This document shows, piece by piece, positions 1-64,000 of a stretch of 64,000 bases of DNA (position 1 is the first letter of the stretch; every line of letters starts with the position of its first letter). This stretch comes from Serendipita indica DSM 11827 (lineage: Eukaryota > Basidiomycota > Agaricomycetes > Sebacinales > Serendipitaceae), in NCBI GenBank assembly GCA_910890315.1, contig CAJVGD010000002.1:1178001-1242000 (forward strand), given 5' to 3'. The notes beneath the pieces are model-generated. The model was not told where the DNA came from. It was given only the letters and a program-made list of their open reading frames with translations, and searched no databases. Both the position numbers and the translations under genes were made by a program.

Positions 1-19126: not shown

Positions 19127-21535
19127 ATGACCCTCGCCGCCGTACAAACTACAAGGACGTTCCGCCAATTCCGAGTCGCCGTCTTTGGTACGCTAGACTG
19201 GACCATATGGACAATATTTGCTAACATTGATCTCAGGCGTCTCTATCTTTCTTCGTCTAGGTTGGGCATTCCTCCTCGCCTTGACCGCATTCTCATTAAC
19301 GACCCTCGTGGACAAGCGACATCGTGGGTTCTTGTTCTTGTTCGACCTTGTTTGGACTCTGACTCCCCTTTGGATTGGACAGAGATCATCACATTGTACT
19401 TGTTCGCCGCAAACAACGCTGCCTTTGTCGCCATCGTGCTGGTTGGCACCTTCGAAGCGTTCAAGTTTGGTATCGCTTCATGGACATCTCGTGTCGGTGT
19501 TGAGCTCACCTGGCTAGCCCTGTGCTGGATTGTCGAGACGGGTAGGTGATACCTCTGAACTTTGGGTGTTATGCTGACAAGCGCGTCAAGCCGGAGCAGT
19601 GACCTTGACAATTTTTCATCCGACATTTCATTGCGACACCATCATGCGTATCTACGGTGACGCGACGGGCGTCATCTTTGGATCGACGCTTCCCGCGTCG
19701 TCGATCCGTTCGACCACTACTCAAGAGGCCACCACGTGCAAAGTGTTCAACCAGATTACGTTTATTGGCTCTTGGATCACTGTCGGACTTTGTGAGTACA
19801 ATCAAACGCCCCCTGGTTTCTGTTCCGCTCATGTCGTGTAGCCTTGCTTTATTTGGCCTACTTTGCGTTGCTCGCCTTGTCCGCGTCTCGAAGGAACCGC
19901 CTCGTCTGGCGGACACCTGTCAACCGATTTGATTGGTCCATCACTTCCGAGCCAGTCATGCCCAACTCGCCCGACATTGTCTACCCTGACATGATCGAAC
20001 GTCCCCAGAACCCGCACCTTTCGAAAGATTGGAACGACTCGATGACTTCCCTCCCCCCAGTCTTTGTCAACCCTTTCGAGTTCAAAAAGGCTTCGTTTGA
20101 CTCTGCCGCCACCAAGTTTGAACCCCTGGGTCCTCAGTACAACTTTGAGCCCATGGACCGACATCGGGTCATGGCACAATATCAACCTGCCCCGTACCCG
20201 TCTTATCCCGAACCAGTTGTTCTTGCCGACGAGGCTCAGCCCAACACCCAGCGACACTCGATTCTGGGGTTAGAGGGCATGGACGTTCAATCGAACCGGA
20301 AGTCGAAACCGACACTCTCCATCTACGTACCACCTCAACCATCGCAGAAGTTTGTCCCAATCGGGGTGGCAGAGGAAGGTTACGACCGAATTGGACGCGT
20401 GATGAGCATCATGGTCGCGTCGCCGCAATCCCTCGAGATGAACTCGCCAAATTCGCCTTCCGAAGGTCCATGTGCGAAGATTGGACAAAGAATGAGTCGT
20501 CCGTTTGCGTCGCCTATTAGCTCGGATGAGTCGCATGCAACGTCTGTTGGCAAGGAGAATGGTTCAAGCACCAAAGGAACTGTATCGCATCATTCCTTGT
20601 ACACAAAGAGCCACGGTACAGAAGGCCACGACCTGGGCCTCGTTCAGACGGTCGAGGCAGCGAACGGGTACCCTGTCATCCAGCAGACACCAAAGCGCCA
20701 ATCAACACTTGTCAGACACGACTCGCTGACGATGCGTATGACGATGCGCTATGCGCCGCAACCAGCCGTCCCGTCCTTCCCCCAATCAGCCGTTCTTCCT
20801 GCTCAGATCCAAGGGCCTCAATCACTCCCACGAACTGCGCGTTCTGCTAACCGAGGATCTGTCCTTGTCAAGCATCAACGGTCATCAAGTGCAATGGGTG
20901 CGCTCCAACCACCGCCTAGAGTACCCGTGGGGACGTGGGCACCTGGCCCATCTTCGACCTCCCTTGCTGACCGTGTGCAACTCCAACGGCCTCCGAGTGC
21001 TTTTCACTTGCACATTCCGCCTCCACCTACGTACTCACCTGTGACGGCGGCAAAGCACTCGCATTCGCCAGCAAGCTCGATTTCACGGTCTTCTGCACCG
21101 GCTACCCCTACCAGGCACTCCCGTGCACATTCGTCTCCTGATTCGGCGTATAACGGAAGCTTGCTCGGTGGTTCGAACCAATCCCAATCGCGGTCGTCGT
21201 CGGTGGTGTCGACAATGCAACATACGTCGCCGACGGTCGTGCCACCGATTCCCGCGTTATTGAATGCGCTTTCGCCTGTTCTGCGAGACTCTGGCGTGTT
21301 CCAATATCCGAACGGGACCCTTGAATCGCAGCAATACCAACAGCAAGCGCCGTCTCTGCAGGCAAGCGCCGTCCGCAGTCATGCGTTCCTGGATGACAAT
21401 CCGTTTGGACTTGGAAGCAATGTGACGACTCATACACCGGATCGACAGTCATTTGAGGGGATAGCCAAAGAATTTGCGGAGGAGAAGAAGACGAGACGAG
21501 CCAGTCGGTTGCGAAAGTCTGCTCCTCGTTACTAG
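19127..21535 (+). CDS. Four-TM (MARVEL-like) membrane protein with long disordered tail
   Basis: The start at 19127 gives MTLAAVQTTRTFRQF. Short exons then encode four hydrophobic spans: GWAFLLALTAFSLTTLV, LFAANNAAFVAIVLVG, VELTWLALCWIVE and SLLYLAYFALLALSAS. A loop with two Cys lies before the fourth. One intron (about 19332-19390) has a CTGAC branch site and restores the frame between spans 1 and 2. From about 19900 a single exon carries a ~540-residue cytosolic tail rich in Ser, Pro, Gln and His, ending RLRKSAPRY at 21535. The four-span layout suggests a MARVEL-type plasma-membrane protein, but sequence identity was not tested. Function unknown. Confidence 0.7.
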
Positions 21536-22004
21536 ATTGTCATAATGGACTTGATGTATCATAGCACTCGTTGTCATTTCTAGCATTTTTTTGAACACCT
21601 TTTTTACCTGTTGAGAAGGGTGGCGGATCCAACCTGAGTGACGGAAAATGAGATTGGCTGGATAAGGTAATGTTGAGGGGGTGGCGCATCTGAAGCCGCA
21701 CGGATCTTTGGGGGGTTCAAGACCCTGAGAGAAAATGAACGGCGGCTATGGCCGGCCGTCTCACATGTCAGCACCTCGAGTCTTGTACTTGGGTGTATAA
21801 TAATCCCGCAGTAGGAGCGAATTGTTCATCCGCTTGAGATGAAAAGCGGCGGCTAATCGCTGGTATTAGACTGAAACGGTTACGTTCAAAAAGGGCGGGC
21901 TAGACTTGCCAGCAACAGAGTAATCGGCGGAGACCAGGGGTGAGAACTCAGGAAAGACAGGTGCCTTGATGGCCTTCGTTTGGTCGGGTCGGGTATACGG
22001 GTAC

Positions 22005-22010
22005 TATAAA
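22005..22010 (+). promoter_or_regulatory. TATA box, peptide gene 1
   Basis: TATAAA follows the shared CCTTGATGG box and precedes a 5'-UTR intron at 22099-22160 (GTATGT...TATATAG). Confidence 0.7.
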
Positions 22011-22237
22011 ACGCGGATATTTGCCCTGGGCCCTTTACATCTCCCAGAAATCTCTCCTTCCTTCGTGCGCTCCCAACCATCGCGAGCGATCCTCCGTTGT
22101 ATGTGGCATTGAGGCTTCTCGTGCTTCTAGTCTAATTGCTGATCGTCTTTCTTTATATAGGGTTTACATCTTCATCATCGTTGCCATTGTCAACAACAAA
22201 AGCACAACACTTACCAAATCCTAACCGCCAACTTACC

Positions 22238-22396
22238 ATGCGCTTCTTCGCAATCATCCTTACCCTCGCTGCTGCCGCTATTGCAGCTCCCGTCCCAGTC
22301 GCTGAGCCGCAAGTACCCGACGCGACCACGACTGCCGACGGTGGTGTATCCGCTAATGGAGCCTGCAGCAACGCCTGGGCATGCGTTACCTGGTAA
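22238..22396 (+). CDS. Small secreted peptide precursor 1 (Cys/Trp core)
   Basis: 52 codons. The N-terminus MRFFAIILTLAAAAIAA is a clear signal peptide, followed by PVPVAEPQ (alternating X-Pro/X-Ala dipeptides), a Thr/Asp/Gly spacer, and the C-terminal core CSNAWACVTW. The two Cys could close a small disulfide loop around a Trp, and the chain ends in Trp. There is no CAAX box and no Kex2 KR site. The upstream region has a TATA box and a 62-nt 5'-UTR intron shared with the four paralogs. I know of no described family with this pattern. It could be a secreted signal, an antimicrobial peptide or a RiPP-like precursor. Confidence 0.8.
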   Translation: MRFFAIILTLAAAAIAAPVPVAEPQVPDATTTADGGVSANGACSNAWACVTW

Positions 22397-22796
22397 ACTG
22401 CCCATCTGGGCCTCGTCTGTGAACGATTGGCCCATCTTCTCGGACTCCTTGCCACGTTGATGCCACTGCGTCTATGTGAAAGTGGCCTAATATATCCTTA
22501 TCGTAATCCAAATCCACTCGTTTTATCCTCTGTTTCACTGTTGAAATGTACTTTTTTCTTCTGTTGGCCGCTTGAGCCCCCTTGTGTGTCGACAGGCAAC
22601 AGTCGTTGCCAGCTACGGCTCTGCCTCTCAACCTGGAGCGGATACTCTAAGTGTACCTTTCCCTTTGATAATACTCGGATATAGTCCCAGCTTTGTTGAT
22701 TCCCGTCACCGGAGAGTTGCGTTTATGGGTGGGAATTCAAATGGGAGAGGTGGTGCCTTGATGGCTCCCGTCTGCTTGGGTCGGGGTGATGCGGAC

Positions 22797-22802
22797 TATA
22801 AA
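22797..22802 (+). promoter_or_regulatory. TATA box, peptide gene 2
   Basis: GCGGACTATAAAG context, shared with units 3 and 4. The 5'-UTR intron is 22881-22940. Confidence 0.7.
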
Positions 22803-23018
22803 GTCTGGGAAGTCCTTTGGATCTTGGTCCCTCTTTTCCTTCTCCTTTCGCTCCCCACCCATCGCGAGCTATCCTCCGCTGTATGTGCCTTTGAGGCTTC
22901 TCGCGCTTCTCATCTCATTGCTCATCATCTCCCTGCCCAGGTCTTGAATCTTCATCGTCGTCAGCGACAAAGCCTACCGACCTACAAAAGCTCCCCGAAA
23001 CCTAACCGCCGATTCACC

Positions 23019-23177
23019 ATGCGTTTCTTCGCCGTCGTCCTCGCTCTCGCTGCTGCCGCTATTGCAGCTCCCGTCCCCGTCGCTGAGCCGCAAGTACCCG
23101 ACGCGACCACGACCCCCGACGGTGGTGTATCTGCAAATGCTTACTGCGCCAACCCCTGGACATGCGGCAGCTGGTAA
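23019..23177 (+). CDS. Small secreted peptide precursor 2
   Basis: 52 codons. Signal peptide MRFFAVVLALAAAAIAA, then PVPVAEPQVPDATTT, a spacer, and the core CANPWTCGSW. Against gene 1 the first 40 codons differ at 11 (7 silent, 4 replacing). The last 12 differ at 7, all replacing, while both Cys, the Asn and both Trp keep the same codons. The following ~88 nt of 3' UTR differ at only about six positions. This pattern, with fixed leader and UTR and a variable core, is typical of secreted precursor families under selection for core variety. Confidence 0.8.
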   Translation: MRFFAVVLALAAAAIAAPVPVAEPQVPDATTTPDGGVSANAYCANPWTCGSW

Positions 23178-23339
23178 ACTGCATATCCGGGCATCGTCTG
23201 TGAACGATTGGCCCATCTTCTCGGACTCCTTGCCACGTTGATGTCACTGCGTCTATGCGAAAAGTCATCTAATATACCAGTCATCTAATCCTAGTCCACT
23301 CCTTTATTCTCTGTTTCTTTACTGTTGAAATGTAGTCAT

Positions 23340-23850
23340 CTGTTTGACCTGCCTCGTGTATCGATAGCCGCGACACGATATGACTACCATCGTTAACAGA
23401 CGCTCTATGCCAGCACGCTGCTAAAGCCCGACTTGGATTGGACACTTTTGTATACTACGACCGGATCGTTCCTTTAAGCATAGAGACGGAAGCTGGTTGA
23501 TCCGGTCCCGACTTCGGATAAGGTCGCGTCCATTATTGGGTAAGAATACGAATGACCGGGGGTGGGAGAGGCCCCGAAAGCGGAACATATCCAAGTTGTA
23601 ATCCAAACTTGGTGTTCTAGCTTCTGTTTTCGTTGTTAGATTGACATCCTTGCGTTGGCTGTTTGAGCTGCTGCCTCTTGTGTCGATAGGTGGCTGCGAT
23701 CCTCCTTGGATGCCAGCAGGTACCTAAACACGACCTGGACTGTATACTATGAGCGTCTTTAAGAACCCTGTTGATCGCCAACGCTGGAAGGTCGAACCCA
23801 GGGTGTCAAAGGATCCCGAGTGAGAGGCGGGATGTCTTGATAAGTTGCTC
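23340..23850. repeat. Decayed intergenic module(s) of the peptide array
   Basis: Two rough repeats of the inter-gene segment occur here (TGCCAGCACGCTGCTAAAG and TGCCAGCAGGTACCTAAA with similar flanks). No precursor ORF lies between them, suggesting a lost unit. Confidence 0.5.
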
Positions 23851-23874
23851 CTGGTCGGTATGAGTAATGCGGAC

Positions 23875-23880
23875 TATAAA
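23875..23880 (+). promoter_or_regulatory. TATA box, peptide gene 3
   Basis: ATGCGGACTATAAAGCC. The 5'-UTR intron is 23945-23998 (GTACGT...CTCTAG). Confidence 0.7.
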
Positions 23881-24072
23881 GCCAGAGTATCGGTCTGAGT
23901 CTCTCTCAGCATCCTCTCTTACCCACCGTGAGCCATCTTCTCTTGTACGTGCCCTGGAGATTCTTCGTTCCTCTCTCATCATCCATCTTCGTCTCTAGGT
24001 TAAGATCTTGCGAATTATCTAAAGTGACAAAGCGTACAAACCTCAAGGCTTACGAAAAAACCAAACACCAAC

Positions 24073-24228
24073 ATGCGCTGCTTCGCCATCGTCCTTGTTC
24101 TCGCCGCTGCCGCTATTGCAGCGCCCGTACCCGTCGCTGAGCCTCAATCTCCTCCTGCGGGGACGACGACCTCCAGCGCGGGTGGATTCACAGGGTGCGA
24201 CCTCCCTTGGATGTGCTACAATTGGTAA
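24073..24228 (+). CDS. Small secreted peptide precursor 3
   Basis: 51 codons. Signal peptide MRCFAIVLVLAAAAIAA and the same PVPVAEPQ. The spacer is more diverged (SPPAGTTTSSAGG) and the core is CDLPWMCYNW. The Cys-x3-Trp-x-Cys-x2-Trp spacing is kept although most other core residues changed. An extra Cys sits in the signal peptide (MRC). Its 3' UTR is less like those of units 1 and 2, so it is an older branch. Confidence 0.75.
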   Translation: MRCFAIVLVLAAAAIAAPVPVAEPQSPPAGTTTSSAGGFTGCDLPWMCYNW

Positions 24229-25411
24229 ACTGTTCATCTCGGAACGTCGGCTACACACGTTTTCTCAGACTCGTCGCTTGTTTGATATCACTGCACCCAT
24301 GCGAAGAGTCATGTTACCGAATACGACGTAGCCATCTGATTTCAATTGTCCATCGTTGTCCCATGAAATGTGATACCTCTTGTCTGAGATGTTTCTTGAT
24401 TCGATGGCTGCAATAAATCTCTTTAAAAGACGCATCTGCCAATGTCTGTAGCTCCCAATTCCTTGCAAGAGTGTACCATAGCCACGCCTTATCCTTCGGA
24501 TAATGCATGGATATAGTGAGCTGCTTGTCGATTACAAATACTGGAGCATTATCCGAGAGAGAGAGTAAGAGCGAACGGATTGATACATCGGCCTGCGGTC
24601 CAAGTGTGACAGAAGCGGAATGCGCACGACCCAGAGAAACACGACACGCCCTTCTGCTGCCTTTGCACTACAGTAAGTTTTATCACTGAACAAGATTACC
24701 AAATATTGTCCATATTGATCAAGTTGCCGCGCCTTCCAGAGATTGCATTGCGAGTTATGGCCATTCCAATACAGTTCGGACATCTGAACAATGTTCATGA
24801 TAATATTCTCTTTCCATAAAACTCTCCAGACATGCTACAGCGAAACGACGATGATCGGGAGTTGTCCTTGCCTTCTGGACAACTTGTCTGCTAGGCATCT
24901 GTATAGGGTTGCAGTAAACCTGATCATGACGCCTCGAATTTTGTAGTCTAGTCGAGTCGTTCAATCTGAATATGCGAATGAGATCGAGACGATCAGCGGT
25001 ACTCCGAAAGGAAGTTATTAAATGTCTATAAATATTGAATTAGCGTAATGACTATTTTCATATTTGATTTGGAGATCCAACTAGACTACAGAGCCGAGGC
25101 GTGTCCCGTCGGATCCCGACGCTTGGTCTCTCCGCTCCGCATGCAGCGGGCGCATCGGTCCTACACCTTCTGTGAATCAATTTTGATGTATCTCTTGACA
25201 GTACAACAATAAAATGGGTCCAAAGCTGGATTTGCCTTCGTTCTTCCAGATGCCCGCCACCTCTGACGGTAACTTGTTCGCCATTTATGTTGAATAACAT
25301 CCCGCTAGCAATCAAATTAAAAAGGGCTGCCCAGACTGCCAGGGCAGAGCCGGCGGAGACTAAGACGAGGTGCCTTGATGGCTCCGTCTTGTCAGGTCGG
25401 GTGATGTGGGC
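24229..25411. other. Long inter-gene gap of the peptide array
   Basis: Contains one module fragment near 24480-24540 (TGGATATAGTGAGCTGCTTG) and otherwise unrelated sequence. No gene is supported. Confidence 0.45.
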
Positions 25412-25417
25412 TATAAA
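25412..25417 (+). promoter_or_regulatory. TATA box, peptide gene 4
   Basis: GGGCTATAAAATC after the TGCCTTGATGGCTCCG box. The 5'-UTR intron is 25504-25559 (GTATGT...ATCTAG). Confidence 0.7.
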
Positions 25418-25616
25418 ATCAGGGCCTGGTTTTGGACCTTTGGGTCTCTCAATCCTCTCCGTTCCTTCTTGCTCTCCCCCATCACCGCGAGCTATCCTCC
25501 GCTGTATGTGCCCTCGAAACTTCTCGCGCCTCTCGTCTCATTGCTCATCGTCTATCTAGGGTTAAAATCTTCATCCCCGCCGACACAGCCTCTCAAATCT
25601 GAACCGTCAATTCACC

Positions 25617-25772
25617 ATGCGCTTCTTCGCCGTCGTTCTCGCCCTTGCTGCTGCCGCTATCGCAGCCCCCGTGCCCGTCGCCGAACCTCAAGTACCCGAA
25701 GCGACCACGACCGCCACTGGAGGTGCAACTGCAAATGGATGCTCCAACCCTTGGACATGCGGCAGTTGGTAA
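25617..25772 (+). CDS. Small secreted peptide precursor 4
   Basis: 51 codons. Signal peptide MRFFAVVLALAAAAIAA, then PVPVAEPQVPEATTTATGG and the core CSNPWTCGSW, the consensus form of the family. Leader and promoter are closest to gene 2. The 3' UTR keeps the same TCGTCTGTGAA block. Confidence 0.8.
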   Translation: MRFFAVVLALAAAAIAAPVPVAEPQVPEATTTATGGATANGCSNPWTCGSW

Positions 25773-27087
25773 ACTGTTTATCTAGGCATCGTCTGTGAAT
25801 GATTGCCCTTGTCCCCTTGCATGGACTTCTTGCCCCGTTGACTCCATTGCGGCTATGCAAAAATACATCTAATATATGTCTTCTAATTGCAATTCACTCG
25901 TTTTTTACTGTTGAAATGTACTTGTTTCCGTATCGACTGTTTGAGCTGTCTCGAATTGGTAGCAACTACATAAACTCGTTTCAAGCGTTTACGAGACGCA
26001 TCTGTCAATGCCAGCATGCCCCTAACGCCCAAGTCGGGGCGTCTATCAGCAAAAGCTCGTATGTGGACGCTACTAGTCGCGACTTGCTCATATGAGGGCT
26101 CATATACTCGGGCTTTCAACGACCTACTTGATGCATGATTGTCGTCTCTCCATGGATTCCTCTCAGCCCACGCCGCGAGCCCCAGGGCCTCCGACCCAGG
26201 CCGCCAACCACTGGCCATAACGAGCTCTTAGATAATTTCTAAACGAAGTAGCAGGCCTATTTCGCGTTGATCACTCGCTAATATGATATTCTGAACCCCT
26301 CGTCTCGTTACCAGTCAAATCTCGAGAAGTTTGATACCAGTACATCAAACGATTGTATTTTATACTAATAAAATCCAGGAAATCTGCCTGTGTTCTCGCT
26401 TGCAATGGGCAAAAGGATATGCATACGCTTGCTTGACGATTGAGCTCTTGGGTAGGAACTAAAGATATAATGAATATGCTGCATTCAGGTTACTATTCAC
26501 CCGTTCAGGGAAGCACAGAAGAGCAAGGACCCGCCCGACTGCTCGCTCAGCAGTGCAAATGCTCGTCCATCCTAGCCTATACCACGATCCAATCAATGCC
26601 GTGTATATTCAAGCATATTCCGCATCATAATTGCCGTCGTTGCTTCTCATGTTATTCAAAAAAGGACCAATGAATCCGCTGATGGTCACAACGGATACAG
26701 CGCGTCGAAACTTCTCTGATTAACCCATTCCTACCTGACAGGTAGGGTCGGGCCTCTCACGAAAGGTGTAGATTGGCTGTTTTTATCTTGGCTGTTTGAG
26801 TTAACTCATTAATTTACTCCGCAACATGAATCAACTGCGATCATCACTAGACGCAACTGTCAATGCCAGGACGCCCCTCTGGCTGGCTGGCCTTGGGGTG
26901 TATCCCCTATTGTATTATCGCCACCCCTTTATAATGTCCGGATATAGTAAGATGCTTGTTGATCCCGAACGTCGGAGGATTGTACCCAGGGGTGGGAGAA
27001 TATAAACGGAACCGAGGGAGGATTGATTGATGGGCGGATGAGCTAGGGCCATCACACACAAGCCAAGACAGGTAAAACCCGTGGCAT
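25773..27087. other. Gap with decayed array modules
   Basis: Segments near 25910-26040 and 26760-27000 repeat intergenic modules seen elsewhere in the array (TGTTTGAG, TGTCAATGCCAG, GGATATAGTAAGATGCTTG). No intact precursor frame was found between genes 4 and 5. Confidence 0.5.
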
Positions 27088-27093
27088 CTATAA
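27088..27093 (+). promoter_or_regulatory. TATA box, peptide gene 5
   Basis: GGCATCTATAAAAGTGG. The 5'-UTR intron is 27155-27213 (GTATGT...CTCTAG). Confidence 0.65.
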
Positions 27094-27239
27094 AAGTGGT
27101 CGGCCTGTGGATAACCTGTCCTTCAGCAACCGCTGTCGCTCTTTTCGCCTGAAAGTATGTTGGCTAGCCCGTCGACGCCCTAGCAGTAAACTCGCTTACT
27201 GAGATCACTCTAGACAAACACTACAATATAAATCAAATC

Positions 27240-27413
27240 ATGCGTACCGTCGCTATTCTTCTCACCCTCGCCGCCGCTGCGATAGCTGCGCCCATCCCAC
27301 AAGAGACCACCAGTGATGTGTCTGCCCCTGCAGCAACCACGACGGCTGCACCAGGTGGTACTGGAGCAAACGATGTTTGCCGTATCATCCCGTGGCTCTG
27401 CGGTAGCTGGTAG
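27240..27413 (+). CDS. Small secreted peptide precursor 5 (divergent member)
   Basis: 57 codons. Signal peptide MRTVAILLTLAAAAIAA, then PIPQETTSDVSAPAATTT and the core CRIIPWLCGSW, one residue longer in the Cys loop. The leader still shares LTLAAAAIAAP with gene 1. The upstream box is degenerate, but the TATA box and 5'-UTR intron are retained, so it is the most distant surviving duplicate. Confidence 0.75.
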   Translation: MRTVAILLTLAAAAIAAPIPQETTSDVSAPAATTTAAPGGTGANDVCRIIPWLCGSW

Positions 27414-27732
27414 ACGTCTCTGCCTATGCGCTGCCTTACAATACTCGGACTCTCCTACTCCATTACACTCGTTTATACATATACTTTTCACTCTAAAAGC
27501 TTGTGTGAATTTTCAGCGCTCACATAAGCGAGCCCTTTTTGGACGCTCGTGTGAATTTTCTCGCTAGTCCGAGACTCAACTGTCTGTCTGTGTCAGCCCC
27601 CGAGTTCCGGCAGTGGCTGGTCTGTCATCTGTTGGAGCCGAAGCCGGCAACCCATCCGGGCGCAGCGGATCGCTCTGAGTTTTATAAGCGTAGCCACCCG
27701 ATGATTCACAGTAACGGTTTGGTCGGACCATC

Positions 27733-29842
27733 ATGTCTTCTCGTCCGTCTACAGAGCTACACGTAGACCATTCGACGCTCGTCAATAATTCCCCGCACGG
27801 TGGACCGTCCAGAGTCGACAGTCTAGACCTCGAAGCGCATATCCCAAAGCTCATGGACAGCATAAAAACAAAAGGTGGCATAGAGACAGTGCAAGATGCA
27901 GACGTAGATCAAGAAAGCCGTCAGCTCGAACGTCGTACGAGCGCCGTCAATGATGCATGGCCCTCTGCCGAACTCGCAGAGGATCCAGCGCTTGCGATGG
28001 AAGCAAAGAACGAGAAGTCGGATTTATTCCTCGTTACATTCGACGAAGGCGACCCGCTTAATCCAAAGGTGAGCCCCACGGATATCCCTCCTATTAGCCT
28101 ACCAATGCTGACAAAACATCTCAGAACTGGTCAAGATGGTTCCGATGGTACCTAACCTTTGCCTCTTCTCTCCTGGTCCTCAACGCCTCTTTTGCATCGT
28201 CGGCACCTTCAGGCCTCATCCGCACCCTCATGTCCGAGTTTCACATGTCACAAATCGAAGGGACGCTCACTGTCTCCCTCTTTATTGGTACGTCATGTCT
28301 CTCTCGTAGTTGGTCCGAACTGACGCGACCTTTTGGAACGATTAGCCGGCTACTGCGTCGGTCCGTTTGTTTGGGCGCCGACCAGTGAGAGCATTGGTCG
28401 TCGACCCATGTTCATCGTCGGCTTTTTTGGCTACTTTATCTTCCAAATTGCCTGCGCACTCGCCCCGAACACGGCCGCCCTCCTCGTGTTTCGATTCCTG
28501 TCTGGCTGCTTTGCGGCCTGTCCATTGACCAACTCGGGTGCAGTCTTAGGTGACATGTGAGCTATTTTCCTTGTGCGTCATTGGCCAGAGCTGATAGTGA
28601 CTTAGATGGGATAATGAAACTCGAGGTTCCGCCACAGCCATCTTTACCCTGTCTCCTTTCGCTGGACCCGCCATTGGTCCTATCGTTGGAGGCTATATTG
28701 AGCTCTCAGGCATCAAGTGGCAGTGGCTTTTCTGGATCCTCACCATCTTTGTACGTCCCCGAGCCACCGGCCCTTCGAATTGTGTCACTGACCAATGGTT
28801 TGTAGTCTGGTGTATGCTGGCTCATGATCCTCTTCACCATTCCTGAGACCTACGGACCTGTCATTCTCGTCAAAAAGGCCAAGGCCCTCCGCAAGTCCTC
28901 TGGCGATTCACGGTACAAGGCTGCACTTGAGCTTCAAGAGGTCAGTATGGGGAAGAAACTCGGACGCATTCTCGGTCGTCCCTGGAAGATCTTCTTCTTT
29001 GAGCCGTAAGTCCTCTCTCATCACCACGTACATGAACTAATACAATAGTCTAGAATGTTGGTCATTATCACCCTTTATATGAGTGTGAATGCCAATATAG
29101 GATTGAAAAAAAGTCCCCACCTAATCGTCTGCTAGTTTGTCTACGGCCTGCTCTATCTGTTGTTCTTGGCCTACCCAGTCGTCTTCATCCAGGGCCACCA
29201 CCTCAACGCGGGCGAATCTGGCTTGACATTCTTGCCCATCTTCCTTGGTGGTGTAATTGGAGTGATTCTTGTACGTCTTTCTTTTTGATCCGCCATCCAG
29301 GGAAGCCAACATTTATTCGCAGTACCTTTACATCTACGCGCCCATGTACACCCGTGTCTCTCAAGCAAACGGTGGCAAAGCTTCTCCAGAAACTCGACTT
29401 CCCATGGCCAAAATCGGCGGTCCAATTCTGACCATTTCCATGCTCTGGTTCGGCTGGACGAGCTATCCGCACATTTCTCTGTGGGCGCCCGTTCTTGCAG
29501 GTTTAGGAGTTGGATTATCTATTGTGCTCCTATTCTTGTCATTGTTCAACTATATCATCGACGCCTATCTCCCCGTAGCAGCCAGTGCGCTTGCGGCGTC
29601 GACAGTCGTCCGAAGTGCATTTGGGGCAGCATTCCCAGTACGTATAGTTCCCTAATATGGATCTAAGACATGACTGATCGCATCTCTAGTTGTTTGGAAA
29701 CCAGATGTACGTCCGTTTGGACCCACGGATTGCGTCGACCGTCTTGGCGGCCATCACACTCCTCATGGTCCCCGTACCGTTTGTGTTCGAAAAGCTTGGG
29801 CCGAGGATACGCAAGAGTAGCAGATATGGTCTTTCCGACTAG
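27733..29842 (+). CDS. MFS transporter, DHA1 (drug/polyamine:H+ antiporter) type
   Basis: A 12-TM plasma-membrane exporter by family. The start at 27733 opens a ~110-residue polar cytosolic N-terminus ending DEGDPLNPK, then an intron, then NWSRWFRWYLTF, the usual entry to TM1. Family marks are VWAPTSESIGRRPMF (loop 2-3), RFLSGCFAACPLTNSGAVLGDMW (TM4-5) and SPFAGPAIGPIVGGYI (the TM5 antiporter motif). An IPETYGPVIL loop follows, and the chain ends PRIRKSSRYGLSD (stop 29840-29842). About ten exons with 45-60 nt introns. Substrate unknown; TPO-like polyamine exporters and azole/toxin pumps share this pattern. Confidence 0.88.
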
Positions 29843-30449
29843 ACCTCGCCGTTTGCAAGTGGGCCCTCGTTGGAAACTTGCCGCTTTCATTCGAAGACGT
29901 GAAGGAGAGCATGATGGATTGATTCGGAAGTAGATTCAAAAAAAGCAAAAAGCAGGTATGGCATCACCGACTGGACACCCAATATCAAGGCCGCAGATCC
30001 TGTGGCATACACCTCATTAACGATACCTCACAAAGTACATGCATTACTGTATCCAATCTAGAAGCCTAGAATCGAGATAATTACACGAGACGTTGCCTCT
30101 TTCGGCTTTCCCGATTTGTCGAAGAACTGCGTCCGGACATGCACCGGAGGCGAGGCAACTACGCCGGTAGCTGTGAATGATGAAACCGGGAATTGTTCAA
30201 AATAGACAATTTGAGTCACCACCGGCCGTTGAAACTGAGCGTTGCTTCGGCTAACAGGAACAAAGAGGGCTCCAGGCTTGAACTCTACTACGACCGACGC
30301 CGTTGGACCCTCTTCCCTCGTTTTCTCTCCCACTCTCTAGCAAGCATTCCCTTGGGGTATTTAAGAATCCCACCAAGCCTCACAATCCTTTACCGTCTCC
30401 AGACTCTCTAGACCGTCCCCTCCGAGTCCTCGTCGAAAAGCAAAGCAGA

Positions 30450-31309
30450 ATGCTCGTTCTCCGCACTCTCCCACTCTTTGTATTCCTTGGACTCAGCTCC
30501 AGCGCGTCTGCTCTCGTCGCCAGCAGCTTTGAACGCCGCGACGGCGCTGTCGTCGGCGCTGCTCACGGTGTCCATCGTCGCCACGCTCACGCTCCTGTTC
30601 TCCCTCGTGCAGCAGCACCTCTTGCTCAACCAGACGCTGCTCCAGCTCCCGTTTCACCTGCTCCTGGCCATGTCCTGACCCGCAAGTCCATCGCGGAACG
30701 ACGTGCTCTCCGTCAAAAAAGATGTGCCGCCCGTGGAACGCCTTCGTCTAGTGCAAGTCCGAACGTTCCTACAGACGTTCCGGTCAATGTCGGAAACAAC
30801 CCGATTCCCCCACCGCCCGCGCCGACCTCGACGCAGCAAGCACAACCTCAACCTCAACCTCCCTCGAATTCCGGTGGCGATACGTTCACAGGCCAACTCA
30901 CGTACGTCGTCGTTGCCAAGCACTTCATGTGAAAGATTAAGACTGACACCTTCACAGCTTTTACGACATTGGTCTCGGAGCTTGTGGTTGGACAAACAAT
31001 AACGGCGAGATGGTCGCCGCTGTCAGCCATCTCTTGTACGACGGTTTTGACGGATACTGGGGTACCAATCCAAACAACAACCCAATCTGTGGCAAAAAGG
31101 CCGTCATTCATTTTGAAGGTAAAGAAATCACGGTCACGATTGTTGACCGCTGCGAGGGATGCGCGTTGCACGAGTGAGTACTTTCATATGTCATTGGAGC
31201 CATATACTGAGACAATGCGCGTAGCGTCGACCTTTCTCCGACTGCGTTCAACCTCGTCGCCGATCCCAACCGTGGCCGTCTTGACGGAGCCACTTGGCAC
31301 TTTGCCTAA
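30450..31309 (+). CDS. Secreted protein with RlpA-like double-psi beta-barrel (expansin/barwin-like)
   Basis: Signal peptide MLVLRTLPLFVFLGLSSSASA. A long Ala/Pro/His-rich middle follows with several dibasic sites (RR, KR) and a Pro/Gln linker. The C-terminal domain begins FYDIGLGACGWTNN, continues CGKKAVIHFEGKEITVTIVD and RCEGCALHD, then VDLSPTAFNLVAD, ending GATWHFA at 31309. That is the classic small fungal DPBB fold, with Cys pairs and the DxCxxC-like motif VDRCEGC. Two introns interrupt the domain. A TATTTAAG box lies at about 30357. Such proteins are secreted, and some bind polysaccharide or act as effectors; activity here is unproven. Confidence 0.85.
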
Positions 31310-32368
31310 ACTACACCAACTAATACCTCTCCTTTACATCGTCGTCCTCCTTCACGCTCTTTACCGTCGTGCTCTGGACGACACTTAGTATACCACCGGT
31401 TTCCTCTGTTTCTCTCTTTCCGACTTGCGACCAGCTGACCATTGGCGCTCAAAACAACCTACTCTTGGTAGTAGCACTTGTCTTGTATTCGTTTTCATGG
31501 TCGTGTCCTTGGACGCGTCGACGGCTTGTCGTCTGTTATGATGCTCGTGCACGGTCCACGGGTCTGATCCTTCGTGCATAGTCCACGAACATACTCTTGA
31601 TTATCAATTCTTGCACTGTAGTGCATGGCTCTTCATTCTTGAATGTAGATACTTGATGTCTGCAACGAGCCCATTGTTGAGAATACGAATTTGAGAATTA
31701 TAAAAAAGTTTCAGGAGTCACGTTGAAAAATGTTAGTAGCAAAACCACAGCACCTAGGATTCCCGCGTGGTCCCCCACCGTGGTACTAACTAGGCGGCAC
31801 TCTGGTTAACTGCGCAGATCGGACGGGATGCGGTGCTTTCAGAGTCCTATGGCCGTGGATAGTATCATTGTTCCGCACTTGACTATACTGAATAAAATAT
31901 GAAAAATTTGATGCCATAAACGTTGCCTGAGTACTTGGATGCATTCTTGTACCGTGCAATGTTTGTACTCTATACACACTCTTCGTTCAAATGGTTCATA
32001 GCCGACCATAGTCGACTCGAGTGTGAACCAGGGCCGCAGCCAGGTGGCACTTCATTCGACGAACTTCCGTCCGTGGTACCGTATGGTCCTCTGCCCGGAT
32101 CACACCTCGATTTCAATTAGCGAGCATATGTCACGCTCTAAAGCATCGTATTCTGTGGCAAAAGCGTACATTACACGACCCCAAAATATCTCTCTTCGTG
32201 AACACGAGGTTCGCAGACGTCCATCCGAAGCATGGGGTCCGAGATATTATGACAAATGCTAGATAGGAACTTTCCAAGTGTGGTATCGTAAAGTATCCCA
32301 TCCATGAGGCCGTCGAAAGAGAGAGATAGCGGCGGGCAGTCGACTCGACTCACGTCGGGGGACTTCTA
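31310..32368. other. Gap between convergent genes, nothing recognised
   Basis: Holds the 3' regions of the DPBB gene and of TFC4. Short open frames (about 60-80 codons) show no family features. Confidence 0.4.
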
Positions 32369-35300
32369 TCAGATGGATAGCCATCGTTCGTACAATTGCT
32401 TCGCAAGCGCAGGTGCGCCTGAGAGCACATAGAGTAGTGATAAGTTAAAAGCGGCTTCGGGCCCAAACCCTGGATCCTATGGCACCCAGACGTCAGTCCA
32501 AAGAAGATCAAGGACAAAACTTGATTCGCGTACATCCGGATGTGTCAATTGCCACTCTTCTGCCAAGTCGAGCACACGATTATAGTGATGCGCGGCAAAG
32601 GCCCCCAAATCTACCACGGAAACCACACGTTAGAATCTCGTCTCCATCGCATGTCGAGGCACGCACTCAGTTGATGGAAGAAGCGACCAAAGTTGTATTC
32701 GACCTCTTGTGTCGCGAGGTTATCCAGTCCCTTGTTCTTCCTGTACTCCTCCAAATATGCCGCCGCCTGCGAAATGCATTGAGCGGAGAGCGAGGTGGAT
32801 CATGAAACACACCTGAACAATGAGCTGTTGTCGATTGTCCGCTCTCCTCCCTTGTGATCGTCCGAGAATGCTTACGGCAAGCCCGAGGCAGATAAGTGGG
32901 TCCTGGGGCGCGAGCGCATGGGCCTCAAACATGTAATCTACCAAAAATGTCAACATTGGCAAATATCGCTTGCGTATATGCACGCGTAAACCGAGCAACG
33001 TACACAGTGCGCCATGGTTGTGCTTCGATGCATTGAGCATCGAGCCCTGGATATACCAAGCGATGGGTGAACGTTTCGTAGGAAGCTTGGTTGGTTCTCG
33101 TGTCGTCGCCTCTTCGGAATTGTCCGACTCGTCCTCCCCATCGTCTTCAGGATCCTTTGGACCACGGATGGCCGTCCATCCTCCGCGTCTCACGCTCCAT
33201 TTCAGTTGTACTTCTCCCTTGTTCGTGTCCTCATTCGGGCCACCCTCCATGTCTTCATCACTTGAGCCTTGCCGCTGCTGCGCTCGTCTCGTGGAAATGG
33301 CCATGTCCCAGATACGGTTCATTCGAAGGATCCATTTAGATAGATTTCGCTCGATGAACGCGTCGGTTCCTCGTAACCCAGGAGGAAGGCACGCCAAAAA
33401 GATGCGCATAGGTTCATTGTTGAATTGGAAATCCGTCATCAAAGCCCGTGCAACTAAAACCATTTCCTCATGGTTTCGCGTGTGAACGGTGATTGCTACG
33501 CGAGCGTATCAGGGTCTGCTTGCGAGCCGTCAATAACACGCACCGAGCTGGGCAATCAAGAGAGAAAACCGGGCCACTGGATCCAGTTTGAGTGTGAAGA
33601 TGTACGATGTCGACACGTGCTTGAGTATTTCCAATGCGTACTCCGCCTGGCCACGAGAGGCTATCGCAAGACTATACTGAAAGAGACGTCAGGGAAAGAC
33701 ACAATGATATCCAAATTACTCGCCTTGACGATAATCTCGACCCAAACCTGGAAGGAGAGATTGCGATACGAGGTGGGACGTATGTTGCGATATTTTTGCT
33801 TGGGTCTTTCTAAAGAATAGTGTCACATTTCATACCAGTGACCGTTTGGAAAGACTGACCGGTAACGGATTCTATCTCCGCTTCCAACCTGGATGCCATC
33901 GACTCTTCCTGTGCCTCCAGACCCTTGAAACGACTAGCTTTGGTCCGTACAGCATACTAGAAACAAGCATGAGCAGCTTGTTCAAACTTGGCTAGTAGCT
34001 TACCCTATCGGCTGGATAAAGCTCTCTGGCCTCGCGAAAGTCATCCACTAGTGTCCCAGCCAGGGCAAGCCACGTAGAGAGCGCTACATCGTTCTTCCCA
34101 TCAAAGACATCGCCGAGTTCCTTGATTCTCTCATACGTATGCTGTATCTCGGTAGTCTTGGCCTTTTCGCGTTGCTGAATTTCGACCCGCGTGAGCCTGC
34201 GAACTGGCTCGGCCCCGGGTGCTTTCTTCTTTCGCGGTCGTTTGACGTCCTTTGATGCGCTGATTAATGCGGATTGTTCAATTACACGGCTGGACTTGTC
34301 TGCCTCTTCTTCATTCTGCTCACCCTTCTTGCGGGCGTCAATGACTAGCCCGGGTGTCAGTTTTCCTTGGTTCCACATCGCGACTGCTCACCTTCGTAGA
34401 CGAGAGCAAGCGCCTTCTGGGGCTCCTTTTGTGCTTCGTATACTTCGGCAAGCTTTAGTTTTGCAGCCTTGTTGGTTGGATCGTGCTCCAATACTGCCAG
34501 AGCGTTAGCTGGGAAAACAATATGAAAATTCAACGTGCCTAGTCCATACATATTTTCGGCGTCGTCCAGTCTCCCCAGCATTTGATAGCACACGCCGACG
34601 TTTGTCACAGTCGCGACCGAGAGACCCTATGGGTCGTAAGTAGACAGCCCAGGTAGCATAGACGAAGCGCACAGAGGGTCCATTGATGATTCTCTCGTAA
34701 ATCGGTATCGCATCCTCATACGCAGCCTTTTCCACAAACGCATCGGCGAGTTCACCAAAGAGCTCCACAAAATACTGGATATCCTCCTTGAGCACGATTT
34801 CAGCGTGGATCTTTCGGTGATTAGCATAGGAGGTGTGGTTAGAGCACGACTTACCCGACCCTCTTTAATGTCACCACTCTTGATCCTTGCTCGAGCCAGA
34901 CGGTGGCGAAGGTTGACATCGAGATGGTAAGAGAGTGGCTTATAAGCTCCTTCTCCGTCTTCATCGTCCTCGTTGACGCGAGTGATACCGTCCTTGTCAA
35001 ATTCGCGATCATCTGGGATGACATCGAGATGTGTTTCGTGGCCTCGACCTTGAAGCCATCTCGCACCGCTACGAATGACTTTGATTGCTTGTTCGTAGCG
35101 ACCCAAGGCTATGAGTGCGTCTGCCAGGGCGACGACGTGGAAATCGTGAAACGATGCCGTGGTGTTTTCACCGTTGGAGTCGCTCGTATCGGGAGGTCCT
35201 TTGGGATACGCCTGGCGATAGTGATCAAACGTTCCCTGGAGTACCTCTGCAGCCACCTCAAAGTCGCGAAGCTGTGAGGTAATGGAAAGAATTTCATCGA

Positions 35301-36449
35301 CGACTGGGATATTGTTTGGCTGCCTCTTGAGTATCTTCTTCAACGCTGAGAGTGCCTAGTACGTGTGAGCCAAGGATGGCGTCCCAAAGAGTCAAGTACC
35401 TCATCCAAATGACCAAACTCTTTTGCAAGAGAGGCATATTCCCAATACGATTGGATGGGGTTTCCGATCATCTTGCATGCTTTGCGAAAACAGTATAGAG
35501 CTTGTTGAGCAAGTCCTTTCTCCCTGAGAATGGTCAGTGGAAGAGTAAGGATCTTGTTTTGGGTGTTACCTTGATTTCTGGCCAAGTTGAAACCAATGCT
35601 CTGCATCTGCCTTGAGATGTGCTCCCATAATGTCGACTTGCAATGCCTTGTTGGGTTCTCCCAGTTGTTCGTAGCAAGACGCAAGAGCTGACCACGACTG
35701 CGCAGAAAACAGTAAGCGTGGTTTAAAGTGGGGATAGTACTTACGGGTCTATGTCTTGGTTCCATACGAATGACTTCTTGAAAGAGTTGAACGGCCTCTT
35801 GCGTCTGGCCGGATACAAACGCAAAGTTGGCGTCACCAAACGTGGTTTGGGCTTCTGCACTGAGCTTGGGTCCAGTTGATTGTCCAGGTTTCTTGCAAAC
35901 GTGTTAGATTCTATCTGAGAGATAGCAGGAGAGACTTGCCCTTCCTCTGCGTCTACGAGCGCCTACTCCTGAAGCTTGACGAACATCATCTTTAAACTCT
36001 TCTTGAAAGTTGAATGCCCATGCTCTTTCAGCAGCGTTTGGGCCTCCAAGCTTGGATGCAAAGTTGCGACTTGTGTTCGTCAGATTGGGTTGAGAGTGAG
36101 CGATATGGCTTACTTGAAGTCGCCTTCTAGTTCTAGCTCCATATCTTCTGCATCATCCATGATGCCGATAGTCTCCAGCGGCTCCTCTGGAACACCGGTC
36201 AAGGAGATTGCATCGTCGTCCGAGTCGTCTTGGCGGTTCTCGTTGTCACTCACTGTGAAATTGAGGTATGGGTGCTGAAGATTATGGCTTGTACGCACTG
36301 TATATCTGATCGCTTCCAAATTCATCGTTGCTGTCGTCCTCTGCGTCGCTGAATCCCTCATCACTGCCGTCGAGTTCGACATCCTCCCAGGAGATCATAT
36401 TTTTGCGGCCTCCTGTCTTGCTAGTGGATACCCTCTGTGGTCTGGACAT
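32369..36449 (-). CDS. TFC4: TFIIIC TPR subunit (tau131/TFIIIC102)
   Basis: A subunit of the RNA polymerase III initiation factor TFIIIC that bridges A-box binding and TFIIIB recruitment in the nucleus. The start at 36449 (MSRPQRVSTSKTGGRKN) leads into an acidic N-terminus (DGSDEGFSDAEDDSND). Many short exons of tetratricopeptide repeats follow, e.g. GLAQQALYCFRKACKMIGNP, LKKILKRQPNNIPVVDEIL, FVELFGELADAFVEKAAYED. A variable charged region lies near 34000-34400. The C-terminus has AAYLEEYRKNKG, EVEYNFGRFFHQL, AAHHYNRVLDLAEEW and finally PEAAFNLSLLYVLSG...LYERWLSI, a hallmark ending of this family. It shares a 269-bp upstream region with the OPT gene. Confidence 0.88.
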
Positions 36450-36718
36450 TGCAGTCGAGTGCAAGGTGGCTCACCACCTGGGTGCATTATCCTTAATGAA
36501 CTGGGAAGCTTTGTTAGATAGTTCCTTGGGAGCACATGGAGCACCTGCAGCCGGAGCACGCGCCTCTTGGATTATTATTTTAGAATAAATATGCAGCAAG
36601 GGCTTTGTGCCTGAGCCGATAACCACCAAGGACTTAGCTTGAACCCTCCTACGACTGTTTGCGGGTTGAAAATCCTGCGCAAAATCTGGGCGATATTCGT
36701 GGAATATCCGAGCCTGTC
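36450..36718. promoter_or_regulatory. Shared divergent promoter of TFC4 and the OPT gene
   Basis: 269 bp separates the two start codons, so both promoters must lie here. No strong TATA box was seen. Confidence 0.6.
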
Positions 36719-39700
36719 ATGGCGGACGCTGCGAGGTCGGCGCTGGCCCGGGACCACCTCAACGATCCAAACTACGACGTCGAGGACGCGCTGAGACGGA
36801 GTTCGAGTGAACGGACGAGCTCAGCATCTCCAGTTCCCTCCACACATCCCTCTGCGTCCATCCGACGACGCGCAAATGCAGCACCCCCGGCCCCGCTCTC
36901 CCCTCCAGTCCTCCCGGCCGTGTCTGGCCAGCTCTCGTCGCCGGGAATGTTTCCGCTAATTTCCTCGAAACAACAGCTCCACCAGTTTCCTCCCCAGCAG
37001 TCTTATCAGCCCACAGCCATTCCTCCGAATAACCGTCAGTCCTACTCTTCTCCCATCCCAAGCAGCAGCCAGGCCCGCACAAGCTCCCACGACATTCCTG
37101 TAATCCCACGAATCAATGTACAACAAGACCAGGACTATGACCAGGAGGAATACGACCTCGAATCTATAGCCCCGTCCTCTTCTTCCAGGCGTATCTCGCG
37201 TGACTCGTATGGATATGAGAAAAAGGGCAATATGCGTTCATACGACGAGGCAGAAACAGACACGCGATCAGAGCTCGAGTTTGAAGAGTCAGTCTGCCTT
37301 GTCCGGTTGCTCCTACTTACTGACATTCCATAGCGACATTGAAGACGACTCGCCTTATCCAGAGGTACGGGCCGCCGTCGCAAACACAGACGACGTCTCC
37401 ATGCCCGCCAATACTTTTCGAATGTACGGCCCCCACATCTCCCCAGCCGAGTCCCTCGACTAACCGTGGTACAGGTGGCTCCTCGGCATGCTCTTCACTG
37501 TCCTAATAGCGGGGCTCAACCAGTTCTTTTCCATGCGATATCCAAGCATACAAATAACAGCACTCGTCGCCCAGCTCGTCGCCCTCCCGGCAGGCAAGAT
37601 TTGCGAACGCATCTTCACCGCCCGCTATTTCACCATCACACTCCCCACATGGCCCTCCAAATCTGGAGCAAGCTGGACTCGAAAATATCGGTTCACCCTC
37701 AATCCTGGCCCCTTTAACATTAAGGAACACTGCCTGATCACCGTCATGGCAAATGTGGTAGCTGGTGGTGCTTACGCGACGGATATTATTGCCGCACAAC
37801 GCATCTTTTACAACCAGCGATGGTCCGCTACATACCAGCTGACACTTGTCATCTCCACCCAAATGATTGGCTTTTCCTTGGCAGGCGTCTGTCGCCGGTT
37901 TCTCGTCTGGCCGAGCTCAATGATTTGGCCCGCAACGCTTGTCAATGCTGCGCTCTTCAACACGCTCCATTCCACCTATGGCCGCTCCGAACAAGGCCAC
38001 ATCTCCCGCGAGCGCTTCTTCTTCCTCGCCTTTATCGGCAGCTTTCTATGGTATTTTGTACCCGGATACCTCTTTACGGCTCTCAGCATGTTCAATTGGG
38101 TATGCTGGATTTGGCCTCGCAGCGGCGTCGTCAACAATCTGTTCGGGTACAACCACGGTCTTGGCATGGGCTTTGTCACCTTTGACTGGTCCATGATTTC
38201 GTATACGGGGAGTCCCCTCGTTACTCCTGTGAGTTCTTATCGCCCGTCTTGCACTCACAGCTGACCTGTCGACAGTGGTGGGCAGAAGCAAACGTCTTTG
38301 CCTCCCTCATCGTCATTTATTGGATAATTGCACCTATTCTGTATTGTGAGTCTTTTCGCTATCGACAAGTCTTAGTACTCAATCATGCGTCCAGACAAGA
38401 ATGTATTCTTCTCTCGCTACATGCCCATCTCCGCCCCCTGGTCCTTTGATAATACCGGCGCCGTGTACAACTCGACGAGGGTCATCATCGACGGCGAATT
38501 CAGCCCCGAGGCTTGTGCGTCTGACCGCTTTGGGTACGATGCCGAACTAACATTTCTCTAGTCCGTGAATACTCTCCGCTCTACATCTCGTAAGTGAGAT
38601 TCACGTCTTGCACATGGATGCTCATCCCATTTTCCAGAACGGTCTTTGCACTCTCATATGGCCTCTCCTTTGCCGCCTTGACCGCCATTACGGTGCATAC
38701 TGTTTGTGAGTACAAGCCACTCTCGCTCGGGAGGAAAAGGAAATTGACCGCCTATCCAGTGTGGTATCGACATGATATCATGCGACAGTTCCGCAGTAGT
38801 TTGCGCGACGAGACGGATGTACATGCACGGCTGATGCAAGCGTACCCAGAGGTTCCCCAGCTCTGGTACTTTTCCATGGGCCTGGTTGCATTCGTGCTGG
38901 GTATTATCACCATCGAGGTCTGGGATACAAAGGTATTATCCGTCCAGCAACCGTCTTCCAAGCTCACAATCTCCAGCTCCCTGTTTGGGCATATCTCATC
39001 TCGCTCCTGGTGGCGATTATATATCTGGTTCCTGTTGGTATGCTGCAAGCGATCACCAACCAACAGGTTGGACTCAAGTGCGACAACCTCCATTAGCGCG
39101 CCACTCTTTTGACTGACCCGTTGTCAAGTGTCATCACGGAACTCATCGTGGGATATTTCCTCCCTGGCAAACCCGTTGCCATGATGATCTTCAAAACGTT
39201 TGGGTACATCAGTGCGTTTCATTCGCTAAGCGTGTTTCTCCGATATCTCACGCCGAGTCCAACAGCCATGGCCCAAGCATTAGCCTTTGTCTCGGACCTT
39301 AGTGAGTACGGCACTCTTTTCACGAATCTGCTCTAACAGTTTACAGAGCTCGGTCACTATATGAGTGCGTTGGCATCATAGAATACTGAAATCATATTTC
39401 TTACGACTTTTGCAGAGGTTCCGCCACGATTAATGTTCTTGGCGCAGACAATCGCTACATTCGTGGCGTGTTTCGTGGTCGTCGGCGTGCAAGCCTGGAT
39501 GTTTGGCAATATCCCAGACCTTTGTGCCCGACAGCATCCAGGTAAATAGCACCTTCAGTAGTCTCGTCAGTTTGCTTACTATCCCCCTCATAGATCACTT
39601 TACATGTCCGCAAGCTCGCGTGTTCGGCACTGCGTCGCTGATATGGGGTGCCATTGGGCCTCAACGCCTCTTCAATCCTGGCCAAATCTACTATCCACTT

Positions 39701-40328
39701 TTGTGCGTTTTTGGACCTGGGGCAGGATGGTATACTCATTCCCATCTCTAGATACTTCTTCCTCATCGGTGCACTTCTTCCTATCCCATTCTACCTTGCC
39801 TCGAGGAAGTGGCCACAATCGGTAGGAGAGCAATCCCAATTCGTTGGCAGGATCTGATCAATCACCCTCAGTGGTTCAAATACGTCAATCTCCCCGTCTT
39901 TATGAACGGAACATCACTTATGCCACCGGCCACTGGAATTAACTTTTCTTCATGGGCTATGACCGGTTTCGTATTTCAGTACTGGATCCGACGGAGACAC
40001 TTCAAGGTACTTCACCTCTCTGGTTGACCCCCTTTTTTCATACTGAGCGCGTTTAGTGGTGGAGTCGGTACAACTACATCCTCTCAGCCGCACTGGACTC
40101 TGGCGTTGCCGTTGGCTCCATCGTCATCTTCTTTTGCCTCCAATACCCGAACAATGGCGGGTTTGAACTCGCTTGGTGGGGTAATAGGGTCAATATGAAC
40201 ACGTTGGATTACAACGCGGCTGCCGCTCTCCCACCAGACTCTACCAAGGGGACCTTTGGCCTGCTCTCTGTGCGTACGCAGTTGTGCTATGGATACACAT
40301 GAGACTAACTCGCTCTTAGTGGTATTGA
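36719..40328 (+). CDS. Oligopeptide transporter, OPT family
   Basis: A proton-coupled importer of tetra/pentapeptides, glutathione or metal-peptide complexes at the plasma membrane. Exon 1 (MADAARSALARDHLNDPNYD) encodes a ~200-residue disordered Ser/Pro/Gln cytosolic tail. The membrane part begins WLLGMLFTVLIAGLNQFFSM and contains the OPT landmarks NPGPFNIKEHCLITVMAN (the NPG-F-KEH signature), TTQMIGF-like STQMIGFSLAG, YMPISAPWSFDN, FGTASLIWGAIGPQRLF and PPATGINFSSWAM. The end is KGTFGLLS plus a short last exon W-Y-stop (40320-40328). About a dozen introns. The long N-terminal tail is unusual for the family. Confidence 0.88.
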
Positions 40329-40769
40329 CATATCCTCCCCTCCCCTCTCCAGCACATTCTTGACCTCTTTTCGTGTGATCTCTCTCTGTGCTACTTAGAC
40401 ACTGGAACTCTTGCTATCCGTCTTATTCGTCGGTATGTTGTGCGTCTTGTTTGTGATATAGTTACAAATCCTTGGAACATAACAAGGAAAATTTTCCATC
40501 GGAACAGCATGCGTAAGGTGGCACGGTTGGCCAGGGCCGAAAGGATTAGCGTACAAACTCGAGGCGGCTTGCTATGTTGATTACAATCAGCATGCGGATT
40601 TGGAGGTCAAGACAGAACCAAGACTCGACCCACAAGTTTCTTGGTCCCTTCCTCAACTGTCCCTACATACAAGTACGCCAAGCAGCGCCTCTAATGATCA
40701 AATGCTGACCAAGTGTCCTAATCAGACATTTTACAGCATAGTTCTGTGCCCATAGTTTTCCCTTCAACC
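40329..40769. other. Gap between OPT and the first LPMO gene
   Basis: 3' flank of OPT and promoter of the following gene. No other feature seen. Confidence 0.4.
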
Positions 40770-42290
40770 ATGCGACGCGCTTTTATTCTCGCCCTCTTCT
40801 TCACCTGTGTGCAGGCACATCTCACTGCTTGGACGAAAGGCATGTACTGCCTGAACGTACGTTGATTCTTCCCTCGCATGGTTTGGTGCTGAGGTGCCGT
40901 CTGACCTCCAGGGCACAAGTGGCTTCAACAACGAGAACAACGACGACCCAGTCTCTCCCTTGTTCCAACTTCCAAAGGCACAGTGGTGGAGTGAGTGGTA
41001 CCCCGCGTCTCATGATATCTACTTACCGTGGACCAGTGCATCATGTGAACAGAGTACGCTCCTGTCCTCGCGCTTCGATCGGTGTTGACAGCTAGAAGTG
41101 TGATCAGTTCCCGCCTGAACCAGGAAACTTTCTCGAAATGTGCGTACTAAGATGAGTGACAGATACTCGTCGCTCACGGCACGCGCAGTCCGGCCAATGG
41201 TCGCTTCGCAGTAGAAGTGGCGAGCAACAGAGCATTCACGTCCTTTTCATATGGTGGGCGATATGTCTCCGAATGGGGCGATGGTGCCGATCACCCCGAC
41301 GATTACTCCATCTTGAATCTCGGGGGTCAACCTAACCCTGGCAAGTCTAATTGCATCCCAAGTCCAAATCGTAGGTGAGATTTCTATCATAAGCGGTACC
41401 TAACCTGGACCCAGTCCATGCCAAAAGCGAGGCCACAGCCGCGGGAACTGCATTTGCCATTTCTTACCACGTGCGCTCTTTTTCAGCTGGACAGGGGCAA
41501 ATGCTGATCTTGGTTTAGAGCAAGCTTTCCGATGTCACCCTGGAAAACTTGGTCGTGTTCACCGTCAAGTACCAGTAAGCGGTTTTCGCGTTTCAACACA
41601 CCCTCTCAAACGATCGTAGTACGCCATTCAAGCGAGTCGTCACCTACGATGCTCCAAATCTTCCACGTTGTCCTCCGGGAGGCTGTATTTGTGTCTGGGG
41701 GTATGTCTGCTCGAAGCTACCGTCTCTCGACCTGGACTAAAGCCCAATTTGCTTAGCTGGATCCCAAACCATTGCGGGCAATCAAATATTTACATGATGC
41801 CTCATCGATGCATCGTTACGGGCAAGACTGGCTCCGTGCCGCTTGATCGGCCCAAGCCACCTGTCTGGTGTGAGGGCAACCCCGCTGCATGCGTCAAAGG
41901 TCCAAAGCAGTTCATTGCCTGGAATCAACTCGAAGGCAATAACGTTATTGCCGAGGGCTATCAAAAAGATGGAGACTTGAAAAGTCCCGGCTATAATCAG
42001 AAGATGGGCTTCGAGAATGGTAGCTGAAGTCTTTCAATATTGATTCAACTGACTCACCTTCTAACGTAGGTGCTCAGACCGACATCTTCAAGTCCGGCAA
42101 CTATATAGTCACTACCAAACCTGTGTCGTTCACGCCGTCAGCGTCCACACGCAAGCCGACTATGACCATCACCGCATCAGTCTCCGACGCTAGCGCTATC
42201 AGAGAGTGTCTAGATGCAAGGGCCTTGGAATACATTCATCGCCGCAACTCTCGCCGTAAGGCTCACCGCCGGCTCGATTCCATCCACTGA
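40770..42290 (+). CDS. AA14-like lytic polysaccharide monooxygenase, copy A
   Basis: A secreted copper enzyme thought to oxidise polysaccharide chains (AA14 acts on xylan-coated cellulose). Signal peptide MRRAFILALFFTCVQA is followed directly by His (HLTAWTKGMYCLN), giving the N-terminal His of a copper histidine brace. Next are GTSGFNNENNDDP, PLFQLPKAQWW, MHHVNRCDQFPPEPGNFLE, FSYGGRYVSEWGDGADHPDD, CIPSPN, VVFTVKYHTPFKRVVTYDAP, CPPGGCICVWGWIPNHCGQ and CVKGPKQFIAWNQLEGNN. The C-terminus (from ~42070) has a Thr/Ser linker and a basic tail with one Cys. About eight small exons, stop 42288-42290. It is the most diverged of the three copies. AA14 is assigned by motif memory; another brace-type family is possible. 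Confidence 0.7.
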
Positions 42291-42835
42291 GGCGATACGC
42301 CGCCCTCGATACCATACAATTCCCGCTCAACACCCCGCTTGGTGGCGTTGGTTTACGTTCACTATACCCTTACTTATTCGATTCCATGTAGAGTCAACAT
42401 CAAAGATTACATCTTCATCTCCTTGCGTGACTAACTCTCAAAATACACACACTAAACGTCTCACTGACCAGCTCGTCTAACAAGATTTTGCTTCTTTAGT
42501 TGACCTTGGTTCGGCGACTGGCAGCCGTCTGGGACTCACCACGCTTCGCAACCCGTGAGCTCCTCCCGTCAACTGCAACCGCCGTCTCACACCAAGTTCA
42601 CATGACTTAAGCTCGTAGCGCAAACTTTATCAGACTCTTATTCAAGTTTTAGTGCAGAAGAACCGCTAGGCGCGGAATCCATCGCCTCAGGTCGCACGCC
42701 ATGCCTATCTCAGGGAACACGTTCGCTGGCGCACGGAAACCAGGTATATAAACCATCTCTGAGCTATTCCTTGTCTGAGCACCAGGCTCTCTCTCCGACT
42801 GCCGTCTTTCGTTCGTTCATACTCTCAGAGCAGGC
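42291..42835. other. Gap with promoter of LPMO copy B
   Basis: A TATATAAA-like box lies near 42744-42752 (AGGTATATAAACC), about 90 bp before the next start codon. Confidence 0.5.
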
Positions 42836-44285
42836 ATGCGCTCTATACTTCCACTCCTTTTCATCGCTCCTTTTGCTCGTGCGCATATCGCGGCATGGGT
42901 AAAGGGAATGTACTGTCTCAATGTCGGTCCGCTCCTCGATCGACAATCGCTGCTGACACTTCCTCGGTAGGGTACAAGCGGAACAGACAACCAGAATACA
43001 AATGATGCGGTCAATCCCCTGTACAATCTGACCAAGAGTGATTGGTGGAGTAAGTCATTCAGCGCCTACATTGGTCGTAGCTGATATGCCGTCCCAGTGC
43101 ACCACAACAATAAAGTATGGTCCTATTGGCTCCTCATATCGCTACTTGAACTTTTCAACAGTGTGACCAATTTCCTCCCGCTCCCGGCGACATCCTCGAC
43201 ATGTATGGTATCTCGCTAACGCCTTCATCCATGCTCATGTAGTCACTAGACCCAGTGGAGGAAACTTCACAGTAGAACTTGCCGAAAACCGCGCGTTTAC
43301 GACATTGAGTTACGGAGGTAGATTCGTGACTCCCTGGGGTGATGGCAAGAATCATCCCGATACATACTCTATCACGAATTTGGGTGATCAACCTAACCCC
43401 TCTAACTCTGGCTGCCTTCCGAGTCCCAACTGTATGTCACGCTCTTACCCAATTTGCTGCGCTCTTATGCTGATGGTCGATAGTGCATACCCAAAATGAG
43501 ACCATGGCGGCGGGGACAGCTTTTGCCATATCCTATCAGGTGCGCCAGGCGGTTAGGATCCCTCCCTAGTGGTAACGTCTCGACAGAGTGAGCTTGCAAA
43601 GGTCACGCTTGAGAATTTGGTCGTTTTCACCGTCTTATACCAGTGAGCACGCCTCCTCAATTGTATGATACATATACTGATGATATTAGCACGCCATTCA
43701 AGCGTCTTGCGACATATAGTGTTCCAGCAGGAATGCCTAGCTGCCCTCCCGAGGGCTGCATCTGCACCTGGCTGTGAGTAGAAGAGACAATGAAGACATT
43801 CTGTCTAATTTTTTTGGCAGTTGGGTGCCCAATCATTGCGGTCAGCCAAACATTTACATGCACCCATACCGGTGCAAGGTCTCAGGCGCGACTGGAACGA
43901 GGCAACTTGCTACTGCTCAGCCCCCTGTCTGGTGTGAAGATGACGAGACCAAGTGTGTGAAGGGCGCAAAGCAAATGATTGCCTGGAACCAGCTAGACGG
44001 AAACAATGTCGTCTTAACAGGGACCCAGAAGGATGGCGATTGGAAATCACCTGCATACAATATGAAGATGGGATTCCGCAATGGTGAGGACCGATTCGTA
44101 CTGTGAAACGTCACTCAATCCCTGCAGGCGCACAGACCGACATCTTCAAGCCAGAGACCACGACCGTCCCAACACTGACCCCGACACCGACAACGTCCAA
44201 AGCAGTGAAAACGGCACTTGGATGTGTTTCTATGACTCCAGTTACGCTGGCCAAAAAACATACCAATCGACGCCGTGGCCACTAA
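42836..44285 (+). CDS. AA14-like lytic polysaccharide monooxygenase, copy B
   Basis: Signal peptide [16 protein letters not shown], then mature [13 protein letters not shown] with the brace His first. The same blocks follow in order: [50 protein letters not shown] (candidate second copper His at about mature residue 96), [39 protein letters not shown] and [19 protein letters not shown]. The tail carries a Thr/Pro linker and [14 protein letters not shown] ending RRRGH. Intron positions match copies A and C. It is much closer to copy C than to A. Confidence 0.72.
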
Positions 44286-45324
44286 GACATGTACTTATCG
44301 AGCACCTTTCGTGGAAGGAATCGTGTATCTGATACCAATGCTTGATAATATTATACAACTCTGGGCGCTGATGTGTATGGTGTGCAGATACTCCTTAGCG
44401 TGCATGCGCCATTCTGAAAGCAACTTCCCACTTGAACTATTTGCCACTACAAAATCTATATTGATCAAAGCTGCAGACCTTTGGTTGTCGCCACATCGAA
44501 TTCTGACACTAGTGCCCTTAGACTCTCTAGATTTGAGAGCTCTTGCATTCACTCACCGTCTTCACTTGTCGGAGGAATTTATTTCTATCAAAGGATGCTA
44601 TAACCCATCATCTATACCCACTACGTCAATTTCATGAACCGAGTTTTGAGGTGTACTCGCCAGGTATCTCACAACTAGCGCTCTACTGAGAGAAGAGGAC
44701 AGACAAGCTCCTAGGCCTTGACATGTCTCGTTACCCACGACCTCTTGCTCACTGCAACCGCAACCACAACAGGTGCTACCGACCGAGCACGCAACAGAAA
44801 TGTCACCGGAAGGCTCACCGCTTTCAAATGAACCCACACATCGCTTTCTTCGATACTCACCGGGGCTTCTCGATAATCTGTGGGACCCTTGGTGTTTCAG
44901 TAGGCTCGCATACTTGATTCTATGAACACTTGTTTCTCTCTCTCCTCGGGACTGAGTTTTTGACGGCACTCTCCAGCTATCTCAATGATTCGTTCTACTG
45001 CATGTTCTGAGAGGTCGAGACCTAGCTTGTTTCGGTCATGGGTAGGTCCCTCGGGCTTTACCTGTATACTCTGCACGTTTCTTCCAATCATAGGGGTTTC
45101 ACACGCGTTGATAATTCAGCAAAGACCTTATCAAATCATGTAGGCCTGTTCCCCCGACGCCGGAGCGGAGATCATCGCCCCATATACGCCGCGCCTAGCA
45201 CTAGAATGAGAATTCAATAGTCAGAAATTGTGCTATAAATGGTTGGAAGAGTATTCTCGCCAACGCGCCTACCCCCATTCCGACTTACTGTCTTTCGTTA
45301 ACCCACCGCTATCCTTGAGCAGAC
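44286..45324. other. Gap between LPMO copies B and C
   Basis: No gene supported. A CTATAAAT box lies near 45230-45237, about 90 bp before the start of copy C. Confidence 0.45.
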
Positions 45325-46770
45325 ATGCGATATCTACTTCCATTCCTTTACATTGCTCCTTTTGCACGCGCGCATATTGTAGCATGGGTAAAGGGGATGT
45401 ACTGCGTCAATGTAGGTTTATTCCCCCATTCAATCATGGCTAAATACAGTTCATACCAAACAGGGTACAACCGGAACAGAAAATCAAAACACATATGATC
45501 CAGTTGTTCCGCTGTACAATCTGACCAAGAGCGACTGGTGGAGTAAGTCTGGCCAGCACTACGTCGATCGCCGCTTACGTGATACCTCAGTGCACCACAG
45601 TAACAAGGTATATGCTTTGGCTCGCAATTCCATATCTTGACTTCTCCTGAAGTGCGATCAATTTCCTCCCGCCCCTGGTGACTTTCTCGACATGTAAGGC
45701 TCTCCCTGATTTCTTTATCTACGCTTATAGAGTCAAAGCCCCAGTGGGGGAAATTTCACGGTGGAACTTGCCGGTAACCGAGCGTTTACAACTCTGAGTT
45801 ATGGTGGCAGGCTCGTAACCGCTTGGGGTGACGGCAAGAATCATCCTGATACGTACTCCATCACGAATTTGGGTGATGAACCTGGCCCTTCTGGTTCTGG
45901 TTGTCTCCCGAGTCCCAATCGTGTGTCGTACATGCTAGAACGCATAATTTAAGCTGACGCTCAACAAACAGTACACGCCCAAAATGAGACCATGGCGGCA
46001 GGAACGGCATTTGCTATATCTTATCAGGTACTTCGGAAATGCTAAAATTTTCTTCCAAGACTGACATCTTGACAGAGCGAACTTGCAAGGGTCACATTGG
46101 AGAATCTGGTGGTATTCACCGTCCTTTACCAGTGACTGTCTATTTTTGCGATACGACTTTGGACTGACAACCGTAGCACACCGTTCAAGCGCCTGGCAAC
46201 GTACAGTGTTCCGGCAGGTATGCCAAGCTGTCCTCCTGAAGGTTGCATATGCACATGGCTGTAGGTAACGCAACTGAGATAGGCATGATGCTTAGTTCTC
46301 GGTAGTTGGGTACCTGATCATTGTGGCGAGCCGAACATTTACATGCACCCGTATCGCTGCAAGGTCTCAGGCCGGACTGGAACCCGAAAGCTTGCTACCG
46401 CAAAGCCTCCTGTTTGGTGCGAGGATGATCAGACGAAGTGCGTGAAGGGTGCAAAACAAATGGTCGCTTGGAACCAGCTCGATGGAAATAATGTCATCCT
46501 GACGGGGAAGCAGAGGGATGGCCTGTCGAAGTCTCCTGGATACAACATGAAGATGGGATTCTCCAATGGTGAGGATTGATCAACGCTATGAAGGTTGCTC
46601 ACACTGCAGGTGCACAGACGGATATCTTTGAGCCCGTGGTCACCACTACCCCAAGTTCGACAGTAACGACAACGGCAACATCAAAGATAGTCAAGACAGG
46701 AGTTGCCTGTGTCTCAATGACCCCGGTTACGCTGGCCAAAAGACATAACAATCGACTTCTTGGTCACTGA
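45325..46770 (+). CDS. AA14-like lytic polysaccharide monooxygenase, copy C
   Basis: Signal peptide [16 protein letters not shown], then mature [13 protein letters not shown]. Domain blocks are as in copy B ([69 protein letters not shown]). The tail has a Thr/Ser linker, then [14 protein letters not shown] ending RLLGH. The exon/intron layout is the same as in copy B. The conserved tail after an unconserved linker suggests a functional C-terminal element. Stop 46768-46770, 47 bp before the end of the opposing MTQ2 gene. Confidence 0.72.
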
Positions 46771-46817
46771 GACGCCAAGGGATCATGTGAAGGATATTAT
46801 ATGCTAATCTCTTTATT

Positions 46818-47757
46818 CTATTCTGGACGGCTGAAGCGGAGGATGTGCAAATGCTCTCCCCCGGCTCGACGAGATAAGATGACCTAAGAGGTATAAGTGC
46901 CATGAACTTTGTGCAAGAGAGTGTCCTACAGATGATTCGAGTCCGTGCTTAGCTCGAACCCGCTCCATAATTTCCTTTGGTCTATTCTGTGCAACCGTTA
47001 CGAGGTAGCAGCATCCTTTGGGTGAGAGAAGAGACTATAACTGATCAAAATGACCCTTGGGAATACTGATATGACTCACGTCCAGTTGATCAAGCAATAT
47101 GTCGGTGATGTGCATACCCATAGAGCCTCCTGCCCACGAGCTCTGGATATTTGGCGTATCTTGTCCATGTTCTACTTCCTCTTCTTCTGTTGGGACGTAT
47201 GGTGGATTAAATAAAAGTACGTCGATTGCCCGGTAGCATCTTTGATTGAGACCTGAGGCGAGCGAGGTTTGAATAGGATCAAGAAGGACCTGAGTGATGT
47301 TAGATAAGGTAGCACTGCTGCGAGTGGATATACCTTGTTCTGATTCCCCGTCTTCTTGGTGGTGGATGTAGCCAATTGGTTAATATCCGTGCAGCAATAC
47401 ACTGTCCGGGGTCGCATCCAAAGCCACAAAGGAATGTAACTCGCTCACATAAGCTACTTGATCCCAACGCAGATGCAGCAAATGTTGCGACACAGCCAGA
47501 ACCAGATCTTGGAAGAAGTCTAGCGGCGTAAACCAATATTCGTCAAACGAACCCAATTTCGAGCAGCAGGCGTGGATTTCGACCCTTGATATACTCCAAG
47601 TCCATTTCTATTGCGTCGAGGAGTGCAAATGTGTCCTCTAAAGTGTGCGCTGAGCCTTTGTGGGCCATTGCAAGTCGCAGCCAAGTTTACCAGCTGGCTC
47701 ATACACATTTTGATAGTCTTTGCGCGTCAAATGCGATAGATCTGGTGTTGGAATCAT
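46818..47757 (-). CDS. MTQ2: eRF1 methyltransferase catalytic subunit
   Basis: Methylates the Gln of the GGQ motif of release factor eRF1 with S-adenosylmethionine, as a heterodimer with Trm112. The start at 47757 gives MIPTPDLSHLTRKDYQNVYE. DTFALLDAIEMDLEYI, LLLEIGSGSGCVATFAA (SAM-binding motif I, built across a short intron) and TDINPLATSTT-like motif II follow. The catalytic NPPY is in VLLFNPPYVPT (about 47200), then SWAGGSMGMHITD. The end is GEHLHILRFSRPE. Length about 230 residues, as in the HemK2/N6AMT1 group. It is divergently paired with PRP19 at very short range. Confidence 0.85.
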
Positions 47758-47845
47758 GTCCACGGTGGCAACTCTGTCGAATCCAAGCTTTGGTCCTGAC
47801 CGTGTCAACGCACCAAATCTCAGCGCGTCCAGACTTGCCGGCAAC
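47758..47845. promoter_or_regulatory. 88-bp bidirectional MTQ2/PRP19 intergenic region
   Basis: This is all the DNA between the two chosen start codons. An in-frame PRP19 ATG at 47756-47758 overlaps the MTQ2 ATG on the other strand; the downstream ATG at 47846 is preferred because Prp19 proteins begin M-F/S-F-C-A-I-S-G. Confidence 0.6.
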
Positions 47846-49545
47846 ATGTTTTTCTGTGCTATTAGTGGAGTTGTTCCCACAGATCCAGTGGTTGCAAGGC
47901 CCTCTGGACACGTCTACGAGCGGCGGCTCATCGAAAAATATATTGCGGAGAATGGGACGGACCCAATCACTGGTGGAAAGCTCGAAACGGATGACATAAT
48001 TGCTATCAAAGCAAGTGAGTTCTCCTTTTGATTCTCACCCTCTTCACGGGATGAAATGCTACCTCGAACAATTATCAACTAGAAGCTGTTGCTGAGCCTT
48101 CTGGCGACGATTTCATTGCACTTCTGATCTATACCATCTCATTCGAATCTTCATGATCTGACACTATTTCGCAGATCCGTCAAGCGCTCCTCCACGACCT
48201 CCAAACTTTACTTCGGTACCCGCTATCCTGAATGCCTTGCAAAACGAGTGGGACGCGCTCGTTCTCGAAACATTCACCCTGAGACAACAATATAATGCGA
48301 CACGGCAAGAATTGAGTCATGCTCTCTATCAACAAGATGCTGCGACGCGTGTTGTCGCGCGTTTGCTCAAAGAGAGAGATTCTGCTCGAGAGTATGTCTC
48401 TTTATTTGTGCTTTGGGCCGTCTGACTGGTCTTTCAGGGCCCTTGCCACGGTTCAATCCTCCATGGGCATTGCCCCAACCGACGATGTCGAAATGGCCGC
48501 GGATTCAGCCAGCGTAGTCCCTGAAGACACTGTTGCAATCATCAATGACACACTCAATACCCTTTCTTCGACTCGCATGAAGCGGAAAATGGTTGCCGAA
48601 TACGCGACTGTGGAAAATGTTCGCGCCTTTGAGCCTAAACAGAGTATCCCGTCTCTGCATGCCTCTTCCCCGGCAGGCATCAACTCAATTGTCCTCTCCC
48701 AAACCACGCCAGACGTCTTTGCCACGGCAGGTAACGACAAGACTGTGCAAATCTACGACGCGAGTAGCCAAAAGGTCCTACACACGCTCAAGGGCCACAC
48801 GAAAAAAGTCAACCATGTCGCCTGGAGAGAAGCTGATGGAGAGACTTCACTCATCTTATCGGCCTCGGCGGACAAGACTGCGCGTGTATGGGGGTACGAT
48901 GACGGTGCCTCGACATACGCACCGAAACAGACATTCAAGACACACAAAGGAGATGTTGTCGGGCTTGGTGTTCACCCCTCTAACAAGCTGGTTGCACTCG
49001 CCTCTGCGGACAAGACATTCTCCCTTCACGATCTAACCACTTTCCAAACAGTCTATCAATCTGAGCAATTTGATGTACCCTTCCACTCCCTCGCATTCCA
49101 TCCTGATGGTCACTTTATCGGTATTGGCACATCGAATGGAGCCGTCATTATTGTCGATCTTCGGACAGGCGCGCCAGCCGCAACACTGGCGAGCGAAGCG
49201 GGAGAGTTCACCGTGGATACCGTGGCGTTTAGCGAAAACGGATGGCAAATGGCTGCACCTGGCTCACCAGAAGCTGACGTCGTCGCACTATGGGACTTGC
49301 GAAAGCAAAAGGCTCGAGCGACTCTAGACGTCGGAGGTGGTTTCAAAATTCGCTCACTCGCGTTCGACTATTCGGCTGCCTGGCTCGGTGTTGGTGGCGC
49401 AGGTGGCTTGAAACTCTTCACGCCGGGCAAAGTCAGAGAGGAAATCTGGAGCACCGACGGAGAAGTGGTTGATCTCGCCTTTGGTCCTCTTGGAAAGTCC
49501 GTCTGGGCTGTTGGCGGCCGTGAGGTCAGAATATGGGGAGCGTAA
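47846..49545 (+). CDS. PRP19: Pre-mRNA-processing factor 19, U-box E3 ligase with WD40
   Basis: The central ligase of the Prp19 (NineTeen) complex, active in spliceosome activation and DNA repair in the nucleus. The U-box begins [20 protein letters not shown] and includes [14 protein letters not shown] coiled coil/Prp19 domain follows ([39 protein letters not shown]). From about 48650 seven WD40 blades run in one exon, e.g. [54 protein letters not shown], ending [12 protein letters not shown], stop 49543-49545. The first intron (about 48015-48174) is unusually long for this window. Length and order match the family. Confidence 0.92.
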
Positions 49546-49707
49546 GATAAAATCTTGTATACTCGAGTAATACAATGTGATCAGACTATCAAATAAGCAA
49601 TCAAACTGGCAGCAGTCAGCGCACATGATGGCGTGGTACATGAGGGGCGTGGCGCGAGATCGAACTATCCATAAAGTAGAAGATGGGGGGAGGATTTTGG
49701 AGCGTTA

Positions 49708-52700
49708 CTACCCAGAGACGCTCACAGTTGGATCAGATGGGATTCGGTGCATGCTAACGCGACGACCAAGCGGTACAGACTCGAGTCGGCCAGATGAGTC
49801 GGAACCGTCGGAATGGGTGCTCATCGCATCGAACGAGACACGACGTTCAGAGCCAGGAGATGGCGTCGAGGCGGCCTGGGATCCTGCTTGTCGAGGATCC
49901 AACGCATAGTCGACAAAGACAGGCAGCTCTCCGAGTGACATGTGAACATTACGTCGAGATTGACCTCGAGGGACCTCGGGCTCTCGCTTGATCGGGCTGG
50001 GTTGCGATTCATCCCCGCGACTTGAGCCGCTGGTCACTGTCTCTGAAGAGTCGGCATTGACAAGCACTGGGCGGGTGGGGTAAGAGCTCACCGCTTCAAG
50101 TTGCGGTGGCTCGATGATCTGAGGGGGAATCATCTCCGCACTCCGCGCAGGCTCCCTAATCTCTTCAATATCCATCATCTCCGCAGCAGAAGTCAAGTCC
50201 TGGACTGCGCTTTCCAGGTCTTGATCGGCGTGATGAGTGGTTACTCGAGGTGGCTTTGAGAAGATGGCGAAGGCCCTTGCAGGGTTGACATTGTCGACAG
50301 CAGGCGGAGTGACGACGGTCTCGCTGGATAAAAATTCGACATATGAACGGACTTGGGACGATTCATCGTTGCTGAGATGGTCGACTCCATCCTGGAGATA
50401 TCGAGGCCGGTTCTCTCCGTCCGGATAGAAGAGTTCTTTGTAACAAGTTAGTTGTGTTGGACTTTGATACCCGAAAACTGACCACAGGTTTTGGCGAGCA
50501 GCCTAGCGACACCAATGCGAATATCGACAATTGGGTCCCGAACTAGCCGACTAACAGGATCCCAGATCACAAGCAGATCTACCTCTGATGGGCTTGCTGC
50601 AGCTTGGACAAGCGACAGCGCGCTTGCTACGAACCTAATCTGAGGTTAGGTGGAGCACAAAATGGCGACGGATGAACGAACGTGACTCTGCGGCGGTAGC
50701 TCTCGTCATGAGCCAGCAAGAGAAGATCCGTCGTCGCTTTTTCCAACTCGGGTCGCCCGCGAAGGGCTTTGAGCACATCTGGCAGCTATCGAATTTGATT
50801 AGAATCGCTGATGGATGCTCAGGAATGACGTACCGAAGATACAGCCGCTTCACGCACTGCAGCGACTTCATCTCTGAGCCCTCGACTCACAAGATCGACG
50901 ACAAGGAGCGCATTTTCACCAGCAAGCACGATCAACTCGCCAAAGTGCTTGGCCAAATCCTCTCGCTCACGCCAACCACCCAGGTCAAGCCACATGGATG
51001 ATAACGAGGACAAAGTTGGCTCTCTTTTGGTTTCTGGGAGGCACTCGGCAAACTTTGGAGCCGTCTCAATGAGCTTGGCACGGACATCCGATTCCGCCGA
51101 TTTGAGGAACGAGAGGAACACGGGCACAAGGTCTCGCTCGGTCGCGTCTGGCCCGATGATCGCTGCCACTTCTCCTAGACTCGCAGCAAGCGTGCGCATG
51201 ACTTTAGGGTTAGCGCTTCGGGTCAAATGGAGGTAATAATCCCGAAGCTCGTGCCAGCGTGCTGGCCCAAGTGTGAGGATAACGGCAGGAAAGTTGAAAG
51301 CGCAGATGATGGGACGTTCAGGATCACTGAACCAAGTGTGAGATGCAAAAGTGTTTGGGGATGGATAAGGAGCGTCCTCAAGGGTCCAATGCCGTTCGGT
51401 GGCGACAAAGAGATTGAGGAGCTCTCGAGGAGGTCCTCCAGGATCATCCCGGAACGTGTAGATCACTTCGCCCAAAACTTCGAGCAAACCTGAACGAACA
51501 GGATCTGCAGGGTCTCGAGAAAGCTGCACAAGGGACGGGACGGTCAAGAGACGCCTCTGGGCGGGATCTATTCTCGCCAAAATGCCTGGTAAAGCAAACA
51601 AGATGGAATGGCGTACATGCCACTGCTCGTCTTGGACAAGATTCTCATAGAGAGGCAACTGATGCTGTGTGAGCTGCATATAGAAGGGCAGGAATAAAGA
51701 TGCTTACGAGGTACGTTGTGATTAGTTCCTGAGGAACGACTTTGGCCAGTGCTCCAATCGCAAACGATGCCTCGCGTCTGACCCAGTAGACTGGATCCGA
51801 TCCCACTCTCCAGACCTCTTGTACGAAAACTTCTTGCATATGCAGTGGCATAGTGGCTACGACCACGTTAGCGGGCTGGTACCAGTAAAAGAGAATAAGA
51901 AACGCACCATTGGCTGCAATGGCAGCGACCACGCTCATGCTTGCTACTCGACCAACAGTGGCTTCCTCGCTCGTGTCGTTGGCTGCTGGCTCTTCCGGAA
52001 TCGAATCGAGCATATTTTCACCAGAAAAGCTCGACTCGGCAAGTGATCCGAGCTGATGCAATTCTTCGTCGGGAGTAATCGGTGGCGCAGTGACCCAGCC
52101 ATCGCTGTCAATTTGTGTCCCCCGAGTGGATCGATCAAAGTATCCTTGGCTGCCAGTTGGTAGAGGGTTTGCATCGGGGATGGGCGAAGGTTCAAACAGG
52201 AACGGCGAATCGCCGTGAGGTTGGCGATCCTCTGGAGAAGGCGCGCCCGAACGCTGGCCGTCTCGCTGAGCAGCAAGTGCCATTTCCTGTCGGGCGATTT
52301 GTTCTGCCTCTTGAAACTCCGAGTCTAATCGCCCCATCCCCAGCACAACCCCGTTCATGATCTCGCTAATGATAATCTCCTTTTCTCCATCCCCAAACTG
52401 AGTATCTGGAGAGGGTGTCGTATAGCGTTCATCTTGGGCATTGATTTCAGAGCCTTGTAGACGATTAAGGAGCTCGACGATTGCCAAGCGAGCTCCATCG
52501 CCCACTCTGGGATTGGCGGATAGGAGCAAAGACCCGATCAGAGGAGTAAACGCGTCTGAAGGCAGATACGTAATTCCCTCGATCGGCTCTGGTCCTTCGG
52601 AATTGTGATCCACCACTTGACAGTGGGTGAAAAACCACCAAATGATGGGCACCAACTCTTGGACAAAGACCTCTTTGACACTCTCATCTACGAAACATTA

Positions 52701-54322
52701 GAAAAAAATTGATGGGGAGAATTCGGGACATACCTGCGTCAGTCCCCAGTCCATTCAGAAGCGGGCAGACGTAATCCACTGCCTCGGCCGGGGTTACCTC
52801 TCGTATTAGGAAAGGCAGCTGCTTGGAAATGTATGATCGATGAAAAGCGTAGGTACTTCTGGAGAATAGGTAAATCTTCTCGAGAGCACTGAGGCCCTCA
52901 TCATCAAGGAACATGGCCTGCTGTTGGTCCTCGTCAAACTGGCCCATCTCGTGATCCACGATCACGGGGTCGTCGTCTTCAGACTCTTCAGAGCGCTCGG
53001 ATATCGAGAAGATATGAGGAGAGTGCACGATAGGTGAGTCTTGGCCATCTGGCACCTGGGGGCTGCTTCCGGTCGGGGTGGAATCAGAGCCAGAGTCCGT
53101 AAAGTAGTCGCCACCAGATTGTGCAGGTACAGGCACGGTTGTATCACCGGAATCGGACGAGTAGTCCATTTCATCAACTCTTGTCGGTAGTGAGACAGAA
53201 AGCAAGTTCGGCGACAAAGGATTTGATCTTTCTATACCCGGTGAGGTGGCCGGCGAAGGTACTGGGCTCAATCGAGGCGACAAAATCCCATTTCCAGACT
53301 CTGAGATTGCTCCTGGAACAGGCGAGATGCTCTGCGCCAGCGGAGATCCGGACCTAAACGCAGGCGAACGGTCCCTTCTTGGGCTGCCGGACAAGAGCCT
53401 GGGGGACGGCGATAGGACGGGACTCCGGGGCGGTGTAGACTGTGACGTAGCGTCTGCAAGGGTAGGCGAATCTACACGTTGTGGAATATTCGCCAGCGTC
53501 GTGCTTAGTAGCTGAGAGTCTGTCCGTCGTGTGGCCTCGACCGTGGTCGACGACCGACGGGGGTCGTCCATTTTGGGCGAACTTCTCATTTGCGCCGGTG
53601 ATGATGGGTGGGCAGCTGGTGATGATGGCCTGCTTCGCCTCTCAGACTGCGATTTCCACGGAGCATCGATGGGACTGCCGGGTCTGGTATTCAACGGTGT
53701 GGCGGGCTTTGTGACAATCGAGGGTATGTGTTGATCTCCAGTCGAAGGAGGAGGGCTGGATGCGTAGTTGGCCGTCGCGTGTCCATGTCCGCTGCTCTGG
53801 TCAGAAGGTTCTGACTTGAGGGATCCGTATACAATTTGTGTGACATGGGCTGGTCCGTGGGTCCCTGAGATTGCAGAGAGCGCTACAAAGATGGGGGTAA
53901 TATATTTGTCAGACTTTGGAATTCGAGACGTTCAGGAACAGCAGAGTGTCGAAGACGACCAAGCAGCAAGCGGCACAAAACGAGCGGGCTGCCCGAGTGC
54001 CGCAACATTGCTCAGTTCCGACAGAACGACGCCATTAACACAAGAGCTGTGTGGAGAAGGCGGGCATAGAGTTTGGCTTACCAGAGCTGTCGGGCGACGT
54101 ACTACGCAGGTTGTCCGAACTGCGATCATCGTGTAAATGCTGGGGTCTGCTACTGGCCGTGTTTCTCGGCGAATAAGAATTTAATGTCGGTATTTCCGCT
54201 TGTGTTTTCGTTTGCACGCTGGCTGCGCTCGTATCGCGGCCAACGGCCGTGGAGGGACGTGACGAGCTCGCTTCGAGGGATGGGTACGACTGAGAGGATG
54301 AAGAAGCTCTCGACGAGTTCAT
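49708..54322 (-). CDS. HEAT-repeat protein, probable protein phosphatase 4 regulatory subunit 1-like
   Basis: The start at 54322 (MNSSRASSSSQSYPSLEASS) opens a long Ser/Pro-rich disordered N-terminus, interrupted by a ~200-nt intron near 53884-54080. From about 52900 helical HEAT repeats begin (LDDEGLSALEKIYLFSRSTY, FLIREVTPAEAVDYVCPLL), then VQEVWRVGSDPVYWVRREAS, EQWHVRHSILFALPGILARI, LEVLGEVIYTF and FVFLSFLKSAESDVRAKLIE-type units, then VDLVSRGLRDEVAAVREAAV. The end is another disordered Ser-rich tail. The HEAT layout with acidic inserts resembles PPP4R1, which scaffolds PP4 catalytic subunit. Other ARM/HEAT scaffolds cannot be excluded by eye. Confidence 0.65.
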
Positions 54323-55062
54323 CTGAGCTCCTGTAGTGTGTAATAAACCCGATCAGCGTCTGTGAAAGCCTGTAGCCGCGACGGTAGCTGGGCCACCGCT
54401 GGGAAAACGCACCTAGAGTCCAGCTCTCCACAATGTACGCCGTTGATCACGCCTCTGATGGCTCCCAGCGCGTCGCGTGAATTTACAGAGGAATATTGCG
54501 GCCAACGAGTCTGCGGTCGGGGTCGAGTTACGAGACGCGTGCAAGGAACCACCCGCAAAGAGTTGGGCAGGCGTATCCAAGCGAAATATCACTCATTTAC
54601 ACAGAACATTTGGATTCTGCTCAAATCTAGCTGGTTTTTATTTCGACAATCTTTTACACCGGGTCTCGACGCTTCTTTCGTCCTGTGCTCCCTCTGGTAT
54701 GCGAACCGCGACCAGGACGCTGGTGCGGAATGCGGGGAGTGATTGACCCCTATCCGTTCTGTATAGGTGCTTAGCCTCGCCATTTGTGGCCGGCGCAGGG
54801 CTCATCTGATATGACGCTGATTCGGCGCTGCCAATGCGTGCAGTTTGGTGGACAGGGAACTCTTACACGTGCAATCCCAGTCGTTCTTTGGCTGCGACCA
54901 GCTGGCCTTGCGCTTGTGCTCACGTCCCAGGAATCCCGGTGGGTGGCTGAGAGGAAATGAGAAGAGCAGTCCATTATAACCCAATAGGAGTGATAATATA
55001 ACGCTGCAAAGGTCCGCAAAAGCTGATTTCAGCCCGTCGAGATATCGATGGACCCAAATGGC
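54323..55062. other. Gap, nothing recognised
   Basis: Promoter side of the HEAT-protein gene and 3' side of the next minus-strand gene. No repeat or RNA gene seen. Confidence 0.4.
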
Positions 55063-55980
55063 TCAGCTTTCCTTTGCAACCGCGGCTTCTGTTGGCAGAC
55101 TTGATTCCATCTCGTTATTTTTCCACGGATAGACGGTTGTACCGAGCACGAGGGAGCGGTTTTCGAGATCGGCGGCAGACCGTCGTGGATTGGGCATGGA
55201 AACCAGAAAGGTCAACGCCAAGGTCCGTTCATGATGCTGCGGATGGATGTCACAGTCGGATTGAGGTACTGTCTCTCCAAACTCTTCAGCCCTTCTCCGC
55301 ACCTTGTGCTTCTTCCGGCTACCATTGACCTGGTACAGTAGCGCAAGCTGTCTGTCTATGGAGAGAGCCGAGAATCTGGAGTAGACATGCATATCCACTG
55401 AATTAGGTGACTTGCTACTGATCTCTGCAGCCAATGGCTAACCCCGAGTGTCAGCAACGGTTCGAAACGCAGAAAGGGGGAGGGTGCGCACAAGGTATTG
55501 ATCACCGGGTTTGTCTAATAGAGAGTGTGAAGAGTTTGGATCATGATAGCCCAAGTCCTTTGTGACAGGGACACTAAGCGCCTCAAAGTATCGTGGACAG
55601 TGGTCGTTCTGAGCCGGAGCCTTGAGGAAGTCGTGAAGAGGGGCGCCTCTTCGCAGCTGGACTATTCGTTCTCGCACACGTTCTCTATCAAATACATCCT
55701 GAATGGTCGAATTTAGACGTTGCGCAGGGTTCTAGGGTCAGAGACGGACCTGCTCAAACGCGGCCACAATGAGCCTTCGCATTCGATTCCTGCGAATTCT
55801 GTACGTGATGCAGCACCCAAGCGTCAAGAGTCCGAATGAACAGATTACAGCAGACGCCACAACGAAGAAACGAATCGCATCGGTTGGGAATGGGACCCGG
55901 TGGCCAGCCGTCGGGGTCGCAGATTCGGAAGAAGAAGAGCTGGAAGTCGTCAAACTTGTCGTAGAGCTTGTCGTAGCCAT
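55063..55980 (-). CDS. Single-pass membrane protein, hypothetical
   Basis: The start at 55980 gives MATTSSTTSLTTSSSSSSES, a Ser/Thr-rich extracellular-type N-terminus likely to be O-glycosylated. One TM span follows (FFVVASAVICSFGLLTLGCC), then a basic stop-transfer stretch YRIRRNRMRR and a ~190-residue cytosolic part with DVFDRERVRERIVQLRRG. The end is TEAAVAKES at 55063. Two introns (near 55690-55750 and 55437-55490) are inferred. The layout resembles WSC/Mid2-like sensors without their Cys domain; no family is assigned. Confidence 0.55.
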
Positions 55981-56174
55981 TGCGGCCCTGTTAAAACAGG
56001 AAAATGCAAATGGCGGTCGAGTACCAAGCTTACGAGCTGCGCGGCAGGCCATATGGCTAGGCACTACGCCGACAAGCCGACAAAGGATATGTCAATGCTC
56101 GATAGAAACATAAGTCTTTCATGTCCGACAATAGGGTCATGTGTTGACCTGCAACCAATCTTCCCACCACGTCC

Positions 56175-56907
56175 ATGGAGGAGGCCCTCTCAAACTCTCC
56201 AGCAAATGGCGCAATCCGCCTTCCAGACGACCCAGAAGATCATCCAGTAAAGACGAAAACAGCGCGTCTGCTGCAGTCTCACAAGTTTCACAACTTTATA
56301 CTTGCTCTCATCGTTGTCGACTGTATCATCGTCGTCGCCGAGCTTTGCTGGAAGCTGTTAGATGACTCATGTACAAGGGGCGGAGTAGAGCATCCTCCAG
56401 AGTGGCTAGAGGTCAGCAACTTTGGTCATTCGTGCCACCCGTTCAAACTGACTGGCAACAGTGGCTCCTCTATGTCTCTATGGTCATTTCCGTTATTTTC
56501 GTACTGGAACTACCACCAACTCTTTGGGTCTTTGGGTTTGAGTACTATAACCCTTGGTCGGACGTCCCGCATTCAACCTTTCATCTCTTCGACGCCTTTA
56601 TTATTCTGATGAATTTCACCATTATATTCCTACAAGGACCAGCGCAAGAGATTGTTGGGCTTCTTGTAATCTTGCGTCTCTGGCGGTTGATCAAACTCCT
56701 CGGCGGTATGTGTCCGCTGCATGAGGCTGTTGAGAGACTAACCCACGACACACAGGGGTCGCCACAGGCGTCGAGGGTCTCAACCGGGAACTCACATACC
56801 GACTCGAATCCCGCGAAAACGAGTTGAAGCAGAAAACCGCAGAGCTAGACGAATGTAAACAAAAGTTGGACGAGCTCCAGCGAAAACTGGACGCTAGTCA
56901 ACCATAG
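56175..56907 (+). CDS. Voltage-gated proton channel (Hv1 type)
   Basis: Forms a voltage-sensor-only H+ channel in a membrane, letting acid out on depolarisation. Four TM spans: S1 FILALIVVDCIIVVAELCWK with Asp at about residue 49 in the position of the Hv1 selectivity Asp; S2 WLLYVSMVISVIFVLELPPT; S3 FHLFDAFIILMNFTIIF with the conserved Asp; S4 LLVILRLWRLIKLLGG. S4 shows the R-x-W-R-x-x-K pattern, the third charge being Lys rather than Arg. A coiled coil follows (LTYRLESRENELKQK, AELDECKQKLDELQ), as in dimeric Hv1. Three exons, 179-190 residues, stop 56905-56907. It is divergent from the single-TM gene with 194 bp between starts. Confidence 0.88.
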
Positions 56908-57033
56908 GGATATCCGTAATCATTCACCAGGCAGGTTTATGTTGGACGATTAGGACGTATTATTAGCGGTGGAGGTGAATACAGTAACAACAGAAAAGAG
57001 CGTGGCAATAAAACCCCGAGTTACTCTTTGGAG

Positions 57034-58858
57034 TTACTCGAGCTTTTCTTCTTTGCGTCGCTTGTTCAGTTTGGCGACAGCAACCGCGACAGTGCAAAGC
57101 GCGACGAGAATCGTACACGGCAGGACGCCGACCAAGTCGAGAATCATGCCTAGAGGTTGAAATGAGACCAAACAGTATTCAGAACATCGGTACATACCGT
57201 ATTCGGGCGCTCCTGGCAGCAAAGATCGAATAGTAGGCAGAGCGAAGAGCGCAGTGAAGCTGCAGGGTTGATCAGGATCATTCAAAGGGGATATTAAAGA
57301 TCTGAGCTCACCAAACGGACAAGATATCCGTGCCGTCCAACATGTATTTACGCCGGAGGACGATTGCTTCGCATGTCAGAATGAAGATGAAGAGAGCAGA
57401 TGTCCAGTTCACTATTACGGCCGAAACAGCCGCGAATACAACGACCGGTGGGCGGGAACCAATAAAGTCGATTTTCTGAGCGACGATGTTTCTTAGTATA
57501 GCAATGACAACGAGGACACAACTTACCAAATGACAACCTTCATTGAACGTGCTTTCATCGTGATAGTCTTGGATGTGGTCCGAAGCACAGGTATTGTTGA
57601 ACTCGTAGGTGAACCTCCAATTTACTGATGATAGTTAGTTCAAAGTAGGCGATGGGAAGCGACACATACAAGTACTATCCGTCATCTGGACAGTGGCCAG
57701 TTCCAGTACATCACCCCCCGTAACATTATCTATGCTAGCCCAGAGTGGATCGTTGGCGACAAAGACAATGCTGCCTACTCCCAGTCAGAGACCAATCATA
57801 CTATCAGTTCAAGTCATCGTACCTGCCCATTTGTCAAATGGATAGCCCATGAGCGGGGCGGCCCAAACGTCTTGCACTTTGAGCTGAGAGAATGAAATGT
57901 CCGTGTCAAACGAGTCCCAGGGATGATATCCGAGCCCTGCGATCGGCTTAGCAGTAGTATTGTCGACACTGTACATCCATCCAGTGGTCTCGGTGGTGGT
58001 GTTTCCGTCCGGTCCGGTGGCGTTGTAAACATACGCCGTTTTCGACGAGCTGACATCTCGGTAAATGTGAATTGGCCAAATTGTACTATTCTGATCATCG
58101 CGGTTGCCGAGTTGGGTCCAGCTTGATTCAGGAGACATCTTGTAAAGACCGCTCCAAGTCACAGCTAATAAACGCAAAGTTTGTATGCGGTAGTCGTGAC
58201 CGAAAGAGGACATACTGAGTGCTCGTGAAGTTGGGTCAAACTTTACAAAGGATCCCTTCAATCCCAATGCTCCGCTCTTCGTATTATTGTCCTGCCTTCT
58301 GCGGGTCGGAGTTTCGCCAGCATTCTGCTTCTCTAGTGACTTTTATTTAGCCACGTTGGCGTACTTACGTGGAGCACTAACCGTAGCTTATCTGGGAAGA
58401 GGTGAATGCAAGCCTATGCGTGGTGAGTATGGTCCTAGCCAAAGTCGATTAGCCTACATGACGCCTATCCAGATGATGATAAGGACCTATTAAATTGGTC
58501 AGCTGATACGCCTTGAGGACAGACTTGCACATACGATGACCACACCACCATAGATAAGCCGCGGAAGAGTCCCAACTCTAACAGCTGCATCCCACGTCTT
58601 TTTGAACCACACAGCAGAGTACTTGCGTTCGGGCATGGGCCGATTGTCGGTCAACGAGGGGACCGATGGCTGGGAATCGCGATACTTTTCGTCGGACTGG
58701 AACGAATCGTTGACTGGACTTTGCACTCGTATAACTGGATTAGTCGAAGTTTGTGTATTGTAAAATGAGGGTGAGTTTGGAGCTTCTATATCGTGTATAG
58801 CTCATCAGCCTCAGAGCTCGGGTCATTAAGAACACGTACGCTCGTAAGGAGAGGACAT
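57034..58858 (-). CDS. Multi-pass membrane protein with large lumenal/extracellular domain, hypothetical
   Basis: The start at 58858 gives MSSPYER, then a polar N-terminus ending WFKKTWDAAVRVGTLPRLIYGGVVIVCASL (first TM). A soluble domain follows with several N-glycosylation sequons (NSTIW, NATGP, NTTTE) and a DESTFNEGCH segment. At the C-terminal end are four TM spans, including HLVSCVLVVIAILR, VVVFAAVSAVIVNWTSALFI, FVSFTALFALPTIRSLLPG and LDLVGVLPCTILVALCTVAVAV, and a basic tail KLNKRRKEEKLE. The family is unrecognised; a basidiomycete-specific membrane protein is likely. A truncated paralog lies at 59653. Confidence 0.6.
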
Positions 58859-59652
58859 ATTGGACCAGAAGAAAGGAGGGGGCGAGAAAAGCTCTCGCTC
58901 GTACTTGCCTTTCCGTGCTCCTTTATAGGACAAGTGTGACAAGCGGATGTAGCCAGCCCCTGAAGGCAGACGTGTGGTCCCTAATTGAAATGTTCCGGCG
59001 CTACCATTTGCGCGAGATGGTTGTCGGTGCTCCGTATAAATCGCATCCTATCTAAAAGCATCAACCCAACTGACAGACAAGCAACCTTGGAGGTGCTTGA
59101 AGACTGCAAAGCTGGCTCTGTTTCAGGAGAACTCTAAATCTGTCATTGTTATGCAGCGACGGTCCGATACACCGTGAGGGCCTGGACCGCGAATATAGGG
59201 CCGAAATGTTGAGGTCAAACGGATGTTTCGAATGAGCACCGCAGGGCTATAGCGACGCATTGATGGGATACGGCTCGTCGGGCTACCTTGATCGTGGCTT
59301 CGTCGATGTTGAAGTTTGTTTATGGTTAATGGACGCAACAACATCCAGAATAAACCCAAGAAATAGGTTTTATTCTGCAGAGGAGGGTAATCACTCAGCA
59401 TCCCTTTCATAAACGATCTCTTGACAGCGGACAGGGCCAGGCCTCGACAGTTGAGCCCCTGATAGCGCGCGTGTTCCAGGTCGGTATGAATGCAATTCGG
59501 CATCCGCCTCGGTACTAGTCGGGCACTCGCAAGTCTCTTGAATCTCCAATTTCCTGAGTTTTTTTAGTAGCTAGAGAGATCGATGCAGGAGAAAGCTGGC
59601 CTACAATGGAGGGCATACATTCGCCGTTAACATCCAAAGAAATCTCGTCTTA
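58859..59652. other. Gap between the paralogs
   Basis: Promoter of the 58858 gene and AT-rich spacer. A 126-codon minus-strand frame at 59123-59503 shows no protein-like pattern and is not called. Confidence 0.4.
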
Positions 59653-59966
59653 TCATTCCAACTTTTCGTCCTTGCAGCGCTTGCTGAGTTTGGCCACAGC
59701 CACGGCGACGGCGCACAGAGTGACAAGCAATGTAGCCGGAAGCACACCTACGAGGTCCAATGTACAGCCATAGTCAGGAGCACCAGGGAGGAGAGCCCTG
59801 ATGGTTGGCAGCTCGAAGAGCGCGGTGAAGCTGAGGCACACATCAACCGCCTGTAGGAGGAAAGGAAGCATAGTAAACGTACCAAACACCTAACGAGTCC
59901 GTGCCATTCAACATCTTTCCACGACGCATGACGATTGCCTTGGCGGTGAGGACAAAGATGAAGATT
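59653..59966 (-). pseudogene. Truncated paralog of the 57034-58858 membrane protein gene
   Basis: The two C-terminal exons remain: AKAIVMRRGKMLNGTDSLGVW, an intron, then SFTALFELPTIRALLPGAPD, LDLVGVLPATLLV and the tail KLSKRCKDEKLE, all close to the intact gene. Upstream of about 59967 the match stops abruptly inside the second-last exon (IFIFVLT), so the first two thirds are missing. It cannot make the full protein and is a duplication remnant. Confidence 0.75.
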
Positions 59967-60537
59967 TAAACACGATAAGGTCCCTTCTAGTGTTCACTAG
60001 TGTCCATAGGGGACCCAATAGTCGACCCCATGGTACTCCCTCCCCGCCCTATAGCCCTTATGTTTTCTCCATGGGGCTATCGCCTGTATGTATCCGTGGA
60101 CGTACCCAGCGAGTGTGGGCCACCGTACCGCTGGTAGTACAGCTAAAGAAGGCCACATGCATAGGCTACTGAAACCTATTGAAATCTTATGGATCTTGAT
60201 AAAAAGTACAAAAGTACTGAATGTGCTTTAGGGACGCTCAAAACCTGGTTATCTAGAGCTGTCAATTCATCCGACAACCTATAATAAGTCGCGATTGAAG
60301 TAAATAAGTTACTGATCTTTACTAAGCTGCTTATCGCCACGCTTTCAACCCCGCTCTTTCGGTCTCCTTCATGGCTAAGCAGAATCTATCCCCTGGTCAA
60401 CATATGACCCAGTATTTGAGCCACTACTATCACCATAATTGGTCACATTTTCTCTATAAACATTGCACCAAATCTGCAATAGGCTCCTCGTACTCTATGG
60501 CTGGGAGCTACGTCGGCCAGCAATCTCGACCCTCGCC
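59967..60537. other. Gap from the truncation breakpoint to the next gene
   Basis: Unrelated sequence replaces the missing paralog half; it includes ACTAGTGT and GTGTTCACTAGTGTCC near 59993. It may be an insertion or a deletion scar, but no element ends were recognised. Confidence 0.4.
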
Positions 60538-62655
60538 ATGTCGACGACGCCCGACAAGGATAGAGGCAAGCCAGCCAAAAAGCCTGGAATTCCACGTATT
60601 AGTCATCACATCACGAGATCTTCCGTCTCAAAGGCCATTAGCTCTGTCATTGGCAAGGAAAATGCAAAGGACAAGGACGCGCTCTCGTCTCGTCGGTTCA
60701 GCGTCAAACCCACCGCGTCTGTTACAAAGGAAAAAGAGAACAAAGAAGTCAGCGAGCCCAGTGTCGCGTCGTCGGACGCGACATCGAACAGCAAGCTCGT
60801 GCCATCGAAATCACCACTGGCGAGTAGCGCGACGACCGTGGTTGGCGTCGCTGCAACGACACTCTCGAGGTCTGCAAAGAATGAGGGACTCTCATCTTCT
60901 CCCAATTCTGTGAGAAAGCTCACTGTTCCTACCGCCAACACGAGTCAACAGCAGGTGCTCAAACCACGCGAAAGCATGGGATCTTCGCTGCCAAAGTACA
61001 AACCCAAGGCATCTCTACTCCCTCCAAAACAAGTGACACTCTCTCGCAAGCGAAGAAACTCGCTCGTCGAGGCGTCAGACGAGGACGACAAGCGCGACAA
61101 CGAAGCCAAGATAGCTGAACGACCCATCAGTCCTCTCCCGCGACGTTCTCGTGTGACCTCCACTGTATCGACGGCATCGTCGAGGATATTCGATCCCAAG
61201 ACGCTGCCCAAGCTATCCCCTCTACGCACAACTGGAAGCGACCTCTTGAGGACGCCCATCCGATCGCGTGTGGGTAGTATAAGCTCTCCTTCATCCATAC
61301 GTGCGCGAACGGTCTCCACTGCGACGGCGAGCAGCCGTCTCTCGACCGGTAAAGTCGACTCGCCCGTCAGACGCACAGACAAACGACCGCGTCTGTCGTC
61401 CGAAAGTCGCACTCCCGGGAACAAATCACTCCTTGCAACGTCGACGTCTGGACTGGGCGACTTGAGCTCGGACAGCATCGACATTGCCGATGTCTCTGCG
61501 CTCCTGTCTGTTAGTCCCAATGTCTCACCAGTAAAATCGATGCTTGCACCGCCGAGTGCGCGTAGAACAACTCGAAGCAAGCCCGACTCGAACAGCAATC
61601 CACCAACACCGACACGAAAGCTGGTCACATCGACGCTGCCCTCGCGACATTTGGACCCTAACAATCTTTCTGCACGCAAAACCACAACCCAAGCATCTCT
61701 CCGACGACCGCCGCTCCAGAACGCAGGAAAGGACCGTGGATCGGTGTTGTCGTGGGGTGACTTTGCCAAAGTCAAGTTTGATGACCCATCGTCGGTGATG
61801 CTATTAGCAGACATGACGCCGCTCAAGGGGATCGCGACACCCTCGGACGACTCGCGTTTGCGCGAGCGTGTCGATTCCGGATGGGGACTAGAGGACATGG
61901 CACGTATGCGTGGTGGAAGGGGAGGAGTGTCGATCGGCCAAGTCATGTTCCCGTCTGCGCCGGCAAATGGGGTCATTCCAAAAGTCGTCGAGCCAGATCA
62001 TGGTGACGAGGTGACGGCAAAGCTGTGGAAGCTTAAACTGGACGAGGCGGAAAACGAGATACGCGAGTTGCAAGCACGAATCAAGCTGCTCGAATCGCGC
62101 ATTCCGAGTGACCAGTTGCCGGATGTGACGACAAATTCGCTAATGACTGTCCCATTCCCATCCGACGATGATGTGATCAGTCTGAACAGCGACCACGAGC
62201 ATCGAGGGGAACCTTTGATGGCTAAAACAAAGGCAACGATTGACGTGGAGATGGTCAATGAGCTCTCGTTGCGAAGATTGCAAACAGCCGAGCTCGAGGC
62301 ACGCGGTGCATTTTTGGAAGAATCACTTTCGAGTGCCCGGATGCAATTGGCGGAGAGAGATGGCCAACTTGAATGCACTACGCGAGCACTCGAAGAGTTG
62401 GAAACGGAACACGCATTGGAACGCGAAGCGTGGACGGCCAAGATGGGCGAGTACGAAGACGAAGCGGCAAGACGATTGGAGACGGTAAAAGAACAGGCTC
62501 GGACTAGGGAAATGTGGAAGGAACGAATGGAGGCTGCTCTGGGTGCATGGACGAGCGTGCGAATGGATACCAAGGCGGAATTGGAGAGCGTGCGGCAGAT
62601 GCAAGCGACACTAGACGTGCTCAAGGCTGGCCTGAAAACTGTGCGTGTCGAGTGA
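60538..62655 (+). CDS. Long Ser/Arg-rich protein with C-terminal coiled coil, hypothetical
   Basis: One uninterrupted exon of 705 codons, rare in this intron-rich window. The start at 60538 (MSTTPDKDRGKPAKKPGIPR) is preferred over an in-frame ATG at 60463 that adds an unlike leader. The first ~480 residues are disordered and basic with many SP/TP sites (PLSPLPRRSR-like, DSPVRRTDKRPRLSS), fitting a phosphoregulated nuclear or cytoskeletal protein. A more ordered patch follows (VLSWGDFAKVKFDDP, LLADMTPLKG, GWGLEDMARM). The last ~230 residues form a long coiled coil (KLKLDEAENEIRELQARIKL, ALEELETEHALEREAW). No family recognised. Confidence 0.7.
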   Translation: MSTTPDKDRGKPAKKPGIPRISHHITRSSVSKAISSVIGKENAKDKDALSSRRFSVKPTASVTKEKENKEVSEPSVASSDATSNSKLVPSKSPLASSATTVVGVAATTLSRSAKNEGLSSSPNSVRKLTVPTANTSQQQVLKPRESMGSSLPKYKPKASLLPPKQVTLSRKRRNSLVEASDEDDKRDNEAKIAERPISPLPRRSRVTSTVSTASSRIFDPKTLPKLSPLRTTGSDLLRTPIRSRVGSISSPSSIRARTVSTATASSRLSTGKVDSPVRRTDKRPRLSSESRTPGNKSLLATSTSGLGDLSSDSIDIADVSALLSVSPNVSPVKSMLAPPSARRTTRSKPDSNSNPPTPTRKLVTSTLPSRHLDPNNLSARKTTTQASLRRPPLQNAGKDRGSVLSWGDFAKVKFDDPSSVMLLADMTPLKGIATPSDDSRLRERVDSGWGLEDMARMRGGRGGVSIGQVMFPSAPANGVIPKVVEPDHGDEVTAKLWKLKLDEAENEIRELQARIKLLESRIPSDQLPDVTTNSLMTVPFPSDDDVISLNSDHEHRGEPLMAKTKATIDVEMVNELSLRRLQTAELEARGAFLEESLSSARMQLAERDGQLECTTRALEELETEHALEREAWTAKMGEYEDEAARRLETVKEQARTREMWKERMEAALGAWTSVRMDTKAELESVRQMQATLDVLKAGLKTVRVE

Positions 62656-62809
62656 TCGTTTTTTTACGCTTGTAGTCTATGTGTACGAATCTATGCGTGT
62701 AATTTACGTCTTGCAAGTTTCAGGTTCTTTTCCCTTGAACAGATTCTATTATGACAAGTGGTAATGACAAAAAGAGGGGAAAAAAAGGACAGCAAGAAAC
62801 GAGGGGAAT

Positions 62810-64000
62810 CTATGCATGGTGAGCATGAGGCTCCTCCTTTTCAGCGAGGGGCGGGCTCTCTGCGCGCATCTCCGACTCTTTTGGTCCGAGATCGGCATCA
62901 ATGCCAACATAGTCGTAGGCAAACTCTCCCATCTCGGCATCATCGATACCGACAATCTCTGCCTCTTCAGTGGCGCGCAGACGAAGGCCGGGGATAAAGT
63001 GCATGACCCAGAGGATGAGGGTGGTCATGACGAGCGAGTAGCCGAAACCGGCGCAGCAGTCTGCGAGCTGGTAGCCGAGTTGGACCCAGTTGTGGTCGAT
63101 CCAGCCACCGTTGATGACGGAGAAGCCGTCGAGAGCGGCAACCTGCTTCTGGGCAAAGAGGGCGGTGAGGATGTTACCGACCATACCACCGACACCGTGA
63201 GAGGCAAAGATATCGAGCGGGTCATCATAGTTGAAGATAAACTTGAGCTTTGTGGCAAAGTTGCACACGGTACCGGCGACGACACCAAATGCGACAGAGG
63301 CGGATGGACCGACGAAACCAGAAGCGGGTGTGATGGCAACGAGACCGACGATGCCACCAGAGCAGAAACCGACAACGGACCATTTACGCTCGAGACGGTA
63401 ATCCCAGAGCATCCAGGTGAGACCGGCAACGGAAGCGGCGAGGTTGGTGATGATGCATGCATTGGCGGCACGCATGTTTGCAGAGAGTGCTGAACCTCCG
63501 TTGAAGCCAAACCAGCCGAACCAGAGGAGAGCGGTGCCTAAGACGACATAGGACGAATTGTGTGGCTTGTAAGCGAGACGTTCAGTTCCGTAGCCGCGAC
63601 GTTTGCCAAGATAGATGGAAATGGCTAGCGCGGCGGTGCCAGAGGAAATGTGGACTGGCGTGCCACCCGCGAAATCGAGACCGCCAATCTTGAAGGACCA
63701 GCCGTTGGCGTTCCATGTCCAGTTGGCGATTGGGTCGTAGACGAGAGTGGACCAGATGAAGACGAAGACCATCATCGGACCCAGACGACCGCGCTCGGCG
63801 ATGGCACCGACGGCGAGCATGGGACTGTGGGGATGGAGAAATGATCAGATAAGGAATAAAAATGATAAAAATAGAATAGAAACGCACGTAATAGCCGCGA
63901 ACATGAGCTGGTAGACGCAAAAGACGATTGCGGGGATGCGAGTTGAGCCCATCGAGGGCGCGTCGAGGACACCGACGAGAGCAGCATACTTGAGATCACC
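62810..64000 (-). CDS. Ammonium transporter, AMT/MEP family (5' end outside window)
   Basis: A plasma-membrane ammonium permease with 11 TM spans; only the part from mid TM3-4 to the C-terminus is present. The exon at 63900-64000 reads LKYAALVGVLDAPSMGSTRI and VFCVYQLMFAAIT. A 60-nt intron follows, then AIAERGRLGPMMVFVFIWST and the family signature GLDFAGGTPVHISSGTAAL. Next are LLWFGWFGFNGGSALSAN, GGIVGLVAITPASGFV and DIFASHGVGGMVGNILTALF, with the pore His residues in their usual places (FASHGVGG; the second in VMHFIPGLRLR). The cytosolic tail DDAEMGEFAYDY ends EEPHAHHA. It converges on the 60538 gene with ~154 bp between stops. Confidence 0.93.

Follow-up and report, generated by a model that had tools for sequence, protein, structure and literature searches.

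Analysis of a 64,000-nt stretch of DNA (the window) from an organism that is very probably Serendipita indica revealed a family of secreted-looking precursors, encoded by five co-oriented + strand ORFs (22238-27413) and by a sixth copy dispersed from this array. Each precursor combines a conserved leader with a variable C-terminal core in a fixed Cys/Cys/Trp frame. We put at roughly 40% the probability that this is a Serendipita-restricted secreted prepropeptide family, whose disulfide-closed core is presented to an extracellular partner. The family itself exceeds chance, as evidenced by the five paralogues and copy 6, by protein-level constraint amid heavy silent divergence, and by the existence of a 51-aa relative elsewhere. 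S. indica belongs to the Sebacinales, and not to the Cantharellales as assumed in an initial annotation of the window.

Gene array, promoters and dispersed copy

ORF positions and translations show that the five tiny tandem genes listed in the initial annotation are all present as described. They encode products of 52 aa (gene 1, 22238..22396), 52 aa (gene 2, 23019..23177), 51 aa (gene 3, 24073..24228), 51 aa (gene 4, 25617..25772), and 57 aa (gene 5, 27240..27413), which end just before the stop codon with the cores CSNAWACVTW, CANPWTCGSW, CDLPWMCYNW, CSNPWTCGSW, and CRIIPWLCGSW, respectively. Gene 5 has a divergent pro-segment, in which most of the X-Pro/X-Ala run is missing, and six residues between the cysteines of its core. 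The sixth copy lies on the minus strand of the same genome (G000:C2:2299524-2299688). Similarity between the tandem units of genes 1-4 amounts to 62-75%. A + strand stretch between genes 2 and 3 (23576..23690) repeats the gene 1 3' flank but holds no gene, and is probably the relic of a lost family member; it aligns at 65.9% over 123 columns (E 2.4e-7), and the only match from four control pieces had E 0.92. Copies may have been multiplied, diversified, and lost in tandem.

The initial annotation had also proposed a common TATA context and a 5'-UTR intron. Indeed, a TTGAT[GA] element, a TATA box, and a 54-62-nt candidate intron (GTAYGT...YAG), all predicted from the sequence alone, are found in all six genomic copies. 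In the gene 1 promoter (21965..22010, + strand), the CTTGATGG element is at 21965 and the TATA box at 22004, with counterparts preceding the other copies. For gene 5, we chose the match at -152 from three TATA-like candidates. The candidate introns, all on the + strand, span 22099..22160 in gene 1 (62 nt), 22881..22940 in gene 2 (60 nt, with an 84-nt alternative), 23945..23998 in gene 3 (54 nt), 25504..25559 in gene 4 (56 nt, with an 85-nt alternative), and 27155..27213 in gene 5 (59 nt, aligning poorly with the others). The similar promoter architecture of the six copies could be explained by shared descent alone. A fragment of 279 bases from upstream of gene 2, used to look for other genes under the same promoter, had matches only within the array, ahead of genes 1, 2, and 4.

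Conserved leader and variable core

Each precursor opens with a signal-type start and closes, at its C-terminus, with a C-x5/6-C-x2-W-stop core; a Thr/Gly spacer lies in between, preceded in genes 1-4 by an X-Pro/X-Ala run. The translations agree with the initial annotation on the signal-type start, the PVPVAEPQ segment of genes 1-4, the Thr-rich spacer, and the core ending at the stop codon. The signal peptide call is based on sequence and hydropathy (best mean Kyte-Doolittle value over 11 residues). The core motif originally given, C-x2/3-[AP]-W-x-C-x2-W, holds for the five array genes but is too strict for the family, because the loop Pro-Trp is dispensable. It is absent from copy 6 and from the 51-aa relative (P0002), and the family motif is therefore C-x5/6-C-x2-W.

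Among the seven precursors (six genomic copies and P0002), six display an A-P-V-P-V-A-E-P run, which precedes the first Cys of the core by at least 17 residues. Lys is absent from all seven, as are dibasic KR/RR/KK (Kex2) sites, and Arg is found only at position 2, plus once near or in the core in two sequences. Beyond residue 16, there are 2-3 acidic residues, 0-1 Arg, and no Lys. Since no endoprotease site is recognisable between spacer and core in these sequences, the core may remain joined to the linker.

In an alignment of the seven sequences, in which P0002 was placed by hand, identity is 82% in the signal, 65% in the spacer, and 22% at the seven loop positions, with Cys, Cys, and the final Trp invariant in 7/7. 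When pairs of the six genomic copies are pooled, pN/pS is 0.20 in the signal, 0.47 in the spacer, and 0.59 in the core (0.79 when invariant columns are removed), and silent divergence is 0.54 in all three segments. Such a pN/pS and identity profile characterises a variable core carried by a conserved delivery part. Whole-core pN/pS is <1, and six short paralogues are unable to demonstrate positive selection.

We propose that the 17 conserved N-terminal residues direct secretion and would be cleaved off. The A-P-V-P-V-A-E-P run would be a pro-segment, open to trimming in two-residue steps by a dipeptidyl aminopeptidase; the genome encodes a DPPIV_N-domain gene, a match that is unspecific since DPPIV_N also matches 5 of the 14 prokaryote controls. 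The Thr/Gly-rich spacer would act as a linker, and the C-terminal 10-13 residues, with one predicted disulfide and a free Trp end, as the working part. In such a peptide, the fixed Cys/Cys/Trp frame may display the variable loop for binding by an extracellular partner, most probably the host root or a soil competitor rather than the fungus itself.

Genome and database searches

The unspliced genomic sequence was scanned for C-x5-C-x2-W-[stop or TGG], which yielded 100 DNA matches (65 in the reversed control). A true stop is present in 68, of which 48 have no inner stop. Five of these 48 are family members, with a hydrophobic stretch of 2.67-3.09 after the start on the same 11-residue scale; among the other 43, a Met start lies 28-110 residues upstream in only 4, whose best hydropathy value is 1.57.

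Protein searches with a six-sequence profile (1731 candidates, E up to 1), a seven-sequence profile (E up to 10, best 8000 candidates by shared words), and residues 12-51 of gene 4 (1 candidate) identified two relatives, PIIN_11593 from S. indica (P0001) and the 51-aa P0002, which has the layout and leader of the family and a different core. These were the only relatives among the candidates scored, in a search that requires shared 5-residue words and may let distant ones escape. No Pfam-A family was above cut-off for the five of seven sequences scanned (best 15.3 bits versus a cut-off of 27), no NCBIfam entry matched the three of seven scanned, and plasmid records gave no match. Likewise, no paper dealing with this peptide family, as judged by title or abstract start, was among the matches listed when open-access literature was searched. 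With a core diversified in a fixed frame and only two relatives found, these results sustain the original claim of an undescribed tandem family of secreted-looking precursors. Solved structures gave a single weak hit, a urea transporter chain (E 0.02 and 0.028), which was attributed to chance. Separately, C40:476940, with one inner stop, weakly matches gene 5 (E 0.131).

PIIN_11593 is identical to gene 4 over residues 1-36. Its gene model apparently treats 25723..25785 (+ strand, 63 nt) as an intron, which removes the gene 4 core: without this stretch gene 4 would encode a protein of the same length, ending in ...TATGGIVCE where PIIN_11593 ends in ...TATGGIICE. That the core is an intron or otherwise untranslated, as the model implies, has nonetheless a negligible probability. 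There are no candidate core-removing introns (GT to YAG, 45-100 nt, first 300 bases) in genes 1 and 2, those of genes 3 (3), 5 (4), and 6 (14) are scattered and leave unrelated tails, and all seven sequences retain the Cys, Cys, and Trp that precede the stop, despite heavy silent divergence in the six copies.

Possible roles of the peptides

It is possible, and we suggest it tentatively, that these proteins represent a novel class of secreted peptide ligand in fungi, with a one-core Kex2-free precursor, a near-constant leader, and a diversifying single-disulfide Trp-terminated loop, which would signal to roots, competitors, or kin. If so, a beneficial root endophyte that is a model of beneficial root colonisation would own a handful of different peptide signals. 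The six peptides are tiny, with variable loops in a constant frame, and can be made entirely by synthesis for testing. Surveys demanding Kex2 repeats miss such precursors, and in the gene model of the sole annotated member found, the core is spliced out. Dikaritin-type fungal RiPPs also derive from a secreted precursor with short cores; the present family differs by the absence of Kex2 sites, and UstYa (PF11807) had 0 matches in the genome, controls likewise giving none. Kex2-processed repeat proteins (KEPs), basidiomycete ones with an STE13 signature included, are defined in PMC6339444 as having three or more repeats with cleavage at KR/RR/KK. Like our family, they are secreted precursors with a dipeptide run, variable short peptides, and unknown function, but here there is one core per gene, repeats are separate genes, and dibasic sites are absent. 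A Kex2-processed repeat protein was therefore rejected, and the KEP pipeline used for listing fungal signalling peptides could not have found this family.

All seven sequences end in C-x2-W, which confirms the earlier remark that they lack the C-terminal CAAX of basidiomycete lipopeptide pheromones. The likeness to ascomycete alpha-type pheromones that was also suggested extends to layout only: a signal-type start, X-Pro/X-Ala dipeptides, and a short two-Cys core with a terminal Trp. Alpha-type-like precursors are reported in Basidiomycota, and the ascomycete peptides have a C-terminal PCW motif (both from PMC6339444). That the family consists of alpha-type mating pheromone precursors is nevertheless very improbable. 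It has a single core ending in C-x5/6-C-x2-W rather than PCW, KR/RR/KK in 0/7 precursors, and an X-Ala/X-Pro run that, unlike in alpha-type precursors, is not directly before the peptide. Moreover, this is a basidiomycete with STE3 (17 exon-level profile matches, 15 over cut-off, none on the array contig). The STE2 profile PF02116 gave 0 matches, as it did in control genomes. A 39-aa ORF ending in CVVA beside an STE3 gene was dismissed as chance level (1 CAAX-ending ORF per 28 kb, versus 1.2 in control loci and 1.8 in the window). Membrane-acting antimicrobial peptides, which may also be small, secreted-looking, Cys-containing, and tandem-diversified, are improbable too; with their acidic residues and at most one Arg after the signal, these peptides are unlike the usual cationic kind, which speaks against the antimicrobial role initially considered. 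It is less improbable, albeit unlikely, that there is no further processing, in which case a secreted mini-protein of 35-41 residues would sit in the cell wall or matrix, its disulfide tail serving as an anchor or binding knob. This would fit the absence of a Kex2 or other clear endoprotease site, and a Lys-free protein with a Thr-rich linker open to O-mannosylation, but a structural tail is not expected to show 22% identity while the linker holds 65%.

Somewhat more credible, though still doubtful, is quorum-type self-signalling, in which the secreted peptides would mature extracellularly, return through an oligopeptide transporter, and act within the fungus. Mature Qsp1 from Cryptococcus neoformans is a short, Trp-ended peptide. 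PMC7537855 describes Qsp1/Opt1 as a secreted pro-peptide, an extracellular protease, and OPT import, which provides a basidiomycete precedent. An OPT gene (37473..40140, + strand) lies 10 kb downstream of the array on the same strand, a neighbour by position only. The 30 OPT matches in the genome correspond to about seven loci by our own grouping, giving a hand-estimated chance of ∼1% for one so near, noticed post hoc. However, six differing cores per genome would be odd for one common signal, and Qsp1, likened here by description and not by sequence, is one peptide as opposed to six diversified two-Cys cores. Furthermore, other ORFs separate the array from the OPT gene, including an MFS transporter gene (27733..29655, + strand; approximate limits, predicted exons) that starts 320 bases past gene 5 and has one 75-aa exon matching MFS_1. 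Copy 6 has no OPT nearby, the 10 ORFs there being without Pfam match and all OPT matches on contig C2 lying at 1215473-1218140, >1 Mb off.

The proposed prepropeptide family is not the only lineage-restricted, secreted, multi-copy family in this organism. The DELD proteins of S. indica are 101-135 aa long, His/Ala-rich, and end in RSIDELD (PMC3192844). None of our sequences has an RSIDELD end, and the array products are much shorter, at 51-57 aa.

Members and layout of the family

The window, which covers bases 1178001-1242000 of contig C2 and has a G+C content of 48-54% per 4-kb step, contains five family ORFs, all on the plus strand (genes 1-5, positions 22238-27413; 52, 52, 51, 51, and 57 aa). 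Their products share the start MR..A..L.LAAAAIAAP and a Gly/Thr spacer containing TTT, and those of genes 1-4 also display a P-V-P-V-A-E-P-Q run. In genes 1-4, C-x5-C-x2-W reaches the stop codon; gene 5 has six residues between the two Cys. Whole-genome searches (24.7 Mb, 55 contigs) using gene 4, gene 5, and P0002, a 51-aa relative from ENA, returned the five tandem genes, a sixth copy encoding 54 aa with the core CTVLGLCPGW (contig C2, 2299524-2299688, minus strand, ∼1.1 Mb from the array), and one more weak match (E 0.131) with an inner stop. The family therefore has at least six members, five of which are in tandem. P0002 has the family leader and spacer and ends with CWGPTDCTGW, which keeps C-x5-C-x2-W. 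Because Pro-Trp is absent from the loops of both P0002 and copy 6, the family invariant consists of Cys, Cys, and the terminal Trp. The family described in the initial annotation is confirmed, and is extended by these two sequences; from its core motif, the two Cys and the terminal Trp stand, but not the Pro-Trp in the loop. Its reference to Cantharellales was wrong, as S. indica belongs to Sebacinales.

Genome-wide, the DNA pattern C-x5-C-x2-W-[stop or TGG] has 100 matches versus 65 in a reversed control, an excess that exceeds the family size and is partly made up of CAG-type repeats. A true stop ends 68 of the 100 matches, and 48 are without an inner stop. The family represents five of these 48 open matches (gene 5, with its x6 spacing, falls outside the pattern), with hydrophobic stretches after the start scoring 2.67-3.09. 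Among the 43 non-family matches, a Met start at a distance of 28-110 residues upstream is found for four, whose best hydrophobic value is 1.57.

Coding core, divergence, and upstream region

The best protein match is PIIN_11593 from S. indica DSM 11827, which matches gene 4 exactly over its first 36 residues and has ..TATGGIICE as its C terminus. If bases 25723-25785 of gene 4 are spliced out between GT and AG borders, 40 aa remain and the end becomes ..TATGGIVCE; the PIIN_11593 tail would require one base differing from the present genome. Considering this near-matching tail, the public model seems to treat the gene 4 core as an intron. When candidate introns were limited to GT to YAG, 45-100 nt, and the first 300 bases, there were none at the core in genes 1 and 2, and three, four, and 14 in genes 3, 5, and copy 6, respectively, which all result in unrelated tails. 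The core is therefore best read as coding. The longest contig in the PIIN_11593 record (1032 bases) suggests, although it is no proof, fragmentation of the array in the older assembly.

Across the six genomic copies, pooled pS is 0.54 in signal, spacer, and core, and pooled pN climbs from 0.11 to 0.26 and 0.32, i.e. pN/pS ratios of 0.20, 0.47, and 0.59 (0.79 for the core without invariant columns), these values being sums over non-independent pairs with few codons. The core ratio of single pairs spreads widely, from 0.11 to 3.0. For seven sequences (the six copies and P0002), identity falls from 0.82 (signal) to 0.65 (spacer) and 0.22 (seven loop positions); three of the ten core columns do not vary. 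As judged from these codon comparisons, the pN/pS profile shows constraint and relaxation of constraint rather than positive selection. Genes 1-4 have tandem units that are 62-75% alike across 419-714 columns, and the gene 5 unit is alignable across 61-177 columns only. A probable gene-less relic resembling the 3' flank of gene 1 lies between genes 2 and 3 (23576-23690), which points to gain and loss of family copies.

The TATA context and 5'-UTR intron noted initially recur in all six copies, the intron as a predicted candidate of 54-62 nt. The TATA-like box is 152-234 bases before the ATG (for gene 5, which has three matches, the one at -152 was used), and a TTGATG/TTGATA element precedes the box by 36-61 bases. 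TTGAT[GA] itself is frequent, with 95 occurrences on both strands of the window. The 8-mer CTTGATGG occurs there four times on the plus strand and never on the other, and three of the four occurrences precede genes 1, 2, and 4. Common descent of the units explains these shared elements without any function.

Comparison with known peptide classes

The absence of CAAX rules out basidiomycete lipopeptide pheromones, in agreement with the initial annotation. A 39-aa ORF with a CVVA-stop end adjoins an STE3 gene (locus L010, minus strand from base 546). Because the rate of CAAX-type ORFs at this locus is no higher than that of controls (1 in 28 kb versus 1.2 and 1.8), this ORF, which may be due to chance, was given no weight. 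Alpha-type pheromones as defined are ruled out by the lack of Lys and of a dibasic site; an uncontrolled STE2 profile had no match in the genome, and STE3 matches are present on five contigs other than that of the array. The proposed likeness to alpha-type precursors is one of layout. Kex2-processed repeat proteins (KEPs), which the KEP text of PMC6339444, a survey of 250 secretomes, defines by a minimum of three repeats bounded by dibasic sites, are ruled out by the single core and missing Kex2 site. That text reports alpha-pheromone-like KEPs in Basidiomycota and proposes non-mating signalling; as a concept, such peptides are thus already published. The present family was not found in that text, and is unmentioned in the excerpts of PMC3192844 and PMC3708536, which both deal with secreted proteins of S. 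indica. Composition argues against a cationic antimicrobial, and with it against that form of the antimicrobial reading. The claim that the family is outside described classes is supported, with no family in Pfam (five of seven sequences scanned) or NCBIfam (three of seven). Overall, the original observation is borne out and extended, and its interpretation is partly supported: the family is a lineage-restricted variant among secreted precursors of fungal peptides, has no description in the material searched, and is well suited to direct testing with synthetic peptides.

Possible processing, partner, and neighbouring genes

The sequence features are established, and we infer the processing steps from them. 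The N-terminal signal would direct secretion, AP-VP-VA-EP could be trimmed stepwise by a dipeptidyl peptidase (the genome encodes a protein with a DPPIV_N domain, which is not specific), and the two Cys would be oxidised into a ring, followed by a two-residue tail and a free Trp. The variable loop may then bind a partner outside the cell. The six different cores argue weakly for an outward partner (root or competitor); the Qsp1/Opt1 precedent, in the part of PMC7537855 that describes it, and an OPT oligopeptide transporter gene neighbouring the array argue, also weakly, for self as the partner. This OPT gene (∼37473-40140, 10 kb downstream of the array) is above the Pfam cut-off, and its first 266 residues best match an isp4-type NCBIfam model (240 bits versus a whole-protein cut-off of 438.7). 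Its proximity is a lead, not evidence.

Next after gene 5 is an MFS gene, with MFS_1 above cut-off on one 75-aa exon and a multidrug-resistance superfamily model as best NCBIfam match, under its cut-off. Downstream of the OPT gene, two neighbouring pieces of AA14 lytic polysaccharide monooxygenase (41620-42024 and 43741-44103) are probably tandem genes. Around copy 6, ten ORFs tested had no Pfam matches. The window also encodes, at 2684-4252, an NACHT/NPHP3-type NTPase; NTPases of this kind have been linked to nonself recognition in fungi.
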